From contig JAFCDQ010000001.1 in NCBI GenBank assembly GCA_017609645.1, positions 186,001-250,000 of the forward strand: a DNA stretch of 64,000 bases, read 5' to 3'. Under the pieces are notes generated by a model. That model worked only from the letters and a program-made list of their open reading frames with translations. It had not been told where the DNA came from and searched no databases. Position numbers and translations under genes: made by a program. Position 1 is the stretch's first letter. Each line of letters begins with the position of its first letter. The DNA comes from Candidatus Woesearchaeota archaeon (GTDB lineage Archaea; Nanobdellota; Nanobdellia; Woesearchaeales; ARS49). Of this stretch, positions 1 to 64,000 are shown in pieces.

Positions 1-2961
1 GCAGATCATATAAGAAAAAAAATGAACTATGCCCACTATGATGCCCAACCTGAAGAAATAAAAAGAGCGACAACAGAACTGCAGGACTATCATGATAGAA
101 TCACTAATTTACAATATTTTCCAAGTGAAGAAGAAGTAACCTTTCTAATGAAAAATCTTCCTGTAGAAATTGCAGGAGAACCTTCTGAAAAAATAGAAGT
201 CAGCAATCATAAAGATTTGCCAAGAGTTGAAACAAACCAAATAAGAAGCGGGTACTGCTTAATCTTATCCTCATGCATACCTTTGAAAGCACCGAAAATA
301 TGGAAACAATTATCCAAATGGGGAAAAGAATTTGACATGGAAGAATGGAACTTTCTCGAAGAATTCTTAAAAATACAAAAAAAAGTAAAATCAAAAGGAG
401 AAACAAAAAAAACAGATGAAAAAATAACAAAAGATTATACATTTATAGCAGATTTAGTTGCCGGCAGACCCGTGCTAAGTCATCCAATGAGAATAGGAGG
501 GTTTCGCTTAAGATATGGGAGGAGCCGTGTCAATGGTTTTTCAGCACAAGCAATGCACCCCGCAACAATGTTTGTTTTAAACAAGTACATAGCAACAGGC
601 ACCCAATTAAAAGTTGAACGCCCAGGAAAAGCAGCAAGTATGACGCCTTGCTCAACAATAGACGGGCCAATAGTAAAACTAAAAGATGGTAGTGTAATAA
701 AAATAAATACCCTGGAAGATGCGCAACAATATTACAGAGAAATAGAAACCATACTATATCTAGGAGACATACTAATAAATTACGGAGACTTTTTTGACAG
801 AGCACACGCATTAGTGCCTTGCGGATATAATGAAGAATGGTGGATTCAAGAAGTAGAGAAAGCAACAGTTAATTTACTAGGCACACTAGACTTAGAAAAA
901 CTTGCAGGATTAATAGATGAACACGAAAAAACAACAGAAAAAATATTCCAAAAACCCGAAAAAATAGAATTCAAAACCGCAGCAAACATATCAAAAACAC
1001 TTAATGTGCCTCTACATCCTGCTTACATATATTATTGGAATGCTCTTGATGCAGAGGACTGTAAAAAACTAATTGCATGGCTCAAAAAACACAATTTTAA
1101 CCAACTACCTTTAACTGAAGAGAAAAAATATCTAGAACTAACAGGCATTCCTCATAAAATAATAGACAGCAAAATACTACTTCAAGACCAAGAAATACAA
1201 ACACTAAAACTCTGTTTGAACAAAGAGCCATCTGAAAAAGAATTCAAAACAGCATTAGATGTGATAAACGCAATTTCTTCAGTAATTATCAGAGACAAAT
1301 GTGGAACATTCATAGGCGCAAGAATGGGCAGACCTGAAAAAGCAAAAATGAGAAAAATGACAGGAAGTCCACACATGTTATTTCCAGTAGCAGAACAAGG
1401 TGGAAAATTCAGAAGCTTTCAAAGCGCAATGGAAATAGGACACATAGAAACAGACATACCAAGATATTACTGCGAAAAATGCGACAACATAACCTATTTC
1501 GGAAGATGTGAAAAATGCGATGCAGAAACCAACAAACAATATCACTGCCAAAGATGCGGCTGGATAAATCAAGAAACCTGCCCTAAGCACGACGAGACAA
1601 AAAGCTTTTCAAAACAAAAAATAATCATAAAACCTTTAATGGAAAAATGCAAAAAAATAGCTGAACTTCATGTTCTGCCTACATTAATCAAAGGTGTTAG
1701 AGGAACATCAAGCAAAGACCACACAACAGAACACTTAACAAAAGGAATACTAAGAGCAAAACACAATATACACGTCAATAAAGACGGAACAATAAGATAT
1801 GACATGACTCAATTACCAATAACGCACTTTAAACCAAAAGAAATAGGCACGAGTATAGAAAAATTAAAAGAACTAGGATATGAAAAAGATTACCAAGGCA
1901 AACCATTAGAAAAAGAAGACCAAATCTGCGAACTTCTTCCGCAAGACATAATACTGCCTGAAAATACAGACGCGCTAGATGAAGGATCAAAAAAAATAAT
2001 ATACAAAATAACAAAATTTGTAGACGATTTATTACAAAAACTATACAAACAAGAACCTTATTATCAACTAAACTCCCGAGAAGAATTAATAGGCCATCTA
2101 GTCATATCTTTAGCGCCTCACACTAGCGCAGGAATAATAGGGAGAATAATAGGATTCACAAAAACACAAGGATTTTTTGCATCTCCTCTTTTACATGCAG
2201 CCACAAGAAGAGACTGTGATGGAGATGAAGCTTGTGTGATCCTTTTGATGGATGCATTTCTTAACTTCTCGCAAAAATTCCTTCCCACAACACGCGGCGG
2301 GACCATGGATGCGCCATTAGTGCTGACTTCTTTATTAACTCCTTGCGAAGTAGACGACATGGTCTTTAACATGGATATAGTAGGAAAATACCCTCTAGAA
2401 CTATATGAAGCTGCGCAAGAATACAAAATGCCTTGGGAAGTAAACATAACAAAAGTAGGAGACCTGCTTCATAAAGAAGAACAATATGAAGGGTATAAAT
2501 TCACACACGACACAGATGATATCAATAAATCTGTCCTTTGTTCAGCTTACAAAACACTGCCAAGCATGGCAGAAAAATTAGACGGACAAATGAAAATAGC
2601 AGCAAAAGTAAATGCAGTAGACACAGGGGATGTAGCGAGATTAGTAATAGAAAAACATTTTTTAAAAGACACAAAAGGAAATCTAAGAAAATTTACGATG
2701 CAAGAATTTAGATGTGTTGCCTGCAATGAAAAATTCAGAAGACCCCCATTAAAAGGCAGATGCACAAAATGCAACGGCAAAATCATATTTACTATAGCGG
2801 AAGGAAGTGTAATCAAATATTTTAAAGCAACACAAGAACTCTCTGAAAACTACGATGTATCTGATTACTTAAAACAAACCATAATGTTATTACAAAAAAG
2901 AATAGAAGGAGTCTTTGGAAGAGAAAAAGAAAAACAAACAGGATTAGGCAGCTGGTGTTAA
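1..2961 (+). CDS. polC: DNA polymerase D large (catalytic) subunit DP2, 5'-truncated by the window
   Basis: Catalytic subunit of the archaeal replicative polymerase PolD. The reading frame is open from base 1, so the N-terminal part (roughly 250 residues or more compared with the usual 1,100-1,250 aa) lies outside; the ATG at 22 is internal. Seen: the DP2 core (GGFRLRYGRSR, HPATM, GTQLKVERPGK), a cysteine cluster at fragment residues about 490-530 (CEKC, CEKC, CQRCG), the catalytic double-aspartate motif CDGDE near 739-743, a C-terminal zinc module (CVAC...CTKC) near 905-927, and a terminal QTGLGSWC that fits a PIP-box (QxxLxxWx) for PCNA, which is encoded at 46252-46998. No intein interrupts the catalytic motif, unlike some Thermococcales. 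Identification is very secure; the PIP-box is inference. Confidence 0.97.
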   Translation, partial: ADHIRKKMNYAHYDAQPEEIKRATTELQDYHDRITNLQYFPSEEEVTFLMKNLPVEIAGEPSEKIEVSNHKDLPRVETNQIRSGYCLILSSCIPLKAPKIWKQLSKWGKEFDMEEWNFLEEFLKIQKKVKSKGETKKTDEKITKDYTFIADLVAGRPVLSHPMRIGGFRLRYGRSRVNGFSAQAMHPATMFVLNKYIATGTQLKVERPGKAASMTPCSTIDGPIVKLKDGSVIKINTLEDAQQYYREIETILYLGDILINYGDFFDRAHALVPCGYNEEWWIQEVEKATVNLLGTLDLEKLAGLIDEHEKTTEKIFQKPEKIEFKTAANISKTLNVPLHPAYIYYWNALDAEDCKKLIAWLKKHNFNQLPLTEEKKYLELTGIPHKIIDSKILLQDQEIQTLKLCLNKEPSEKEFKTALDVINAISSVIIRDKCGTFIGARMGRPEKAKMRKMTGSPHMLFPVAEQGGKFRSFQSAMEIGHIETDIPRYYCEKCDNITYFGRCEKCDAETNKQYHCQRCGWINQETCPKHDETKSFSKQKIIIKPLMEKCKKIAELHVLPTLIKGVRGTSSKDHTTEHLTKGILRAKHNIHVNKDGTIRYDMTQLPITHFKPKEIGTSIEKLKELGYEKDYQGKPLEKEDQICELLPQDIILPENTDALDEGSKKIIYKITKFVDDLLQKLYKQEPYYQLNSREELIGHLVISLAPHTSAGIIGRIIGFTKTQGFFASPLLHAATRRDCDGDEACVILLMDAFLNFSQKFLPTTRGGTMDAPLVLTSLLTPCEVDDMVFNMDIVGKYPLELYEAAQEYKMPWEVNITKVGDLLHKEEQYEGYKFTHDTDDINKSVLCSAYKTLPSMAEKLDGQMKIAAKVNAVDTGDVARLVIEKHFLKDTKGNLRKFTMQEFRCVACNEKFRRPPLKGRCTKCNGKIIFTIAEGSVIKYFKATQELSENYDVSDYLKQTIMLLQKRIEGVFGREKEKQTGLGSWC

Positions 2962-2983
2962 ATTTAAAATTAGTATAACTTAA

Positions 2984-3286
2984 TCATTCTTCTACCACAA
3001 CACAAAAAGCATAAGGAATACCTTCAATAATCTTTATGTTTTCGTCATCAACAATCTCTTCTTCCACGCCAAGCTTCACAGCATTAGTGCCGACGAGATT
3101 AACCATATCTGCGTTCCTAATAAGATCACAAACTTCCTCTTCAGGCATCAATTCACCATCGTAAAAAGAACTGCTCAAATCAAGAATGCTGCCACCTTCT
3201 TCAAAAACACTACCCTTAATATCTTTATCACAAACAGCAACCAAAGTCTTTCTATCCTTAATATGAGTCTTAACAACAAGTTTCAT
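2984..3286 (-). CDS. DUF424 family protein
   Basis: Small archaeal protein of 100 aa. It begins KLVVKTHIKDRKTLVAVCD and carries the family pattern of acidic strands ending in a GIPYAFCVVVEE-like C-terminus. The biochemical role of DUF424 is not established. It lies 6 nt downstream of aIF2-beta on the same strand, so the two are probably co-transcribed, which suggests a translation-linked role (inference). Convergent with polC, with 22 nt between stops. Start ATG at 3286. Confidence 0.85.
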   Translation of the reverse strand: MKLVVKTHIKDRKTLVAVCDKDIKGSVFEEGGSILDLSSSFYDGELMPEEEVCDLIRNADMVNLVGTNAVKLGVEEEIVDDENIKIIEGIPYAFCVVVEE

Positions 3287-3292
3287 TTTAAA

Positions 3293-3703
3293 TTAAATTT
3301 TAGACTTAACATTCTGCTTATTACCACACGCAGAACAGCGAAGCACAACAAAACCTCCTTCCTTTTTTAATTCAGTATCAGGCTTGCCACAAACAGGACA
3401 TAAAACAAAATCATGAGCATACTGCCTAATTTTTTCATTGATTCTGGAAGCAGGAATCTTAGCACCAAGAACAAGCAGGCCAGACCTTTTAATCTCACCA
3501 GGGGTGGCCAATTCTTTTAACAAGTATTTAAGCAAATGCTCAGTATCGCGCCTAAGAATAGCTGCAACTTGCTGAAAATTACTGATCACAGTCTTATTAC
3601 CTTCAAAATGTCCCAATACTTTAGGAATCTCAAATCTCTCTTTTTCAAAAACAGATTCAGGCAATTTTTCTCTTGCACGCTTTAACAAAACATCATATTC
3701 CAT
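3293..3703 (-). CDS. eif2b: Translation initiation factor aIF2 subunit beta
   Basis: Beta subunit of the heterotrimeric initiation factor that delivers initiator Met-tRNA to the small subunit. About 136 aa: an N-terminal helix, a central alpha/beta domain (KTVISNFQQVAAILRR is diagnostic) and a C-terminal zinc ribbon CPVCGKPDTEL...CSACG. A GTG at 3706 extends the frame by one residue, but the ATG at 3703 lies about 27 nt from the centre of a TATA box (3725-3734, minus strand), so the transcript is probably leaderless and starts there. Followed by the DUF424 gene. Normal length for the family. Confidence 0.93.
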   Translation of the reverse strand: MEYDVLLKRAREKLPESVFEKERFEIPKVLGHFEGNKTVISNFQQVAAILRRDTEHLLKYLLKELATPGEIKRSGLLVLGAKIPASRINEKIRQYAHDFVLCPVCGKPDTELKKEGGFVVLRCSACGNKQNVKSKI

Positions 3704-3720
3704 CACTACTCCAAAAAGAA

Positions 3721-3786
3721 GAGCTTATTTAAAAGTTTTGCTGGAATAGAGTAAAAAACTACAATAAATACAAAAAATATATAAAT
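3721..3786. promoter_or_regulatory. Divergent promoter pair, aIF2-beta / SpoIIM-like
   Basis: Minus-strand TATA-like element at 3725-3734 (TTTTAAATAA on the coding strand) and plus-strand element at 3777-3786 (ATATATAAAT). Each is centred about 27 nt before the adjacent ATG (3703 and 3808), the spacing expected for leaderless archaeal transcripts. Nothing else is visible in the 104-nt gap. Confidence 0.65.
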
Positions 3787-3807
3787 CAAATAATCATTTT
3801 TAAATAC

Positions 3808-4656
3808 ATGGTTCTAGAAAGTCTATTGACACCATTAAAAGCAAAACAACGTCCATGGATGTTATTGATATTAGGCTTTGTATACGCAGTTCTGGCATTG
3901 GTGCTATCCTTATGGATATTTGAAGATCATGCGAGTTTAGTTATGGTATTCTTAACAGTAATTGCTTCACTTCCATTTATCCACCACCTCTTAACAGCAG
4001 AAGAACAAAAAGATATGGAAAGCGTCAGTGAAAAAAAACTCCTAAAAGAACACAGCAAAACACTAACTGTGCTAATGATGTTATTCATAGGCATGGCAAT
4101 CGCATTTACCTTACTTTATGTGTTTCTGCCTCAAGAAATGGCGAGCCAAGTATTTAAAGTACAATCACAAACAATTGCCAACCTAAACCAGCAAGTAACA
4201 GGAAATGTGGCACAAACAACACTATTAAGCAGAATATTTTTGAACAACATAAAAGTCTTAATCTTCTGTATTTTATTCTCGTTCATCTACGGCTCGGGCG
4301 CGATATTCATACTGACATGGAATGCTTCAGTAATAGGTGCTGCAGCAGGAAACTTTGTCAGAACGCAACTAGCACAATACGCCAGCGCAGTAGGATTACA
4401 AAAAGTCGGCTCTTATTTTTATGTAGGCTCACTAAGCATATTAAGATATGCTGTGCATGGCATTCCAGAAATATTAGCATATTTTGTAGCAGCATTAGCA
4501 GGAGGAATAATATCCGTCGCTATTGTAAGAAAAGATTATACTTCAAATAGATTTCAGAAGGTACTGCTCGATATTTCTGATTTAGTTTTATTAGCAGTGC
4601 TGATACTATTTATCGCAGCATTATTAGAAGTCTTTGTAACACCTGCTTTATTTTAA
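3808..4656 (+). CDS. SpoIIM/DUF95-family integral membrane protein
   Basis: A 282-residue membrane protein with about six hydrophobic segments: residues 15-40, 42-60, 88-110, 145-180, 210-240 and 255-280. The FxNNxKV...FG.GAIFILTWNASVIGAAAG region and the later HGIPEILAYFVAALAGG match the SpoIIM (stage II sporulation M) fold that is widespread in archaea, where its role is unknown but is thought to relate to membrane remodelling or division. Leaderless start at 3808 from its own TATA box; monocistronic. Family call rests on the NN and HGxxE motifs. Confidence 0.8.
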   Translation: MVLESLLTPLKAKQRPWMLLILGFVYAVLALVLSLWIFEDHASLVMVFLTVIASLPFIHHLLTAEEQKDMESVSEKKLLKEHSKTLTVLMMLFIGMAIAFTLLYVFLPQEMASQVFKVQSQTIANLNQQVTGNVAQTTLLSRIFLNNIKVLIFCILFSFIYGSGAIFILTWNASVIGAAAGNFVRTQLAQYASAVGLQKVGSYFYVGSLSILRYAVHGIPEILAYFVAALAGGIISVAIVRKDYTSNRFQKVLLDISDLVLLAVLILFIAALLEVFVTPALF

Positions 4657-4675
4657 TATTGAAAAATTAATGCTT

Positions 4676-5221
4676 TTACTCTAAAACCTTCAAATAACCA
4701 GGTTTAATCTCAAACAAATAACCTTTCTCTAACAAAAAAGTAACGGTCTGTTCAATATCACCTATATTCATCTCTAAATCCTCAAAAGAAACACCAGATC
4801 CTTTATCCTGCGCCTTAATAAAATTCAAAATCTCTTCTTTAAAATCTTTACCTTTAATATTAGTCTTAATTTTTAACTTCACCCAAGCAGGATCAGACAT
4901 CTTTAAAATTTCTAAAATCAAATATCTATTATTCAAATATTCCTTAGGCATAGCAATAACACGAACAAAATCTCCAACAGAAAGATTTCTTTCATTTTCA
5001 AAATCAATAACTTCAATCTGGCCAGTGCCATCATCAATCATAAACCTGAATGGCATGTCTTTAATAACATTAGTGACAATTCCAATAATATTCACTCTGC
5101 CAATCTTCTGGCCATTACCTAAAATGATCTTAGAAGGGCCTTCTTCTTCATTAACAAATCCCCCTTCCATAATATCCTTAATCCAACATTGAACGGCAGT
5201 AAACCTAAAACCTTCCCCCAT
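4676..5221 (-). CDS. RPA-like OB-fold single-strand-binding protein with C-terminal winged helix
   Basis: About 182 aa from the ATG at 5221. Residues 38-110 form an OB fold (RVNIIGIVTNVIK, then MIDDGTGQIEVIDF, then VGDFVRVIA), the signature of RPA32/Rpa2-type ssDNA-binding proteins. The C-terminal 60 residues (SGVSFEDLEMN...TVTFLLEKGYLFEIKPGYLKVL) look like the winged helix found in RPA32. Probable role: single-strand DNA binding in replication and repair. An upstream in-frame ATG at 5293 would overlap the divergent gene, and a minus-strand TATA element at about 5238-5250 favours the start at 5221. Could instead be an RPA-associated protein. Confidence 0.8.
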   Translation of the reverse strand: MGEGFRFTAVQCWIKDIMEGGFVNEEEGPSKIILGNGQKIGRVNIIGIVTNVIKDMPFRFMIDDGTGQIEVIDFENERNLSVGDFVRVIAMPKEYLNNRYLILEILKMSDPAWVKLKIKTNIKGKDFKEEILNFIKAQDKGSGVSFEDLEMNIGDIEQTVTFLLEKGYLFEIKPGYLKVLE

Positions 5222-5237
5222 AAAAAAGCGAAAATTT

Positions 5238-5261
5238 TTGATTTTAAAAAACTTTTTAAAA
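5238..5261. promoter_or_regulatory. Divergent TATA elements between the RPA-like and cysteine-rich membrane protein genes
   Basis: Two AT-rich elements, a minus-strand one near 5238-5250 and a plus-strand one near 5250-5261. They lie about 24 and 29 nt from the starts at 5221 and 5286. They set both start codons and imply leaderless transcripts. Confidence 0.5.
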
Positions 5262-5285
5262 CACGCAAACATTATATCCTTAACA

Positions 5286-6317
5286 ATGCCCAAAACATCA
5301 ATTATAAACTATATAAAGAAAACTATAGCTAAAGGTTATACTCCTGAACAAGTAAGAGATGTGCTCATCAATGCAGGACATTCACCTCACGAAGTTGATG
5401 TACTAATAAAAACCGTTGCTTATGGGCACAAAAGAACAAAATTATGGATTTTTGCAGGAATTATTTTAGCAATCACAATAATCATAGTAATATTATTACT
5501 CACATTATCCGAAGAAAAAGCACCTTCAATGAAAGTTACACTTCTAGAAACAGAATTCACAAAAAACAGACCGCTAGTTTTAAATTTACAAATAATCAAT
5601 CCTAGTGAAAAAGAAGCAACAGCAGAAATAGACTTCTTAGTATTTTCACAAGGCGGTCCTTTGTTAAGTTCCAAAAAGAAAATAGCGACAATCAACAAAT
5701 ATTTAACAAACATACCTGACCAAATACCTCTTGATCTCCCTCCTGGCAAATACCAATTAATGATAAAAACAAAAATCGGCGAATATATATTATCAGAAGA
5801 ATTTTTTTTTGAAGTTTTACAACACGCAGAAGAAGAAACTCCTGGAGTAATGACTCCCTATGCCCAAAGAGAAGAAAAACAAGACGACTGTCCTGCAGAC
5901 TGTGATGATTATGACGCGTGTACACAAGATTCATGTGTTAATGGGGAGTGTGTTCACGAACAAATAGCTCCTTGCTGTGGAAATAAAATATGCGAAGCAG
6001 GAGAAACAGAACTCAGCTGCCCCTTAGACTGCCAGAAAAAAACACAACCTAAACCTTCGCCTGGCAATGCAGAAGATGCAGCAAAAGAGTGTGCAAAAAT
6101 GATACAACTCATAGAAAGAGATAATTGTTTTGAACAAACTGCAAAAGACTATGTTGTCAGCGGAATCTGTAACAATATAATTGAGGATTTGAAACGGGAT
6201 TCCTGCTACATGAATTTTGCATTAGACGGGGATTATGATGTGTGTGACAAAATCAGAAACAGCTACACCAGAAACAGTTGCTTACATTTGAAAAGCATGA
6301 GCGCTAGTATAAATTAA
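5286..6317 (+). CDS. Single-pass membrane protein with extracytoplasmic cysteine-rich region
   Basis: 343 aa. Residues 1-50 are cytoplasmic and helical (KGYTPEQVRDVLINAGHSP resembles a small UBA-like or helix-turn motif). Residues 55-75 are one membrane segment (LWIFAGIILAITIIIVILLL). A beta-rich Ig-like region of about 110 residues follows, then two cysteine-rich modules (CPADCDDYDACTQDSC...CCGNKICEAGE...CPLDC) and a helical C-x8-RDxC tail. Such modules recur in DPANN cell-surface proteins, and the cysteines are probably disulphide-bonded outside the cell. Function unknown. The longer frame from 5238 is rejected because it would overlap the divergent promoter. Confidence 0.7.
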   Translation: MPKTSIINYIKKTIAKGYTPEQVRDVLINAGHSPHEVDVLIKTVAYGHKRTKLWIFAGIILAITIIIVILLLTLSEEKAPSMKVTLLETEFTKNRPLVLNLQIINPSEKEATAEIDFLVFSQGGPLLSSKKKIATINKYLTNIPDQIPLDLPPGKYQLMIKTKIGEYILSEEFFFEVLQHAEEETPGVMTPYAQREEKQDDCPADCDDYDACTQDSCVNGECVHEQIAPCCGNKICEAGETELSCPLDCQKKTQPKPSPGNAEDAAKECAKMIQLIERDNCFEQTAKDYVVSGICNNIIEDLKRDSCYMNFALDGDYDVCDKIRNSYTRNSCLHLKSMSASIN

Positions 6318-6325
6318 AAAAATAA

Positions 6326-8338
6326 TTAAATTCTGCTAATAAAACCTCTTCTAGGTTCAAAAATATCGCCGCCACGTTTAAGTTTTTGAATAATATCTTC
6401 TGTCTCACTTTCACTAAGACCTTTTTCTTCTGCTTTCTTAACAACATCCTCTATAGGAATAGTTTTACCCAACTGATTTTCAAGTTCTGCAAGGATCTCC
6501 TTAACAAGAATCAATTTATTTCTTTGACTAGCAGGAACGTCAGTTGCAATACGATCTATATCAAAAGTGCCTGATTCTTCATCAAAAGCGACTTGCCTTA
6601 AACAAAAATCAAGCAAATTAATAGCACGTTCAGCATCTTCTTTAGTAACAGAATCACTTAACCTAAGTTTGGCGTTAGCTTCAGATAGTCTAATAAGGCC
6701 TTCAAGCTGCCTTGCCGAAATAGGAACAGACTTGCTACCTTGGCCTATTGCCTGAGAACGCATTTTAATATAATATTCCTCTAAAGCATCAACAGCAGAA
6801 TCAGATAACTTAGGACGAATATTCTGACGCGCATAAGCAAAATATTTTCTCAATAACTTAGTTTCAATCTCAGGCTCACCAATATTTTCTTTATGAATTT
6901 CAAGAATAAAACGCGCCATCTTCTCATCTTTTCTCACATCAGGCAAATCCTTGATAGGAAAAATCAAATCAAACCTATTAATCAAGGTAGGCGCCAAATT
7001 AATCTGATTAGCCACAGTATCATAAGGATCAAACCTACCATATTTAGGATTAGCCGCAGCAAGAACAGTAGTTTCTGCTCTTAAAGTAGCTTGAATATTA
7101 GCTTTGCTAATACTAACACTTTGTTGTTCCAAAGCTTCATGCATAGCCCAAGTATCTTCCTTAGACATTTTATCCAACTCATCAATACAACATAAACCTT
7201 TGTTAGCAAGAACTAATGCGCCCGCTTCTAAACTCCAACCTTGCAAAAATTCATCCTTGACAACACTAGCAGTAAGACCTGCGCCACTTGCCCCTTTGCC
7301 TGTAACATATCTTGCTTTGGGTGCAACAAAAATGACACGCTTTAACATCTGAGATTTACCTGCGCCAGGATCTCCTACAAGAAGAATATGAATATCCCCT
7401 CTAATAACAACTCCTCCGCCTCGAGCTTTTCTCACACCTCCAACTAACTGTAAAGCTAATGATTCCTTAATCTTTTCATGACCATAAATAGAAGGCGCAA
7501 TACTTCTAACAATCTTTTGAAACAACAAAGGATCTTTAGAAAGTTCTTTAATCTGCTCCATTTCTTTTGCGTCAATATTAATATCGCTAAAATCCTCTTC
7601 AATAGTCTCAACAGAATTTGCTTCAGTCAAAAGATCAAAACGCGTACTTTGAACACCACTTTTTGTAATAATAGGAATTTCTTTCACAGATCCGCACACT
7701 TTAATCTTTGTGCCAGGATTTGTTTTTTTCTCACCAAGAGGGCTAACCAAATCATTTTTTAAAAAAACATTAATTCTTTTAGGCTGCTCACCACCTTCTA
7801 ATTGTTCAGGAACCTCCTCAAGAACAATACCTTGAGCATCCACTAATTCCTTGCTAAGAAGCCTAAACTTACCTTTACGGCCGCAAGAACAACGAGTAGG
7901 TTCTTTAAATTTATTATCAAGCTGAAGAATAGGAAGAACATTACCACAACTAGGACATTCAAAACGTGCAGCAGTAACTTGCGGACGAACATCACTTTTT
8001 TGTCTCACAACCCCCTCAAAACAAAAAAGTTTTTTCAAATGCTTACTTCTAATGTTTCGAATCATTAAATAATTACTCTGCGGCAAATTAATGAATCTTA
8101 AAGCGAAATTAGTGGTTTCTACGCCAAGATCAATATGATTAACCGCGATCTCTCCAGCCTTCAAAACTTCATCAGGCTGATCAAGAAGCATATCAGCTAT
8201 TTCAACATCAAATTTAGCTAAATTTGCAAAATCAACAATCAAATGTTTATCCCCTAGTCTAACCTGCTCTAATAACTTCTCTAAATAAACTTTTTCAAGA
8301 AAATTCTGAATTTTTTGCACTAATTCTGATGCGTCCAT
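6326..8338 (-). CDS. mcm: Replicative DNA helicase MCM
   Basis: The hexameric 3'-5' helicase of the archaeal replisome, 670 aa, full length. N-terminal domain with a zinc module (CPSC...CSCG, residues about 128-155); AAA+ core with Walker A GDPGAGKS (about 320-327), Walker B CIDELDK (about 384-390), sensor AAANPKYGRFDP and arginine-finger region INRFDLIFP; C-terminal winged helix. No intein. TATA box TTTAAAT at 8360-8368 lies 26 nt from the ATG, so it is probably transcribed separately and leaderless. It lies downstream of TBP on the same strand. Confidence 0.98.
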   Translation of the reverse strand: MDASELVQKIQNFLEKVYLEKLLEQVRLGDKHLIVDFANLAKFDVEIADMLLDQPDEVLKAGEIAVNHIDLGVETTNFALRFINLPQSNYLMIRNIRSKHLKKLFCFEGVVRQKSDVRPQVTAARFECPSCGNVLPILQLDNKFKEPTRCSCGRKGKFRLLSKELVDAQGIVLEEVPEQLEGGEQPKRINVFLKNDLVSPLGEKKTNPGTKIKVCGSVKEIPIITKSGVQSTRFDLLTEANSVETIEEDFSDINIDAKEMEQIKELSKDPLLFQKIVRSIAPSIYGHEKIKESLALQLVGGVRKARGGGVVIRGDIHILLVGDPGAGKSQMLKRVIFVAPKARYVTGKGASGAGLTASVVKDEFLQGWSLEAGALVLANKGLCCIDELDKMSKEDTWAMHEALEQQSVSISKANIQATLRAETTVLAAANPKYGRFDPYDTVANQINLAPTLINRFDLIFPIKDLPDVRKDEKMARFILEIHKENIGEPEIETKLLRKYFAYARQNIRPKLSDSAVDALEEYYIKMRSQAIGQGSKSVPISARQLEGLIRLSEANAKLRLSDSVTKEDAERAINLLDFCLRQVAFDEESGTFDIDRIATDVPASQRNKLILVKEILAELENQLGKTIPIEDVVKKAEEKGLSESETEDIIQKLKRGGDIFEPRRGFISRI

Positions 8339-8359
8339 AGAAAAAAGAAAAAAAGTGGG

Positions 8360-8368
8360 ATTTAAATT
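8360..8368 (-). promoter_or_regulatory. TATA box of mcm
   Basis: ATTTAAAT-type element centred about 26 nt upstream of the mcm ATG. Confidence 0.6.
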
Positions 8369-8402
8369 CTTTGTTGTTTTTTATTGTAAATTTTTCAATA
8401 AC

Positions 8403-9056
8403 CTACTTCTTACCAGTCACTTTCTTAAGTATTTCTACAAGTTGATCTACTGCGTCATGAACCTCTTGCGCGCTCTTAGTTCCTGTGCAGACAATCTTTC
8501 CATTGCTAAACAATAGGAAAGTAGCTCTGCGGCTTGGAATTTTGTAAACAAGGCCAGGGAATTGCTCTGGTTCGTATTCAGTATTATCAAGCTTCATAGC
8601 AAGTACATTAAGATTCAAATCCATACCAATACTACCTGACGCAACTATATTTTGAATTGTCACTTCAGGCTGTTCTTTAATTTTAACATTTATCTTTTCT
8701 AGTTGCTTGATGATCTTTCTAATAGATTCACGCACATTTTCCATAGTCCTAGCGCCTGTACAAACAATCTTGCCGCTGCTGAATATCAGAGCACTAGTTT
8801 TAGGGTCTTTAATTCTGATGACTAATCCTGGGAATTGCTCTGGATTGTACTCAGTGTTTGGCAGAGTCGCAGCCATCTTTTCTAAAGGAATATCATGTCC
8901 TAAGGACGCAGAAACAACAATATTAACTATCTCAAGTGTTTTTTCAGGATGTTTTGGTTTCTTTTTTAGCGTTTTTTTAACTGCTTTTTTCACCACACTC
9001 TTCTTTTTAGTTTTAACAGATGATTTTTTAGCCTTTTTGCTAGTTTTTTTAACCAT
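8403..9056 (-). CDS. tbp: TATA-box-binding protein (TBP) with lysine-rich N-terminal extension
   Basis: General transcription factor that binds TATA promoters and recruits TFB and RNA polymerase. 217 aa. Residues about 40-125 and 130-217 are the two saddle repeats, each with EYxPEQFPGLVxxI and SGKIVCTGA / NGKIVCTGT motifs. Residues 1-38 form an unusual extension made almost only of Lys, Ser, Thr and Val; typical archaeal TBP is about 180-190 aa. The start is fixed by a strong Shine-Dalgarno (GAGGGGG, 9060-9066). Preceded by two TATA-like elements. Confidence 0.97.
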   Translation of the reverse strand: MVKKTSKKAKKSSVKTKKKSVVKKAVKKTLKKKPKHPEKTLEIVNIVVSASLGHDIPLEKMAATLPNTEYNPEQFPGLVIRIKDPKTSALIFSSGKIVCTGARTMENVRESIRKIIKQLEKINVKIKEQPEVTIQNIVASGSIGMDLNLNVLAMKLDNTEYEPEQFPGLVYKIPSRRATFLLFSNGKIVCTGTKSAQEVHDAVDQLVEILKKVTGKK

Positions 9057-9072
9057 ACTTCCCCCTCGATAC

Positions 9073-9095
9073 TTTATAAATAGTATTTATAAATA
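9073..9095 (-). promoter_or_regulatory. Tandem TATA elements upstream of tbp
   Basis: Two near-identical elements: TTTATAAA at 9073-9080 and the perfect 12-nt palindrome TATTTATAAATA at 9084-9095. The distal one would place the start site near 9064, just ahead of the Shine-Dalgarno. The proximal one would then lie between promoter and start site, where TBP binding could block transcription. Confidence 0.6.
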
Positions 9096-9158
9096 GATCT
9101 TTAAAAATGTTGTGCTTTTACAGTCAGAAAAACTAATTATTTTCTATATATAAGATAA

Positions 9159-9896
9159 TTAATAGACTTTCAGCATTTTTCTCAAAACCATACTGAAAAT
9201 AACTGCAAAAATAATATAAGTCCAAAGCCACGTTAAGCCGAAAAGAACTTTAAGCTTATTTTGTTGAATACTAACTGCTTGAATCTGTTCGTCAAACTTT
9301 TCAAGCGGAGGCGCGTAATTCAATTCCTTAGTTATAATAACCTTTTTCTGAACACTAGAATCAAGAAAATCAAAAGTAATCCAATACTCCCCAGGATCAT
9401 CTGCCTTAAACGCAAACAACGCTTGATTGTTTTTCACCGGAACAGAACTAGTATTTTTAACAATATCCAAACCTTCTGCAGTTTCAACACTCACATTGCC
9501 CTCCAAATTCTCATCAACCATAACGTCAACATTAAACTCTTGGCCAGGTGTGATAGGTTCAAAATAAAGATGCGCATTCATCCAACCAAAAATAATAATT
9601 ATAGGAATAAAAGTTATAAGAGTAGGTTTGAAACTCTCTTTCATATAAGTCATATTCATCTTAGTAACTTTCTTCTGAACTTCCATCAACTTCGCAGGAT
9701 CTTTTCTGAACTCTTTCATCTGTTTCTGATTTTTCTTGATTTCTGTTTTCAAATCCTTCATCTTAGTCTGATCAGTCATCCATTTGTAAATAAAAACCAT
9801 CAACAAACTAACAATCAAAGAAAGAACAATAACTGTGGGAAGGGGGCCAAGCTTAAGAAAAGGCCCAAAAATTGTATTAAAAAAAGCATCAAACAT
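9159..9896 (-). CDS. EMC3/YidC-related membrane insertase (DUF106 / Ylp1)
   Basis: 245 aa. An N-terminal membrane segment (residues about 20-40) is followed by a charged coiled-coil hairpin (KMKDLKTEIKKNQKQMKEF), a second membrane segment (about 95-110), a beta-rich extracytoplasmic domain inserted at about 115-200, and a C-terminal membrane segment. DUF106 proteins are the archaeal members of the YidC/Oxa1/EMC3 superfamily that insert membrane proteins. The gene overlaps the end of secY by 1 nt (TAATG), so they are translationally coupled, consistent with a role at the translocon. It is the last gene of the long ribosomal operon. Confidence 0.88.
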   Translation of the reverse strand: MFDAFFNTIFGPFLKLGPLPTVIVLSLIVSLLMVFIYKWMTDQTKMKDLKTEIKKNQKQMKEFRKDPAKLMEVQKKVTKMNMTYMKESFKPTLITFIPIIIIFGWMNAHLYFEPITPGQEFNVDVMVDENLEGNVSVETAEGLDIVKNTSSVPVKNNQALFAFKADDPGEYWITFDFLDSSVQKKVIITKELNYAPPLEKFDEQIQAVSIQQNKLKVLFGLTWLWTYIIFAVIFSMVLRKMLKVY

Positions 9897-11290
9897 TAGC
9901 TACCCCCCATAAACTTACGCATCATAGGATTCATATCCATCATATGCTGCTTAGCAATCTCTTCATACAGACGATAAATAATCATAACCGTAAGCAGTAA
10001 ACCAGTGCCGTGGGTAAGTGCTCCACTAACATCTGCAAGCCCGGCAAGTAAACCAACAGCAATCGCCCCCATTATAGTTAAAGGTTTAATATATCTGTTT
10101 AACAATCTTTCTAAAACACGCTCATCTTTTCTAAACCCAGGAATCTGCAAACCAGAAGACATAATTTGTTTTGCCTGACTTTTAGCATCCATACCGCTAG
10201 TCTGAACCCAAAACCATGAAAAAATAACTGCACCAATAATCAAGAAAATCATATACACAAGCGCATGACCTACATCAGGAAGAGCTATGCTGCCTCGAAT
10301 AATCTTGCCAACAATATCAGGAGGAGTAAGCCAACTCACTAAACCCGTAGCAGGATTATTACCCACAAAAGTACCAAAAATAGGCAAACCCCAATTCTGA
10401 AACAACCGGGCCCATAATTGAACATTAGCGAATAAAGCAGAAACAAGAATAATAGGAATATTAGAAGTATAAACAAAACTCAAAGGCCATCTAATACCAT
10501 GACCTCTAACTCTACCAAAAGATAATGGAATTTCAACTTTCATAGCCTGTGAATAAACAGCCATACAAAACACGACTATGGTGCTGATAATTCCTGCAAG
10601 CATCAATAAAGCACCGGTCGGGTTTCCTGCACCTAAACTTTGAAATAATGCGGGAATGGCGCCAGTTGCTACGCCAGGCATATTTGGAGAAGGTAAAGGT
10701 GACAGTAATCTAATAAATAAAGATTGAGACACACCTGCTGCAATAAATAAACTAATACCACTGCCAAAACCCCATTTACTAATAACTTCGTCCATGAACA
10801 AAATTAACAAACCGCCTAAGAACAACTGAAGGACTAACAATAATTGAAGCTGGAAAAACACCGGTGTTCCTAAAAACTGTTCAGGGGGCGCAAGACCTCC
10901 CATAAAAACATAAATGAACCCTTCAAACATAATAAAAAATATGGCCAACAGTTTTTGCACTCCTTGAAATCTTTTCTTGCCTGTAGGAGTAGTCAAATCA
11001 AACTTAACTAAACCAGAACCATTCAATAACTGCAAAACAATAGATGCTGTAACAATAGGTCCAATACCTAAAGAGATTATACTTCCAAAACTCGCACCAA
11101 GAATGACAGACAATAATTCAAAACGAGATAATGCATTTTGGCCAAGACCAAACAAAGGAATAAGACCCAGAATGAAAAACAAAATCACAATAATGCCTGT
11201 CCACTTCAACTTCTCCTTGAAAGTCAGCCTCTTCTGCTTAGGGCCTGCAACTTCCGGTAGATTAAATAAAATTTTATTAAAAAATGACAT
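9896..11290 (-). CDS. secY: Preprotein translocase channel subunit SecY
   Basis: 464 aa, ten-helix protein-conducting channel (Sec61-alpha homologue). Seen: the TM2/plug region with GASFGSIISLGIGPIVTASIVLQLL, the cytoplasmic loop GFRKDERVLERLLNRYI between late helices, and the C-terminal YRLYEEIAKQHM. Usual length for archaea. Located after L15, as in most archaeal spc operons. Its partner Sec61-beta is at 56999-57172; SecE is not in the window. Confidence 0.97.
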   Translation of the reverse strand: MSFFNKILFNLPEVAGPKQKRLTFKEKLKWTGIIVILFFILGLIPLFGLGQNALSRFELLSVILGASFGSIISLGIGPIVTASIVLQLLNGSGLVKFDLTTPTGKKRFQGVQKLLAIFFIMFEGFIYVFMGGLAPPEQFLGTPVFFQLQLLLVLQLFLGGLLILFMDEVISKWGFGSGISLFIAAGVSQSLFIRLLSPLPSPNMPGVATGAIPALFQSLGAGNPTGALLMLAGIISTIVVFCMAVYSQAMKVEIPLSFGRVRGHGIRWPLSFVYTSNIPIILVSALFANVQLWARLFQNWGLPIFGTFVGNNPATGLVSWLTPPDIVGKIIRGSIALPDVGHALVYMIFLIIGAVIFSWFWVQTSGMDAKSQAKQIMSSGLQIPGFRKDERVLERLLNRYIKPLTIMGAIAVGLLAGLADVSGALTHGTGLLLTVMIIYRLYEEIAKQHMMDMNPMMRKFMGGS

Positions 11291-11301
11291 TTAATTTCCT
11301 C

Positions 11302-11736
11302 TTATCCTAAAACTAATTCTCCTCCTGCAGCTTTCACTTTTTCTACAGCCTTCTTACTGGCAGAAGAAACAACAATCTTTACCTTTTGCTTTAAGTCCCC
11401 ATCACTTAACAATTTATTATAACCTGCTTTCTTTAAATCAATGATAAACAGGTCTTTATCTTTCTTAGCAAACTCTTTATTAACAAAAAAATCCAATTTT
11501 TCAATCAAATTCTTAATACTAATATATTTCAAACTTTTTTTCGCCCTTACTCTGGTAAAACCTTTCTTACCAAAATATTTTTCTTTCCAAATTCTAGGCT
11601 TTTTCTGATCTGCTTTCTTACCGGTGCCTGCGTTACCACGACCACCGCGCTCACCTGCGCCTCTATGAGACTCTCCAAAACCGCACTGCCTTGTGCCACG
11701 CTTTCGCCTGAATTTTTTCCTCTTATGAACAACCAT
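11302..11736 (-). CDS. rpl15: Large-subunit ribosomal protein uL15
   Basis: 144 aa, 50S protein. Starts with the usual basic, glycine-rich extension (KRKKFRRKRGTRQCGFG, then RGAGERGGRGNAG) that threads into 23S rRNA. The C-terminal KAAGGELVLG strand is typical. Between L30 and secY, 11 nt before secY. Confidence 0.95.
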   Translation of the reverse strand: MVVHKRKKFRRKRGTRQCGFGESHRGAGERGGRGNAGTGKKADQKKPRIWKEKYFGKKGFTRVRAKKSLKYISIKNLIEKLDFFVNKEFAKKDKDLFIIDLKKAGYNKLLSDGDLKQKVKIVVSSASKKAVEKVKAAGGELVLG

Positions 11737-11738
11737 TT

Positions 11739-12086
11739 TTATAACATCCTCTTGATGAGTTCATTGATCTTTTCTTCTCTATTACCGTAACTGCCGCTTT
11801 TACTAAAAGGCATCTTAACACCTTTTCTTCCATACCCTTTCTTTGGAGGACTTAAAGCATAAACAGGACCTTCTCCTTTCTTTTTTAATAAAATTAAAAT
11901 TTCTTCGCTGACTGTTCCCCATGTAATAAGATGCTTCACTTTGTCTAACATTCCTTTAATAGACGGAGATTCTTCAATAATTCTGCAATTATTAACTTTC
12001 TTAAGTTTCAAATGTTGCAGAGCATCTTTAATAGTATAAGGCGCTCCAATAGTTCCTCTAATTTGAACAACAGCTAATTTACTCAT
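11739..12086 (-). CDS. rpl30: Large-subunit ribosomal protein uL30 (short form)
   Basis: 115 aa. The N-terminal fold (LAVVQIRGTIGAPYTIKDAL, then HLKLKKVNNCRII) is standard. The C-terminal SPPKKGYGRKGVKMPF is typical of archaeal L30. Most archaeal L30 proteins are about 150 aa; here the middle is shorter, closer to the bacterial length. Overlaps the end of the S5 gene by 4 nt (ATGA). Confidence 0.92.
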   Translation of the reverse strand: MSKLAVVQIRGTIGAPYTIKDALQHLKLKKVNNCRIIEESPSIKGMLDKVKHLITWGTVSEEILILLKKKGEGPVYALSPPKKGYGRKGVKMPFSKSGSYGNREEKINELIKRML

Positions 12087-12952
12087 TCTTTCTTACTCTC
12101 CTTAAGTTTACCTTCGACTAAGCCTACTTTTTCAGCAGTTGCTTGAGTGAATTTAGCCTGACTTAATTTCTTAAGCGCTTGTACCAAAGCCTTCAACAAA
12201 TTTGTTTTAACACGAGTCTGACCAGAAGTCTTAGTCCAAACATCCTTAATGCCTGCTAGTTTGAGAATTTTTTGACATTCTTTCTCAACACACAAGCCTT
12301 TACCTTTTGGAGCTGGCATTAATTTAATAGAAACTGAACCGCACTTACCCTCAATCTGCATAGGAATGCTATGAGGCTGTTTGCAATTACATTCCCAAGA
12401 ACCACAACCCCTTCTAATATTAAATAAGTTTAATTTAGCTTTTCTGATAGCTTTTTCCCTTGAAGGTACAGTATCTTTACTCTTTCCGAAACCAATACCC
12501 ACATAGCCATCTTCATTACCAACTGCTGCTGCACAAGAAAAAGAAGGTTTATTTCCTTCAGGAGTTTTCTTTTGAGTTTGTTTAAAAATTCTACGAGCGC
12601 CCCCTCCAAATTTACCCTTTGACTGGCCAATAAGCAGCAATTCATTCTTAAGATTAGGCACTAAAATATCAACGATCTCTGCTTCCATTATAGGATCTCC
12701 TTTATCCAAAATCTCGTCAATATCACTGATTATTCCTGCTTTAGCCTTTGCGCCAAAAGTTGTCTTAGGCTTCCAACTTTCAAATGCCGCAGGAATGACT
12801 TTTGCTTTCGCTTTTTCAGGAGCTTCTTTTTCAACAATGTCTAAAACATCTTTCTCTGAAGTAAGCTCTACTTCTTTATCGTCAAGATTCTTCTTTTCAA
12901 TCTCTAGCTCTTTCTCTTCAATTTCCTTTTTCTTCATTTTTTCCTCAGTCAT
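12083..12952 (-). CDS. rps5: Small-subunit ribosomal protein uS5 with charged N-terminal extension
   Basis: 289 aa. The conserved core begins around residue 75 (IISDIDEILDKGDPI) with the dsRBD-like GQSKGKFGGGARRIFKQTQKK and the C-terminal MPAPKGKGLCVE. Residues 1-60 are a Glu/Lys-rich coil not found in most homologues (usual length about 210-240). uS5 contributes to decoding fidelity and to mRNA unwinding at the entry channel. Overlaps L18 by 4 nt. Confidence 0.95.
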   Translation of the reverse strand: MTEEKMKKKEIEEKELEIEKKNLDDKEVELTSEKDVLDIVEKEAPEKAKAKVIPAAFESWKPKTTFGAKAKAGIISDIDEILDKGDPIMEAEIVDILVPNLKNELLLIGQSKGKFGGGARRIFKQTQKKTPEGNKPSFSCAAAVGNEDGYVGIGFGKSKDTVPSREKAIRKAKLNLFNIRRGCGSWECNCKQPHSIPMQIEGKCGSVSIKLMPAPKGKGLCVEKECQKILKLAGIKDVWTKTSGQTRVKTNLLKALVQALKKLSQAKFTQATAEKVGLVEGKLKESKKE

Positions 12953-13518
12953 TTTCCTAAAATCTTCTGCTTAACCTCCTTAAAATGTTCCACAATTTTC
13001 TCAGGATCCAAAACCTTACTTAATTTTCCAAATTGTTTTTCAAATTTCTCTTTATTCTGCTTTAATGATTTAGCATAATCAGCAATATGTTTACCACTAA
13101 TCCTGTCTTCACTAGGAAGAATAGTTTCAGAACAAGAAACATCAAGACCTCCATCAACACAGCCCTTAACAAAAGAATAAATAACATTGCCTTTAATAGA
13201 CGTCTGCATTCCAATATCAACAATCACTTTTTTCTTGCCTACTTTTTTTGCAAACAATAAACCAGTAAGATATGCTGCAGGAGTATTATTAAAGCCAGCC
13301 TTCCATCCTGCTTTACTTAACTCTTTGCTGTCTGTTGCAAATAAAACTTTATCTCCTTTAGCGGAATATACCACTAATTGAGCTTTAATATACTTAGAAC
13401 TTCGTCTAATAACAATTCTAGGAATATTGCTGACTAATAATTTCAAACGCCTCTTATAATTAGTCTTTCCTTCCCTTACTCTTCTATAAGGCACTGTTCT
13501 AGTCTTTGCTTTTTTCAT
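12949..13518 (-). CDS. rpl18: Large-subunit ribosomal protein uL18
   Basis: 189 aa, 5S rRNA-binding protein. Characteristic YRRVREGKTNYKRRL start, the RIVIRRSSKYIKAQLV strand and a C-terminal helical extension, as in archaeal/eukaryotic L18(L5e). Start overlaps the L19e stop by 4 nt. Confidence 0.95.
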   Translation of the reverse strand: MKKAKTRTVPYRRVREGKTNYKRRLKLLVSNIPRIVIRRSSKYIKAQLVVYSAKGDKVLFATDSKELSKAGWKAGFNNTPAAYLTGLLFAKKVGKKKVIVDIGMQTSIKGNVIYSFVKGCVDGGLDVSCSETILPSEDRISGKHIADYAKSLKQNKEKFEKQFGKLSKVLDPEKIVEHFKEVKQKILGK

Positions 13519-13961
13519 TTTTTCTTAACCAACCCTTGTTCTTCAATAAATAACTTAATATGTTTTTTACTTCTAAAAAAACCGCCCTTGGCTTTTCTGT
13601 ACAACTTCCTAAAAATATCATTAGTGATATACTTCTTCTCTTTCAAAGTTTTTAACAAGGTTCTCTGCGCCCTAATCTTATTAATCCACTTTCTCTTAGG
13701 ATTTTCTCTTGCGCCGGCTTTACCCTTCCTAGACCCTATGCCTTTCCTACGTCCTTTCCTCTTCTGGATTTTTATTTTACGTGTATGAAAATTACCTTTA
13801 CCTTTAATCTGCTTACTCTTGATCAAACCTCTGTTGATAAGACCTTTAATATCTGCTTTAGTGATAGCTTCTTTAATCTTAGGCAGTTCGTCAGTTTTTA
13901 ATTTAATACGATTAGGACTTGACTTCAATATCCTCGCTGCTAATTTTTTTTGTAATTTCAT
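13515..13961 (-). CDS. rpl19e: Large-subunit ribosomal protein eL19
   Basis: 148 aa from the ATG at 13961; a TTG at 13970 extends the frame but lies inside the L32e stop region and has no better ribosome site. Typical RILKSSPNRIKL start and the basic GRRKGIGSRKGKAGAR segment. Archaeal/eukaryotic-specific protein that crosses the subunit interface. Confidence 0.95.
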   Translation of the reverse strand: MKLQKKLAARILKSSPNRIKLKTDELPKIKEAITKADIKGLINRGLIKSKQIKGKGNFHTRKIKIQKRKGRRKGIGSRKGKAGARENPKRKWINKIRAQRTLLKTLKEKKYITNDIFRKLYRKAKGGFFRSKKHIKLFIEEQGLVKKK

Positions 13962-13966
13962 TTTTA

Positions 13967-14539
13967 TCAACGCTGTGTAATTATCTTCTCCATTTCTTTT
14001 TGATCCTTCTTCTTTTTATCTTCAGCACTAACTTTTTCTTCAAGTTCTGCTTTTTGCTTGACCTTTGAATCCTTCTTATCTTTCTTTACTTTGACTTTTT
14101 TCAACTTATCATCTTTTTTCTTCTTGAACTTATTCTTCAACACTTCAATCATCTTAGAAGGATCCTTGCGACCATAAACCTTGAAACCTTTTTCAACACT
14201 CTTTTCCAACAACAAAATTCTTTTCTTATTGCCTAACTTTGAATTAATAATAATCTTATGAATTTTAGGATTGAGCTTCTCTAATTCTGCAAAAGTTTCA
14301 ATATTAATCAACTTAAAACCCTCTTTATCAAACCCTCTGATAAGATCAGGACTTCCAAAACCAACTTTCACTTTTTGTCTATGGCCTGCAAATTCATGCC
14401 GCATCTTACTCTGCAATCCTCTAGGTTTTCTCCATTTTTTACCAATTCTTACACGATTCTGAGAACCCTCTCTAATAAAATTAGGTTTTTTTCTTTTCAA
14501 TTTTTTCTTTAATTCCACTAACTTACTAATTTCTGTCAT
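13967..14539 (-). CDS. rpl32e: Large-subunit ribosomal protein eL32 with long charged C-terminal tail
   Basis: 190 aa. Core residues 10-135 are eL32 (KPNFIREGSQNRVRIG, then KWRKPRGLQSKMR). The last about 50 residues are a Lys/Asp/Glu-rich tail absent from most homologues. Start codon overlaps the L6 stop by 1 nt (TAATG). Confidence 0.93.
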   Translation of the reverse strand: MTEISKLVELKKKLKRKKPNFIREGSQNRVRIGKKWRKPRGLQSKMRHEFAGHRQKVKVGFGSPDLIRGFDKEGFKLINIETFAELEKLNPKIHKIIINSKLGNKKRILLLEKSVEKGFKVYGRKDPSKMIEVLKNKFKKKKDDKLKKVKVKKDKKDSKVKQKAELEEKVSAEDKKKKDQKEMEKIITQR

Positions 14540-15081
14540 TATTTTTGAGAGCCTCCTTTACTAATAATATAAATCCCATCCTGAAAAATCCTGACATCTT
14601 TACCAGTTTTCTTAGTTAATAATTCCATATCAGAAGCAACAGTTCCTGCTTTTTCCTTATCGCAAGAAGAAACCTCAATAATATCACCATTAATTTTAGT
14701 CTCGACACCGGCTTTAATATTCAAAGTTCTAGGACATTTCTCGCCTAAGAAATTCTTCACAATAAACTGATTGTTAGCAATAGAAACATTCATAGGAAAG
14801 TGGCTGGCACAAATCTTTAACTTGTAAACAAACTTTTCCTGAACACCTTTAATTAAATTCTTAATATGAGCTATGAAAGTCTTTAATAATTTCTTTTCTC
14901 TTTTTGTAGCATTATTCGCACTGACCACAATAGATTTATCTTTAACCTCTACCTTGACCTTAGGATTATTAAACAATCTTTCTACTTCTCCTTGAGGACC
15001 TTTAATTCTTAAGATCTCATTATCTAAAGATGCTTCAATTCCTTCCTGCAATTCAATGCTTTCTTCCAAATCTTCTTTCAT
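14539..15081 (-). CDS. rpl6: Large-subunit ribosomal protein uL6
   Basis: 180 aa from the ATG at 15081, which overlaps the S8 stop by 1 nt (TAATG); a TTG at 15090 is the alternative. Two tandem L6 domains: LRIKGPQGEVERLF in the first and GTVASDMELLTKKTGKD in the second. Binds the sarcin-ricin region of 23S rRNA. Confidence 0.95.
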   Translation of the reverse strand: MKEDLEESIELQEGIEASLDNEILRIKGPQGEVERLFNNPKVKVEVKDKSIVVSANNATKREKKLLKTFIAHIKNLIKGVQEKFVYKLKICASHFPMNVSIANNQFIVKNFLGEKCPRTLNIKAGVETKINGDIIEVSSCDKEKAGTVASDMELLTKKTGKDVRIFQDGIYIISKGGSQK

Positions 15082-15470
15082 TAATAACAATAGGCAATCA
15101 GCCTTCCTCCAATCTTTTTCTTCTTAGCCTCTTCGTGAGTCATCAAACCTTTTGAAGTAGAAATTATCAAAATACCAACACCAATAGCGGGAAGATATCT
15201 CTTCTCAAATTTTTCAAAATCAGCTAAAGTAACACTAAATCTAGGTTTTATAACGCCACACTTGTTAATAGCGCCAATCAAATTCAGTTTACCAATGCCC
15301 CCTCGGGCTGCAGCAACTTCAACAGCTGCGCCAACATAACCTTTTGTTTGAAAAATATTTAAGATTCCTTTAACTAGCTTAGTGAAGGGATGTATAATTA
15401 CTTCTTTCTTACCCTTTCCCTCATAATTCAGGGTTTTTGACAACACATTTGCTAACGGATCATTTAACAT
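15081..15470 (-). CDS. rps8: Small-subunit ribosomal protein uS8
   Basis: 129 aa from the ATG at 15470, which has GAGG upstream and begins NDPLANVLSKTLNYE; the frame also extends to 15503 but that part overlaps S14 and is not S8-like. Early 16S rRNA-binding protein. In E. coli, S8 represses the spc operon; no matching site was recognised here. Confidence 0.95.
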   Translation of the reverse strand: MLNDPLANVLSKTLNYEGKGKKEVIIHPFTKLVKGILNIFQTKGYVGAAVEVAAARGGIGKLNLIGAINKCGVIKPRFSVTLADFEKFEKRYLPAIGVGILIISTSKGLMTHEEAKKKKIGGRLIAYCY

Positions 15471-15480
15471 TTTGTTTTCC

Positions 15481-15711
15481 TCAACTATATTTTTTAAAAC
15501 CAATCTTGGTTGCTATTTCTCTAAAACAATGTCTGCATAAATTAAGGCCATATTTGTTAATGTGGCCTCTATATCTTCCACACCTAACACATCTAGTCAA
15601 AGTAATGCCGGTGCTTCTTTTCTTAGGAGCATTATGCTTAATGTACTTTCTTAATTTAGCGGGTTTAACCTTCAATTGCTTAAACACCTTCCTCCAATCG
15701 CTTACAGTCAT
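15481..15711 (-). CDS. rps14: Small-subunit ribosomal protein uS14, zinc-binding form
   Basis: 76 aa. A zinc ribbon CVRCGRYRG...CRHCFRE and C-terminal [11 protein letters not shown] are diagnostic. About 25 residues precede the usual archaeal S14 start ([21 protein letters not shown]), longer than the roughly 50-57 aa of most archaeal forms. 3' end of 16S rRNA, head of the small subunit. Confidence 0.95.
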
Positions 15712-16226
15712 GCATTCTCACCTTCTAATTTTATACCAAATTCTGATTTAAGGAATTGAACAGCATCTTCCCTATTAACAACATGCTTTTTAGGAATTTT
15801 CTTGACTTTCAATTTTCTATGTTTAATCCTAAACCCTGGCTTTTCAAGAGTGATACAGACCTGCAAACCAAGAACACCAATCTTAGGATCATAAGGAACA
15901 CCAGGAATATCAATATACTCTGCCACGCCAAAAGAAACATTACCCAAAGAATCAAAATTATTCTCTTTCAAAATATTCTCTTTTGCAGCCAATAATCTCT
16001 TAAGAACTTCTTTTGCTTTATTTTTTCTTAAAGTAACTTTACAGCCAATAGGCAATCCAGGACGAAGTCCCCACGCAGGAATTCTTTTTTGAGTAACAGT
16101 TTTAACAGGAGTAATGCCAGTAATAGTCTTAATTAATTCTATTCCTTTGTCTAACTTATTCTGATCCTTTCCAGCCCCAATGTTCAGGGTTATTTTCGCT
16201 AATCTAGTTTTTTTCATATAAGTCAT
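15708..16226 (-). CDS. rpl5: Large-subunit ribosomal protein uL5
   Basis: 172 aa, 5S rRNA-binding. Motifs [18 protein letters not shown], then [17 protein letters not shown] and the basic [13 protein letters not shown]. Start ATG at 16226 overlaps the S4e stop by 4 nt; an ATG at 16217 is possible. Confidence 0.95.
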
Positions 16227-16906
16227 TGTACCTTAATCTCTGGTTTTTCCAAACCCACAACAAAACCATATTTCTTACTTGTTGAAAGCTGATTTCCCTC
16301 AGCGTCTTTATACCAAATATGATGATCCAAAATCTTCTCCATCTTACCAATCTTACCTGCATTCTTTCCGCTGGTAAGCAAAACAATAGCCCCTTCTTTG
16401 AACGGAAGATGCTTTACAATCTTTTGAGAAGGCAATTCTAAAACAAGAGAATCTCCTGCTTTATAATCCTCTTTTTCAATCATAAGATTTCTTCCGTCAA
16501 TAAAATTCAACTGAGTTTTACCTTTCTTGTTCTTAGTCTTATTTATGATCTTACAAATTTTCAAACCAGCTTCTTTAGCGTCTATATCAATAAAAGAAAC
16601 CTTTCCTTTTTGATCAAAAGTACATCTATAACTCTTGTCATTAACAGAAACTACATCCATAAATCCCACAGGACATTTAACTTCTTTAACCTGCTTTTTA
16701 TCAATTTGAACATTATTGAACTGCAACATCTTCTTAGCTTCTTTAGTGGTACTAACAAGACCTGCATTTTTCAAAAACCAACCAAGAGGGACACAATGTT
16801 GAAGAGCATGCTTGCCTGGTAAAGATCTCGTTACAAACTTCTCGATCTTTCTCAATAAATTCCATCTCTTATTTGCAAAATGCCTCTTCAAATGATTCTT
16901 ACTCAT
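16223..16906 (-). CDS. rps4e: Small-subunit ribosomal protein eS4
   Basis: 227 aa. HLKRHFANKRWNL start, S4-like RNA-binding domain, then a central domain and a KOW segment (GKNAGKIGKMEKIL). Archaeal/eukaryotic-specific small-subunit protein. Overlaps L24 by 4 nt. Confidence 0.95.
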   Translation of the reverse strand: MSKNHLKRHFANKRWNLLRKIEKFVTRSLPGKHALQHCVPLGWFLKNAGLVSTTKEAKKMLQFNNVQIDKKQVKEVKCPVGFMDVVSVNDKSYRCTFDQKGKVSFIDIDAKEAGLKICKIINKTKNKKGKTQLNFIDGRNLMIEKEDYKAGDSLVLELPSQKIVKHLPFKEGAIVLLTSGKNAGKIGKMEKILDHHIWYKDAEGNQLSTSKKYGFVVGLEKPEIKVQ

Positions 16907-17289
16907 TTTTTCTTAACCTCGTTGAATCTTCTTTTATCACTCGAGTCAAGCTCCAAAATCATGACATTTGAAGCATTAACAGGATAAAGCGCTTTACTGC
17001 CGTCCATTTTAGTCTGCTCAACACCAGTAATGTAAATTTTCTGCCTCTTAGTATTAACATTTTCAACTTTACCCATTTTACCTTTAAATTGTCCTCTCAA
17101 TACTTTTACCTTATCGCCTTTCCTCACTCTAAACGAACGAGTCTTAAACTTAACTCTCAATTCCTTAGACAAATGAGAACACACTAATTTATTACGAACA
17201 TGAAGAGGTGCATTCTTAACATAAGCCCTCTGCTTTCTAGGTTGAACGCTTGACTTCCATGTTTTTGCCCATTTATTTTGATTTTCCAT
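16903..17289 (-). CDS. rpl24: Large-subunit ribosomal protein uL24
   Basis: 128 aa with the KOW motif VRKGDKVKVLRGQFKGK and the archaeal/eukaryotic N-terminal extension (SSVQPRKQR...HVRNKL). Initiates 50S assembly. 4 nt after L14. Confidence 0.95.
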   Translation of the reverse strand: MENQNKWAKTWKSSVQPRKQRAYVKNAPLHVRNKLVCSHLSKELRVKFKTRSFRVRKGDKVKVLRGQFKGKMGKVENVNTKRQKIYITGVEQTKMDGSKALYPVNASNVMILELDSSDKRRFNEVKKK

Positions 17290-17293
17290 TTTC

Positions 17294-17695
17294 TCAAATA
17301 ATCATATTTGCAACTTTACCTATCAAAGGCCATCTTTCCGCAGCTTCTTTAGCGATAGGACCTTTAATCATGGTGCCTTTGGGATTACCAAATTTATCTT
17401 TAATAACAACAGCAGCATTATCGTCAAACTTAACACGCAAACCATCAGCGCGCCTAATAGACTTTTTCTGTCGTACAATAACGGCCATAACCACCTGCTT
17501 ACGCATTTCAGGTTTACCCTCGACGACAGAAGCCATAACCAAATTACCAACACCTGCTGCGGGCTTACGAGTCTTAACAGTCTTGGCACCTTTAACACCA
17601 ACAATCTTAAGGATTCTTGCGCCACTATTATCACAAGCGATAATTCTAGCATAATGCGGCAATGCTCTAGGAACTCTTGATCCAATTGCTTTCAT
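17294..17695 (-). CDS. rpl14: Large-subunit ribosomal protein uL14
   Basis: 133 aa, highly conserved beta-barrel protein: ARIIACDNSGARILKIVGV, then RKPAAGVGNLVMASV and GTMIKGPIAKEAAERWP. Contacts the intersubunit bridge and aIF6 site. 1 nt after S17. Confidence 0.97.
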   Translation of the reverse strand: MKAIGSRVPRALPHYARIIACDNSGARILKIVGVKGAKTVKTRKPAAGVGNLVMASVVEGKPEMRKQVVMAVIVRQKKSIRRADGLRVKFDDNAAVVIKDKFGNPKGTMIKGPIAKEAAERWPLIGKVANMII

Positions 17696-17696
17696 C

Positions 17697-17978
17697 TTAT
17701 TTCTTAACCTCTTCAGCTTTACCTATGATCTCAGTAATAATGAAATGTTTAGTCTTACTCAAAGGCCTGCACTCACAAACTTTAACTAACTCTCCTTTCT
17801 TAGCACCAATAATATTATGAGCTTTCACCCTAGTTCGAGCTTTCTCCAATCTTTCATACTTTTGAACTTTTTTTGTTCTCGTCCATTCAACAGTTGCAGT
17901 CTTCTGCATCTTATCAGTAATCACAACGCCTGTGAACGCCCTTCCGTGTGTTGAAATTTTTTCCTTTGATTTAGTCAT
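17697..17978 (-). CDS. rps17: Small-subunit ribosomal protein uS17
   Basis: 93 aa OB-fold 16S rRNA-binding protein: GVVITDKMQKTATVEW, then KARTRVKAHN and VCECRPLSKTKHFII. Starts directly after the Rpp29 remnant (TAA then ATG with no gap). Confidence 0.96.
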   Translation of the reverse strand: MTKSKEKISTHGRAFTGVVITDKMQKTATVEWTRTKKVQKYERLEKARTRVKAHNIIGAKKGELVKVCECRPLSKTKHFIITEIIGKAEEVKK

Positions 17979-18122
17979 TTACTCCACCTTAAACTTGATT
18001 CTCTCTTCGGAACTTGCAACTAACAAATCCCCTTTGACAATGATTTTTTCCTTCTTATTCTTAATTTCGAACATTGTACCCTTCTTTGGAATCTTTTTGA
18101 TTCCATGTTTTGAACATGAATA
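17979..18122 (-). pseudogene. rnp1: C-terminal half of RNase P protein Rpp29 (Pop4/Rnp1), N-terminal half missing
   Basis: A 47-codon open stretch follows the aIF1 stop codon in the same frame and ends in TAA just before S17, exactly where archaeal operons carry rpp29 (L29-aIF1-Rpp29-S17). Its translation matches the C-terminal half of Rpp29: GIKKIPKKGTMFEIK, then KIIVKGDLLVASSEERIK, equivalent to the IPK...VxxDGxLLxGRPExRxK end of the family. The first half of the Sm-like barrel (LIGLxVEV...GxVVDET) is absent and was not found in other frames. The first ATG (18074) would give only 31 residues. Either a decayed gene or a severely reduced protein. RNase P RNA is present at 56599. Confidence 0.7.
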
Positions 18123-18431
18123 TTACCTGGAGGTGATTGTTTCAGGAGCAAAGCCATACTCAATCAACAAAGCTTTAATCTTGTTTTTATGATCGCCCTG
18201 CAATTCAATCTTTCCTCGTTTTGCAGTGCCACCGCAAGCAAGCTTTGCCTTCAAAGTTTTGACCAACTGATTCAAGTTAATCTCTTTACTATCGATGCCT
18301 TTAATGATAGTATACAATTTACCAAACTTCCTTTTCTCAATGCTAACTGTGATTTTTGTAGATTCTTTCGCGATACTTTCACAAACGCACAAATCCTTTG
18401 GAAGCCCACATGTATTGCATATTTCAGTCAT
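18123..18431 (-). CDS. Translation initiation factor aIF1 (SUI1)
   Basis: 102 aa. N-terminal zinc-like CNTCGLPKDLCVCE, then the SUI1 fold with GKLYTIIKGID and the diagnostic LACGGTAKRGKIELQGDH. Controls start-codon selection on the small subunit. Overlaps L29 by 4 nt. Its C-terminus looks normal, so it has not been fused to the Rpp29 remnant that follows in frame. Confidence 0.95.
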   Translation of the reverse strand: MTEICNTCGLPKDLCVCESIAKESTKITVSIEKRKFGKLYTIIKGIDSKEINLNQLVKTLKAKLACGGTAKRGKIELQGDHKNKIKALLIEYGFAPETITSR

Positions 18432-18631
18432 GCTTTTTTCTTTACCTCCTTCTCAGCAAGAATAGTCATTATCCTTGCTATGGTTCTTTTCATAGCACTA
18501 ATCTTTCCAGGACTTTTTGGAATAGTGCCAGCGGAGATCATAGCCATCTCTTTCATAAGTTCCTTTCTTAATTCGGCTTTCTTTTTATTCAAATCTTCAA
18601 CATTAAATGAGCGCAATTCTTTTGTCTTCAT
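18428..18631 (-). CDS. rpl29: Large-subunit ribosomal protein uL29
   Basis: 67 aa two-helix protein at the exit tunnel: KTKELRSFNVEDLNKK, then RKELMKEMAMISAG and the ARIMTILAEKE end. Overlaps S3 by 4 nt. Confidence 0.93.
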   Translation of the reverse strand: MKTKELRSFNVEDLNKKKAELRKELMKEMAMISAGTIPKSPGKISAMKRTIARIMTILAEKEVKKKA

Positions 18632-19347
18632 TTTTCAGATTTTTCCTCAACTTTTTCTTCAATTTTTTCCTTGACTTCTTTTTTTTCTTTTTTCTTTTTT
18701 GTTTTTACTTTTTCTTCTTTCTCTTTCAATTCTACAATCTCTTCAATAATCTCATTTTTTCTCACTTTCACATCATCAGGAAGTTTCAACGTCGGAGGCA
18801 TAATGGAAACCTTAATACCCACAGTTCCAGTCTTTAGATTTGCAGAACTCGTAAATCTCAAAACACCATTACTAACTTCTCCAGACTTCTTCAAATATCC
18901 TTTATAAAATCTCCAACTTCTAGCTCTTTGACTAGGAACCTTGCCAGATATAATAATCTCAGCACCAAGAGCTCCAGCATTCATAACCTCCTGTAAAGTC
19001 TTATGACCAACACCCTTAAACTTCTGAAGGCCAAAACGCTCAAGAGTTGAAGCAATACGCTCAGCAACAATCTGCGCATCAAGATTAGGATTTTCAACCT
19101 CTTCAATTTCAATCTGAGGATTCTCCAAACCAAACTTATTCTTCAAAGTATTTGTAAGCTTTTTTATGTTCTCGCCTTTTCTACCAACAACCAAACCAGG
19201 CCGAGAAGCGGAAACAATAATTTTCTCACCAAGAGGAGTTCTTTGCAATTTTGTTGCACTATGACCCACATTTCTCAAAGTATTTGTAATATACTCCCTA
19301 ATTTGATACTCTTTCAATTTTTCCTTAACAAATTTTCTCTCAATCAT
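18628..19347 (-). CDS. rps3: Small-subunit ribosomal protein uS3 with charged C-terminal tail
   Basis: 239 aa. KH domain (RPGLVVGRKGENIKKL) and C-terminal S3 domain (GALGAEIIISGKVPSQRARSW, then TVGIKVSIMPP). The last about 40 residues are Lys/Glu repeats. uS3 lines the mRNA entry tunnel. A homologue of SFM1, the yeast methyltransferase that modifies this protein, is encoded at 63169-63714. Confidence 0.96.
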   Translation of the reverse strand: MIERKFVKEKLKEYQIREYITNTLRNVGHSATKLQRTPLGEKIIVSASRPGLVVGRKGENIKKLTNTLKNKFGLENPQIEIEEVENPNLDAQIVAERIASTLERFGLQKFKGVGHKTLQEVMNAGALGAEIIISGKVPSQRARSWRFYKGYLKKSGEVSNGVLRFTSSANLKTGTVGIKVSIMPPTLKLPDDVKVRKNEIIEEIVELKEKEEKVKTKKKKEKKEVKEKIEEKVEEKSEK

Positions 19348-19778
19348 TTTTTCTCCTCTAAAATTACCTCAATGTGAGTTCTTTTAGCTTTATTCTGCCG
19401 TCTTCCATAACGAATGGTCTTTGAACCTTTCTGAGCAGAAATATGCTTAATAAGCAAGTTTTTGATACTTAATCCTTTGAACTGCGCATTGGCTTCTGCT
19501 GATTTCAAAATATCAAGAATATGCTTACTCGCTTTAACCGGAAATCTTCCCGCAGCCATAGGGCCTTTTCTATGAGGCATTTCTTTAATATATCTTTTGT
19601 AAGGTACTGCAGCATCCAAAGAAATAACATCAGCAAGGAACTTTTTGGCGGTATTAATTTTTAATCCTCTAATTTTAGCGCAAATCTCCCTACTATGCTT
19701 ACTACTAATAGGCAAACCAGTTCCAACTGCCTTAGACATATTCTCTTTCAATTCTGAGCTATATTTGTATCCAGCCAT
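19344..19778 (-). CDS. rpl22: Large-subunit ribosomal protein uL22
   Basis: 144 aa. KYSSELKENMSKAVG start, then SKHSREICAKIRGL and the long beta-hairpin region HRKGPMAAGRFPVKA that reaches the exit tunnel. Overlaps S3 by 4 nt. Confidence 0.95.
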   Translation of the reverse strand: MAGYKYSSELKENMSKAVGTGLPISSKHSREICAKIRGLKINTAKKFLADVISLDAAVPYKRYIKEMPHRKGPMAAGRFPVKASKHILDILKSAEANAQFKGLSIKNLLIKHISAQKGSKTIRYGRRQNKAKRTHIEVILEEKK

Positions 19779-19785
19779 TTTACTT

Positions 19786-20166
19786 TTATCTTACAGACAA
19801 GTGCTTACTTGATCTTGTAGCCCCAATACCTGGAGCGCTATGAGCAACTCTCTTTCTAGTAGGAGAAAATTCACCCAATCTTTTGCCGAGCATTTCAACA
19901 TTAATTTCGACAGGATTCCAGTCCTTGCCGCTATAAATAAGAATTTTTTTACCTACCATTTCAGGAATAACAATCCAATCACGACCATGAGTCTTTAAAG
20001 GCTTCTTAGCTGTTTGCAATCGCTTCAGGAAAATCTTTTGCTGCTCTGTTAAACCCCGCTTTAAACTTCTTCTAGACCGAGCTTTAGTAATATCCATAAA
20101 TTCAGTCAAACTCAAATTTTGCAATTCTTCCAAAGTTTTTCCTTTATATGTTAATACTTTTGCCAT
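19786..20166 (-). CDS. rps19: Small-subunit ribosomal protein uS19
   Basis: 126 aa. RSRRSLKRGLTEQQKIFLKR, then VIPEMVGKKILIYSGKDW and the C-terminal FSPTRKRVAHSAPGIGATRSS are characteristic of archaeal S19. Confidence 0.96.
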   Translation of the reverse strand: MAKVLTYKGKTLEELQNLSLTEFMDITKARSRRSLKRGLTEQQKIFLKRLQTAKKPLKTHGRDWIVIPEMVGKKILIYSGKDWNPVEINVEMLGKRLGEFSPTRKRVAHSAPGIGATRSSKHLSVR

Positions 20167-20168
20167 AT

Positions 20169-20876
20169 TTAGTTCCTCTTACCTGTTCTCTTAGGCCACA
20201 ACTTACCAACCTTTCTACCAGGAGGAGCAAACTTACTTGCGCCTTTTTGCTTTGCCTTTCTTGAAGTTCTCTTATTACCAAATGGATGGTCAACAGCGTT
20301 CATAGCTGAAGCATTTGTTAAAGGATATAATTTATTCCTTGCCTTACGAGCGTAATGTTTTCTGCCTGCTTTAAGAAAAGGTTTTTCAGGACGGCCGCCA
20401 CCCGCAACAACACCAATAGAAGCGTTACATTTCAAATTAATTAATTTCCTCGTCTTAGAAGGCAGTATAACAGTAGCATGCTTTTCAGTTTTTGAAACAA
20501 CCTTTGCACTAGTTCCTGAAGTCCTGCAAAACTTGCCACCATCTCCAGGAATAGACTCAATATTAAAAATTTCAGTACCTTCAGGAATATCATTTAATGA
20601 AAGAACATTGCCTGCTTTAACATCTTTGCCGCCTAAATTAATAGTGTCGCCAACTTTCAAACCTTCAGGTGCAATCATAAAACTTCTGAAACCATCCTCA
20701 AATTCAATAGCAGCTAATGGACAAAGATGACCTCGAGATTTAGCAAAATCCCTAACAATGCCATTAACTTCATCGTCGAAAGAACGGTATTTAATATCTC
20801 CTAAATACTTAAAACTAGGAGCTCTATATCTAGGTCCGCCTTTTCCTCTAGCTTGCTGAATAATTCTCTTTCCCAT
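20169..20876 (-). CDS. rpl2: Large-subunit ribosomal protein uL2
   Basis: 235 aa, near the peptidyl transferase centre. GKRIIQQARGKGGPRYRAP start, then GGGRPEKPFLKAGRKHYARK and the conserved loop NAVDHPFGNKRTSRK. 2 nt before S19. Confidence 0.97.
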   Translation of the reverse strand: MGKRIIQQARGKGGPRYRAPSFKYLGDIKYRSFDDEVNGIVRDFAKSRGHLCPLAAIEFEDGFRSFMIAPEGLKVGDTINLGGKDVKAGNVLSLNDIPEGTEIFNIESIPGDGGKFCRTSGTSAKVVSKTEKHATVILPSKTRKLINLKCNASIGVVAGGGRPEKPFLKAGRKHYARKARNKLYPLTNASAMNAVDHPFGNKRTSRKAKQKGASKFAPPGRKVGKLWPKRTGKRN

Positions 20877-20878
20877 CT

Positions 20879-21136
20879 TTACATAATACCCATCTTTGTT
20901 GCAATATCAATAGCAGGAGTATCTGCAGAGAACTTAACATAAGCCCTCTTCACTCCTTTTGTAACAACAGTATTAACATTAATTACCTTAACTTCAAATA
21001 ATTCCTCAATAGCTTTTTTTATTTCTTGTTTTTTAGCTTTAAAATCAACGATAAAAACTAACTTATTCTCAGATTCCATCAACCTAATCGCTTTTTCAGT
21101 TGAGGACGGATGTTTTATTATAACGTGAGTCTGCAT
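20879..21136 (-). CDS. rpl23: Large-subunit ribosomal protein uL23
   Basis: 85 aa from the ATG at 21136 (QTHVIIKHPSSTEKAIRLME), 1 nt after the L4 stop; the frame extends to 21211 inside L4 and that part is not L23-like. Exit-tunnel protein that docks SRP, NAC and the translocon; NAC, SecY and Sec61-beta are also in this window. Confidence 0.95.
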   Translation of the reverse strand: MQTHVIIKHPSSTEKAIRLMESENKLVFIVDFKAKKQEIKKAIEELFEVKVINVNTVVTKGVKRAYVKFSADTPAIDIATKMGIM

Positions 21137-21137
21137 T

Positions 21138-21950
21138 TTAAACAAAAAGACCCTCCTTTTCAATTTTTTCAATAGCAGACTTGGTAAATAAAGTAAGCCT
21201 GCCTGGCACACCGCCAGGAGCTAATAAAACAGCATTAATATTTTTAATACAAGAAACATCTACGCCAGGAATGTTCTTAGCACATTTAACAATGGCAGAT
21301 TTCTCATCACCAGCGACAATAAGAATACTCTTTGCTTTCTTATACTTTCTACCTCTTAACTTACCCCTGCCTGCCCTAACTTTTTTTCTGGCGCCACGTT
21401 TTAATTCAGAATCAAAACCAAACTTTTTCAAACAATTAAGTACATCTTTAGTCTTATTTAATTTTTCAAAAGAATCATCAACAATAAAAGGAAACAACTC
21501 AGGAACTTTATGGCCTCTAGATTCAATAAATTCTTTCTTTATTGAAGCAGCTAATCCGCTTCTAATAGCTTTTCTTCTTTCTTTGTCATTAATCTTTAAT
21601 TCCCATTTTTTTTCAGCAGTAGGAGGAAAAGCTCTTCTACCGCCAACAGTTCCAGGAGCGAAAGCACCAACCCAATTAAACTGCATACCTCTCCGAGTCA
21701 TAATTTTTCTAGGAACTCTAGCAATACCTTTTCCATAACTTCCTCTATATTTTCTTCTTCTCTTACTTAATCTAGCACTATGACCTTTACCAGCACGAGG
21801 TGCGGCACCATAAGCTTGCCTTGAATGAGAATTAATTGCTTGAACAGCTCTTTTAAGCAAGTCAGGTCTAACCTCTTCTTGAAATTGTTTTGGAAGCTTA
21901 ACTTTGCCCAAATCTTTTTTCTCTATATTAATTAACTTAATTTCTTTCAT
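21138..21950 (-). CDS. rpl4: Large-subunit ribosomal protein uL4
   Basis: 270 aa. RQAYGAAPRAGKGHSARLSKRR and the tunnel loop RRKYRGSYGKGIARVPRK are diagnostic, as is GAFAPGTVGGRRAFPP. Overlaps L3 by 4 nt. In E. coli, L4 represses its own operon through the mRNA leader, which is relevant to the structured leader in front of L3. Confidence 0.96.
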   Translation of the reverse strand: MKEIKLINIEKKDLGKVKLPKQFQEEVRPDLLKRAVQAINSHSRQAYGAAPRAGKGHSARLSKRRRKYRGSYGKGIARVPRKIMTRRGMQFNWVGAFAPGTVGGRRAFPPTAEKKWELKINDKERRKAIRSGLAASIKKEFIESRGHKVPELFPFIVDDSFEKLNKTKDVLNCLKKFGFDSELKRGARKKVRAGRGKLRGRKYKKAKSILIVAGDEKSAIVKCAKNIPGVDVSCIKNINAVLLAPGGVPGRLTLFTKSAIEKIEKEGLFV

Positions 21951-22927
21951 TGCTTAGATTCCAAATTAATATGAGAAATAATTGGAGCCTCCTTAGTTAT
22001 TCTTTTACTAGGCCTTTTAGCATGAATTAATTTAATAAGTCTTTTTCTCGCACCGCCAATACTGCCTTTTAATAAAATAAATTCATTTTTTATTAAACCA
22101 TACTGCAAAAAACCACCTTTAGGATTGATTATCTTAGGATCATCGCTAATTTTTAGAATGTGTTTATTATACTCGCTTCTTTGATGATAACCAGTCTGAC
22201 CTGCGAAAGCAACACGCCAAAGCCTAGGACCATGCCAAGGACCAAGACTTCCTGGTCCACGTTTTGTTTTTTCACTCTTATGAAATCTTATCTTAACACC
22301 ATGTCTTTTAACAGGGCCTTGCAAACCATGGCCCTTAGTAACGGAAGAAATATCAACCTGCTGGCCTTCTTTGAAAAACTCACTAATCTTAATCTCTTTC
22401 CCTAGTAAAGATTCAGCAATCTTTAATTTATCCTCTATTTTTCCACCTAAAGCTAATTCAAAAAGTTCAGGTTTCTTTTTTCCAATGCTAGTTTTACTAG
22501 GTTGAGTCATAACCATAATACGGATTTCAACAGCATTTGAAAAATCAACAGGTTTTGGTGATTTTTTGGGAAGAGGAAAAGAACGAGAAAAATGTTTGTC
22601 AATTTTGGCCAGATTATCAACCCATTTTTGAGCAAAACAATCCAAGCCATAAGCACTTGCTTTTTTGAAACCTCTAATACCAATAACTTTCAGAGGAGGA
22701 CATTCAATAACAGTAACAGGAAAACTCAAATCCTTGTCCTTAGTAGGAGCAGTTTTTCTATTATCCTTAACAATAACATGAGTCATACCGACTTTGTAAC
22801 CAGCAAAACCAAGAGGAATAATCTCACTTAAATTAGGCCAACTTCTAACACGAGCATTCTGAGAATGGGCCCTTTTTCTAGGTCGATAACCCAATGAACT
22901 TTTTCTTGGACTATGTTTTTTTGGCAT
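21947..22927 (-). CDS. rpl3: Large-subunit ribosomal protein uL3, first gene of the long ribosomal operon
   Basis: 326 aa, archaeal/eukaryotic length. KHSPRKSSLGYRPRKRA start, GFAGYKVGMTHVIV, and the peptidyl-transferase loop GHGLQGPVKRHGVKIRFHK. Shine-Dalgarno GAGGAAG sits about 6 nt before the ATG. This is the 5' gene of about 25 genes read without a clear break down to 9159. Expression probably starts from the TATA box at 23051-23061, with a leader of about 100 nt. Confidence 0.97.
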   Translation of the reverse strand: MPKKHSPRKSSLGYRPRKRAHSQNARVRSWPNLSEIIPLGFAGYKVGMTHVIVKDNRKTAPTKDKDLSFPVTVIECPPLKVIGIRGFKKASAYGLDCFAQKWVDNLAKIDKHFSRSFPLPKKSPKPVDFSNAVEIRIMVMTQPSKTSIGKKKPELFELALGGKIEDKLKIAESLLGKEIKISEFFKEGQQVDISSVTKGHGLQGPVKRHGVKIRFHKSEKTKRGPGSLGPWHGPRLWRVAFAGQTGYHQRSEYNKHILKISDDPKIINPKGGFLQYGLIKNEFILLKGSIGGARKRLIKLIHAKRPSKRITKEAPIISHINLESKQ

Positions 22928-23032
22928 ATGTCTTCCTCAAAGCTAAAATGAGAAGAAACCATAGAATATCGTAGTGCAAAAAACCTCTGCACTGACGGTA
23001 CTGGAAGGATTTCCTCTCAGGCTAGTCAGTAC
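22928..23032 (-). promoter_or_regulatory. Structured mRNA leader of the L3 operon
   Basis: Predicted leader from the start site near 23031 to the L3 ATG. Fold 1 has hairpin GUACUG/CAGUAC (23032-23027 with 23003-22998, enclosing a small GGAA/UUCC stem) plus hairpin AGUGCA/UGCACU (22993-22988 with 22978-22973). Fold 2 pairs GUACUGAC (23032-23025) with GUCAGUGC (22996-22989), 8 bp with one G-U, and destroys both fold-1 hairpins. The G-U pair is only possible in the minus-strand transcript. This resembles a switchable ribosomal-protein leader; the ligand is unknown. Confidence 0.5.
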
Positions 23033-23050
23033 ACTCACAAATCAGGGGTT

Positions 23051-23061
23051 TATTTATAAAG
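23051..23061 (-). promoter_or_regulatory. TATA box of the L3 ribosomal operon
   Basis: CTTTATAAATA on the coding strand, centred near 23056. It predicts a start site near 23030 and hence a leader of about 100 nt, unlike the leaderless pattern of many other genes in the window. Confidence 0.65.
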
Positions 23062-23147
23062 ATTACTGTTTTGGGGTAGCGCCACTATTTTAAACAGAAA
23101 AGTTTATATACCATTTCTTAGTGGTTACTTTTGATGGAGGGAAAAAT

Positions 23148-25424
23148 ATGAAAAAAAGTTTAACAATAATTTTGCTAATCTTACTAAGCTTCTCAGCAGC
23201 AGCTCAAAATTTCGATATAGATTTAAACAAAGGATGGAATTTTATGAAAGTAAATTCTGATATGATTAATTTCAGTGTTGAAGATTTTAAAGGAGATTGT
23301 AATATACAAAAAGTATTATTACTTGACCTTTTCTTGAAAAAGTTCTTAAACAAAGATTTTAGACTAAATGATGTTGGAAAAATATTAATAATAGCTGCCA
23401 AAGAAAAATGCACGTTAAGAAAAGAAGAACCATATATACTTCCTGAACCTCCAAGACGTCCACGCCAGCCAACTAGAGGACTATGTAAAGATTCTGATAA
23501 TGGATTAAACTATAATAGGGAAGGTTATGTCAAAATTCGCGGCAATCTGGATTATGGACACTATGGCAGAAAATATGATGTATGTTTAGATAACAATATG
23601 TTGGTTGAATACTACTGTCAATCAAAAAATGACCCTGGTTCAAAAACAAAAATTTGTGAAAAGGGCTGTAAAAAAGGAGCCTGTGTTACGCAACTTATAG
23701 AATGTCAAGATTCAGACAAGTGCATTACATTTACAAATCAAGAAAATATATATTATCAATTTCCTTTCAACAATGATAAATATAAAATAATTTATACTGA
23801 AAAAGAATTACTTTATTTAGGCAATATTTTCATTTTATCAACATGCACAGAAACTAATTTGAATTGTTTCACAAAAGTTTTCAATTATAAAGATGCAGAT
23901 GTTTTCAACAGGATTCTGTATTTTCAAGATATTGGAACAGGCGGAAATATAGAAGTTGTTTACAATGAAGAGGGGAAAGGAAATTTAATTGCAGGCGGTC
24001 ATACTTATACTTTTTTAGTAAGCAATTCCTCGTCAACTTATTTAAAATTTGATTTAAATGGCAATGGAGAAATAAATGAAACAGACTATGTTCTCATAGG
24101 AACAAAAGGAAAGCAATTAATTGATTTGAGATCTTATGAAGAAAAAAATTCTTTTTGCAATGATTCTGATGAGGGCAAAGATCCTTTTGCATTTGGAAAA
24201 GTGACTTGGCAAAGAGAAAATGGATTAGGCGGATGGGATAAAGACCATTGCAGTTCAATAGAACTAAATATATTGAATGAAAGATACTGCGAAGAGCTGC
24301 AAAGCAAAGAAACAAAAATAGTCTGCGAAAACGGCTGCAAAGATGGCGCATGTATTTCTTCTGACAGTATTTATGAAAAAGAATATCTTTCCTGCCAAGA
24401 TTCTGATGGAAATAACATATATGAATATGGTGTAATAAAATTCTTCACAGCAGATGGAACTGGCTATATAGAAAAAGAGCATTGCGCAAGCCCAGATTAT
24501 CTTAATGAAAGATACTGCGAAGGCACTAAACCAAAAATAAAAACAACATTCTGCCAAAATGGGTGTGAAACTGGTGCTTGTATTGAAGATGTACCCCCTA
24601 AATTAACTTGCACTGATTCTGATGAAGGAGAAAATTTTTATGAAAAAGGCACAACAACAGGAGTTGTAGCCTGGTGGGACGCAGTACAAGAAAATGTAAA
24701 ACAACATGAAGATTACTGCACAACAATCTGCCAAGGTTCTGTAGGAAGCGGCAAAAGTGAAGAAGGCCCTTGCTTACTAGAATTTTCTTGTCAAGAACAC
24801 TCAAAAAGACAAGATGGAAAAGTATATGCAGGTTTTACTGTGAAGAAATGTGAAAATGGATGCAAAGATGGAGTTTGTGTTCAAAAAAAAGAGTATACCT
24901 GCATTGATTCCGACGGTGGCAAAAACTTATTTGAAGCAGGAAGAGCGCAAGGCTCTGATGGCAATGGATCTTTTGATGCGTGCAATTATTGGACAGATGA
25001 CACAAAAGGCGTAATAAGTGAAGCAATTTGCACAGATACACAAACAACACACATTGATTTACGCTGTCCAGAAGAAAAACCATACTGCAACAGAGCAGTT
25101 TGCAGCGCTATTGCACCAGAATGCACAGACAGTGATGGCGGAATAAATATAAATGTTTTAGGAACTGCAATGAATCCAAAATTAGAAAAAGAATATCCTG
25201 CAACAGATTATTGTGAAAACATAAAAACAAGGAGACCTTGGAATGATTGCAAAGGAGCTGAGTGCGGCATAAGAGAATTTTTCTGTCATCCTACTAAGCC
25301 AGTATGGACATATCAAGATATCGCATGTCCACAAGGTTGTAAAGATGGAGTTTGTTTGCCAAATCCTGCTGCAGTAGTTTCAATTCAAAATAATGTCTCT
25401 GAGCTCGTTAATACTGTTAATTAA
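23148..25424 (+). CDS. Secreted cysteine-rich protein with repeated C-x-DSD modules
   Basis: About 758 aa. Start ATG 23148 with Shine-Dalgarno GGAGGG (23136-23141) and TATA box 23102-23110. A signal peptide (KKSLTIILLILLSFSAAAQ) leads a secreted chain. From residue about 120 it carries six or seven modules that each begin C-x-DSD-x-G-x-N and end in NGCKDGAC-like cysteine pairs, probably disulphide-stabilised. Between modules 2 and 3 a DLNGNGEINETDYVLIG segment looks like a dockerin/EF-hand-type calcium loop. Such modules recur in DPANN surface proteins; no enzymatic domain is visible. Possible role: adhesion or host contact (inference). Its last 45 nt overlap the end of the convergent HAD gene. 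Confidence 0.75.
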   Translation: MKKSLTIILLILLSFSAAAQNFDIDLNKGWNFMKVNSDMINFSVEDFKGDCNIQKVLLLDLFLKKFLNKDFRLNDVGKILIIAAKEKCTLRKEEPYILPEPPRRPRQPTRGLCKDSDNGLNYNREGYVKIRGNLDYGHYGRKYDVCLDNNMLVEYYCQSKNDPGSKTKICEKGCKKGACVTQLIECQDSDKCITFTNQENIYYQFPFNNDKYKIIYTEKELLYLGNIFILSTCTETNLNCFTKVFNYKDADVFNRILYFQDIGTGGNIEVVYNEEGKGNLIAGGHTYTFLVSNSSSTYLKFDLNGNGEINETDYVLIGTKGKQLIDLRSYEEKNSFCNDSDEGKDPFAFGKVTWQRENGLGGWDKDHCSSIELNILNERYCEELQSKETKIVCENGCKDGACISSDSIYEKEYLSCQDSDGNNIYEYGVIKFFTADGTGYIEKEHCASPDYLNERYCEGTKPKIKTTFCQNGCETGACIEDVPPKLTCTDSDEGENFYEKGTTTGVVAWWDAVQENVKQHEDYCTTICQGSVGSGKSEEGPCLLEFSCQEHSKRQDGKVYAGFTVKKCENGCKDGVCVQKKEYTCIDSDGGKNLFEAGRAQGSDGNGSFDACNYWTDDTKGVISEAICTDTQTTHIDLRCPEEKPYCNRAVCSAIAPECTDSDGGININVLGTAMNPKLEKEYPATDYCENIKTRRPWNDCKGAECGIREFFCHPTKPVWTYQDIACPQGCKDGVCLPNPAAVVSIQNNVSELVNTVN

Positions 25425-26000
25425 ATGATCTGGATTAGCTTGAGCTAATTTTTCTCTTAATTCATAACCTCCACACAATGCAGCTGTTTTCAAATTAGCA
25501 TGCTTGCCTGTATCAATATCATGAGCCATATCACCAACAAACATTGTTTCATTCGGCAAGAAATTACATTTTTTTATTAAATCAAATACATCATTTTTTT
25601 TATTATGAGAACTTCCTTTCATTTTAACAAAGAGGTCATGAATGCCGCAATGAGTTACTTCCTCTTCAAGTCTCTCTTGGTGATTAGAACTTAAAATAGC
25701 CATGCGAATACCTTTTTCTTTGAAAAGCGTAAGAACTTCTTTTACATTTTGGAATAACTCTGCAAAACCTAAAGAATAAATCGCTTCAGTAAATAATTTA
25801 TCTTGCACTTCTTTTTCTATCTTTAAACTATATTTCTTATAGAAATCCATATACGGCAAGATAAATTCCCGTTTATACTCGTCAAAAGACATTCTTTTAA
25901 TATTATGGAAGTCAAAAACCCTCATATTTGCTTCATAAACTCTTGAATGATCATCACATAAAGTGCCAGACCAATCAAAAATAATATTCTTAATTTTCAT
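25380..26000 (-). CDS. HAD-superfamily hydrolase-like protein with altered motif I
   Basis: About 206 aa from the ATG at 26000 (an ATG at 26018 is also in frame; both overlap the primase end). Motif I reads FDWSGTLCDD, so the usual second aspartate (DxD) is serine. Motif II (AILSSN), a lysine region (GSSHNKKND) and motif IV (FVGDMAHDID) are intact, with a helical cap of about 75 residues. HAD phosphatases use the second Asp as general acid/base, so activity may differ from phosphoglycolate-phosphatase relatives; phosphonatases have DxA here. Downstream of and coupled to the primase gene. Confidence 0.75.
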   Translation of the reverse strand: MKIKNIIFDWSGTLCDDHSRVYEANMRVFDFHNIKRMSFDEYKREFILPYMDFYKKYSLKIEKEVQDKLFTEAIYSLGFAELFQNVKEVLTLFKEKGIRMAILSSNHQERLEEEVTHCGIHDLFVKMKGSSHNKKNDVFDLIKKCNFLPNETMFVGDMAHDIDTGKHANLKTAALCGGYELREKLAQANPDHLINSINELRDIILN

Positions 26001-27315
26001 TTTTTTTCTGTTTTTCATTTATCTTATATGCTTTATGCTTGAACACAGCATAATTAACAGGATTCTTAACTTTTTTGCAAAAATTATCAGGATTACAAAT
26101 TTGCATGTCCTGCATATAAGACTTATTATCGCAATTAGGAGGAAGAACTGCTTCTTTATTCTTTTTATGATTTAACTGGCCTCTCAAAATTGTTTCTCTC
26201 AAAGGCTCTTCATTCTTCTTATTCCATTCTAACAACAAATTTTCTATCTCATTATGAGACCAGCCAATTGACGAAAGAAAATTAATTGCAATAAAAACAA
26301 AACGCTTTTTACCGTCGATTAATCCTTGAAGCCCTTTTTTAATACAAGGAGGGAAAAAATCCTCAGAAATCTTCTCAGTAATTTTCTCATAAGTTTCCTG
26401 AGAAAGTTTTGTTTTAGTCTGCGAAATAAGCTCTTTTTTTTCAACTTCTTCAGAAGCCATATCAAAAGCTTCAATAAACAATCTTCGAGCTTCACCAGGA
26501 ACTACTTTTTTTCTGTCAATAAAATCCAAATCAACTTTTACATTTTCAAACTTAGCCTGCTCTTTATTAAAATCAAGAACATCTTCGGGTTTTATCGGAA
26601 TAGATATTAATCCAGACTTTTCATTAAAAGAATAAGGCATCCTGTATAAATGACGGGATGCGATCAGAACAGTATCAACATCAACAACCTTATAAGGATC
26701 AAATTCACCTTTAGTAGTTAAATCAGCGACAGACTTATCAAGTTTTTTAGTAATTGTTGACAAGGAATAAGACTCTAACAACTTATCGGCAAGCATTAAA
26801 CGAGTTCTTTCCTGCAAAAAAGCAGCAATCTTTCTAGGACCTTCAGGAAACAAATTTTTAGTTGGTACGTTTTTTACTAATTTAGGAAAAGCCTCGAAAG
26901 GAATACTAATATGAAAACCATGATTACCAGAAAATTTCACTGCAAAACTCTTGATACCATAATAATTCAAAGCTTCTATTAATACATGCGCAGTAATTTG
27001 AGAAAATTCCAAAACCGGGCAGTCAAGATCAAGGATAAGATCCCAACCGATTCTCAAATTATTCAATTCTTTTTGACGCATACCTGTAACAATATGCATA
27101 GGATTATCCCATAATTCTTCAGAACAATGAAAAGAAGTAGCACCTTGTTTTGCTAATTCCAAAACATCTTTAGGATGTTTAATTACATCTGGACGTTTGC
27201 CAAAGCCTTTATCTCCATATAAAACAGCAATCTCTTTATCATGCGCAGCTTTAACTATAGCGTCCTGTACATCACGTCTTTTATACCATTTTAAACGCAT
27301 ACTAGTAGATACCAT
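25990..27315 (-). CDS. priS: Fused DNA primase (PriS catalytic domain + PriL iron-sulphur domain)
   Basis: 441 aa single-chain primase. PriS part: metal-binding LILDLDCP (about residue 93-100), the SGNHGFHISIP signature (about 126-136) and the third acidic region VVDVDTVLIASRHLYRMPYS (about 205-225). From about residue 315 a PriL-type C-terminal domain follows, with cysteines in PPCIKKGL, NCDNKS, QICNPDNFC positioned for a 4Fe-4S cluster. Fused monomeric primases are known from Nanoarchaeum and other DPANN; most archaea have separate PriS and PriL. TATA box at 27341-27348 gives a nearly leaderless start at 27315. Confidence 0.92.
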   Translation of the reverse strand: MVSTSMRLKWYKRRDVQDAIVKAAHDKEIAVLYGDKGFGKRPDVIKHPKDVLELAKQGATSFHCSEELWDNPMHIVTGMRQKELNNLRIGWDLILDLDCPVLEFSQITAHVLIEALNYYGIKSFAVKFSGNHGFHISIPFEAFPKLVKNVPTKNLFPEGPRKIAAFLQERTRLMLADKLLESYSLSTITKKLDKSVADLTTKGEFDPYKVVDVDTVLIASRHLYRMPYSFNEKSGLISIPIKPEDVLDFNKEQAKFENVKVDLDFIDRKKVVPGEARRLFIEAFDMASEEVEKKELISQTKTKLSQETYEKITEKISEDFFPPCIKKGLQGLIDGKKRFVFIAINFLSSIGWSHNEIENLLLEWNKKNEEPLRETILRGQLNHKKNKEAVLPPNCDNKSYMQDMQICNPDNFCKKVKNPVNYAVFKHKAYKINEKQKKNEN

Positions 27316-27378
27316 CCCAAAAACCTGCGAGAAAGAATTATTTATATACTTTCTGTGTATATATGTCTAGTGAATATA

Positions 27379-27461
27379 GTTTAAATATAGGCACAAGGTG
27401 CGTATTATGTCGTAGAGTTTAATTAAAATATAGTGAGCAAGGCTCAGTATTATATTGAGAG
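27379..27461 (+). repeat. Hairpin-module repeat array A (two units) upstream of SemiSWEET
   Basis: Two copies of a module: AT-rich lead GTTTAA(TTAAA)ATATAG, a short perfect hairpin with AAG loop, and a tail GTATTATGTCGTAGAG. Unit A1 (27379-27416) has stem GCAC/GTGC; unit A2 (27417-27461) has TGAGC/GCTCA and a degenerate tail. Same family as array B at 28544-28787. Confidence 0.75.
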
Positions 27462-27468
27462 AAAGAAA

Positions 27469-27723
27469 ATGATTGGGGTGGATGTCTTTGGATATTTGGC
27501 AGGAGTTATTGTAGCTATATCTTTAATTCCCCAAGTAATGAAATCTTGGAAAACAAAATCTACTAAAGACATTTCTCTTTTATGGACTTCAATATACATT
27601 TTCGGTCTTTTAATTTGGTACCCCTATGCATTTGGTGTAACAAGTTGGCCTTTAATAATTACAGTAAGTATAGAAATTGCGTTAGCAATAACTTTACTTA
27701 TTCTAAAGATACTTTATAAATAA
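27469..27723 (+). CDS. SemiSWEET / PQ-loop small transporter
   Basis: 84 aa from the ATG at 27469; a GTG at 27433 opens the frame earlier but lies inside a repeat module. Three membrane helices with the PQ motif SLIPQVMKSWKTKST after helix 1, characteristic of SemiSWEETs, which dimerise to move sugars across the membrane. A GAGAG stretch about 8 nt upstream may serve as ribosome site. Lies between the divergent primase gene and the convergent 27816-28367 gene. The substrate is not predictable from sequence. Confidence 0.85.
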   Translation: MIGVDVFGYLAGVIVAISLIPQVMKSWKTKSTKDISLLWTSIYIFGLLIWYPYAFGVTSWPLIITVSIEIALAITLLILKILYK

Positions 27724-27771
27724 GCCAAAAATCTAATTTTGCTTAATTTATGTTCGGCTCGAGTCTAATGA

Positions 27772-27784
27772 GGCGCGCAGCGCC
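27772..27784. repeat. GC-rich triloop hairpin
   Basis: GGCGC-GCA-GCGCC, a perfect 5-bp stem standing out in AT-rich DNA between convergent genes. Possibly a terminator or an insertion scar; no T-run follows. Confidence 0.4.
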
Positions 27785-27800
27785 CGAAGTGAGCGCAGAG

Positions 27801-28437
27801 TTTAAATTTTGGCCGTTAAAAGCATAAATTATCGAGAACATATCTTACTTTTTCTTTTGCGATATATCTAAGAATTGCAGGATTTATTATTTCAATTGTT
27901 TTTTGCAGTCTACTTGAAGTTGGAGTAATTTCTTGTTTATCTGATATTTTGCCATCAAAAATATATGCTTTCCATCCGAATGCTTCATAGAATTGTTTTA
28001 TTGTTTTAGCTGCATCTTTTATTTGAGAATTTCCTTCCAATTGAACAATGTCTAAATCAGGAAGAAGCAATTCGGAATCAGATTCAGGATTAAATAAATA
28101 ACTAGAAGATTGAAAATTTCGGTGCACATTTCCAACTCGAATCATAGGTTGTTGCGCAAATAATGTGAGTAATAAAGACCTTCCATTTTTACTCCCGACG
28201 TTAGAGTCATAATCTGGAGTTTCAACAAAAGGCATATATTTTTCATCAAAAGAAATTAATTTATCATAATCTTCAATAGCCATTTTAGTGTAATCCCTAG
28301 CAACATCTTGTTCTAGTTTGCCTCTATAAACTTGTTGCGGATTGCAAAAAACAATTAATTCAGACATATTTATAGTCACTACAAGGTAGTATATAAATCT
28401 TTCGCAAAAGAAAAGATGTTCTAGGCCAAAATTTTAA
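27801..28437. repeat. Imperfect inverted repeats bracketing the 27816-28367 gene
   Basis: The left arm (27801-27862) and the reverse complement of the right arm (28402-28437) share, in order, TTTAAATTTTGGCC (13/14), AGAACAT and TTCTTTTGCGA, with about 20 extra bases inside the left arm. The left arm contains the 3' end of the gene; the right arm lies upstream of its promoter and reads FAKEK on the plus strand, like the IAKEK near the protein's C-terminus. It may be a remnant of an inverted duplicate or an element end. Confidence 0.5.
27816..28367 (-). CDS. Unrecognised protein in the repeat-rich island
   Basis: 183 aa from the ATG at 28367 (SELIVFCNPQQVYRGKL); a GTG at 28379 is the alternative. 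A TATA box (28391-28399) centred 28 nt upstream supports a leaderless start. No membrane segment, signal peptide or known motif. The middle is rich in acidic and hydrophobic strands (PDLDIVQLEG) and the C-terminal third is helical. Flanked by inverted repeats and hairpin arrays, so it could be an accessory or mobile gene. No function assigned. Confidence 0.6.
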   Translation of the reverse strand: MSELIVFCNPQQVYRGKLEQDVARDYTKMAIEDYDKLISFDEKYMPFVETPDYDSNVGSKNGRSLLLTLFAQQPMIRVGNVHRNFQSSSYLFNPESDSELLLPDLDIVQLEGNSQIKDAAKTIKQFYEAFGWKAYIFDGKISDKQEITPTSSRLQKTIEIINPAILRYIAKEKVRYVLDNLCF

Positions 28438-28442
28438 TTGAA

Positions 28443-28531
28443 CCTAACTCCCATTCCATTCTTTTCTGAACTGCTTTTAAAGCAAATCTTTGATTTGCGT
28501 TTGTGAAGGGGAATGCATTATGGAGTCTAGG
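28443..28531. other. Long imperfect hairpin, candidate structured RNA or element end
   Basis: An 89-nt segment that folds back on itself: CCTAACTCC (28443-28451) with GGAGT-c-TAGG (28522-28531), CATTCC (28452-28457) with GGAATG (28510-28515), a weaker inner stem, and a terminal perfect hairpin GCAAATC-TTT-GATTTGC (28482-28498). No ORF of note inside. Lies in the 430-nt gap before the TOPRIM gene. Could be a non-coding RNA or a cruciform recombination site. Confidence 0.45.
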
Positions 28532-28543
28532 TAATATCCTCCT

Positions 28544-28787
28544 GTTTAGTTAAAATATAGTGAGCAAAGCTCAGTATTAATGTCGCAGAGTAAATACATC
28601 AACATTATTAATTCCTGAGTGTAGCTCAGGTCTTTAGTTCCTCCACGCAGTGGTGGTTTAAGAGTTTTTAACACCATTGCCAAAAGTAATATTAATGTCG
28701 CTTAGTTTAGTTAAGAAATAGTGCCCAATAGGTAGTATTTAATGTCGTCGAGTTTAATTAAAATATAGGTGCCAAGGGCACGTATTT
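28544..28787 (+). repeat. Hairpin-module repeat array B (three clear units plus degenerate ones) upstream of TOPRIM
   Basis: Units at 28544-28590, 28705-28751 and 28752-28787 have the lead GTTTARTTAAAATATAG (or close) and a tail like GTATTAATGTCGCAGAG, separated by a hairpin that differs between units: TGAGC-AAA-GCTCA, an imperfect TGCC-CAATA-GGTA, and GTGCC-AAG-GGCAC. Between them, 28591-28704 holds perfect CCTGAG-TGTAG-CTCAGG (28614-28630), nearly perfect CCTCCAC-GCA-GTGGTGG (28640-28656), and a further lead/tail pair (28656-28704). Period about 47-49 nt. The last unit runs into the TOPRIM start. Confidence 0.75.
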
Positions 28788-28798
28788 ATTATGGATTA

Positions 28799-29164
28799 AT
28801 GGATGAAATAACTCAATTAACTGGATTTTTAGAAGAAATCGCTGAATCTAATATATTAGTAATAGTAGAAGGAAATAAAGACAAGAATGCACTTGCTAAA
28901 TTCGGAATAACCAATGTGATTACATTAAAACAGGCATTATACAAAGTTATTGAGTTTGTTTCAGAGCATTATAAGAAATGTATTGTGCTGACTGATTTAG
29001 ATAAAGAAGGAAAACAATTATATTCTAGACTAAGTAAAAAATTAAGACAAAGAAGAGTTAAAGTTGATGATTCTTTTAGGAATTTCTTATTCAAAGAAAC
29101 ACAGTTAAGACAAATAGAAGGAATATGGAGATATGTGCAGAGAAGAGAAAACCAAAATCCTTAA
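28799..29164 (+). CDS. TOPRIM-domain protein
   Basis: 121 aa from the ATG at 28799; a GTG at 28769 is part of a repeat hairpin. TOPRIM fold: ILVIVEGNKDKNAL (glutamate) and CIVLTDLDKEGKQLYSRL (DxD), as in small archaeal TOPRIM proteins (UPF0292-like). These can be nucleases or primase-like; the exact reaction is unknown. The AT-rich lead of the last repeat unit (TTAAAATATAG) lies 31-40 nt before the ATG and could be its TATA box, putting the hairpin between promoter and start site. Confidence 0.8.
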   Translation: MDEITQLTGFLEEIAESNILVIVEGNKDKNALAKFGITNVITLKQALYKVIEFVSEHYKKCIVLTDLDKEGKQLYSRLSKKLRQRRVKVDDSFRNFLFKETQLRQIEGIWRYVQRRENQNP

Positions 29165-29190
29165 ATATAAACTACAGAATATAGTTTAAT

Positions 29191-30042
29191 ATGGGTATAC
29201 AAAATCAAATCAAAACAGTTGTATTGCTTGGACTGCTAACTGGATTATTACTAGGAGTAGGCTATATAATAGGCGGGCCAAGTGGATTAACAATAGGACT
29301 AATATTTGCATTAAGTATTAATTTCGTAACATATTGGTTTAGCGATAAAATAGTTCTAGGAATGTATAAAGCAAAAATAGCAAAGAAAAAAGAATATCCT
29401 GAATTACATTCTATTATTGAAGATTTATGCAAACAAGCTAACTTGCCAAAACCAAAAATCTATATCATGCACTCTGAAAATCCAAATGCATTTGCAACCG
29501 GAAGAAATCCAAAAAATGCAGCTGTCGCTGTGACCACTGCAACATTAAATTTGCTTGATAAAAATGAATTAACAGGAGTATTGGCGCATGAATTAAGCCA
29601 TATCAAAAATAGAGATACATTAATTACAACAATTGCCGCAACAATAGCAGGAGTAATTTCATATGTAGCATTCATGGCAAGATTTGCAGCAATCTTCGGA
29701 GGAGGAAGAAATAGTGAAGGGGCAGGAAATATTCTAAGTTTACTAGTATTAGCAATACTAACTCCAATAATAGCAGCATTACTTCAATTAGCATTAAGCA
29801 GAAGTCGTGAGTATTTAGCAGACGAAAAAGGAGCTCGTATAAGCAAACATCCATTAGCATTAGCAAGTGCATTACAGAAATTAGAAAAAGCAGCAAAGAT
29901 AAAACCAATGAAAAAAGGAAATCCTGCAACAAGCAGCTTATTTATCGTGAATCCATTTTCAGCACGAGGAGTTGCAACATTATTCTCAACACATCCTCCA
30001 ATATCATTAAGAGTCAAGAAATTACAAGAAATGAAAATTTAA
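29191..30042 (+). CDS. htpX: HtpX-family membrane zinc metalloprotease
   Basis: 283 aa. Two N-terminal membrane segments, the zinc site HELSH (about residue 132-136) and a third ligand in SRSREYLADE, with membrane segments at about 148-170 and 180-205. Family M48B proteases clear misfolded membrane proteins. Leaderless start: TATA TTAAATATAA at 29161-29170. Its stop overlaps the convergent hef gene by 4 nt. Confidence 0.93.
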   Translation: MGIQNQIKTVVLLGLLTGLLLGVGYIIGGPSGLTIGLIFALSINFVTYWFSDKIVLGMYKAKIAKKKEYPELHSIIEDLCKQANLPKPKIYIMHSENPNAFATGRNPKNAAVAVTTATLNLLDKNELTGVLAHELSHIKNRDTLITTIAATIAGVISYVAFMARFAAIFGGGRNSEGAGNILSLLVLAILTPIIAALLQLALSRSREYLADEKGARISKHPLALASALQKLEKAAKIKPMKKGNPATSSLFIVNPFSARGVATLFSTHPPISLRVKKLQEMKI

Positions 30043-32225
30043 TCTTTTTCATAACTTTTCTCAATTAAATTCTTAATGTTCTTAATTGTCTTATCACCAA
30101 TACCTTTTACTTTCTTTAAATCATCGTCGCTGGCTGTAAAAACTGCTTTAACACTGCCAAGTTTTTCTAGAAGTTCTTTAGCAAGCTGCGGACCAATGCC
30201 TGGCAAAGAACTAACAATAAACTCCTGCATTTCTGCTGTGGAGTGAGGCTTAGTAAAATGAATATTAAAATCAGAATCTTTGTTTTGCTCACGCTTAGCA
30301 ATACTGATTAATGTGGCAGCAGTATCTTCAGAATTTTTCGTGCGTAAAATAGGGATACCATAACCCACTGCTAATGTAGCAAGCATTCCACGGATAGCAT
30401 TAGGATGAACATTTCTTACTGTAAACAAATCTTCTTCACCTTCTATTATAAATAAAGGTTTTTCAAATTTCTGCTTTAACTTATTAGCCTGTTCAAGAAG
30501 CCTTCCATCAATAATACTTGTCACAAAATCATTAACAGTCTTAAACTCAACACCACAACTATGACTAAGAATGAAATCAGCACTCTCTAACATCTCAAGT
30601 TTAAGATTTGCGCCAGTATTAATTAAATTTTTAACCACACCAGAACCTTTCTCACGATAATCAGCAAGAATCAAAATTTTTTTATCAATATCTTTCAAAC
30701 TTTTTTGCACAACAGGACGCTTTAAAGCAAAATGCCGCTTTAAAGTATAAAGAATATTATTCATTTTTCTTTCTTTGTATTTAGCAACATAACTATAAGC
30801 CTCATCACGTGTTCCTTTTGTTACAAGAACAAAAATATTGCCTTTATCATGCCTGCCAGTGCGACCTCGACGCTGAATTGTGCGAATTGCACTAGGAATA
30901 GGCTCGAAAAAGATCACATTATCAACAGCAGGAATATCTAGACCTTCTTCAGCGACACTGGTAGCAATCAAACAATTATACTCACCATCTCTGAATAAGT
31001 CAAGAACTTCTTTTTGTTCTTTTTGCGAGAGACCAGTTCCATTTTTTTTAGCCTGGCCCACAAAAACAACACTTCTGCAATCTTTTATAGACTCAACACT
31101 TTCCTTAAGTTTAACAGCAGTATCACGAAACTGAGTAAAAATAATAACTTTCGCCAATAAATTTTCATCAAAAATATTTTTTACTTTTTCAATCAAAACA
31201 TTTATCTTAGGGTGTTCCACTCCTTTTTTAGCTAATTCTGCAGCTAAATGATGCGCTGCCTTAAAATTAGAATCAACAACCAAATTCTTTACAGCTTTGA
31301 CACTAGACGTGGCAGCATCTGCAAAAAACCTATCAAAATAACGATTTGCTGCACTTAAACTTTGAGTCTCTACAAGTTCTTGAGCATGCTGTATTTTCAT
31401 TATTTCTGCAAGAACACTTAGTCCGCGAAAAACTTCAATAGATTTTTCACCTTTTGCCATAAGCATTCTCAATCTCACTTGCTGACCAAGCAAATCTTTT
31501 TTTGTTGAAACTCTTTTTATTCCAAGAGAATTTAATTTTAAAAATCTGTCTTTAGCGCATTTTTCTAAAAAATGTTTAATTTTTACCAGTTCAGAACTTA
31601 ATTTCATCTTAATCTGCTTAAACTCAGTTTCTTGCACATATTCCACAACATCTTTATCATCATCTGTACGAATCTCAACCCCTTCAATAAACAAATTATT
31701 ACAAACATCTTCAATTGTTTCAACTTCACTTCCAGGGGAAGCAGTAAGAGCAAGAATTCTAGGAAATTTCGCCTGCTTCATATATTGTTTAGCGATAAAC
31801 ACATAACTATAATCACCAACAGCACGATGAGCTTCATCAAAAACAAACAAGCTAACATCAGCAAGATAAATATTACCATTAATTAAATCATTTTCCAAAC
31901 CTTGAGGCGTCGAGAAAATTATTTTTGTTTTTATCCATAATAAAGCACGCTTAGCAGGTGTAATCTCTCCTGTGAAAACCTGCATCTGGCTTTCAGGAAG
32001 CTCAAGATGTTTTAGAAACGTAGTTTTATGCTGCTCAACAAGAGGCTTAGTTGGGGCAAGAAAAACGATTTTTGAATTGGGGAAGTTCTTCAGGCGCTGG
32101 ATTGCTAAAAGCAGTGCGATTCCAGTTTTGCCAAGACCTGTTGGCAGGACAACTAAAGAATTCTTCAAAGAGCAAGTCCCAAGAATAGTCTCCTGATATA
32201 ATCTGGGCGTGAAATTTTTGAGCAT
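30039..32225 (-). CDS. hef: Hef-type helicase-nuclease (FANCM/XPF family)
   Basis: 728 aa, stalled-fork and branched-DNA processing enzyme. Helicase: LPTGLGKT (about 26-33), DEAH box VFDEAHRA (about 128-135), motif VI RRGRTGR (about 450). The C-terminal XPF-like nuclease (about 525-650) has NVHPNAIRG and SIIDGRL. Two HhH motifs end the protein (LPGIGPQLAKELLEKLG, KVKGIGDKTIKNIKNL). The canonical nuclease motif GDx(n)ERKxxxD reads ADF...VEFKxVND here: the acidic residues and lysine remain, but Gly and Arg are changed. The first 179 nt are overlapped by the upstream winged-helix ORF in another frame. Confidence 0.93.
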   Translation of the reverse strand: MLKNFTPRLYQETILGTCSLKNSLVVLPTGLGKTGIALLLAIQRLKNFPNSKIVFLAPTKPLVEQHKTTFLKHLELPESQMQVFTGEITPAKRALLWIKTKIIFSTPQGLENDLINGNIYLADVSLFVFDEAHRAVGDYSYVFIAKQYMKQAKFPRILALTASPGSEVETIEDVCNNLFIEGVEIRTDDDKDVVEYVQETEFKQIKMKLSSELVKIKHFLEKCAKDRFLKLNSLGIKRVSTKKDLLGQQVRLRMLMAKGEKSIEVFRGLSVLAEIMKIQHAQELVETQSLSAANRYFDRFFADAATSSVKAVKNLVVDSNFKAAHHLAAELAKKGVEHPKINVLIEKVKNIFDENLLAKVIIFTQFRDTAVKLKESVESIKDCRSVVFVGQAKKNGTGLSQKEQKEVLDLFRDGEYNCLIATSVAEEGLDIPAVDNVIFFEPIPSAIRTIQRRGRTGRHDKGNIFVLVTKGTRDEAYSYVAKYKERKMNNILYTLKRHFALKRPVVQKSLKDIDKKILILADYREKGSGVVKNLINTGANLKLEMLESADFILSHSCGVEFKTVNDFVTSIIDGRLLEQANKLKQKFEKPLFIIEGEEDLFTVRNVHPNAIRGMLATLAVGYGIPILRTKNSEDTAATLISIAKREQNKDSDFNIHFTKPHSTAEMQEFIVSSLPGIGPQLAKELLEKLGSVKAVFTASDDDLKKVKGIGDKTIKNIKNLIEKSYEKD

Positions 32226-32637
32226 AAAAATACGATACAGTATTTTGATTTAAAAGGTTTACCTGTGAAGATGTCTTGTGGTTTGTGTAACTTAAAATCT
32301 TGTCTAAACCCATAAATATTTTGCCTTTTTTAGTTAAAGCATAAGATTTAGCCAAAGCATAATGTTGAGGGAATTCAGACTCACAATCACGACTCTGAAG
32401 AAAACCTTCATTATCTAGCCTTCTTAAAATATTATCAACTTGACTCGCGTTCTCATCTTCAAAAAGAGTATTGCCTATACTATTCTCAATAATAGGTGCG
32501 ATAAATGGGTCATATAATGTATAATCTGATAATGCATCAAACACAGAATAAATCTTTTTGTTTTCAGCAAAGAGATCTAAAACCTCCCAACACTCTAGAT
32601 TATCTTTCAAATATTCAAAACCATCAGCAAACTTCAT
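32047..32637 (-). CDS. Winged-helix-like protein whose frame runs 179 nt into hef
   Basis: 196 aa from the ATG at 32637; an upstream ATG at 32670 overlaps the TATA box (about 32672-32682). Residues about 80-130 look like a winged helix (VDNILRRLDNEGFLQS, then ALTKKGKIFMGLDKIL), suggesting a DNA-binding regulator. No stop occurs before hef begins, so the last about 59 codons are read in a second frame through the hef helicase region. Those residues lack family character, so the original stop may have been lost. Downstream in the TraB group. Confidence 0.55.
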   Translation of the reverse strand: MKFADGFEYLKDNLECWEVLDLFAENKKIYSVFDALSDYTLYDPFIAPIIENSIGNTLFEDENASQVDNILRRLDNEGFLQSRDCESEFPQHYALAKSYALTKKGKIFMGLDKILSYTNHKTSSQVNLLNQNTVSYFYAQKFHAQIISGDYSWDLLFEEFFSCPANRSWQNWNRTAFSNPAPEELPQFKNRFSCPN

Positions 32638-32696
32638 AATACACTCACCAACTTTGTCCAAGTCAAGCATTTGTTTAAAAAGGTATCTGAACTAAA

Positions 32697-33032
32697 TTAA
32701 TATTCAACACTGCTAATCCAACCCAGTTTATGGATATAATAACTAATAAATGCGCCTAAAAAGAAAATAATGATAATAACTTCAGTATAACCAAATAACT
32801 TGCCTAAAATAAAACCCAAAACTAAACCAACCATCACTAAAGCTAAGGCAAACCTAAAATTTTTTCTTTGTTTATACCAAAATCTTCCAAATAATAAACC
32901 AAATAAAAACATAATAATAAAAGAAACCGCCAAACTTCTCGTCGAAACGGCCACAACTGCTGCAAGAATTAGAAAAAACATCATCATATATTCAGCCCAA
33001 TTGTTAAATAAATCCAATGCCATTTTACTCAT
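32697..33032 (-). CDS. Small integral membrane protein
   Basis: 111 aa with four hydrophobic segments (residues about 16-30, 32-47, 60-78 and 82-100) and the basic loop FWYKQRKNFR in the middle. Unrecognised. Its start overlaps the S2P-like gene by 8 nt; an ATG at 33023 is the alternative. The overlap suggests it works with the upstream membrane protein. Confidence 0.65.
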   Translation of the reverse strand: MSKMALDLFNNWAEYMMMFFLILAAVVAVSTRSLAVSFIIMFLFGLLFGRFWYKQRKNFRFALALVMVGLVLGFILGKLFGYTEVIIIIFFLGAFISYYIHKLGWISSVEY

Positions 33033-33768
33033 TCGCCTTCATCTCGAAAAAATACAAAAATAAAAACCAGCAAATTACGCCGATAAGTAGTGCCCAAATA
33101 TATGAATAAACACTAAACAAAGCAATTAATGCAATATAACCAATCAAAGAGCTAACAAGAAAAACATAAACAAGCCTAGAATAATAAATAATCCTGCTGC
33201 CATCAAGAGGAGGAATAGGAATCAAATTCCAAGCAGCGAAATAAAGATTAAACATAAAAATAGGTGTAGACACAGAGTCAGGAAGCACACCTAACTGATT
33301 AAGAATAATAGCAGTACTGCCTAAAATTATATTCAAAACAGGACCTGCAAGGGCGGTCTTAGCCAGAGAACCAACATTTTCCATATATCTATGGCCGCCT
33401 AATCTATGCTGCGGTAATAAAGTTATAAACACGGCACTTGCAGCATAAACAGTAATCTTTCCATAGCTGAGAACTGCTAAAACAAGAGCAATAATCAAAC
33501 CAGGCCACCAAACCTTATGCTCAGCTTTCACGCCAAGTTTCAAAGCCATTAATCTTTGACCTGCATGATGAACAAACAAACCCGATCCGCACAAGAAAAT
33601 ACCAATAATAAGATTGCTAATGCCTGTTTTTGCATCAAAAGACACAGCACCCCATTTATTAAAAGAATAAATAAATGCAAAAACAAAAGTAGTTAACAAG
33701 AACCCATTTAATTCAGTCTTAGAAAACCAAAAATACCTCTTTATTTTGTCAAGATAGTTCTCGAACAT
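33025..33768 (-). CDS. Site-2-protease (M50)-like membrane protein lacking the zinc motif
   Basis: 247 aa, about six membrane segments. The M50 framework is present: the LAGPVLNIILG segment and the C-terminal NLIPIPPLDGSRI (normally NPDG-type, third metal ligand). The first metal helix, expected HExxH, reads HHAGQ (LFVHHAGQRLMALKLG, about residue 66-81): the catalytic glutamate is His and the second His is Gln, and the DNA there is unambiguous. It is therefore probably a pseudoprotease, perhaps a membrane chaperone or regulator. 1 nt after the TraB gene. Confidence 0.75.
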   Translation of the reverse strand: MFENYLDKIKRYFWFSKTELNGFLLTTFVFAFIYSFNKWGAVSFDAKTGISNLIIGIFLCGSGLFVHHAGQRLMALKLGVKAEHKVWWPGLIIALVLAVLSYGKITVYAASAVFITLLPQHRLGGHRYMENVGSLAKTALAGPVLNIILGSTAIILNQLGVLPDSVSTPIFMFNLYFAAWNLIPIPPLDGSRIIYYSRLVYVFLVSSLIGYIALIALFSVYSYIWALLIGVICWFLFLYFFEMKANE

Positions 33769-34452
33769 CTATTTAATAATATCACACTCTTTTAAATACT
33801 TTTGCACTAATTTTTCTACTTCTTTGGTGTGACCAGCGCCTAAAACAACAACAATATTTTGATCAGGGAAAGTTCTTCTAAGCTTACATAAATTCTTAGC
33901 AATAATCTTATTACGATCTTCAATCAACACTTTGTAAACATTAGGATATCTTTTCTTTAATTCATCAATCAATTTTTTAATAAGCTTTTCTTCAGGAACT
34001 TTTCTTAAATCAAATTTCACACCTTTTTTGAAAATCAAACCCTTGACCGCATCAACCAAGAAATTCCATTTCTCTTTCCAAGAAAGACTCTTAGAAAATT
34101 TTCTCAAAGTCTTCTCAATATCTTGATCAATTAAAGCAACTTGAATATGATGCTTTCTAGCAGTCTTAAACGCAATTAACATTTCAGAACCAGGCATGAT
34201 ACCCATTTTCTTGCCTAATTTTTTCTGAATCCACTGACCAAACAAAGCAAACAACCATCCTTTTAAACCAATTCTTTTTATGTCTGCAACAGAAAGCTTT
34301 TGTTTTCTCTTACTAAGCAAAGCCTGTAAACGCTTTTTATCAAGTTCAATAGCAACAATATCAGGCTTCTTTTCTTCAATAGTCTTTTGGACCTTTTTAA
34401 TGCTGTCTGGACTAATATGAGACGTGCTGATAAAGATAATCTTTCCTTCCAT
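33769..34452 (-). CDS. TraB/PrgY-family protein
   Basis: 227 aa. N-terminal IIFISTSHIS (GxxH-like) and C-terminal VVVLGAGHT motifs, with a conserved acidic DIVAIELDKKRL, define the TraB/Tiki-related fold, a possible metal-dependent peptidase. Unlike PrgY there is no clear C-terminal membrane region. Leaderless: TATA at 34476-34484. First gene of a probable operon TraB - S2P-like - small membrane protein - winged helix - hef. Confidence 0.82.
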   Translation of the reverse strand: MEGKIIFISTSHISPDSIKKVQKTIEEKKPDIVAIELDKKRLQALLSKRKQKLSVADIKRIGLKGWLFALFGQWIQKKLGKKMGIMPGSEMLIAFKTARKHHIQVALIDQDIEKTLRKFSKSLSWKEKWNFLVDAVKGLIFKKGVKFDLRKVPEEKLIKKLIDELKKRYPNVYKVLIEDRNKIIAKNLCKLRRTFPDQNIVVVLGAGHTKEVEKLVQKYLKECDIIK

Positions 34453-34523
34453 ATTGAGATAATAACACCATAATCTTTAAATACTTTGAGTAATGATTAA
34501 AATCTATTAAAGGAGGGATAACA

Positions 34524-34808
34524 ATGCTGAGGATGAAAAAATTAAATGAAACATTCAATATGAAGGTTTTTACTGATCAAGGAGATTATTTTGGGGATGT
34601 AGAAGAAGCTATCATGACCCAAACAAAAGTCCAAAGCTGGAGAATAAAAGCCACAAAAAACTCATTCTTGAACAAAGTATTAGGAACGGCAAAAGGAGTC
34701 ATTATTCCACATCAACTTGTAAAAGCAGTAGGAGATATAATGGTTATCAACAAACAAGCAGTACCAAGCTCACCAGAAGAAGATGTGACCCTAGAAGAAA
34801 CACAATAA
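34524..34808 (+). CDS. PRC-barrel domain protein
   Basis: 94 aa. The MKVFTDQGDYFGDVEEAIM strand and GVIIPHQLVKAVGDIMVI match the PRC-barrel fold, which in archaea is often linked to RNA metabolism and, as CdpB proteins, to cell division. A strong Shine-Dalgarno (AGGAGGG, about 10 nt upstream) fixes the start. Short acidic tail. Confidence 0.75.
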   Translation: MLRMKKLNETFNMKVFTDQGDYFGDVEEAIMTQTKVQSWRIKATKNSFLNKVLGTAKGVIIPHQLVKAVGDIMVINKQAVPSSPEEDVTLEETQ

Positions 34809-34845
34809 TAATTCATATTTTTTTATCTATATTCTTAAATAACTA

Positions 34846-35391
34846 TTGAACAACATAATATTTTTTAATTTTAAGCCTTATTCTCCTTTTATCTTGAAAC
34901 AAAAAAAACCAGAAAGACAGTTATACACTCTGATAACTAAATTATCCACTTATGTAGAAAGTAGAGACGATTTAGGTATTTTAGTTGGTTATTGTGTTAT
35001 AGGCAGTTTATTAGACTTTAAGACAAAAACGGGCTCGCAACAAGAAAGGCAATTTGAAGAAATTAAAGAAATATATAAAGGATTAGAAAAAACAATAGCA
35101 ACTTGCGAAACAAATGAAACAAGTGACGGTTATATTGCTTTATGTGAAATCAAAAATGAAAAAGAAAGCATACTAAAAAAATTTTTATCTCAGCCACTTG
35201 AACCAAAAGATGAAACGCCACTTCTTACTAAAATAATATCCCACTTGTCGTTAAAGAAAAATTATGCTGATGTACTTAGAAGAAAAGGGATAGGATTAAT
35301 AAATAATCTCAATTCAAGAGGCCAAATTAATGGCACTAAAAATATATTAACCAAAGATTACCATATAATTGAGGAGATTTTTAGCAAATGA
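34846..35391 (+). CDS. Unrecognised soluble protein upstream of PIN-PhoH
   Basis: Up to 181 aa, helical. No ATG occurs near the 5' end: the frame opens with TTG at 34846 and a second TTG is at 34897, so the true start is uncertain. A charged, helix-rich chain (RQFEEIKEIYKGLEKTI) with no known motif. Its stop overlaps the PhoH start by 4 nt (ATGA), so the two are translationally coupled. Confidence 0.55.
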   Translation: MNNIIFFNFKPYSPFILKQKKPERQLYTLITKLSTYVESRDDLGILVGYCVIGSLLDFKTKTGSQQERQFEEIKEIYKGLEKTIATCETNETSDGYIALCEIKNEKESILKKFLSQPLEPKDETPLLTKIISHLSLKKNYADVLRRKGIGLINNLNSRGQINGTKNILTKDYHIIEEIFSK

Positions 35392-36962
35392 CAGAAAGAG
35401 AAAACTACCATAAAATATTCATCCCTGCTCCAGATGTTTATGTGCTAGGAGGAACTGAGTTATTCAAACATTTAGAAAGAAATGAAGAAAATGAAAAAAA
35501 TCTTGTTATAGTGCCTTCTGCATTTGTAAACATATTAGGAGAGAAAACCAAACATGCGTCATACAGCGCAGGAGCAGAAGATGTTTTGAGATTTTTTAAA
35601 ACCATTATCAAACAAGGAAAAGTCAATAGAATCGCTAATAAAGAAATAAAGACTACTTGTAATTTTTTAGAAGGATTAGATATAGCATTCATACCTTCAA
35701 CAGGCAGTAAAGGAATAAAACTCCAAGAAGACCTCGCTGCTCGAGTAAAAAAATATTGGAGTGCCCATTCAGAAAAAAGCATATTGCTCACAAATGATCC
35801 TGCAAATCATATTTTATCTCATGGAAGAGGAATCGAAATACAAGATCCCCATTTCTTACAAGTAAATGAAGATATAGTAAATGAAGGAATCATTGATGGA
35901 ACTGATGAATTATATGCTGCGATTCAACAAAAAGAAGAACTGCCTTTAGAAGAAGTAACTGAAATGCTAGACCGAGAACTATATATCAATCAATTCATAC
36001 GTTTTAGAACGGAAAGAGACTATCAATATGCGAGAGTATTCGCAAAACTAGAAAAAAATCCTTCTGGCAGTAGAATAACTGGAATAAAAAATGAAAAAGT
36101 GAAACTCTTAAACGCAAAAGAATATAATAAAAATATTTATGTTGGTCGGCAGTTTATGCAAGATGTATTGGGAATAAAACCAAGAGATATGGAACAATAT
36201 GTTGCATTAAGATACGGCTTATTAAACCCAAATGTAGAACTTTTCTTTTTATGCGGCTCACAAGGCTCTGGCAAGACTTTGTTAAGTTATGTGGCAGCCA
36301 TAGACTTAGTTTTATATTATGACAAAGAACTAAGAGCCCAAAGAGGTATGAATAAAGAAAAAAAAGTAGGATTCTTTGACAAAATTATCTTATTAAAACC
36401 AACAGAAATATTTGGAGGCAAGAGAAGAGATGTCGGAGCACTACCTGGAGATTTATATCAAAAATTAAAACCACATTTAGGGTCTTATATAGATGCTCAT
36501 AAAGAATCTTGTTTATCAGAATGTATGCCTTTTGAAGAATTATTATTACATCCAAAATTTGAAAATGACTTTGGAGGGCCAAGATCAAAAGAATTCAAAG
36601 ATATTAAAATAAAAAACTTAGCACATCTTCCTGCAAATTCAGAAGTAATAGAAATGACCTACTCAGGACATGTAAGAGGAAGATCATTCAGAAACACTTT
36701 GATTTTGATTGATGAAGCACAAAATTTCACCCCATATGAACTAAAAACAATAATAGAAAGAACAGGAGAAGGCTGCAAAGTAATTGTAATGGGAGATCCT
36801 GCGCAAGTAGACAACCCTTTTTGTTCTAGAGAAATCAATGGTTTAACACATTCAATCAAACATTATATAGACAAACCCTATTCCGCATTAGTAACCTTAA
36901 GCAGAAACTATAGAAGCCAAATGTCAGCAGATGCAAAATCCTGGCGAGTATTCAGCCAATAA
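35388..36962 (+). CDS. PIN-PhoH family ATPase/nuclease
   Basis: 524 aa. The N-terminal about 180 residues are PIN-like (acidic positions in PDVYVLGG and LLTNDPANHIL) and the C-terminal half is a PhoH P-loop ATPase: GSQGSGKTLL (about 289-296), Walker B TLILIDEAQNFTP (about 437-449), VIVMGDPAQVDNP and LSRNYRSQMSAD. PIN-PhoH proteins act as ATP-dependent RNA helicase-ribonucleases in bacterial toxin-antitoxin contexts. An insertion at about 335-410 is not standard. Coupled to the 34846 gene. Confidence 0.85.
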   Translation: MTERENYHKIFIPAPDVYVLGGTELFKHLERNEENEKNLVIVPSAFVNILGEKTKHASYSAGAEDVLRFFKTIIKQGKVNRIANKEIKTTCNFLEGLDIAFIPSTGSKGIKLQEDLAARVKKYWSAHSEKSILLTNDPANHILSHGRGIEIQDPHFLQVNEDIVNEGIIDGTDELYAAIQQKEELPLEEVTEMLDRELYINQFIRFRTERDYQYARVFAKLEKNPSGSRITGIKNEKVKLLNAKEYNKNIYVGRQFMQDVLGIKPRDMEQYVALRYGLLNPNVELFFLCGSQGSGKTLLSYVAAIDLVLYYDKELRAQRGMNKEKKVGFFDKIILLKPTEIFGGKRRDVGALPGDLYQKLKPHLGSYIDAHKESCLSECMPFEELLLHPKFENDFGGPRSKEFKDIKIKNLAHLPANSEVIEMTYSGHVRGRSFRNTLILIDEAQNFTPYELKTIIERTGEGCKVIVMGDPAQVDNPFCSREINGLTHSIKHYIDKPYSALVTLSRNYRSQMSADAKSWRVFSQ

Positions 36963-37040
36963 CGTTAGACATCAGTTAGTGATATATTCTGAGACCAACA
37001 AAACATAATGTTTAAATAATATCATTTTTAGACTTTTCTT

Positions 37041-37706
37041 ATGGAAAAAGAGGGAGTAACTGATTTTACTAAAATATTGCCTAGTTTATTAGAAAAAGGA
37101 ATAGACAACATAAATTTAAGCATGTTTGATTCTGAAACAAAAACCCAATTACTTAATACATTAGGAGATGAGTACGCAAAAAGAGGAAAACTAACCGAAG
37201 CAGTTAAAGCATACATCTTATCAGGCAATAAAACAAAATTAGTAATTATAGGTAGGGATTATGAACAAGTAGGAGTGTTTGACAAAGCAACAGACTGTTT
37301 TAGGCTTGCTGCAGATGAAAAAGAATTACTAAGAATAGGAAACAAATGCTTAGAAGAAGGAAGATTAGGCGAGGCTATCAAAGCTTACAAAATACTAAAA
37401 GACGCGGCTTTATTAGCGAAAGTAGGAAATGAATGCGTCAGACGAGAAAAATGGGATTATGCCATAGAAGTCTTTGCGTCAATAAATGATAATCATAAAC
37501 TTTCGGAAATAGGAGACAAAGCCCTAGAAGCAAGACAAATTGGATATGCTGCACAAGCATATGAATTATCAGGCGATAAAGAAAGGTTATCTAAATTAGG
37601 AGATATCTGCCTGCGCGAAAATTTAATCACAACAGCACTAAAAGCATACCAATTAGCAGACAACCAAATGATGATTGAATTTGTCAAAGAAAATTTTACA
37701 AGGTGA
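37041..37706 (+). CDS. TPR-like alpha-solenoid protein
   Basis: 221 aa made of about five helical repeats with A/Y-x-G spacing (KRGKLTEAVKAYILSGNK, then GRLGEAIKAYKILKD, then LITTALKAYQLADN), typical of tetratricopeptide-like scaffolds for protein binding. Leaderless: TATA TTTAAATAAT at 37011-37020. 6 nt before the coiled-coil gene. Confidence 0.75.
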   Translation: MEKEGVTDFTKILPSLLEKGIDNINLSMFDSETKTQLLNTLGDEYAKRGKLTEAVKAYILSGNKTKLVIIGRDYEQVGVFDKATDCFRLAADEKELLRIGNKCLEEGRLGEAIKAYKILKDAALLAKVGNECVRREKWDYAIEVFASINDNHKLSEIGDKALEARQIGYAAQAYELSGDKERLSKLGDICLRENLITTALKAYQLADNQMMIEFVKENFTR

Positions 37707-37712
37707 AAATAA

Positions 37713-38192
37713 ATGGTAGAACTAGACAAACTTAAAAAAATCAATGAATTAGCAAATGAACTGAAAAAACACAAGTTTGCAGCTACAAATGATGAAGCAG
37801 CAAAACTTGCAGAAGACTTTTATACGCAGAAAAAAGACATACCTGAAGAACCAATATCTGAAAAAATAGAAAAAGCAGACGAGTTAACTATCAAGAAATT
37901 CGAATTAATAATGGAAATACAGCATAAGCAATTAAAATCTGAGCTAGAAACACAAAAAGCGACAATGATCTTGCTTCATAAAAAAATAGAAGAATTAAAA
38001 ATCGAAGTTGAAACTTTAAAAGGAAAAGCACTAAGTTCTCCAATACAATTTGAAAAGAAAAAAGATGAGCCAGAAGTGCAAGCAAGTTTATCTAAACCTA
38101 AAAAAGAAGAGAAAAAAGAAAATCCAAGAAGCGGAGATTATACCTCAGAAGATGTAGACATACAGAAAATGTTTTATTTTGGGAATAAATGA
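37713..38192 (+). CDS. Coiled-coil protein
   Basis: 159 aa. A heptad-like coil from about residue 55 to 105 (KKFELIMEIQHKQLKSEL, KIEELKIEVETLKGK) is followed by a low-complexity Lys/Glu/Pro linker and a conserved-looking terminal TSEDVDIQKMFYFGNK. Probably co-transcribed with the TPR gene; a structural partner is a reasonable guess. Not a recognised family. Confidence 0.55.
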   Translation: MVELDKLKKINELANELKKHKFAATNDEAAKLAEDFYTQKKDIPEEPISEKIEKADELTIKKFELIMEIQHKQLKSELETQKATMILLHKKIEELKIEVETLKGKALSSPIQFEKKKDEPEVQASLSKPKKEEKKENPRSGDYTSEDVDIQKMFYFGNK

Positions 38193-38250
38193 AAAAATAA
38201 TTTAAATGATAGAATATTTTTTATAATAAACACTAATTTTACTTAAAATC

Positions 38251-39417
38251 ATGGGGAGACAGGAAGCAATACTTTCAGATAGGGGAATAAGAAAAGCAAT
38301 AAAAGAAGATTTGATTACTGTAAAAAGTCCTGAATTATTCTTAGATTCAAATGAATTAGTGCAACCTGCGAGCATGGATGTAGTGATATCGAGAATAGAA
38401 GAAGTTATTCCATTAATCTATAACCAAAAACCTTCACAAAAAATTTACGATATGGACTATTACAAAAAAGAACTGCTCACTTTTTTACCACATTGCAATC
38501 ATTCAGTTGAAATAGAACAATTACGAGGGTATGATGGAAAAATATTTTTCCCACTTATGGAATTAAGAAGTACTTTGAGAAGATTAGGATTAGTTTCGGG
38601 TTATAATCCTCTAGGACCTGCAGTAACTTTTGAGGGAGCTTATTTTTGGATAAGAAATCCTCAGAATTACGAAATTGACATAGAAAAAGGAACAAAAATA
38701 GGGCAAATATTATGGAAAGATAAAAAAGTCATTTATGATGAAGAAAAATTTGATTATTTTTCAAATAATTATGATTTGCCCTCAGGCGATTTAGTAACAA
38801 GTGACTCTGAATTAGAGAAATTATTTGACGAAGAAAAAATATCAATCTCTCCAAAGCATATTTCTAAAGACGGAATGATTCTTTTCAGAGCAAGCGACAT
38901 AATAACAAGAAATGCGCAACAAAAAATAACACTTTACAAAGACAAAAGAACAAAAGGGGTAGAATTAAAAAAAACAAAGGCAAAAAAACATAAGATACAA
39001 CCAGGAGAATTTGTAGACATCCAAACAATAGAAAAAGTTAAGTTATCTCCTTATGTAGGCGTGCATGTTCATTATATATATAATTATTCTTGGGACATAG
39101 GAATTCATGACAAAGATTTTCCTGATGAAGAAATAGATGAGTTAAGTGTGGAGGAAATGCTAGAAAGAGCTTTAACTAGAACTTCATTTGGAGGATGGAT
39201 AGATCCTGGATATAAAGGAGTATTTTCGGTTCAAAGAAAAGCGCACCAAAAAGAATTGATTATTAATGAAGGAGATGTTGTGGCTGTAGGATTAGTATAT
39301 CATTTTAAAGAAGGAGTAGGAGAAGCATATGGTAAAGAAAGAGGCTCGCATTATAATGATGCAAAAGGCTTTATAGCAACACAAAAAAAAGAAGAAAAGA
39401 AAAAAACTCGAGAATAA
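38251..39417 (+). CDS. dcd: dCTP deaminase/dUTPase-family protein, double-domain form
   Basis: 388 aa, about twice the usual dCTP deaminase length. It has two DCD/dUTPase-type domains in tandem, as in the long DCD family: the first starts ILSDRGIRKAIKEDLI and contains RSTLRRLGL, the second contains GGWIDPGYKGVFSV. Removes dUTP precursors by deaminating dCTP, or cleaves dUTP, so it supplies dUMP and protects DNA from uracil. Which activity applies cannot be told here. Leaderless: TATA at 38217-38230. Confidence 0.85.
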   Translation: MGRQEAILSDRGIRKAIKEDLITVKSPELFLDSNELVQPASMDVVISRIEEVIPLIYNQKPSQKIYDMDYYKKELLTFLPHCNHSVEIEQLRGYDGKIFFPLMELRSTLRRLGLVSGYNPLGPAVTFEGAYFWIRNPQNYEIDIEKGTKIGQILWKDKKVIYDEEKFDYFSNNYDLPSGDLVTSDSELEKLFDEEKISISPKHISKDGMILFRASDIITRNAQQKITLYKDKRTKGVELKKTKAKKHKIQPGEFVDIQTIEKVKLSPYVGVHVHYIYNYSWDIGIHDKDFPDEEIDELSVEEMLERALTRTSFGGWIDPGYKGVFSVQRKAHQKELIINEGDVVAVGLVYHFKEGVGEAYGKERGSHYNDAKGFIATQKKEEKKKTRE

Positions 39418-39429
39418 ATGAAAAAGTTA

Positions 39430-40182
39430 TCATTTACTCTCTTGAATCTCTGTCAAAGCTTCAATGCCTAAATATTTAATAGTGAGCTTTTTCCATCTGT
39501 CATAATGACTTATTCCAGTAGACTGCTTTACTGATACTGAATTATGCAAATCTGCTTTTTCAAGAATTTTATTTGTATCCAAATTACCAAGTTTATTAAG
39601 AAGCGCATGATTGCCTGGAAATATTTTATTAAGCAAAGGGAATTTTTCAGCAAACTTTCTTATTCTTTTATTATAATCATTAGCGGGGTTAATAAATAAT
39701 TTATTTCCTGCGTGAACTTCGTGTAAACACTCACAATAAGCATCAACTTTATCAGTATAAGAAACTATTTGCGCTTCAAGACAATCTTTATACAATGCAT
39801 GATATAATAATTCTTTATAACTAAAACCATTCACTTTCAAAGGCCATTTTTTAGTAATCTGTTCAATAGCTTCAGCTTCTTCTTTATCTAATTTTTCAAG
39901 TTCTTCTTTAGTCATTCTATCTTTATGATAAAGCTGAATATCGCCTGTGATTATCTCAGCATCGTCATGTACAAGAGCAAGTGCGAGCGTTTTTTCAGTA
40001 TTTAATTCGTCACCATAACTTTGAGAAATAGCCTGCAAAAAATCTTTAATTAAAGTATACACTCTTTGAGAATGCAGAAAGAGATTAGTGCGATAAAACA
40101 TGTGAGGATAAATATTAAATCGAGTAATTTTCTTTAATTTTTCTTCTCGATCAGTAAATCCATCAAATGTGGAGTTAATCAT
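39430..40182 (-). CDS. HD-domain phosphohydrolase (YfbR/HDDC2-like 5'-nucleotidase)
   Basis: 250 aa. HD signature: H (LHSQRVYTL), VHDDAEIITGDIQLY and a later D (YTDKVDAYCECLHEV), as in the YfbR/HDDC2 group that dephosphorylates deoxynucleoside monophosphates. It lies 42 nt after purN, so it is probably the last gene of the PCNA-purine operon and may trim nucleotide pools. Confidence 0.8.
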   Translation of the reverse strand: MINSTFDGFTDREEKLKKITRFNIYPHMFYRTNLFLHSQRVYTLIKDFLQAISQSYGDELNTEKTLALALVHDDAEIITGDIQLYHKDRMTKEELEKLDKEEAEAIEQITKKWPLKVNGFSYKELLYHALYKDCLEAQIVSYTDKVDAYCECLHEVHAGNKLFINPANDYNKRIRKFAEKFPLLNKIFPGNHALLNKLGNLDTNKILEKADLHNSVSVKQSTGISHYDRWKKLTIKYLGIEALTEIQESK

Positions 40183-40224
40183 TCTTTTTCTTCATTTAAT
40201 ATCAACCCAGTAGGAATTGTTTTT

Positions 40225-41013
40225 TTATTTCCAACCTGTATAAGGCAAAGCCACCATATTCAAAGACTGCGTTTCCAAATATACTGTTCGCCATTCAGTA
40301 TGGAAAACCTTCTCCTCACCTAAAGCAAGTTTGCCTTCTGCAATTAACTCTAAAGCCTTTGTTAAAGCAGGCCAATCACTACGAACTTTTTGAAAACTTT
40401 GATGGGCATCAGCATATTCTCTTAAAGATTCTGCTTTTTCAGGATTTTCACCAAATAAAAATTCTGACCAAACTTGTAACTCAGGACCTTGCACTAGAAT
40501 TTCGCCATGATCAACTAATGCATCAACCATTATCACAGAAGATTTGGTTTTTTCTTCGTTTGCTTTAATTGCATCATAAACAGCATCTTCACCAATATAT
40601 TTTCTTTTGTTATTTTTATCTAAGATAGAAAGATCTGCAGGATGAACATTAATGATTCTGTCTTTGTATTCAGTCAATAAAGGCTCTTTAATTAATCTCA
40701 TATAACCACCAAGAACAATAAGATCAATAGTTTTGCCTGTTGAACCTTCAAAAGACTTTAACACATCTAAAATAAAATGATTAAATTTTGCGGCTTTCCA
40801 ATCACGACAACATTGGTATCCATTAATAACTTCTTTAGGAACATCTTTTAATTCATCAAGCTTAAGGAGTTTTGCACTTGGCTTATCAGAAAAAATTAAA
40901 CCAGGTTTAATCACTTTAGCACATTCACGCAAATTAGTGCCACTGCCAGAACCAAAACCAACCCAGCAAAAATCTTTTGGGTCGCCATCATAAATTTTTT
41001 TATATTCTGCCAT
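40225..41013 (-). CDS. purN: Phosphoribosylglycinamide formyltransferase PurN (divergent)
   Basis: 262 aa, longer than the usual 200-215. Transfers formyl from 10-formyl-THF to GAR, purine step 3. Glycine-rich GFGSGSGTNL replaces the usual SGxGSNLQ; the catalytic Asn-x-His (INVHPADL) and Asp (ALVDHGEILVQ) regions are present, with LIVLGGYMRLI before them. An insertion follows the glycine loop (residues about 35-65). Shine-Dalgarno AAGGTGA precedes the ATG. In the purLQMN operon. Confidence 0.88.
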   Translation of the reverse strand: MAEYKKIYDGDPKDFCWVGFGSGSGTNLRECAKVIKPGLIFSDKPSAKLLKLDELKDVPKEVINGYQCCRDWKAAKFNHFILDVLKSFEGSTGKTIDLIVLGGYMRLIKEPLLTEYKDRIINVHPADLSILDKNNKRKYIGEDAVYDAIKANEEKTKSSVIMVDALVDHGEILVQGPELQVWSEFLFGENPEKAESLREYADAHQSFQKVRSDWPALTKALELIAEGKLALGEEKVFHTEWRTVYLETQSLNMVALPYTGWK

Positions 41014-41022
41014 TTTTTCACC

Positions 41023-42207
41023 TTAATTACTATAACCAATAAACTCAATTGGTGTTTTAATTCCATAACCATTATGCAAAATTGTTCTAATTTGTTTTTT
41101 AGCTTTTGTATCTTCTTCAACTCTTCCAATAATTTTAGCCTTATTCTCTCCTCTTTCATTAATAAAATCCACAACTTTTGCAGCAAGTTCGTCAGGGTCT
41201 TTAGGAACAATATAAGCAAAACCCATGCCCATATTTTGCTTAGTTAAAGCTTCCTTAAGAGTCCAACCACATTCTAGCATCAATAATTTATGTATAGGCA
41301 GAGGATCCAAAGGATCTGTAATTTTAAAAGAAACAAGAGATCCAACACGATTAAAATTATGTAAACCATTGCCAGTAATATTAATACCATAAATATAAGG
41401 ATTACTAAATTCCTTGCCAATCAAAGCAGCTTCAACTAAATAAATTGCAGTAGGAACTTGCAAAGCTTCAAGCACAGTTTTACCTTCTAAGATATCAGGC
41501 GTATCATTTAAAGAAAACTTTCCTTTGTATTGTTTTCTCCATTCTTCTCTAGGCTCAAGTGCAGGATCAGGAGCTAGCAAAACATGTCTTGCGCCTGTAT
41601 AACCATTACTATGCATACCTGTAGAAGAAACACCAATAATAAGATCTCCAGGAAGAGGAGTTAAATTAGGAACTTTATCTTTTTCAATAAAACCAGTCAT
41701 AACAACACCAAAATCAACACCTTTATCAGGAATACCTAAAGAAATCATCTCATCTAAAGATGCTGTTTCTATTTTACCCATGTTTAAATCAAAAGGTGCA
41801 TTAGGAATCCTGCATTTTTCAAGAGCGTTAACAAAGCCACTCATTATTTCGTCCATATGATTTTCTTCAACACCTGTTTGACATGCCATATAAAGATCAA
41901 CAGATGAAGGATAAGCATTAATAATTGCAGCCATGTCATTAGCATTCATAGCAATAGCATCAATAGGAGCTAATCGATAATTATTTGACCAAGCACTTAA
42001 AAAAAGTTTAGTACCATTACCATCAACACAATGAACAGACAAATAATCAGGATGAACTTTATCATTTTCTCTTAATTCAACAAAAGAACCTGTTGCTCTT
42101 TCATCAATGCGATTAAATAACCAATGCGCTCTTTTCAAAGCTTTTTTACCAGCAGCAATAGCTATTTTTTCACTTTCTTCATAATCAGCACTATCTTTTT
42201 CATTCAT
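41023..42207 (-). CDS. purM: AIR synthetase PurM
   Basis: 394 aa from the ATG at 42207 with a good Shine-Dalgarno (GAGTGAGG); a TTG at 42213 is the alternative. Closes the imidazole ring of FGAM to AIR, purine step 5. Conserved: SVHCVDGNGTKLFL, IDAIAMNANDMAA, GVSSTGMHSNGYT and the later NMGMGFAYIV. Somewhat divergent from bacterial PurM in the middle. Between purQ and purN. Confidence 0.92.
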   Translation of the reverse strand: MNEKDSADYEESEKIAIAAGKKALKRAHWLFNRIDERATGSFVELRENDKVHPDYLSVHCVDGNGTKLFLSAWSNNYRLAPIDAIAMNANDMAAIINAYPSSVDLYMACQTGVEENHMDEIMSGFVNALEKCRIPNAPFDLNMGKIETASLDEMISLGIPDKGVDFGVVMTGFIEKDKVPNLTPLPGDLIIGVSSTGMHSNGYTGARHVLLAPDPALEPREEWRKQYKGKFSLNDTPDILEGKTVLEALQVPTAIYLVEAALIGKEFSNPYIYGINITGNGLHNFNRVGSLVSFKITDPLDPLPIHKLLMLECGWTLKEALTKQNMGMGFAYIVPKDPDELAAKVVDFINERGENKAKIIGRVEEDTKAKKQIRTILHNGYGIKTPIEFIGYSN

Positions 42208-42219
42208 TTTCAAACAACC

Positions 42220-43038
42220 TCACTCAAAATATTCACGCGCATTATCAAAAATCTTTTTACCAGGACCATATTTAGGAACAGGCTCGCCTTTACGTTTATA
42301 TTCTTCTTTTAATAAAGTCCAATTAGGAAGTTGCGTAAACCATAAAGCTCTTTCAGGATGAGGCATCAAACCAATTAACCTGCCAGTTGGGTTAGTAATA
42401 CAGGCGATATTATTTAAAGAACCATTAGGATCTGCCTGCAAATTTTGATCCTTGCAAATTACACCTTCAACATATCTTGCGCCAACAAGATTATTATCTT
42501 CAATCTCCTGCAAAACTTTTGCATTCGCGAAAAATTTACCTTCGCCATGAGCAATAGGAAACTGTGTTACATCAATTCCTTTAGTCCAGGGACTATTATT
42601 ATAAAATTTCAAATCAACCCATCTATCAAAATATCTTGCATTAGGATTATCCTCAACAGGATCATTAAAATCAAGAGCAACTTGCTGCTCGCCTAGCTTT
42701 CCACTAACGCCTTTTAACAAACCCAAATTAACCATGACCTGAAAACCATTACAAACTCCCATAACAAGCTTATCAGCTTCAACAAATTTTAACAATTCAT
42801 CCCAATAATTATTTCTAATCTTATTTGCTAAAGCATTACCAGAACCAGTATCATCACCATAAGAAAAACCACCAGGAAAAAATAAACCTTGAAAATCATT
42901 TAAATTAATATAACCCTCAATAATATCATTAATATGACCTTTTTTTGCGTTAATGCCAGAATTCTTAAGTGCCAATTCTGTTTCATCGTCACAATTAGTT
43001 CCAAATCCAGTAGGTATTAAAAAACTTGGTTTTGCCAT
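42220..43038 (-). CDS. purQ: FGAM synthase glutaminase subunit PurQ
   Basis: 272 aa from the ATG at 43038, with GAGG just upstream inside purL. Class I glutamine amidotransferase that feeds ammonia to PurL. Nucleophile Cys in VMGVCNGFQVMVNLGLL (about residue 97), the FPGGFSYGDDTGSG loop, and His/Glu in GLMPHPERALW. Overlaps or abuts the purL stop (43040). Confidence 0.94.
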   Translation of the reverse strand: MAKPSFLIPTGFGTNCDDETELALKNSGINAKKGHINDIIEGYINLNDFQGLFFPGGFSYGDDTGSGNALANKIRNNYWDELLKFVEADKLVMGVCNGFQVMVNLGLLKGVSGKLGEQQVALDFNDPVEDNPNARYFDRWVDLKFYNNSPWTKGIDVTQFPIAHGEGKFFANAKVLQEIEDNNLVGARYVEGVICKDQNLQADPNGSLNNIACITNPTGRLIGLMPHPERALWFTQLPNWTLLKEEYKRKGEPVPKYGPGKKIFDNAREYFE

Positions 43039-43039
43039 T

Positions 43040-46000
43040 TTAAAAATCCTCAAAAGTTGTTTTATATGAATTTAATAAGTTGTCTGCATTTGTATTAATG
43101 ATTTCTTTACCTTCTTCACCATGAACAATGAATTTATTATCAGCTCTAACGACACCAATCTGAGCAAAAGCATTACCTTTCATAATATTTTCAAACTCTT
43201 CTTTATAATCAGGATTAATTGTAACAACTAATCTTCCCTGGCTTTCTGAAAATACACTAAAGTCATCTCTTGAACTGCTGCCTGGAATATTTTCAAGATA
43301 AATATCCATACCAAGTTTACCGCCCATAGATGTTTTTGCAAGAGCAACAGCTAATCCTCCTCTCTCTACACTTTGAGCAGAAGCAACAAATTCTTCATCA
43401 ACAGCTTTTGACAAAGCTCTGTAAACTTTATTATTTTTCTTAGGGTCGACTTTAGGAACAGCATTGCCAATATATTTTTCATTTCTTAATTCCTCCCCTT
43501 TCATAGCAAGATACTCAGAAGCTCCAAGTTCATCATTAGTCTCTCCGAGAATGTAAACTAAATCATCTGCAAATTTAGCATCTAAAGAAACTGCTTTTTT
43601 AGCATCCTGCATAACACCAACAGAAGAAACTAACAAAGTAGGAGGCACAGAAATCTTAATAGGAGTTCCATTTTCATCATATCCTTTGAAATCATTAAAC
43701 ATACTGTCTTTTCCTGAAATAAAAGGAGTTCCATAGGCTGTTGCATAATCATAACAAGCTTGCACAGCTCTCTTTAACTGACCAAGACGTTCAGGTTCAT
43801 CAGAACTACACCAACAAAAATTATCCAACAACGCGAGATGATCAAGATTCGCGCCAACAGATACAGCATTTCTAATCGCAGTATCAATAGCACAAGCAGC
43901 CATGTGATACGTATCAATATCACTATAAGACGGATTAATTCCTTGAGATGAAACTACTGCTTTTTCAGAATCAAGAACTGGTTTTGTAACAGTGGCGTTT
44001 CCATTAACTCTGCCCTTGCCTTGCAAAGGTTTAATCACAGAACCGCCTTGTACTTCATGATCATACTGCTGAGAAATAAATTCAAAACTAGCCATGTTAG
44101 GTCTGCTAAGCATAGAATGCAAAGAATTTGTAAGATCCTCGAGAAGAGGAATATCAGGTTCGTCGTAAACAGCAGGAGTATAAGTAGTAGTAATAGGTCT
44201 AGCAGGCAAACCATCATGTAAGAAATTCATATCAATATCCATGATTGTCGTTTTCGCATATTCAACAATACATTTATTAGAATCATTAAACTCGCCAATA
44301 ACAGTTGCTTCAACACCACGTCTTTTCATAAGATCAGAAAATTGATTCCATTTTTCTTTAGGAACAGACAAGGTCATTCTTTCTTGAGACTCAGAAATCC
44401 AAGTTTTCCAAGGAGTTAATCCAGGATATTTAAGAGGAACTTTATCTAACTCTACATGACAACCTCCGCATTCTTTAGCCATCTCTGCAACAGAACAAGA
44501 CAAACCACCAGCACCATTGTCAGTAATACTAGTATATAAACCAAGATCTCTAGCTTCTTTAACAATAGCGTCACTTAATTTTTTCTGAGTAATAGGATCA
44601 CCAATCTGAACAGCAGTAACTGGACTGCCAGAATCCATTGCTTCTGAAGAAAAAGTAGCGCCATGCACGCCATCTTCGCCGACTCTGCCGCCTGCCATAA
44701 CAATATAATCACCTGGCTGAGCTTGTTTTTCATGAGAAGGTCTGCCTGCACTTTCGCGAGGAATCAAAGACTGTACGCCAACATAAACTAAAGGTTTGCC
44801 TTTGTAACGTTTATCAAAAAACATAAAACCTTGAGGAGTAGGAATGCCAGAACAATTACCCCCAAAATTAACCCCGTCAATAACTCCGTCCATTATCTGA
44901 CGAGGAGAAAGCATTTTTTGAGTTAAAGCTTCATCTTTGAAAAAAACATCAGGAATAATTTGAGCAGGGTCTTTACCTTTTTGAGTTGGCCAAACACGAT
45001 CGATAATTCTTGCATCTCTTCTCTTAGGATCTGCAAAAGTGCCAGAAGGATCAATAATTTTCTGTTTTGGTCTAGGATCTGCAAAACAATAACCAAAACG
45101 ATGATTAAATGGTTTAGCACCAAGACCAAAGCCCATAGCATCTCTATCAACACCAACAATGCCTGTAATAGAGCCACCATAAGGATCAAGAGCAGAAGGA
45201 GCATTATGAGTTTCGACTTTATCACCAATCAAATATCTTTCATCAAAAACAATTCCTCCAGAATTATCCTTGAATACAGAAACACAAAAATCTTTGTCAC
45301 CTTTTTTTCTTCTAATTGTATCAGTAGCGCCTTTAATAAAAGTATTAAACAAACCATCTTCAAACTCATCAATAGGGTCTGCAAAAATAGTATGTTTGCA
45401 ATGCTCTGACCAAGTCTGAGCAATAGACTCAAGCTCAATATCAGAAGGATTTCTGTTTTGTTCTTTAAAATAATCCTGAATAGTTTTCATATAAGTCAAA
45501 TCAAGAGCAAGAGGCCCACGACGAACTTTCTGAAAATACTTATCATCTTTCTTCAGGAGATCACCAAGCTTTAATTCATCATTTTGATATAATTTTCTTA
45601 ATTGCAAATATTCATTAACATTTAATTCTCTATCATGATCAAAAACACCCATCTTGCCAATTCTTTTTAATTCAGAATCATCCACATTCAGAATATCAAC
45701 AATATCTGCTTTAGGCAGTTGATCGATCTTAACCTTAGGAACAACAACATCCATTCCTCCTTTTAAGAAATCATCATAACTTTTGATATAAACTCTTTCA
45801 ATAACCTTATTAGCTAAATTACCTGCAATTTCTTCAACATCTGATTTAGTAAGATCGCCAGAAAGAAAAGTAACTTGAGATGTGTAAGCACCTTCTGCAG
45901 GATTTAATTTTGTTTTAAATAAATCTTCAATACCTTCTTTAGTTGTATTCGCAACATTATCTGTAACACCTGGCAAGAAACCAACTTCAATAGCCCAATC

Positions 46001-46234
46001 AAATTTTTCAGGGGTCAGAGGCTGAGCAACCTTATAATCTTGAGTAACAGGATTAACCAACATAGAAGCAACTTTTTCAAGCTGAGAAGCATCTAAAACA
46101 GAATCAACAGTATAAACATCAACAAGCTGAACATCATTAATTTTATCAGCAAAACCTAAACTTTGCAGCTTCTTTTTTCTAACTTTAGCTCTGCTATCAG
46201 AAAGTTTAGCTTTAATTTCAATTCTCTGTGCCAA
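43040..46234 (-). CDS. purL: FGAM synthase PurL with PurS-like domains fused at the N-terminus
   Basis: 1,064 aa. Most archaea use a PurL of about 700-750 aa plus a separate PurS. Here residues about 1-165 hold two PurS-like ferredoxin folds (KLQSLGFADKINDVQLVDVY and FDWAIEVGFLPGVTDNVA), followed by the catalytic core: WSEHCKHTIF, KVETHNAPSALDPYGG, and the FGAM half with GATFSSEAMDSG and VEVGAN-like regions. Converts FGAR, ATP and PurQ-derived ammonia to FGAM. The start is TTG at 46234, supported by an AGAGGA Shine-Dalgarno 6 nt upstream. 17 nt after PCNA. Confidence 0.93.
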   Translation of the reverse strand: MAQRIEIKAKLSDSRAKVRKKKLQSLGFADKINDVQLVDVYTVDSVLDASQLEKVASMLVNPVTQDYKVAQPLTPEKFDWAIEVGFLPGVTDNVANTTKEGIEDLFKTKLNPAEGAYTSQVTFLSGDLTKSDVEEIAGNLANKVIERVYIKSYDDFLKGGMDVVVPKVKIDQLPKADIVDILNVDDSELKRIGKMGVFDHDRELNVNEYLQLRKLYQNDELKLGDLLKKDDKYFQKVRRGPLALDLTYMKTIQDYFKEQNRNPSDIELESIAQTWSEHCKHTIFADPIDEFEDGLFNTFIKGATDTIRRKKGDKDFCVSVFKDNSGGIVFDERYLIGDKVETHNAPSALDPYGGSITGIVGVDRDAMGFGLGAKPFNHRFGYCFADPRPKQKIIDPSGTFADPKRRDARIIDRVWPTQKGKDPAQIIPDVFFKDEALTQKMLSPRQIMDGVIDGVNFGGNCSGIPTPQGFMFFDKRYKGKPLVYVGVQSLIPRESAGRPSHEKQAQPGDYIVMAGGRVGEDGVHGATFSSEAMDSGSPVTAVQIGDPITQKKLSDAIVKEARDLGLYTSITDNGAGGLSCSVAEMAKECGGCHVELDKVPLKYPGLTPWKTWISESQERMTLSVPKEKWNQFSDLMKRRGVEATVIGEFNDSNKCIVEYAKTTIMDIDMNFLHDGLPARPITTTYTPAVYDEPDIPLLEDLTNSLHSMLSRPNMASFEFISQQYDHEVQGGSVIKPLQGKGRVNGNATVTKPVLDSEKAVVSSQGINPSYSDIDTYHMAACAIDTAIRNAVSVGANLDHLALLDNFCWCSSDEPERLGQLKRAVQACYDYATAYGTPFISGKDSMFNDFKGYDENGTPIKISVPPTLLVSSVGVMQDAKKAVSLDAKFADDLVYILGETNDELGASEYLAMKGEELRNEKYIGNAVPKVDPKKNNKVYRALSKAVDEEFVASAQSVERGGLAVALAKTSMGGKLGMDIYLENIPGSSSRDDFSVFSESQGRLVVTINPDYKEEFENIMKGNAFAQIGVVRADNKFIVHGEEGKEIINTNADNLLNSYKTTFEDF

Positions 46235-46251
46235 ATTAAATCCTCTGTAAA

Positions 46252-46998
46252 CTAATCATTCTCGACTCTAGGAGCGAGAATAAAACTTAGTAAAAGTTTG
46301 TCAGTCACTTTATAATCAATTCTTAAAGGATAATCCTGATTAAATCTGATTTCAACAGTATCACTAAGCTTGCCGCCTTGCATCATTTTCTTCAAGTATT
46401 CAATAGAATACTTTGCAGTCACAGTAGCAGAAGTTTCTGAAGAAATATTAGTAATATCATCTTTCTTAATTTCAATATGAGCCTTGCTTAAATCACCTTC
46501 AGCTTTTACACTAAATTTTTCAGGCTCTGCATTAAAAGTAACACTCTCTGCGACAATATCAGCGTCAGTAATAGCGTTATTCAAAACTTCAGATTTAGTA
46601 GTAATAATAATAGGAAATTCCAAACTAGGCACTTTTTGCTCATTTTCCTCTAGATCTAAAAGAGGCAGGCTAAAAGTTCTAGTATTAAAAGATTTTAATT
46701 GAATCTTTAACTTGTTCTCTTCAGCAATCTCTAAAGTCAGCACATCAGAAGCATTTGCTCTCCTCAAGACCTGCTTAAAATTCGCAAGATTAATTCCAAT
46801 TTCTTTTTCTTCATCAATCTGATATTCAACAAAATTACTTGCAAGAAGCTTAAAAATCACCATTGCAACATTAGCAGGGTCCATTGCGATACATTCAAGA
46901 CCTTCTTTAGTAACTTTAAACCTTGCTTCATTAACTAACTCAGACAAGATAGAAATACTATCTTTCAAATATCCGGGTTCTGCTAAGACTAACCTCAT
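46252..46998 (-). CDS. pcn: Proliferating cell nuclear antigen (sliding clamp)
   Basis: 248 aa, normal for a homotrimeric archaeal PCNA. Recognisable: start RLVLAEPGYLKDSISILSE, GLECIAMDPANVAMV, and the C-terminal DYPLRIDYKVTDKLLLSFILAPRVEND. Tethers PolD, whose DP2 here ends in a PIP-like motif, and other replication enzymes. TATA at 47041-47049 with a leader of about 20 nt that has an AAGGGGA. First gene of the operon continuing into purLQMN. Confidence 0.96.
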   Translation of the reverse strand: MRLVLAEPGYLKDSISILSELVNEARFKVTKEGLECIAMDPANVAMVIFKLLASNFVEYQIDEEKEIGINLANFKQVLRRANASDVLTLEIAEENKLKIQLKSFNTRTFSLPLLDLEENEQKVPSLEFPIIITTKSEVLNNAITDADIVAESVTFNAEPEKFSVKAEGDLSKAHIEIKKDDITNISSETSATVTAKYSIEYLKKMMQGGKLSDTVEIRFNQDYPLRIDYKVTDKLLLSFILAPRVEND

Positions 46999-47060
46999 TT
47001 TTTCAGTGTTTTCCCCTTAAAGTCGTGATGAAACAGCAAGTTTAAAAAGTTTTTGCAACT

Positions 47061-48401
47061 CTAATCTATATTAACGACTTGACCATTAATTACAATAAAA
47101 GAATTCTCACCAAGATTAAAACCAAGCTCTTCCATCACACCAGACATACAAAGAGTCTTTTCTTCGTCACCATGAGCAGGAATAAGATATTTAGGCTTGA
47201 TTATTTTAATGAATTTCTCAATATCTTCTCTGAAAGAGTGGCCGGAAACATGCACATCCTTAATAATCTTCACATCTAACTTATTCAGCTTTTCCTCAAG
47301 AATTTCCCTATTTTCTTCATTAATTTCAGCAGGAATCACACTAGAACTAAAAATAACTAAATCATTCTTGTCAAAAACAAAAGGCAATTTCTTATTAGCC
47401 ATTTTTGAAAGAGTTGCTTTAGGCTCGCCTTGATGGCCAGTAACAACAAGCAAACTCTTTTCTTTACCTTTTTGCATAACCTGCTTCAAATACCTTCTCG
47501 TTTGCTTAGCAAATTTAGAAATAACAATACCATCAAAATTAGTAATATCACAATCCTGTGCGGCAAAAGAATATTTAGCAATGCTCCTACCTAAAAAATA
47601 AACTTTTCTATTCATCAACTTGCCAATATCTGCAATATTTTTAAGACGCTCAATATGGCTTGCAAAAGTAGTCACAATAATTCCTTTATTTTCATTATCA
47701 GGATTGAGCAAAATTTCTTTCAATTGTTTCTTAACATCTGTTTCAGAACCAGTATGGCCTTTCTTACAAGAATACAAACAATCCTGAATCAATAGTTTAA
47801 CACCTTTCTTAGAAAGTTCTTTCATCCTCTTATAATCTGGAGCAGGACCTAATGTGGGAGTATCATCAAGACGATAATCATTACCATACATAATAATGCC
47901 TTCTTTTGTATGCAAAACAACAATAACAGTCTGAGGAGTGCTATGAGTTGTGTGAACAAATTCAATCTTAGTATCCTGTGAAATCTTAAACTGCTTGCCA
48001 GGTTTTAACTCAATAATCTTATTCTCAAAATCAATACCTTCATCTCTGATAATTGTTCTCAAAACATTAGCTGTAAAAGGACTGCAAACAATTGGAGCAT
48101 TATAACGATGAGCAAGCCAAGGAACAGCGCCCATGTGATCAAGATGCGCATGAGTTAAAATAATAGCTTTCACATCAGTTCTCCAATCTTCAATTTGCTT
48201 ATCCTGCGGAATTGCATCAGCTTTTTTTAACCTAGATTCTGACAAAGGAACAAACTCTTCACGTTCTTCTTCTGTCAGAGCAATATAATTAGGCATATGT
48301 AAGCCCATGTCAAGAACAAAGACTTCATCATTTACTTTAACAGCAGACATATTTCTACCAATCTCGCCAAATCCACCGACTGCCTTAAATGTTATTACCA
48401 T
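47061..48401 (-). CDS. rnj: Ribonuclease J (archaeal RNase J)
   Basis: 446 aa beta-CASP metallo-beta-lactamase ribonuclease with 5'-3' exonuclease activity. Motif 2 LTHAHLDHMGAVPW (about residue 82-95), HTTHSTPQ, YGNDYRLD, the beta-CASP VVTGHQGEP, VSGHSFREDI and the final PAHGDEEKTL. Leaderless: TATA at 48424-48433. Single gene between PCNA and tRNA-Leu. In archaea without exosome-dominant decay it is a main mRNA-turnover enzyme. Confidence 0.93.
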   Translation of the reverse strand: MVITFKAVGGFGEIGRNMSAVKVNDEVFVLDMGLHMPNYIALTEEEREEFVPLSESRLKKADAIPQDKQIEDWRTDVKAIILTHAHLDHMGAVPWLAHRYNAPIVCSPFTANVLRTIIRDEGIDFENKIIELKPGKQFKISQDTKIEFVHTTHSTPQTVIVVLHTKEGIIMYGNDYRLDDTPTLGPAPDYKRMKELSKKGVKLLIQDCLYSCKKGHTGSETDVKKQLKEILLNPDNENKGIIVTTFASHIERLKNIADIGKLMNRKVYFLGRSIAKYSFAAQDCDITNFDGIVISKFAKQTRRYLKQVMQKGKEKSLLVVTGHQGEPKATLSKMANKKLPFVFDKNDLVIFSSSVIPAEINEENREILEEKLNKLDVKIIKDVHVSGHSFREDIEKFIKIIKPKYLIPAHGDEEKTLCMSGVMEELGFNLGENSFIVINGQVVNID

Positions 48402-48462
48402 AAGTAAGATTTAGTGGTGATGCTTTTAAAAACTTTTGTTACGGATTTTTTAGAACTATGAG

Positions 48463-48552
48463 TGCGGGAGGCAGGACTCATCCCCTGGCCTGCGGCCAGC
48501 TATGTCTCCCTGCGGTCGACTGTTGTTTTTATTTATGCGGGAGGCAGGACTC
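48463..48552. repeat. 17-bp direct repeat of the tRNA-Leu 3' end (att-like)
   Basis: TGCGGGAGGCAGGACTC occurs at 48463-48479 and again at 48536-48552, where it is the complement of the acceptor/T-arm 3' part of tRNA-Leu(CAA). Between them is a perfect hairpin CTGGCC-TGC-GGCCAG (48485-48499). Such 3'-end duplications mark tRNA-targeting integration sites; with 56 bp between the copies, only a scar would remain. A decayed tRNA copy is the alternative. Confidence 0.5.
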
Positions 48553-48637
48553 GAACCTGCGAAGGCACTAAGCCACATGGTTTCTAATGCTTAAAGCGAT
48601 TTGAGCCATGCCCATTTGACCACTCTGGAACTCCCGC
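48536..48637 (-). tRNA. tRNA-Leu(CAA) with probable 18-nt intron
   Basis: Class II cloverleaf on the minus strand: acceptor GCGGGAG/CTCCCGC (48637-48631 with 48543-48537), D stem CCA/TGG, anticodon stem CATGG/CCATG, long variable arm GGC/GCC, T arm GCAGG-TTCGAGT-CCTGC, discriminator A at 48536; CCA not encoded. The anticodon loop is 25 nt; assuming a canonical intron after position 37, the loop is CTCAAA+A and the anticodon CAA. TATA-like element at 48661-48671, about 29 nt upstream. The anticodon depends on the intron position. Confidence 0.85.
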
Positions 48638-48726
48638 GTATTAAGAAAAAGTAGCTAGCTTATATTTAAAAGTTTATTAAAAATCTTGCATGATTTAATA
48701 CTCTTTAGTGCAATATTTTCAATCCC

Positions 48727-48787
48727 AAAACTCGCGAATTATGAAATAACTTAAAACCATTGCAAATCACTTTGAAAAGCGAGTTTT
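48727..48787. terminator. Inverted repeat after the 48789-49130 gene
   Basis: AAAACTCGC (48727-48735) and GCGAGTTTT (48779-48787) form a perfect 9-bp inverted repeat around a 43-nt loop, directly after the stop codon of the coiled-coil operon. The transcript would end its stem in a U-rich run. Could be a terminator; function inferred only from position. Confidence 0.35.
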
Positions 48788-48788
48788 G

Positions 48789-49130
48789 TTACTGCAAACT
48801 GCCAAGTTTTTGTTCGATTTTAGAAAGTTCTGCTTCTAACTTATCTAATCTAGGAGAGCCACTTGATTTAATTTCAGGCAGAGAAATAGATTTAGCTCTT
48901 CTTTCAACTTTAGGAGCAGGAGACTTAGGCAATTTTGCTTCAAGCTTATAATTCAAAACAGAAATCTCATCAAAAATAGTATGCACATCAAAAAACAACT
49001 TTCTTTTTGCTTCTTTTAACTCAAGATATTCCTCCAAAATTTTCAAAGAACTAATCAAACTTCTAGAAGATTCTAATAATGCCCTTCTTTTATCAGAAGG
49101 ATCGGCAATACACATGAAAAATTCATCCAT
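48789..49130 (-). CDS. Small coiled-coil protein (third of three)
   Basis: 113 aa. Helical N-terminal half (LLESSRSLISSLKILEEYLEL), a basic/proline linker (PKSPAPKVERRAKS) and a terminal heptad coil (LDKLEAELSKIEQKLGSLQ). No known family. 1 nt after the previous gene, so certainly co-transcribed with the two paralogous coil proteins upstream. Confidence 0.6.
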   Translation of the reverse strand: MDEFFMCIADPSDKRRALLESSRSLISSLKILEEYLELKEAKRKLFFDVHTIFDEISVLNYKLEAKLPKSPAPKVERRAKSISLPEIKSSGSPRLDKLEAELSKIEQKLGSLQ

Positions 49131-49131
49131 T

Positions 49132-49347
49132 TTAGTCTAAAGCTCTGTTAATTTTATCAATTTTTTCTTCAACTTTATTCAAATTACTATTCCAACGCTC
49201 GACAGCTGTGTCTTCTTTTGATTTAATATCATAAATCTTAGCAAGCACTTCTCTAGCTTCTTTCACTTTATCACTCATTAAACTGAGAATTTCTTTAATA
49301 TCTTCATAATCCTCTAACTTGACAAAAATTTTACTTGTATTATCCAT
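49132..49347 (-). CDS. Small coiled-coil protein (second of three), paralogue of the first
   Basis: 71 aa from the ATG at 49347, supported by Shine-Dalgarno AGGGGAA. Starts KIFVKLEDYEDIKEILSLM and continues as one amphipathic helix to KVEEKIDKINRAL. It aligns with the C-terminal half of the upstream protein (PFFVSLSDYEKIEHDVKSI...W/F spacing...VEKKLTFVDKII), so the two arose by duplication. Function unknown; likely oligomerises with its neighbours. Confidence 0.65.
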   Translation of the reverse strand: MDNTSKIFVKLEDYEDIKEILSLMSDKVKEAREVLAKIYDIKSKEDTAVERWNSNLNKVEEKIDKINRALD

Positions 49348-49348
49348 T

Positions 49349-49852
49349 TTATTCCCCTGCTTTAGCAATAATCTTATCAACAAAAGTCAGTTTCTTTTCA
49401 ACTCCTTCAAGAAATGACCTCCACTTCTTAAATAAATTTTCCTCTGCACTAATAGCTTCACTTAAAATCCTAAGATTATCCTCAGCATCCTCAATCAAGT
49501 TCTCTATACTCTTAACATCATGCTCAATTTTTTCATAATCGCTTAAAGAAACAAAAAAAGGCCCTTTATCCTTAAATTCAGGACTTTCCTCTATTTCAGG
49601 CTCTTGAAACATAATAGGCTCTCTTTTTTCAACAACAATTTTTTCTTCAAATTCTCTTATAACAGGAGCTCCTGTCTTAGGTTTTGGCTCCATTTCGATT
49701 TCAGGAATAGAAAAATCAGGTTTTTCAAAAGACGGTTTAATAGGTTCAATATCGCCAATCTCTCCAAGTGCAGGAGGTATAGGCGGTGGAGGCGGAGGAA
49801 GTGAGTCCTCTGTCTTTTTCTCTTTTTTCTTCAAAAAATCTAAACCACCCAT
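49349..49852 (-). CDS. Proline-rich coiled-coil protein (first of three)
   Basis: 167 aa. Begins GGLDFLKKKEKKTED, then a run of about six prolines, an acidic/proline disordered region to about residue 95, and a coil domain (PFFVSLSDYEKIEHDVKSI...FKKWRSFLEGVEKKL). Resembles small adaptor proteins with a disordered arm. TATA-like CTTAAAAAC at 49878-49886 is centred 30 nt before the ATG. First gene of a three-gene operon with 1-nt gaps. Confidence 0.65.
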   Translation of the reverse strand: MGGLDFLKKKEKKTEDSLPPPPPPIPPALGEIGDIEPIKPSFEKPDFSIPEIEMEPKPKTGAPVIREFEEKIVVEKREPIMFQEPEIEESPEFKDKGPFFVSLSDYEKIEHDVKSIENLIEDAEDNLRILSEAISAEENLFKKWRSFLEGVEKKLTFVDKIIAKAGE

Positions 49853-49980
49853 AAATAAAAAATCAAGGGATGAAGGCTTAAAAACTTTTGGAACTATCCC
49901 TGAATAGTTACAACGAGCAATTTCTTGTATGGCGACAGAATGTGCAAATATATAAAAAGAACAATAAAATGATTAAACCC

Positions 49981-50544
49981 ATGAACCAAAAAATAGAGAT
50001 ACGTGCAATAATAGAAATGCTAGGCGCACCAAAAGAACACATAGAAAAAACACTAAAAGATTATATTGAAAAACTCAAAAACGAACAAACAATAACCCAT
50101 ACTGAATACGCCGAAGCAGAACAAAAAGGCAAATTTTATTCTATATTTGTAGAAATAGAAATGGAATTCACAAACATGGAAGATGTACTGACATTTTGCT
50201 TTGACAGCATGCCAAGCTCAGTAGAAATCATGAGCCCGGAAAAATTATCATTTGAAGCAAATGTGCTGACAGGATTTTTGAATGACCTGCAAGCAAAAAT
50301 ACACCAGGTAGATGCATTAATCAAAGATGTTTCAGCAAAACAACAATTACTGGATACAAATGCACTTAATATACTGCATAATTTTATACATCATTTATTA
50401 AAAGAAGAAAACAAAACAATAAAACAAATAAGCGACAAAATAGGAATAGGAGAAAAAGAAACAGAATCATTCTTGAACATTATGATAAAAAAGGGGTTAA
50501 TAAAAGAAGATGGCGGAAAATACTCTGTTGCATCTAAAACATAA
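49981..50544 (+). CDS. Helical protein with C-terminal winged helix, upstream of ScpB
   Basis: 187 aa from the ATG at 49981; TATA AATATATAAAA at 49947-49957 is centred 29 nt upstream, which favours this leaderless start over ATG 49969 or 49888. N-terminal alpha/beta part (KIEIRAIIEMLGAPKEHIEK) and a C-terminal winged-helix-like segment (TIKQISDKIGIGEKETESFL, then KGLIKEDGGKYSV). Unrecognised. It overlaps scpB by 35 nt, suggesting translational coupling and a link to chromosome segregation. Confidence 0.65.
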   Translation: MNQKIEIRAIIEMLGAPKEHIEKTLKDYIEKLKNEQTITHTEYAEAEQKGKFYSIFVEIEMEFTNMEDVLTFCFDSMPSSVEIMSPEKLSFEANVLTGFLNDLQAKIHQVDALIKDVSAKQQLLDTNALNILHNFIHHLLKEENKTIKQISDKIGIGEKETESFLNIMIKKGLIKEDGGKYSVASKT

Positions 50545-51193
50545 AATAGAATCTTTGTTGTTTTCAGCAGCAAGAAGATTAACAGTAGATGAAATTAGAA
50601 GACTGACAAGAGCAAATGAAGAAGATGTTCTAAGATGTTTACATGACTACAAAAAAGAACTAGAAGAAAAAGGAAGCAGCATACATCTGGTTAAAGAAGA
50701 TGACACCTGGCAATTAACAGTAAAAGACCAATACATCCCTGTAATAAAAAAAGTAGTGACAAGAACAGAAATGCCAAAAACAATAGTAGAAACATTAGCA
50801 GTTGTAGCATACAAAGCACCAGTATTACAAAGTGCTGTGGTGAAGGTAAGAACAAACAAAGCATATACCCACTTAGCTTATTTAGAAAAAGAAGGATTCA
50901 TAACAAGAGAAAAAAAAGGCAGAACAAGATTACTCAGATTAACTCCAAAATTCTATGATTATTTTAATCTAGATCCAAGACAAGTAAAACAAGCATTTGA
51001 AGAACAAATCAAAGTAATGCCCTACGGCAAAAAAGAACTAGATAATGCTGTAAAGGAAGCAGAAAAAGAAGTGCAAGAAGATGAAAAGAAAGAAAAAGGC
51101 TCAGAATTAACCGCAGAAGAAAAAAAAGTAGATGCAAAAGTGAAGGAGTTACTGACTGGAGAAGCTGAAAAAGAAGAGAAAAAAGAGGGCTAA
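50510..51193 (+). CDS. scpB: Segregation and condensation protein ScpB
   Basis: 227 aa kleisin-associated winged-helix protein of the SMC-ScpAB condensin. Two wHTH domains: IESLLFSAARRLTVDEIRR and the conserved PKTIVETLAVVAYKAPVLQS, then a LRLTPKFYDYFNL end. The C-terminal 40 residues are a Lys/Glu tail. SMC and ScpA are not in the window. Overlaps the upstream gene; followed directly by the zinc-ribbon gene and gyrA. Confidence 0.92.
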   Translation: MAENTLLHLKHKIESLLFSAARRLTVDEIRRLTRANEEDVLRCLHDYKKELEEKGSSIHLVKEDDTWQLTVKDQYIPVIKKVVTRTEMPKTIVETLAVVAYKAPVLQSAVVKVRTNKAYTHLAYLEKEGFITREKKGRTRLLRLTPKFYDYFNLDPRQVKQAFEEQIKVMPYGKKELDNAVKEAEKEVQEDEKKEKGSELTAEEKKVDAKVKELLTGEAEKEEKKEG

Positions 51194-51195
51194 AA

Positions 51196-51330
51196 ATGCT
51201 AAATTTACGTTGCCCAAAGTGCAAAAATACCATGAAATACCAATTACGCACAGGCGCTGTAAAGGCCAAATCCAAGCGTTGTGTGTATTGTGGCAGAAGC
51301 TTCAAAGTTATGGCAAACCTTTTAAAATAG
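51196..51330 (+). CDS. Mini zinc-ribbon protein (44 aa)
   Basis: A 44-residue ORF, 2 nt after scpB: start LNLRCPKCKNTMKYQLR, then RCVYCGRSFKV. Two CxxC pairs about 20 residues apart form a rubredoxin/zinc-ribbon knuckle, and the chain is highly basic, suggesting nucleic-acid binding. Its fit between scpB and gyrA (18 nt gap) argues that it is a real gene in the operon. No family assigned. Confidence 0.75.
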   Translation: MLNLRCPKCKNTMKYQLRTGAVKAKSKRCVYCGRSFKVMANLLK

Positions 51331-51348
51331 GCTAGAAATTCTATATAT

Positions 51349-53787
51349 ATGGTGGAAGAAGACAATAAAACAGAGCAGAGAATAGTGCGAAGAATCATAG
51401 ACCAAGAGATGAAACAAAGCTACCTCGCTTATTCTATGAGTGTAATAGTAGGCAGAGCCCTGCCAAGTGCCCGTGATGGACTAAAGCCAGTACATAGAAG
51501 AATACTATACGCTATGTATGATATGGGCATGCTTCATAATAAACCATTCAAAAAATCAGCAAGAATAGTGGGAGAAGTTCTAGGAAAATATCATCCACAC
51601 GGCGATACCGCAGTATATGATTCACTTGTAAGAATGGCTCAGTCTTTTTCTTTGCGTTATCCTTTGATACATGGACAAGGCAATTTTGGCAGTATAGATG
51701 GTGACAGTGCAGCTGCAATGAGATATACAGAAGCCAGATTAACGAAAATATCAGAAGAAATGCTTGCTGATTTAGACAAAGATACTGTAGAATTCTTACC
51801 TAATTTTGACGGCTCGCTAAAAGAACCTTTTGAACTTCCTGCCAAAGTTCCAAACTTGCTGATAAACGGCAGCTCTGGAATAGCAGTAGGCATGGCGACA
51901 AATATTCCTCCACATAATTTAAAAGAAGTCTGTGCAGGCGCTATAGCTTTGATAGCAAATTCAGAAATAACAGACAAAGAACTCTTAAATTTAATACAAG
52001 GACCTGATTTTCCAACAGGAGGATTAATTCTAGGAAAACAAGGAATAATAGATGCTTACAAAACAGGAAAAGGAAAAATAAAAGTCAGAGGAAAAACCAG
52101 CCTAGAAGAAGTAAAAAACAAAACAAAAATCATAATCAACGAACTTCCTTACATGGTAAACAAAGCACATTTGATTGAGCGAATCGCTGAATTAGTAAAT
52201 GAAAGAAAAATACAAGGCATTTCAGATATAAGAGATGAAAGCGATCGAAAAAATGCAGTTAGAGTTGTTCTTGAATTAAGAAAAAACACAAATTCTGATT
52301 TAATTTTAAACCAATTATACAAGCATACACGATTACAAGAAACATTCGGCGTTATAATGTTAGCTTTAGTAAACAATGAACCAAAAACACTAACACTCAA
52401 ACAAATATTACAAGAATATTTAGAACACAGAAAAAAAGTCATAACAAGAAGAACCCAATACGAACTCAAACAAGCAGAAGACAGAGCTCACATTGTAGAA
52501 GGAATAATAACAGCTTTAGACAACATAGACGACATAGTGGCTTTCCTGAAAAAAAGCAAAAACGCAGCAGAAGCCAAACACGGCTTGATAGCAGAATATA
52601 CTTTTTCAGAAAAACAAGCACAAGCAATACTAGACATGAAATTACAACGCTTGACAAGTCTAGAACAAGAAAAATTAAGAGAAGAACACAAAAATTTGAT
52701 AGAATTAATTGCAAAATTAAAGAAAATACTGGCAGACATAAATGAAATATTAAAAATAATCAAAGCAGAATTAACTGCCATATCAGAAGAATATGGAGAT
52801 GAAAGAAGAACACAAATCATCTCAGGGGAATTAGAAAAACTTTCAGAAGAAGAATTAATCACAGAAGAAGAATGCGTAGTCACAATAACTCACGCAGGAT
52901 ATGTAAAAAGACTGCCTTTAAACACATACAAATCACAAAAAAGAGGAGGAAAAGGAATAATAGCGGCAGAAGCCAGAGAAGAAGACTTTGTTGAAAGATT
53001 ATTCTCTGCAAATACGCATGATTTTATGCTCTTTTTTACTAACAAAGGGAAAGTACATTGGCTAAAAGTTTATCAACTACCTGAAGCAGGAAGATATGCA
53101 AAAGGAACAAACTTAGTAAATCTTCTTTCTTTAGATAAAGATGAACAAATAAGCGCGGTAATACCAGTTGCAAAATTTGAAGAAGACAAATACTTATTCT
53201 TGGCAACAGGAAGAGGAATTGTAAAGAAAACTTCATTGTCATTGTTTTCCTCACCAAGAAAAGGAGGAATAATTGCATTAGGATTAAATGAAGGAGATGC
53301 ATTAAAACAAGTTTTGCTTACTTCGGGAAAGGATCAAGTTATCTTAGCAACAAAAAAAGGAATGGCTGCACGATTTAGCGAAGAAAATGTAAGATCAATG
53401 GGCAGAACAGCATACGGTGTAATAGGAATCAAACTAAAAAAAGATGATGAACTAGTAGATGCTGTAATCGCAAATGAAAACAAAAGCTTATTGACTGTTA
53501 CAGAAAAAGGATATGGCAAAAGAACATCAATCTCAGAATATAGACTAATAACAAGAGGAGGGGCAGGAGTCATAAACATCAAAGTAACAGAAAAAAATGG
53601 AAATGTGATAGGATTAAAAGTTGTAGATGATGAAGATGAATTAATGTTCATAACCCAAACAGGAATACTTCTAAGAATCAAAGCAAAAGAAGTCGGTGTT
53701 ATTGGAAGAGCAACACAAGGAGTAAGAGTAATGAGATTAAGCGCTGATGACAAAGTTGTCAGTTTAGCAAAAGTTGTAGAAGAATAA
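51349..53787 (+). CDS. gyrA: DNA gyrase subunit A
   Basis: 812 aa. Breakage-reunion domain with [33 protein letters not shown] and the catalytic tyrosine in [10 protein letters not shown] (Tyr126). C-terminal six-bladed pinwheel with a GyrA-box (QKRGGKG, about residue 529-535), which marks gyrase rather than topoisomerase IV. Introduces negative supercoils with GyrB, which is not in the window. Gyrase in archaea is of bacterial origin. Organised with scpB, so chromosome topology and condensation genes travel together. Confidence 0.96.
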
Positions 53788-53788
53788 A

Positions 53789-54859
53789 ATGCAAGCTTTA
53801 GTTTTAACAAATAAAGGTCTTGAGAATGTTTCTGCAAAAGAAATTCATGATTTAATTGGTAGGAAAGTAAAAATTTTTGAAGGATATTTGACTTTTGATG
53901 TTAGTAAGAAAGAAGAATTGTATAAACTAGCATATATGGGAAGAAGTTTTACACGAGTTCTTGAAATTATTGAAACTGGCAAAAATCCCTTTGACATGAA
54001 ATTTGATTTAAAGTATGATAAAAAAATAGTTTCAATAAATATTGAAAGAGCAGGAACACATGACTTTGATACTTCAGATTTATACAAGTTATTTGCAGAA
54101 CAATTAAGAAAACAAGAATGTACAATACAAAAAAAAGGAGAACTGCCTTTAATGCTGTTTGTAAAAAATAATGATGCTTATTTTTGCCTCGATTATTCAG
54201 GATTTGACCTAGGACGAAGAGACTACAGAATATTTACAGGACATGACGCATTAAAAGGAAATATAGCTGCAGGAATATTACTTATGGCAGGATTTAAGAA
54301 GGGGATGAATTTGTTAGATCCCTTCTGCAAAGACGGAACACTAGGAATAGAATCAGCACTACTTGCAAAAAACCAGTCAGCTCACTATTTCAGCAAAGAT
54401 AAATTCGCATTTTTGAAAATATTTGATTTAGAAAATGCTGTTTTAGAAAAACTTGATAAACTAAAAGATATGAAATCTGAAATAATCTTATCTGACATGA
54501 ACTTTGCAAATTTATCCTCTGCAAAAAAGAATGCAACAATTGCAGGAGTCAACAAAGAGCTGCGTTTTCTGAAATGCGACATAGATAATATTGATTTGAA
54601 ATTTAATAAAAAAATAGATTTACTGGTTACAATGCCCATACAACCGGGCAGAGCAATAACAGAAAAAACAGTAAGAAAAATCGCAGAGACTTTTTTCAAA
54701 AGAACAAAAGAAATTTTATCTGAAAAAGGTAAAATGGTTTTAGTATTGAAAAGAGGCACAGAGATTTATGAAGAACTAGCTGAAGAGTTTAAGTTGATTG
54801 AAAAGAAAGAACTTATGCAAGGGAAAGAGAAAGTTTATGTTTTGATGTTTGAAAAATAA
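53789..54859 (+). CDS. THUMP-domain RNA methyltransferase-like protein (Trm14/RlmL family)
   Basis: 356 aa. N-terminal THUMP-type RNA-binding region (VLTNKGLENVSAKEIHDL, about 1-165) and a Rossmann methyltransferase with SAM loop LLDPFCKDGTLGIESALLA (about 175-193). Relatives make N2-methylguanosine in tRNA or rRNA. Motif IV, normally N/D-PPYG, reads TMPIQPG here, so catalysis by the usual residues is doubtful. 1 nt after gyrA (TAA then ATG), convergent with the 54862 gene with 2 nt between stops. Confidence 0.82.
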   Translation: MQALVLTNKGLENVSAKEIHDLIGRKVKIFEGYLTFDVSKKEELYKLAYMGRSFTRVLEIIETGKNPFDMKFDLKYDKKIVSINIERAGTHDFDTSDLYKLFAEQLRKQECTIQKKGELPLMLFVKNNDAYFCLDYSGFDLGRRDYRIFTGHDALKGNIAAGILLMAGFKKGMNLLDPFCKDGTLGIESALLAKNQSAHYFSKDKFAFLKIFDLENAVLEKLDKLKDMKSEIILSDMNFANLSSAKKNATIAGVNKELRFLKCDIDNIDLKFNKKIDLLVTMPIQPGRAITEKTVRKIAETFFKRTKEILSEKGKMVLVLKRGTEIYEELAEEFKLIEKKELMQGKEKVYVLMFEK

Positions 54860-54861
54860 GA

Positions 54862-56481
54862 TTAAATTTCTGGTTGAACTAACTTTCTAGTTTTTTCATC
54901 TACGCTATCTATTAAATTATCAAGTGTGTTTTTGAAAAATGCAACCATTTCTTTCCTAAATATTTTTGGACAATTTATCTTTGGGGATAAATTAAAATCA
55001 TACTTAGGAACTCGTTGAGAGTTGATAGTTAAAGTCAAATTCCAATCATGTATATAATCACATAATTTTCCCAGATCAATTAATTTATTTGCTTCTTTTT
55101 CTTCTAATTGAACATCTTCTGAAATTTCATCTAACATATTTTTAATTCTTTTATGACTTAACATAGAAAAATTTGTCTTTTCTTCTTCATCTACCTTAAC
55201 AATACGATCTTCTAAAATAAAATCATAACCAGAACCAAGAAGCACATACTCTGTTAAAGCAATACTTTTAGCAATATTCTCAGTTTCCTCACCTAAATTA
55301 GCAATAGCATATTTTTCATTTTCATTTATTATATCTTGCTCAAAACCATTTTCAAGAAAATAACCTGCAGAACCTAATTCATTAAGATGCTCATAAGTTT
55401 CCCAAGCGTTTTTAACATTTTCACTAATTTCTTGTTTTCTTTTATTAATATCTGAAATCTCATCACTTTTTAGTGTTATATATCTATCATTTAAGGAATT
55501 AAGATTATTTTCTATTGTTTGAATCTCTTTTTTAGTTAATTTTATTTTATTTCTAGAATAATCCCATAATTTTTGTTTAAGATCTTTTTCATCTGCTTCA
55601 ATTTCAGTAAGCTCTTTTTCGCTTTTTTTAGCAGCTTCACATTCTTTATTGTTTATTTTCTCATATTTTTTATTTAATTTTTCAATTTTTTTTCTTTTTT
55701 TATCAATTTCCTTGCATGAACTATAATCAGGTTTACAAATACTCTTTTCAATAGTTTCAATATCTTTTTTTATTTTATTAGCAGGCGATAAACTGTTATA
55801 TTCAATATAATCTTTAATTACAGAGAAAACTTTTGCTTGAATATTAGTTTTAAGATAAGATTTTGTTTTATTAAACTTTATTTGATTAGTGTATTTAGCT
55901 GCTTCTTCAAGCTTTGCTAATCCTCCTGTAGCATCTTCGGATTCAATCTCATTCAAAATATTGCAAACTTTGCTGATGTATTTGAAATTAGAATTATCAG
56001 AAGTTTTATTTTCTCTATTTTGGAGATTTGTTAATGCTTTGCTTTCTAAACTTAATTTATCTTCAATTGTTTTATCATTTCCATTACTTTTAGTTTCTTT
56101 ATTATAAAATTTATTGGTAAAATGCATAATTGTTGCCATAAGTTCTCCTGTTGCTACAATAGGCGCCACTACAGTTAACATATGCCAATAATCATAACCT
56201 TGTTCTGCGAACACCTCGCTGCCAAAATATATCTCTGTTCCTAAGGCTAAACCCCCTATAGTTCCTGTAATAAAAGGATGATCAAATACTTTTTTCATAA
56301 CAGGATTTATAACATATTTTCCGAAAGGTTTAATGCCGTAATCAAAACTAAATTTAGCGGCTTTTTTGCTAGCAAAAGTGAAATCTTTTGCTAATTGTGA
56401 AAGAGATTCTTTAAGATTTTTAGGAGTTTGATAATCTTCTCCAGTTAAGCCATTATTATATTCTTTTTTATCTTCACTCAT
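54862..56481 (-). CDS. Large coiled-coil protein with N-terminal membrane segments
   Basis: About 539 aa from the ATG at 56481; a GTG at 56490 is the alternative. Residues about 70-125 hold two hydrophobic stretches (PFITGTIGGLALGTEIYFG, then HMLTVVAPIVATGELMATIM). The remaining 400 residues are charged helices with long Lys/Glu coils (KKRKKIEKLNKKYEKIN). No family recognised. TATA CTTTATAAAG at about 56516-56526. Possible membrane-tethered scaffold (inference). Confidence 0.6.
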   Translation of the reverse strand: MSEDKKEYNNGLTGEDYQTPKNLKESLSQLAKDFTFASKKAAKFSFDYGIKPFGKYVINPVMKKVFDHPFITGTIGGLALGTEIYFGSEVFAEQGYDYWHMLTVVAPIVATGELMATIMHFTNKFYNKETKSNGNDKTIEDKLSLESKALTNLQNRENKTSDNSNFKYISKVCNILNEIESEDATGGLAKLEEAAKYTNQIKFNKTKSYLKTNIQAKVFSVIKDYIEYNSLSPANKIKKDIETIEKSICKPDYSSCKEIDKKRKKIEKLNKKYEKINNKECEAAKKSEKELTEIEADEKDLKQKLWDYSRNKIKLTKKEIQTIENNLNSLNDRYITLKSDEISDINKRKQEISENVKNAWETYEHLNELGSAGYFLENGFEQDIINENEKYAIANLGEETENIAKSIALTEYVLLGSGYDFILEDRIVKVDEEEKTNFSMLSHKRIKNMLDEISEDVQLEEKEANKLIDLGKLCDYIHDWNLTLTINSQRVPKYDFNLSPKINCPKIFRKEMVAFFKNTLDNLIDSVDEKTRKLVQPEI

Positions 56482-56598
56482 TTTTAGCACCTATTAGAGA
56501 GTAGTAATGCTTTTTACTTTATAAAGCTTTCGGTTTATACTTACTCGAGGGTGGTGAATTCGGAAGGTTTTTATAGTTTGAGTGCGTACTAGTATATA

Positions 56599-56930
56599 GT
56601 TGGGTGGGTACTTTGCGAGGCGCAATATGCGTCAGGAAAGTCTGCCCACCGAGTTTAGGCAGCTCTATGAGATCCAGTAATGGATGGCAACGTCACAGAA
56701 ACGAGACCGCCTGCAAGTAGGATGAAAGCTGAGAAGTCTTTCGCGAGAAAGATGAGATAACCAGCAGACGTTCTTGTAGGAATGGATGAAACGGACAGCC
56801 CCTGCTGGTGCAAGTCCAAAATGGGCGCTAAGTAGAATGCAAAGACAGCCGATCCAAGAAGTGTCTTAACGCCATTAAACCTGGCTGAGATGCATGGAGG
56901 CTGACAGAAGGCAGCTTATTCCCACCCAAC
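56599..56930 (+). ncRNA. rnpB: RNase P RNA (archaeal type)
   Basis: Catalytic RNA of RNase P, which removes 5' leaders from pre-tRNA. The ends pair as P1: GTTGGGTGGG (56599-56608) with CCCACCCAAC (56921-56930). Conserved blocks: AGGAAAGTCTGCCC, ACAGAAACGAGACCGCC, and the 3' signature GGCTGACAGAAGGCAGCTTA. TATA TTTTTATAG at 56567-56576 is centred 27 nt before the 5' end; an A/T-rich run follows the 3' end. About 332 nt. Its protein partner Rpp29 is only a half-length remnant at 17979-18122. Confidence 0.95.
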
Positions 56931-56998
56931 TTTCAATTTCAAAAAATTTTTTTTGATAACAAAATATTTAAACCAAAGGTCTTTTTGGAATCTTTAAA

Positions 56999-57172
56999 AT
57001 GGCGAAAGATAAAGTAAACATGCCCATGAGCACGGCTGGATTGACAAGATATTTTGAAGATTATAAAAGCAAAATTTCTTTCAAACCAGGATATGTAATT
57101 ATATTTGCAATTCTAGCAATAATAGTGGTCGCTTTGTTACATTTTCTGATGAGCGGAATGTTAGGGGTTTAA
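56999..57172 (+). CDS. secG: Sec61-beta / SecG protein-translocase subunit
   Basis: 57 aa. The cytoplasmic STAGLTRYFEDY motif followed by one membrane helix (GYVIIFAILAIIVVALLHFL) is diagnostic of archaeal Sec61-beta. TATA ATATTTAAACC at 56964-56974 indicates a leaderless start. Partner of SecY (9896-11290). 8 nt before the NAC gene. Confidence 0.94.
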   Translation: MAKDKVNMPMSTAGLTRYFEDYKSKISFKPGYVIIFAILAIIVVALLHFLMSGMLGV

Positions 57173-57180
57173 AATAAAAA

Positions 57181-57516
57181 ATGAGAATGAATCCAAAAGA
57201 CTTACAAAAAGCTATGCAAAGATTTGGAATCCAACAACAAGAGATTCCCGCAACAAGAGTAATAATAGAAACAGCAGAAAAAAATCTTGTGATAGATGAA
57301 CCTAAAGTTGCAAAAGTAAATATGATGGGAGAAGAAGTCTTTCAGGTATCTGGAGACATAAGAGAAGAGACTAAAAGCACAATACCTGAAATAAGCGACG
57401 AAGACATAAAAATGGTCATGGAACAAGCTTCAGTTGATGAGGAAAAAGCAAAAAACGCTATAGAAGAAGCAGAAGGCGATATTGCCAAAGCAATATTAAC
57501 CCTCAAAGAAGCATAA
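57181..57516 (+). CDS. nac: Nascent polypeptide-associated complex protein (NAC-alpha)
   Basis: 111 aa. NAC barrel (TRVIIETAEKNLVIDEPKV, then GEEVFQVSGDI) and C-terminal UBA domain (VDEEKAKNAIEEAEGDIAKA). Binds nascent chains at the tunnel exit next to uL23. Follows sec61-beta, giving a small nascent-chain-handling operon. Confidence 0.95.
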   Translation: MRMNPKDLQKAMQRFGIQQQEIPATRVIIETAEKNLVIDEPKVAKVNMMGEEVFQVSGDIREETKSTIPEISDEDIKMVMEQASVDEEKAKNAIEEAEGDIAKAILTLKEA

Positions 57517-57538
57517 TTTTTGTGAGGAAGACACATAA

Positions 57539-58009
57539 ATGAGTGCAGAAGAAAATTTTTATGATGCAGTAAGCGAATTAAAGAGAGCAGATCATTCTAT
57601 AGCCGTAAGCTTAAAATATACAAGAACTGTAGATGTAATAAAATCAATCGTTGACAGACTAATAAACACAATAGGATTCGCATTTGATGCAGTTTTAGAA
57701 AAAGCAAAAGAAGAAGGACAAATAAAAACCATTCCCAAATTACCAAGACAAAAAACAGAATTACTAAGAGACACATATCCTGACGATGAGACCTTACAAT
57801 CCTATATTGATTTTTACTTCATTCTAAGAAAAATAACCAAAGCAAAATTTGAAAAAAGACAAGAATTCAGAAGACATGTTACGATGACTGCAAAATTAGA
57901 CAAAGGTGAGTCTGTAGAACTAACGATTGACATAATAACGGATTATTTTAACAGAGTAAAAGAATTGCTAGATTATGTATCAAGGATGATAGACTATGGT
58001 AAAGAGTAG
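57539..58009 (+). CDS. Helical archaeal protein, possibly HEPN-like
   Basis: 156 aa, almost entirely helical: NFYDAVSELKRADHSIAVSL, KYTRTVDVIKSIVDRLI and a later TIDIITDYFNRVKELLDYV. The helical bundle resembles HEPN-type or small archaeal conserved proteins, but the HEPN RNase motif R-x4-6-H is not convincing. Overlaps the MinD-like gene by 14 nt, so translationally coupled. Function unknown. Confidence 0.6.
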   Translation: MSAEENFYDAVSELKRADHSIAVSLKYTRTVDVIKSIVDRLINTIGFAFDAVLEKAKEEGQIKTIPKLPRQKTELLRDTYPDDETLQSYIDFYFILRKITKAKFEKRQEFRRHVTMTAKLDKGESVELTIDIITDYFNRVKELLDYVSRMIDYGKE

Positions 58010-58652
58010 CTACTTGTCTTTAATAGGTCCGAGCGGAACAGGAAAAACAATGTTGACAGCAAATCTAGGACTAGCTTTTGTGAGATTAGGCTATGATGTG
58101 TTGATTGTTGATAATAATCCTTTTCCAGCAATGGGCTATCATTTTGGAATACCCTTGCCTGAAAGAACAATAAAAAAAACAATAGCTAACAAACAATCAT
58201 TAAAGGAAGCTTTATATAAACATCCAAGTGGCTTAAAACTATTGTTGAATTCTCCTCTAGAAAATTATTTGCCTTTTGATTACAACTTATTAGAAGGCAT
58301 GGCTCAGATAATATTAATAGACGGACAAAAATTCAAAAATAATGTTGTTTGTGTAAATCCAAATATGCCAAGCGTGATGAATGCAGTAAAAAATATCATT
58401 GACTTCAATACAGTCGGAATAATTATAAACCACAAAGATTCTACTTATCTATGTGCTGAAAGTTTAAGTGTGCTGGCTAACAGAGAAGTACTTTTCAAAA
58501 TTGATTTTGAAAAAAAACAAAAAGAGGCTTTAAAACAAGGAGTTCCTTTATTTGAACTTGAGCCAGAGCATCAATTTAGCATAAACTTGCTACAATTTGC
58601 ATCTAAATTATTAGGCAAGGAATATGAAATATTAGTTGAACATAATGGCTGA
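57996..58652 (+). CDS. MinD/ParA-like P-loop ATPase
   Basis: 218 aa. Walker A IGPSGTGKTMLTANLGLAF, then VLIVDNNPFPAMGYHFGI like the MinD/ParA switch region; it lacks the first lysine of the deviant KGGxGKT loop (GPSGTGKT instead). Shorter than MinD (about 260 aa) and without an obvious C-terminal amphipathic helix. Probable role: positioning or loading of a partner, perhaps the membrane protein encoded next, which it overlaps by 8 nt. Confidence 0.75.
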   Translation: MVKSSYLSLIGPSGTGKTMLTANLGLAFVRLGYDVLIVDNNPFPAMGYHFGIPLPERTIKKTIANKQSLKEALYKHPSGLKLLLNSPLENYLPFDYNLLEGMAQIILIDGQKFKNNVVCVNPNMPSVMNAVKNIIDFNTVGIIINHKDSTYLCAESLSVLANREVLFKIDFEKKQKEALKQGVPLFELEPEHQFSINLLQFASKLLGKEYEILVEHNG

Positions 58653-59079
58653 AAAAACAATATATTTTTCACCTAAATTAGGAGCAATATTATTTTGGGT
58701 ATTTCTCTTTGTAACAGTATTAGCTAATTTTATTATCAGCGTAATATTAGTTCCAATCATGCTAGTTATGAGTGGATTCTATCTTTATGGAAGTGTAATG
58801 TTCATAGGCTTCTGCTTTGGTTTTTTATTATATTCAATACTAGTATCAATAGAAAAGTTAGAAACAAAACATCATATATTGATGGGATTATTTATTCCTG
58901 CTATAGCATTAATCAATGTGTTAATATTCACAAAATTATCCAATGATTTAATAGACTTTTTAGGGTTAAATACGCCAAAACATAATCCCTTAAGCTTAGC
59001 AGCAGCTTATGCAGTTGCATTCGTGCTACCTTATTTAATAGGGCATATGATCAAATTTAGAAAGAAAAAACCTGAGTGA
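58645..59079 (+). CDS. Small polytopic membrane protein coupled to the MinD-like gene
   Basis: 144 aa from the ATG at 58645 (a TTG at 58636 opens the frame). Four hydrophobic segments: about 12-32, 36-66, 76-96 and 112-135. Unrecognised. The 8-nt overlap with the MinD-like gene suggests a functional pair. Confidence 0.65.
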   Translation: MAEKTIYFSPKLGAILFWVFLFVTVLANFIISVILVPIMLVMSGFYLYGSVMFIGFCFGFLLYSILVSIEKLETKHHILMGLFIPAIALINVLIFTKLSNDLIDFLGLNTPKHNPLSLAAAYAVAFVLPYLIGHMIKFRKKKPE

Positions 59080-59088
59080 AGCCGAAAC

Positions 59089-59097
59089 ATTTATAAG
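59089..59097 (+). promoter_or_regulatory. TATA box of the S13 operon
   Basis: ATTTATAAG element centred near 59093. It predicts a start site near 59119, leaving a leader of about 70 nt before the S13 ATG. Confidence 0.6.
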
Positions 59098-59118
59098 TGA
59101 AACCTTTGTTTCTTTGAG

Positions 59119-59188
59119 AATTGCCCGAGTGAAAGCGTATATAGGGCAACAAAAACGCTTTCTAATACTAAAAGGGTATTTAAACAAA
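59119..59188 (+). promoter_or_regulatory. S13-operon leader, predicted H-type pseudoknot
   Basis: Stem 1: TTGCCC (59121-59126) with GGGCAA (59144-59149), 6 bp. Stem 2: GAAAGCG (59131-59137) with CGCTTTC (59156-59162), 7 bp. The stems interleave, with loops of 4, 6 and 6 nt; the last loop is CAAAAA. A third hairpin AATAC (59164-59168) with GTATT (59176-59180) follows, then AAACAAA and ATG. All pairs are Watson-Crick. In E. coli the S13-S11-S4 (alpha) operon is repressed by S4 binding a leader pseudoknot; the same genes follow here. Confidence 0.6.
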
Positions 59189-59662
59189 ATGGCAGAAAAA
59201 AAAGAATACTTAAGGCAATTAATAAGAGTCGCAAGTACTGATTTAAACGGAGACAAAAACTTATTCTATGCGCTTAGAAAAATCAAAGGAGTAAATACAA
59301 TGATGGCAAATGCTATCTGCAAAATAGGCAGTTTTGATCCAACGAAAAAAACAGGAGATTTAACGCCTGAAGAAATCAAAAAAATTGAAACTATCTTAGA
59401 CACTCCATTAAAACATGGATTGCCAAAATGGATTCTTAACAGAAGAAATGATCCAGAAAAAGGAGCAACATCGCACGCGTATGGAAATAATTTGATGTTT
59501 ACAAAAGATAATGATCTCAAAAGACTGAAAAAAATAAAATGCTACAGAGGACTAAGACACATGCATGGTCTGCCTGTGAGAGGCCAAAGAACCTGTTCCA
59601 ATTTCAGAAAAAACAAAGGAAAAATTACAGGAGTAAAACACTCAGGAAAGAAGAGAGGTTAA
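59189..59662 (+). CDS. rps13: Small-subunit ribosomal protein uS13
   Basis: 157 aa from the ATG at 59189; the frame extends upstream through the leader without S13 character. AEKKEYLRQLIRVASTDL start, then KGVNTMMANAICKIGSFD and the C-terminal GLRHMHGLPVRGQRT. Subunit-interface protein. First gene of the S13-S4-S11-RpoD operon. Confidence 0.96.
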   Translation: MAEKKEYLRQLIRVASTDLNGDKNLFYALRKIKGVNTMMANAICKIGSFDPTKKTGDLTPEEIKKIETILDTPLKHGLPKWILNRRNDPEKGATSHAYGNNLMFTKDNDLKRLKKIKCYRGLRHMHGLPVRGQRTCSNFRKNKGKITGVKHSGKKRG

Positions 59663-59669
59663 TGAACAA

Positions 59670-60422
59670 ATGGGCGATCCAAGAAGAATCAGGAAAAAGT
59701 ATTCCGGACCAAGACATCCGTGGCAGAAATCAAGATTAGATGAAGAAAGAACATTAATAAGAGAGTATGGACTAAAAAACAAAAAAGAATTATGGAAAAT
59801 CAATTCAAAATTTAAAAAATTCACGAACCAAGCAAAAAATTTAATCACATTAACAACCGAACAAGGAAAATTAGAAAAAAAACAATTAATTAACAAGCTG
59901 GCGCGGCTTGGCTTGCTTAGCATAGATGCAAATGAAGAAGATGTTCTGAACTTGAACGCAAAAGATATTTTCGAAAGAAGATTACAAACCCTAGTTTTCA
60001 GAAAAGGTCTTGCGAAGACAATGAAACAATCAAGACAGTTTATAGTGCATGAACACATTAGAATTGATGGGAAAAAACTAACTTCACCAAGCCATTTAGT
60101 CACATTAAAAGAAGAATCAACAATAGAATTCTGCCAAACATCAAGCTTATCTGATCATGAACATCCAGAAAGAACAACAAGCAAAATCATAGAAGAAGAA
60201 GCTGTGAAAGAAGAAAAAGAAAAAAAAGAAACAAAAAAAGAAAAGAAACAAACAAAAACAGGAACTAAGAAAGAAAAGAAACAAACTGGCACAGAAGCTA
60301 AAAAAGAAAAGAACCAAACGAAAACAGAAACTAAGAACGAAGAGAAACAAACTGGCACAGAAGCTAAAAAAGAAAAGAACCAAACAAAAACAGAAACTAA
60401 GAAAGAAGAGGCGGCAAAATGA
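59670..60422 (+). CDS. rps4: Small-subunit ribosomal protein uS4 with repeat-built C-terminal tail
   Basis: 250 aa; the family core is about 165-180. [20 protein letters not shown] start and the S4 RNA-binding domain ([14 protein letters not shown], then [18 protein letters not shown]). The last about 75 residues are Lys/Glu/Thr repeats encoded by a 66-bp tandem repeat. Primary 16S rRNA binder and, in bacteria, repressor of its operon. Confidence 0.95.
60288..60419 (+). repeat. 66-bp tandem repeat in the S4 gene tail
   Basis: Two copies, starting at 60288 and 60354, that begin GGCACAGAAGCTAAAAAAG and differ at only a few positions before the second copy diverges at its end. In frame (22 codons), so length changes keep the reading frame. 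Shorter related units precede it. Confidence 0.75.
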
Positions 60423-60826
60423 TGAAAAGACAACTAGAACCAATAAGATGGGGAGTTGCGCATATTTATAGTTCTTATAATGATACAATAATACACATAA
60501 CAGACATAACAGGGAATCAAACAATAGCTGTTGCAAGCGGCGGCATGATGGTCAAAGCAGATAGACTAGAAAGCAGCCCAACCGCAGCAATGATGGCTGC
60601 AAAAAAAGCAGCAGAAACTGCAAAAGACAAAGGAATAAGAGGAGTGCACGTAAAAGTAAGAGCTCCAGGCGGTCACAATGGACCTACAAATCCAGGACCA
60701 GGAGCACAAGCTGCAATAAGAGCACTGAGCAGAATAGGATTAAGGATAGGAGTCATCGAAGATGTAACGCCACTGCCTCACGGAGGGTGCAGAAAAAAAG
60801 GCGGAAGGAGGGGAAGAAGAGTATGA
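60419..60826 (+). CDS. rps11: Small-subunit ribosomal protein uS11
   Basis: 135 aa. [19 protein letters not shown], then [19 protein letters not shown] and the C-terminal [21 protein letters not shown], all diagnostic. The ATG at 60419 overlaps the S4 stop (ATGATG; the second ATG at 60422 is equally possible). Forms the mRNA exit platform. Confidence 0.97.
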
Positions 60827-61599
60827 CTATTGAAAATGTGTCAAAGGACAGAAAAAGCGGAAGAATTTCTGTTACTTTCAAAAATACAAACCCCGCTTTT
60901 GTAAATACATTAAGAAGAGCTATAGTTGATTTAGTACCAACCATGGCAATAGATGAAGTAACTTTTAACCAAAATACTTCTGTGCTATATGATGAAATAA
61001 TAGCACATAGATTAGGATTAATTGTATTAAAAACAGATCTAAGAGGATATAACCTGATTGAAGAATGCACATGCGAAGGAGAAGGCTGTGCAAAATGCGA
61101 AATCAACTTGAAATTAAAATCAACAGGTCCTGGAACAGTTTACGCTTCTGACTTAAAAAGCAAAGACCCAAAAATAAAACCAGAATACCCAAAAACTCCA
61201 ATAGTCAAATTATTGAAAGGACAAAACATGGAGTTAATAGCCACAGCAAGATTAGGAAAAGGAAAAGTACATTCAAAACACAACCCCGGATTAGCATGGC
61301 ACACTTTCAAAAATAAAATCACAGTAAATAACAATCATAAAGACTTTGACAAATTCAAAGACAAATACCCTCGAGAAATATTCACAAAAACAGGAAAAAT
61401 AGATGCTAAACTGATTGAAGAAAATAATCTTTATGATGCTTGTGATGGTGTAAACGACAATATAATCAAAATAGAACATGATGATTCCACAATCACATTG
61501 CATATTGAGCCTTGGGGACAACTAACTGCTAAAGAAATGTTAGTAAGAGCAATTGAAGACCTCAATAAATTATTTTTAGAACTAGAAGAAAAAATCTGA
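60823..61599 (+). CDS. rpoD: RNA polymerase subunit D (Rpo3)
   Basis: 258 aa from the ATG at 60823, which overlaps the S11 stop by 4 nt. Rpb3/alpha-like dimerisation domain ([23 protein letters not shown], split by a region with [11 protein letters not shown], a metal-binding cluster in Rpo3) and the C-terminal helix [16 protein letters not shown]. Assembly platform of RNA polymerase with Rpo11, Rpo10 and Rpo12. Confidence 0.96.
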
Positions 61600-61608
61600 A
61601 AATAAACT

Positions 61609-61632
61609 CTGCAGGAACTTAAGTTCATGCAG
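61609..61632 (+). repeat. Palindromic hairpin abutting the tRNA-Leu 5' end
   Basis: GAACTT|AAGTTC (61615-61626) is a perfect 12-nt palindrome flanked by CTGCA (61609-61613) and TGCAG (61628-61632). The 3' part TGCAG includes the first four bases of the tRNA acceptor strand, so in the precursor the leader could pair with the tRNA 5' end. Confidence 0.45.
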
Positions 61633-61764
61633 GGGTGGCAGAGCCTGGTCAAATGCGCTAGGTTGAGGCGGCGGAAAATCCTTTGGATTTTCGAGGTTCA
61701 AAACCTACGTCTTTGAACGCCTAGTCCCTTAGTGGGTGCGCGTGTTCGAATCACGTCCCCTGCA
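61629..61764 (+). tRNA. tRNA-Leu(GAG) with about 50-nt intron
   Basis: Class II cloverleaf: acceptor GCAGGGG/CCCCTGC, D stem GCA/TGC, anticodon stem CTAGG/CCTAG, variable arm, T arm GCGTG-TTCGAAT-CACGT, discriminator A at 61764, no encoded CCA. The anticodon loop begins TTGAGG, giving anticodon GAG (61665-61667), with an intron at about 61669-61718 in the canonical 37/38 position. The intron folds as two hairpins: GAAAATCC-TTT-GGATTTTC and AGGTT-CAA-AACCT. It lies between rpoD and L18e; a tRNA-Leu sits in the same operon position in haloarchaea. Confidence 0.88.
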
Positions 61765-61777
61765 TTCATAATCGAAA

Positions 61778-62143
61778 ATGGTAAAACGCACAGGACCAAC
61801 AAATCCAGTATTGAAAGAGCTCGTTCACGAGCTGAAAAAGGTTTCAAGTACTGAAAAGTCTAAAATATGGAAAAGAATAGCAACTGACCTAGAAAAATCA
61901 ACACGAAACAGAAGAGCAGTAAACATCAGCAGAATAAACAGATTTACACAAGCAAATGAAGTAATTATAGTTCCTGGTAAAGTGCTTGGAAGTGGAACAT
62001 TAAATCACGGCTTGACTGTGGCAGCTTTTTCATTTAGTGAAGGAGCAAAAAAAATAATCACAGAAGCAAAAGGAAAAGCAATAACCATATCTGAGCTACT
62101 AAAACAAAAACCAAAAACAAAAGATATCAAAATTATAGGATAA
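61778..62143 (+). CDS. rpl18e: Large-subunit ribosomal protein eL18
   Basis: 121 aa. KRTGPTNPVLKELVHELKK start, RRAVNISRINRFTQANEVI, then PGKVLGSGTLNHGLTVAAFSF. Archaeal/eukaryotic-specific. 3 nt before L13. Confidence 0.95.
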   Translation: MVKRTGPTNPVLKELVHELKKVSSTEKSKIWKRIATDLEKSTRNRRAVNISRINRFTQANEVIIVPGKVLGSGTLNHGLTVAAFSFSEGAKKIITEAKGKAITISELLKQKPKTKDIKIIG

Positions 62144-62146
62144 ACA

Positions 62147-62575
62147 ATGGCAGAAAAAAATATAGACGGAGCAGAATGCATCTTAGGAAGAATCAGTACG
62201 TATGTAGCCAAGCAGGCTATAATAGGTGAGAAAATAAACATATTTAACTGTGAAAGAATAATGATAAGCGGAGATCCAAAAGTGATAAAGGCAAAATACA
62301 AGCATACACTTTCAGAAAAAGGACAGCCACACAAAGGACCTTATGTTCCAAAAATGCCAGACAGATTTGTGAGAAAAGTCGTAAAAAGAATGCTGCCACA
62401 TACCACTGCAAGAGGTAGAGACGCATTAAAGAGAGTAATGTGCTATATAGGAGTGCCTTCACAATTTAAAGATACCAAATTAGAAAAAATCCCTAAAACA
62501 AGTATATCAAAATTACCAACATTAAAAAGATGCAGTATTTTAGATTTATGCAAACACTTAGGAGGAAAACTATGA
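62147..62575 (+). CDS. rpl13: Large-subunit ribosomal protein uL13
   Basis: 142 aa. DGAECILGRISTYVAKQAI, NCERIMISGDPKVI, then RKVVKRMLPHTTARGRDAL are characteristic. The stop overlaps the S9 ATG by 4 nt. Confidence 0.95.
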   Translation: MAEKNIDGAECILGRISTYVAKQAIIGEKINIFNCERIMISGDPKVIKAKYKHTLSEKGQPHKGPYVPKMPDRFVRKVVKRMLPHTTARGRDALKRVMCYIGVPSQFKDTKLEKIPKTSISKLPTLKRCSILDLCKHLGGKL

Positions 62576-62967
62576 AACCTATACATGCAGTAGGAAAAAG
62601 AAAAGCTGCCATTGCAAGAGCAACATTAAAAGAAGGAACAGGAATCGTAAAGATAAACTCCCAAGAATTAGCAACATATCCAAAAAATATTTACAAACAA
62701 AGAATAGAAGAACCTCTAGTTTTAGCAGGATTCACACTTCAAAAAATCAACATAGATGTTAATGTAAAAGGTGGCGGAGTAAATGGGCAAGCTGATGCAA
62801 TAAGACTGGCAATGGCAAAAGTACTTGCTGCATTTGACAAAAAATTACACCAACAATTCTTAAACTATGATAGAACACTATTAGTAGCTGATGTAAGAAG
62901 AAAAGAAGTAAGAAAACCAAACACACATGGCAAAGCACGTTCAAAACGTCAAAAATCGTACAGGTGA
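62572..62967 (+). CDS. rps9: Small-subunit ribosomal protein uS9
   Basis: 131 aa from the ATG at 62572 (PIHAVGKRKAAIARATLK), overlapping L13 by 4 nt; the longer frame from 62530 lies inside L13. C-terminal tail KARSKRQKSYR reaches the P-site tRNA; VKGGGVNGQADAIRLAMAK is conserved. Confidence 0.96.
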   Translation: MKPIHAVGKRKAAIARATLKEGTGIVKINSQELATYPKNIYKQRIEEPLVLAGFTLQKINIDVNVKGGGVNGQADAIRLAMAKVLAAFDKKLHQQFLNYDRTLLVADVRRKEVRKPNTHGKARSKRQKSYR

Positions 62968-62974
62968 TTAAAAA

Positions 62975-63172
62975 ATGATAATACCAATAAGATGCTGGAG
63001 TTGCGGCAAACCAATAGCCCATCTATGGGAAGACTTCAAGAAAAGAAAAGAACGAGGAGAAAACATGAAAGAAGTCCTAGATGATTTAGGATTGGAAAGA
63101 TATTGCTGCAGATCAATGTTCCTCGGACATGTAGACCTAATAGATACAGTAGCGCAATTCAAGAAAGTATGA
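62975..63172 (+). CDS. rpoN: RNA polymerase subunit N (Rpo10)
   Basis: 65 aa. IIPIRCWSCGKPIAHLWEDF and RYCCRSMFLGHVDLIDTV hold the CxxC...CC zinc site of Rpb10. Interacts with Rpo3, encoded upstream in the same operon. The stop overlaps the next start by 4 nt. Confidence 0.96.
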   Translation: MIIPIRCWSCGKPIAHLWEDFKKRKERGENMKEVLDDLGLERYCCRSMFLGHVDLIDTVAQFKKV

Positions 63173-63714
63173 AATTCATAATAGAACATTTGGATACAGA
63201 GTTATATGAATGGTCGCGGGCAGAGTACGAGCATATTATTAAAGTTCTAGGCAAAGAAAATGTATTATTTACCAATATAAAAGATTGTTCTAAACTTCAA
63301 TTTGCAGAATGTGCTGAAAAATCAGTTAAAGAAATGAATTTGAACAAAGCTTGTGTGTTAGATCCTGAAGCAGAGCAAATACTTTCGCCTGATGATAAAT
63401 TTGACTATTTTATTTTTGGAGGAATATTAGGAAACAATCCTCCTGAAAAAAGAACAGCAGAGTTCTTAAGCCAAAAATTAGGTTTTGAAAAAAGAAATTT
63501 AGGTAAGAAACAAATGAGCACAGATACTGCTGTTATTGTCGCTTGGAAGATTCTTAATGGGAAGAAATTTAGCGAGTTAAAATTTATAGATGATCCTGAA
63601 ATTGAAATTGAAGAAGAGATGAATTCGGTGATGCCTTACAGATATTTAGCAGATGAAAATGGAAAGCCAATTATTTGTGAGAAAGTTCTTAAGTTGATGA
63701 AGAAAGGATGGTAA
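63169..63714 (+). CDS. SFM1-like SPOUT methyltransferase
   Basis: 181 aa from the ATG at 63169 (KFIIEHLDTELYEWSRAEY). The SPOUT knot region FIFGGILGNNPPEKRTAEFL and NLGKKQMSTDTAVIVAW, and the C-terminal VMPYRYLADENGKPIICE, match SFM1. In yeast, SFM1 methylates an arginine of ribosomal protein uS3. Here it ends a ribosomal operon and uS3 is encoded in the same window, which makes the same substrate plausible but unproved. Confidence 0.82.
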   Translation: MKFIIEHLDTELYEWSRAEYEHIIKVLGKENVLFTNIKDCSKLQFAECAEKSVKEMNLNKACVLDPEAEQILSPDDKFDYFIFGGILGNNPPEKRTAEFLSQKLGFEKRNLGKKQMSTDTAVIVAWKILNGKKFSELKFIDDPEIEIEEEMNSVMPYRYLADENGKPIICEKVLKLMKKGW

Positions 63715-63776
63715 GCACTTCTTAGTAGTAAAAAGAGAAACATTTAAATAATCTTAGTCAACAAATTCTCTTGAAA

Positions 63777-64000
63777 ATGTTTTGGAGAAAAAAGAAAACC
63801 TTAGATGCGGTAATAGTAGAAGAAGTCAGTACTAAAAAGAAATCTAAGATCAAAACATGGCAGAAAGTTCTAGCTTTTTTAGGAGTTAGTGCAATGACTC
63901 TTTTTGTAGGTTGTGAGGTTAGGTTTGTGGATACCTGGGTATCAAAAAGCTATGCTAAAAAAGTAGAAAAAGTAATTGAAGCAGCAGAGGGTCTATATGG
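63777..64000 (+). CDS. N-terminal part of a probable lipoprotein, cut by the window end
   Basis: 74 complete codons visible. A basic cytoplasmic start (WRKKKTLDA...KKKSKIKTWQK) is followed by a hydrophobic stretch with a lipobox-like end (LGVSAMTLFVGC), then charged helical sequence. TATA CATTTAAATA at 63741-63750 gives an approximately leaderless start. Family not recognisable from this fragment. Confidence 0.6.
   Translation, partial: MFWRKKKTLDAVIVEEVSTKKKSKIKTWQKVLAFLGVSAMTLFVGCEVRFVDTWVSKSYAKKVEKVIEAAEGLY

Follow-up and report, generated by a model that had tools for sequence, protein, structure and literature searches.

The S13 Operon and Its Predicted Leader

Why should the S13-S4-S11-RpoD operon of a woesearchaeon begin with a structured leader, and could that leader regulate the operon? 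In the 64,000-nt stretch of DNA analyzed here (the window; coordinates are those of this stretch, and features lie on the + strand unless stated otherwise), the first gene of the operon is that of uS13, recognized from its open reading frame and its homologues (59189–59662, with the ATG at 59189). It is followed by the genes for uS4 (59670–60422), uS11 (60419–60826), and RNA polymerase subunit D (RpoD, 60823–61599), which were assigned from their open reading frames and gene order. Upstream lies an archaeal promoter (59083–59097) consisting of a BRE-like CGAAACA and the TATA box TTTATAAG at 59090–59097, the spacing of which is kept in relatives. From this box, transcription is predicted to start at about 59117–59121, giving a predicted leader of approximately 70 nt. 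The original prediction had assumed a leader of this length and had regarded it as unusual because many other transcripts of the window appeared leaderless. The position of the TATA box supports the former assumption, and the latter agrees with the TATA-like boxes found 28–33 nt 5′ of the ATG in several other window genes, the pattern expected of leaderless transcripts. As an observation on the coding region, translation of the uS4 open reading frame gives a C-terminus (60230–60420) that forms a long, repetitive tail rich in Lys, Glu, and Thr.

A Predicted H-Type Pseudoknot

Two helices can form in this leader in a crossing arrangement. P1 is a perfect 6-bp helix between UUGCCC (TTGCCC in the DNA, 59121–59126; stem a of the original prediction) and GGGCAA (59144–59149), and both of its strands show compensatory changes in an alignment of 73 sequences. 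P3 is an 8-bp helix (GAAAGCGT/ACGCTTTC in the DNA) between GAAAGCGU (59131–59138; the former stem b), seen in the sequence and in a subtype alignment, and ACGCUUUC (59155–59162), which crosses P1 and closes an H-type pseudoknot, as supported by the swapped-partner tests described below. P1 and P3 are joined by GAGU (59127–59130), which is invariant as GAGT in the alignment, and the loops measure 4, 5, and 5 nt. The two perfect interleaved stems originally noticed are thus real, but the second had been given as 7 bp and the loops as 4, 6, and 6 nt because a terminal U-A pair was left out. A third helix of the relatives, the hairpin P2, is reduced in the window copy to at most GU-GAAA-GC, and a conserved UUCU (59160–59163), identified by comparison of relatives, marks the 3′ edge of the element. 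When perfect H-type arrangements with stems of at least 6 and 7 bp and loops of at most 6 nt were searched for on both strands of the 64-kb window, P1/P3 was the sole occurrence, against a chance level of 7 in total over ten Markov-simulated 64-kb sequences.

The 5-bp hairpin originally described near the ATG is also present in the sequence (59164–59180; AATAC at 59164–59168 with GTATT at 59176–59180), but it is no conserved part of the element, and we rejected it as such; in relatives the stretch between motif and ATG ranges from 4 to 260 nt. The nested minimum-energy fold of the leader was only mildly better than those of shuffled sequences, by a method that cannot show pseudoknots. In that fold, the P1 5′ strand (59122–59126) pairs with 59174–59178, within a downstream AAGGGUA close to the ATG, rather than with its own partner, and an alternative fold may therefore be possible in this genome.

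Conservation in Relatives

The S13 loci compared here came from three sources, namely members of the family, members of the order, and named GTDB genomes; almost all carry the label Woesearchaeota. The genus of the window is a singleton among the genomes compared, and members of its family are about 44–55% identical in S13. Of the 114 distinct sequences 5′ of uS13, 110 contain the element: 104 match a strict pattern (GCCCGAGT, a variable hairpin, GCGnnnn, AGGGY, a variable stretch, and UUCU), and 6 more were recognized by eye. It was found neither by pattern nor by eye in the remaining four (L070, L091, L103, and L123); in L091 and L103, some 40 nt separate a TATA-like box from the ATG, which would be consistent with loss of the leader. 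The conserved fold comprises P1 (GCCC/GGGY), the inner hairpin P2, and P3 crossing P1, together with the invariant GAGU and the conserved UUCU. CCGAGT is invariant, and the GU of GAGU borders P2 in most relatives. P2 itself varies in length and sequence while its pairing is kept.

In some relatives (L032, L040, L063, L095, L120, and L168), a second conserved sequence about 70 nt in length (GGCGAGGC...GCCGAGCACAARAT...hairpin...CGGATTGAAA) intervenes between the pseudoknot motif and the ATG of S13, and a further copy lies at position 5803 of L046. Inexact likenesses precede S13 in L046, L080, and L085. This stretch has no Rfam match, and since one copy is located elsewhere, it may be a dispersed insertion.

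Covariation of the Helices

Compensatory changes in the stems across relatives had been named beforehand as the test of the fold. For P1 and P2, the alignment of 73 sequences (A1) showed pairing in 89.7% of cells, with both sides changing in 6 of 10 pairs; double changes occupied 57 cells, compared with 22.7 in shuffles, and the observed value was reached by none of 500 shuffles on any measure. Sliding the partners destroyed the pairing. Individual pairs illustrate the extent of the exchange, with AU, CG, UG, UA, GU, and GC all found at pair 6-48, and UA or CG at pair 15-32. Among 68 representatives with less than 70% S13 identity, pairs 1, 3, and 4 of P2 exceeded every shuffle.

P3 pairs the GCGnnn strand with the strand just 5′ of UUCU. 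Its loop lengths differ among copies, and it was therefore scored by the best helix against swapped partners. The swap test gave z = 5.6 for 97 copies (0 of 10,000 swaps) and z = 4.7 for the 68 representatives below 70% S13 identity (0 of 20,000); because swapping corrects incompletely for shared ancestry, both z-values are guides rather than probabilities. Strand pairs as different as GAAAGCGT/ACGCTTTC in the window, AATAGC/GCTATT, GGCGTTCCC/GGGAATGTT, AGCGCTTT/AAAGTGCT, and TGGCGTAT/ATACGCTA occupy this helix. The window copy falls in a subtype with P2 reduced and P3 extended (alignment A2), in which 96% of P3 cells pair, compared with 21–60% when the strands are slid. In one row of A2 (L041), an inserted hairpin was removed and the row is misaligned; no conclusion rests on it.

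The helices differ in their reach: P1 is universal, and a clear P3 is seen in no more than about 40% of copies. For the invariant GU and GC, either an extension of P2 or a part in P3 is conceivable in most relatives, and their invariance does not decide between the two. The predicted fold has the two crossing conserved helices of an H-type pseudoknot, and the expectation of a conserved, structured leader before S13-S4-S11-RpoD is strongly upheld. We also observed that many copies lacking a clear P3 have a nested hairpin directly after GGGY (L109, L118, L063, L114, L111, L072, and L099), as if hairpin and pseudoknot replaced each other in evolution.

These changes bear on whether the conserved letters act in the DNA, as a promoter element downstream of the TATA box with only incidental stems. 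Such an element would account for the invariance of CCGAGT and for a nearly fixed distance to the TATA box, whereas the compensatory changes in P1 and P2, the P3 swap test, and a P2 that varies in length and sequence while it keeps its pairing are not expected of it. The covariation leads us to reject a DNA-only element as the sole explanation, and we consider this reading the least credible of those weighed here, its probability being close to nil; an additional promoter role alongside the RNA structure may exist.

Distribution and Position

A covariance model (R1) built from 73 copies matched the window at 59117–59176 (E = 2.1e-9, 37.8 bits), the only significant match in its own genome. In a sample of the phylum, R1 had matches in 145 of 371 genomes, all from the Woesearchaeales except for one chance match, and in a sample of the class in 74 of 378, with two matches outside the order. 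These two, one inside a leucyl-tRNA-synthetase-like gene and the other 5′ of an MCM-like gene, look like chance and were rejected as copies. Among the 84 matches whose genome also had its S13 mapped, 83 were located immediately 5′ of that gene and on its strand. Inspection by eye of two sister orders of the class revealed no such motif before S13, and in one of them the majority of S13 genes look leaderless, with some 30 nt between a TATA-like box and the ATG.

Compact H-type pseudoknots with invariant nucleotides also occur among riboswitches, and a small-molecule riboswitch would share these features with the element. No copy is followed by a metabolic gene, however, all mapped significant copies except one weak match are tied to the ribosomal-protein operon, and none of the Rfam riboswitches matches, making this explanation highly improbable.

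The placement of the element is regular at both ends. The motif's GCCC follows the first T of the TATA-type box by 30–39 nt in 95 of 99 relatives (sd 1.8), and the end of the element lies a median of 22 nt from the start codon (at most 45 nt in 81%), which together place it at the 5′ end of the transcript, beside the ribosome landing site. Located a few nucleotides from the predicted 5′ end and with constant promoter spacing, the fold could act by itself, with no ligand, for example by protecting the mRNA 5′ end from exonucleases or by loading ribosomes, in which case it would be constitutive and exert no feedback. A general stabilizer should recur on several genes with high expression, whereas each genome has a single significant copy of the element, always 5′ of S13; a constitutive role is therefore unlikely.

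A Probable Ribosomal-Protein Leader and Its Candidate Ligand

The element lies in the predicted 5′ leader of a ribosomal-protein mRNA and has a conserved, covarying secondary structure. Because it belongs to one operon, occurs in one copy in a 5′-leader position, and combines invariant nucleotides with a covarying fold, we are fairly confident that it acts in cis as a ribosomal-protein leader (r-leader) with which the S13-S4-S11-RpoD mRNA of the Woesearchaeales begins. Published surveys recognize ribosomal leaders by these same marks (PMC7247131). As judged from comparison of sequences, it is probably a new feedback switch for ribosome production. A ribosomal protein encoded by the operon, when in excess over rRNA, would bind the folded leader, and the bound protein would block the small subunit, or trap it as it initiates, about 20 nt further downstream, which would shut the operon down. 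A simple ribosome clash does not explain the 14 of 99 loci in which more than 60 nt separate the element from the ATG. The minority of copies with a clear P3 and the negative result for rRNA mimicry, described below, also speak against this reading.

Regarding the ligand, uS4 is the most likely candidate and may be the regulator, as the original prediction proposed, by analogy with bacteria, several lineages of which control the equivalent operon through it. The order S13-S4-S11 is identical in every locus long enough to tell; rearrangements of the operon, from which the ligand might have been read, were found in none of them, and genomic context therefore cannot name the ligand. The same r-leader could instead respond to uS11 or uS13 (or to a later product, L18e, L13, or S9), and we regard a ligand of this kind, with uS11 and uS13 taken together, as a possible but more doubtful reading. 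All candidate genes follow the leader in fixed order, so that the context fits each equally well, and there is no rRNA likeness that points to the S4 site; the precedent of uS4 in the equivalent bacterial operon speaks against such a ligand.

Likeness to rRNA was sought by running R1, with filters off, on the 16S and 23S rRNAs of the organism itself, and nothing significant was found. The top match (E = 2.1) lay on the non-rRNA strand; on the rRNA strand, none was better than E = 4.4, for a match in 23S. A resemblance to the S4 site of 16S rRNA, which we take to be h18/h3, was also rejected, as the organism's own 16S reads CCACAAGTGG there, not GCCCGAGT, and R1 finds nothing significant. CCCGAGT does recur in 16S h24, a region presumably near the uS11 site, and would in that respect favor uS11, but the link may be chance, as one matching 7-mer is no surprise in rRNA totalling about 4.4 kb. 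Mimicry of rRNA of the kind that characterizes the Firmicutes/Fusobacteria type of S4 leader was not found in the element.

Relation to Known Leaders

A close parallel is the alpha operon of E. coli, where uS4 binds the leader and traps the ribosome (PMC10931766). Both leaders are pseudoknotted and precede S13, in operons that encode S13, S11, S4, and an alpha-type RNA polymerase subunit. By contrast, the E. coli leader (Rfam Alpha_RBS, of gammaproteobacteria) folds into a nested double pseudoknot with the ribosome binding site inside it, whereas the archaeal element is a simpler predicted H-type pseudoknot upstream of the start codon of an operon ordered S13-S4-S11-RpoD. The Rfam alpha-operon leader model did not match 58900–59400 at a permissive threshold or the window at the gathering threshold, and neither the window copy nor the copies of six relatives examined had a match to any Rfam family. 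On the best reading, the element is a new r-leader class and no member of the alpha-operon leader family, analogous to that leader in place and perhaps in working.

Other bacterial S4 leaders, in the Firmicutes, Fusobacteria, Clostridia, and Bacteroidetes, covary and precede rpsD or rpsM operons, with the assignment to S4 resting mostly on operon content (PMC7247131). Their structures are unrelated to the archaeal element, and those of the Firmicutes and Fusobacteria mimic rRNA through GUAA, which is not conserved in the element. Archaeal r-leaders are known for S15, eL15, and L4 (PMC7247131) and for L1 (PMC10931766). These are likewise structured and upstream of ribosomal-protein genes, but they belong to other genes and lineages and have other structures, the first three being mainly from Euryarchaeota. 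The nearest survey lists four archaeal r-leader motifs, none of them for the S13 operon (PMC7247131), and our search of open-licence papers on RNA motifs of Woesearchaeota and DPANN returned no report of the element.

Orthologues of uS4 repeatedly evolve self-control (PMC3315480). The eukaryotic protein, RPS9, differs in that yeast regulates it via splicing and not translation, with a pseudoknot proposed in the yeast introns (PMC3315480). Autoregulation of an archaeal alpha operon had been thought new when the leader was first described. This holds for the element, of which we found no report, but not entirely for the idea, since a 2012 paper already calls archaeal S4 autoregulation possible, citing Sano et al. 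(1999) on Halobacterium (PMC3315480). Tentatively, and by the same bacterial analogy, the operon could be controlled through a pseudoknot r-leader bound by uS4, a counterpart of the alpha-operon leader with an unrelated fold, across most of the Woesearchaeales.

Few cis-regulatory RNAs are known in archaea, and an element kept across most of a DPANN order offers a large set of natural sequences to align, along with a predicted fold and a question of binding that can be tested directly. If the leader is bound by uS4, RNA feedback on the S13 operon would have arisen independently in archaea and bacteria, and bacteria, eukaryotes, and archaea would each control uS4 via differently designed RNA structures.

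Apart from the leader, Rfam models identified two tRNA genes in the window that ARAGORN missed, at 61629–61764 (+) and 48536–48637 (−). At 136 and 102 nt, both are longer than a tRNA and probably contain introns; the former sits between the RpoD and L18e genes.
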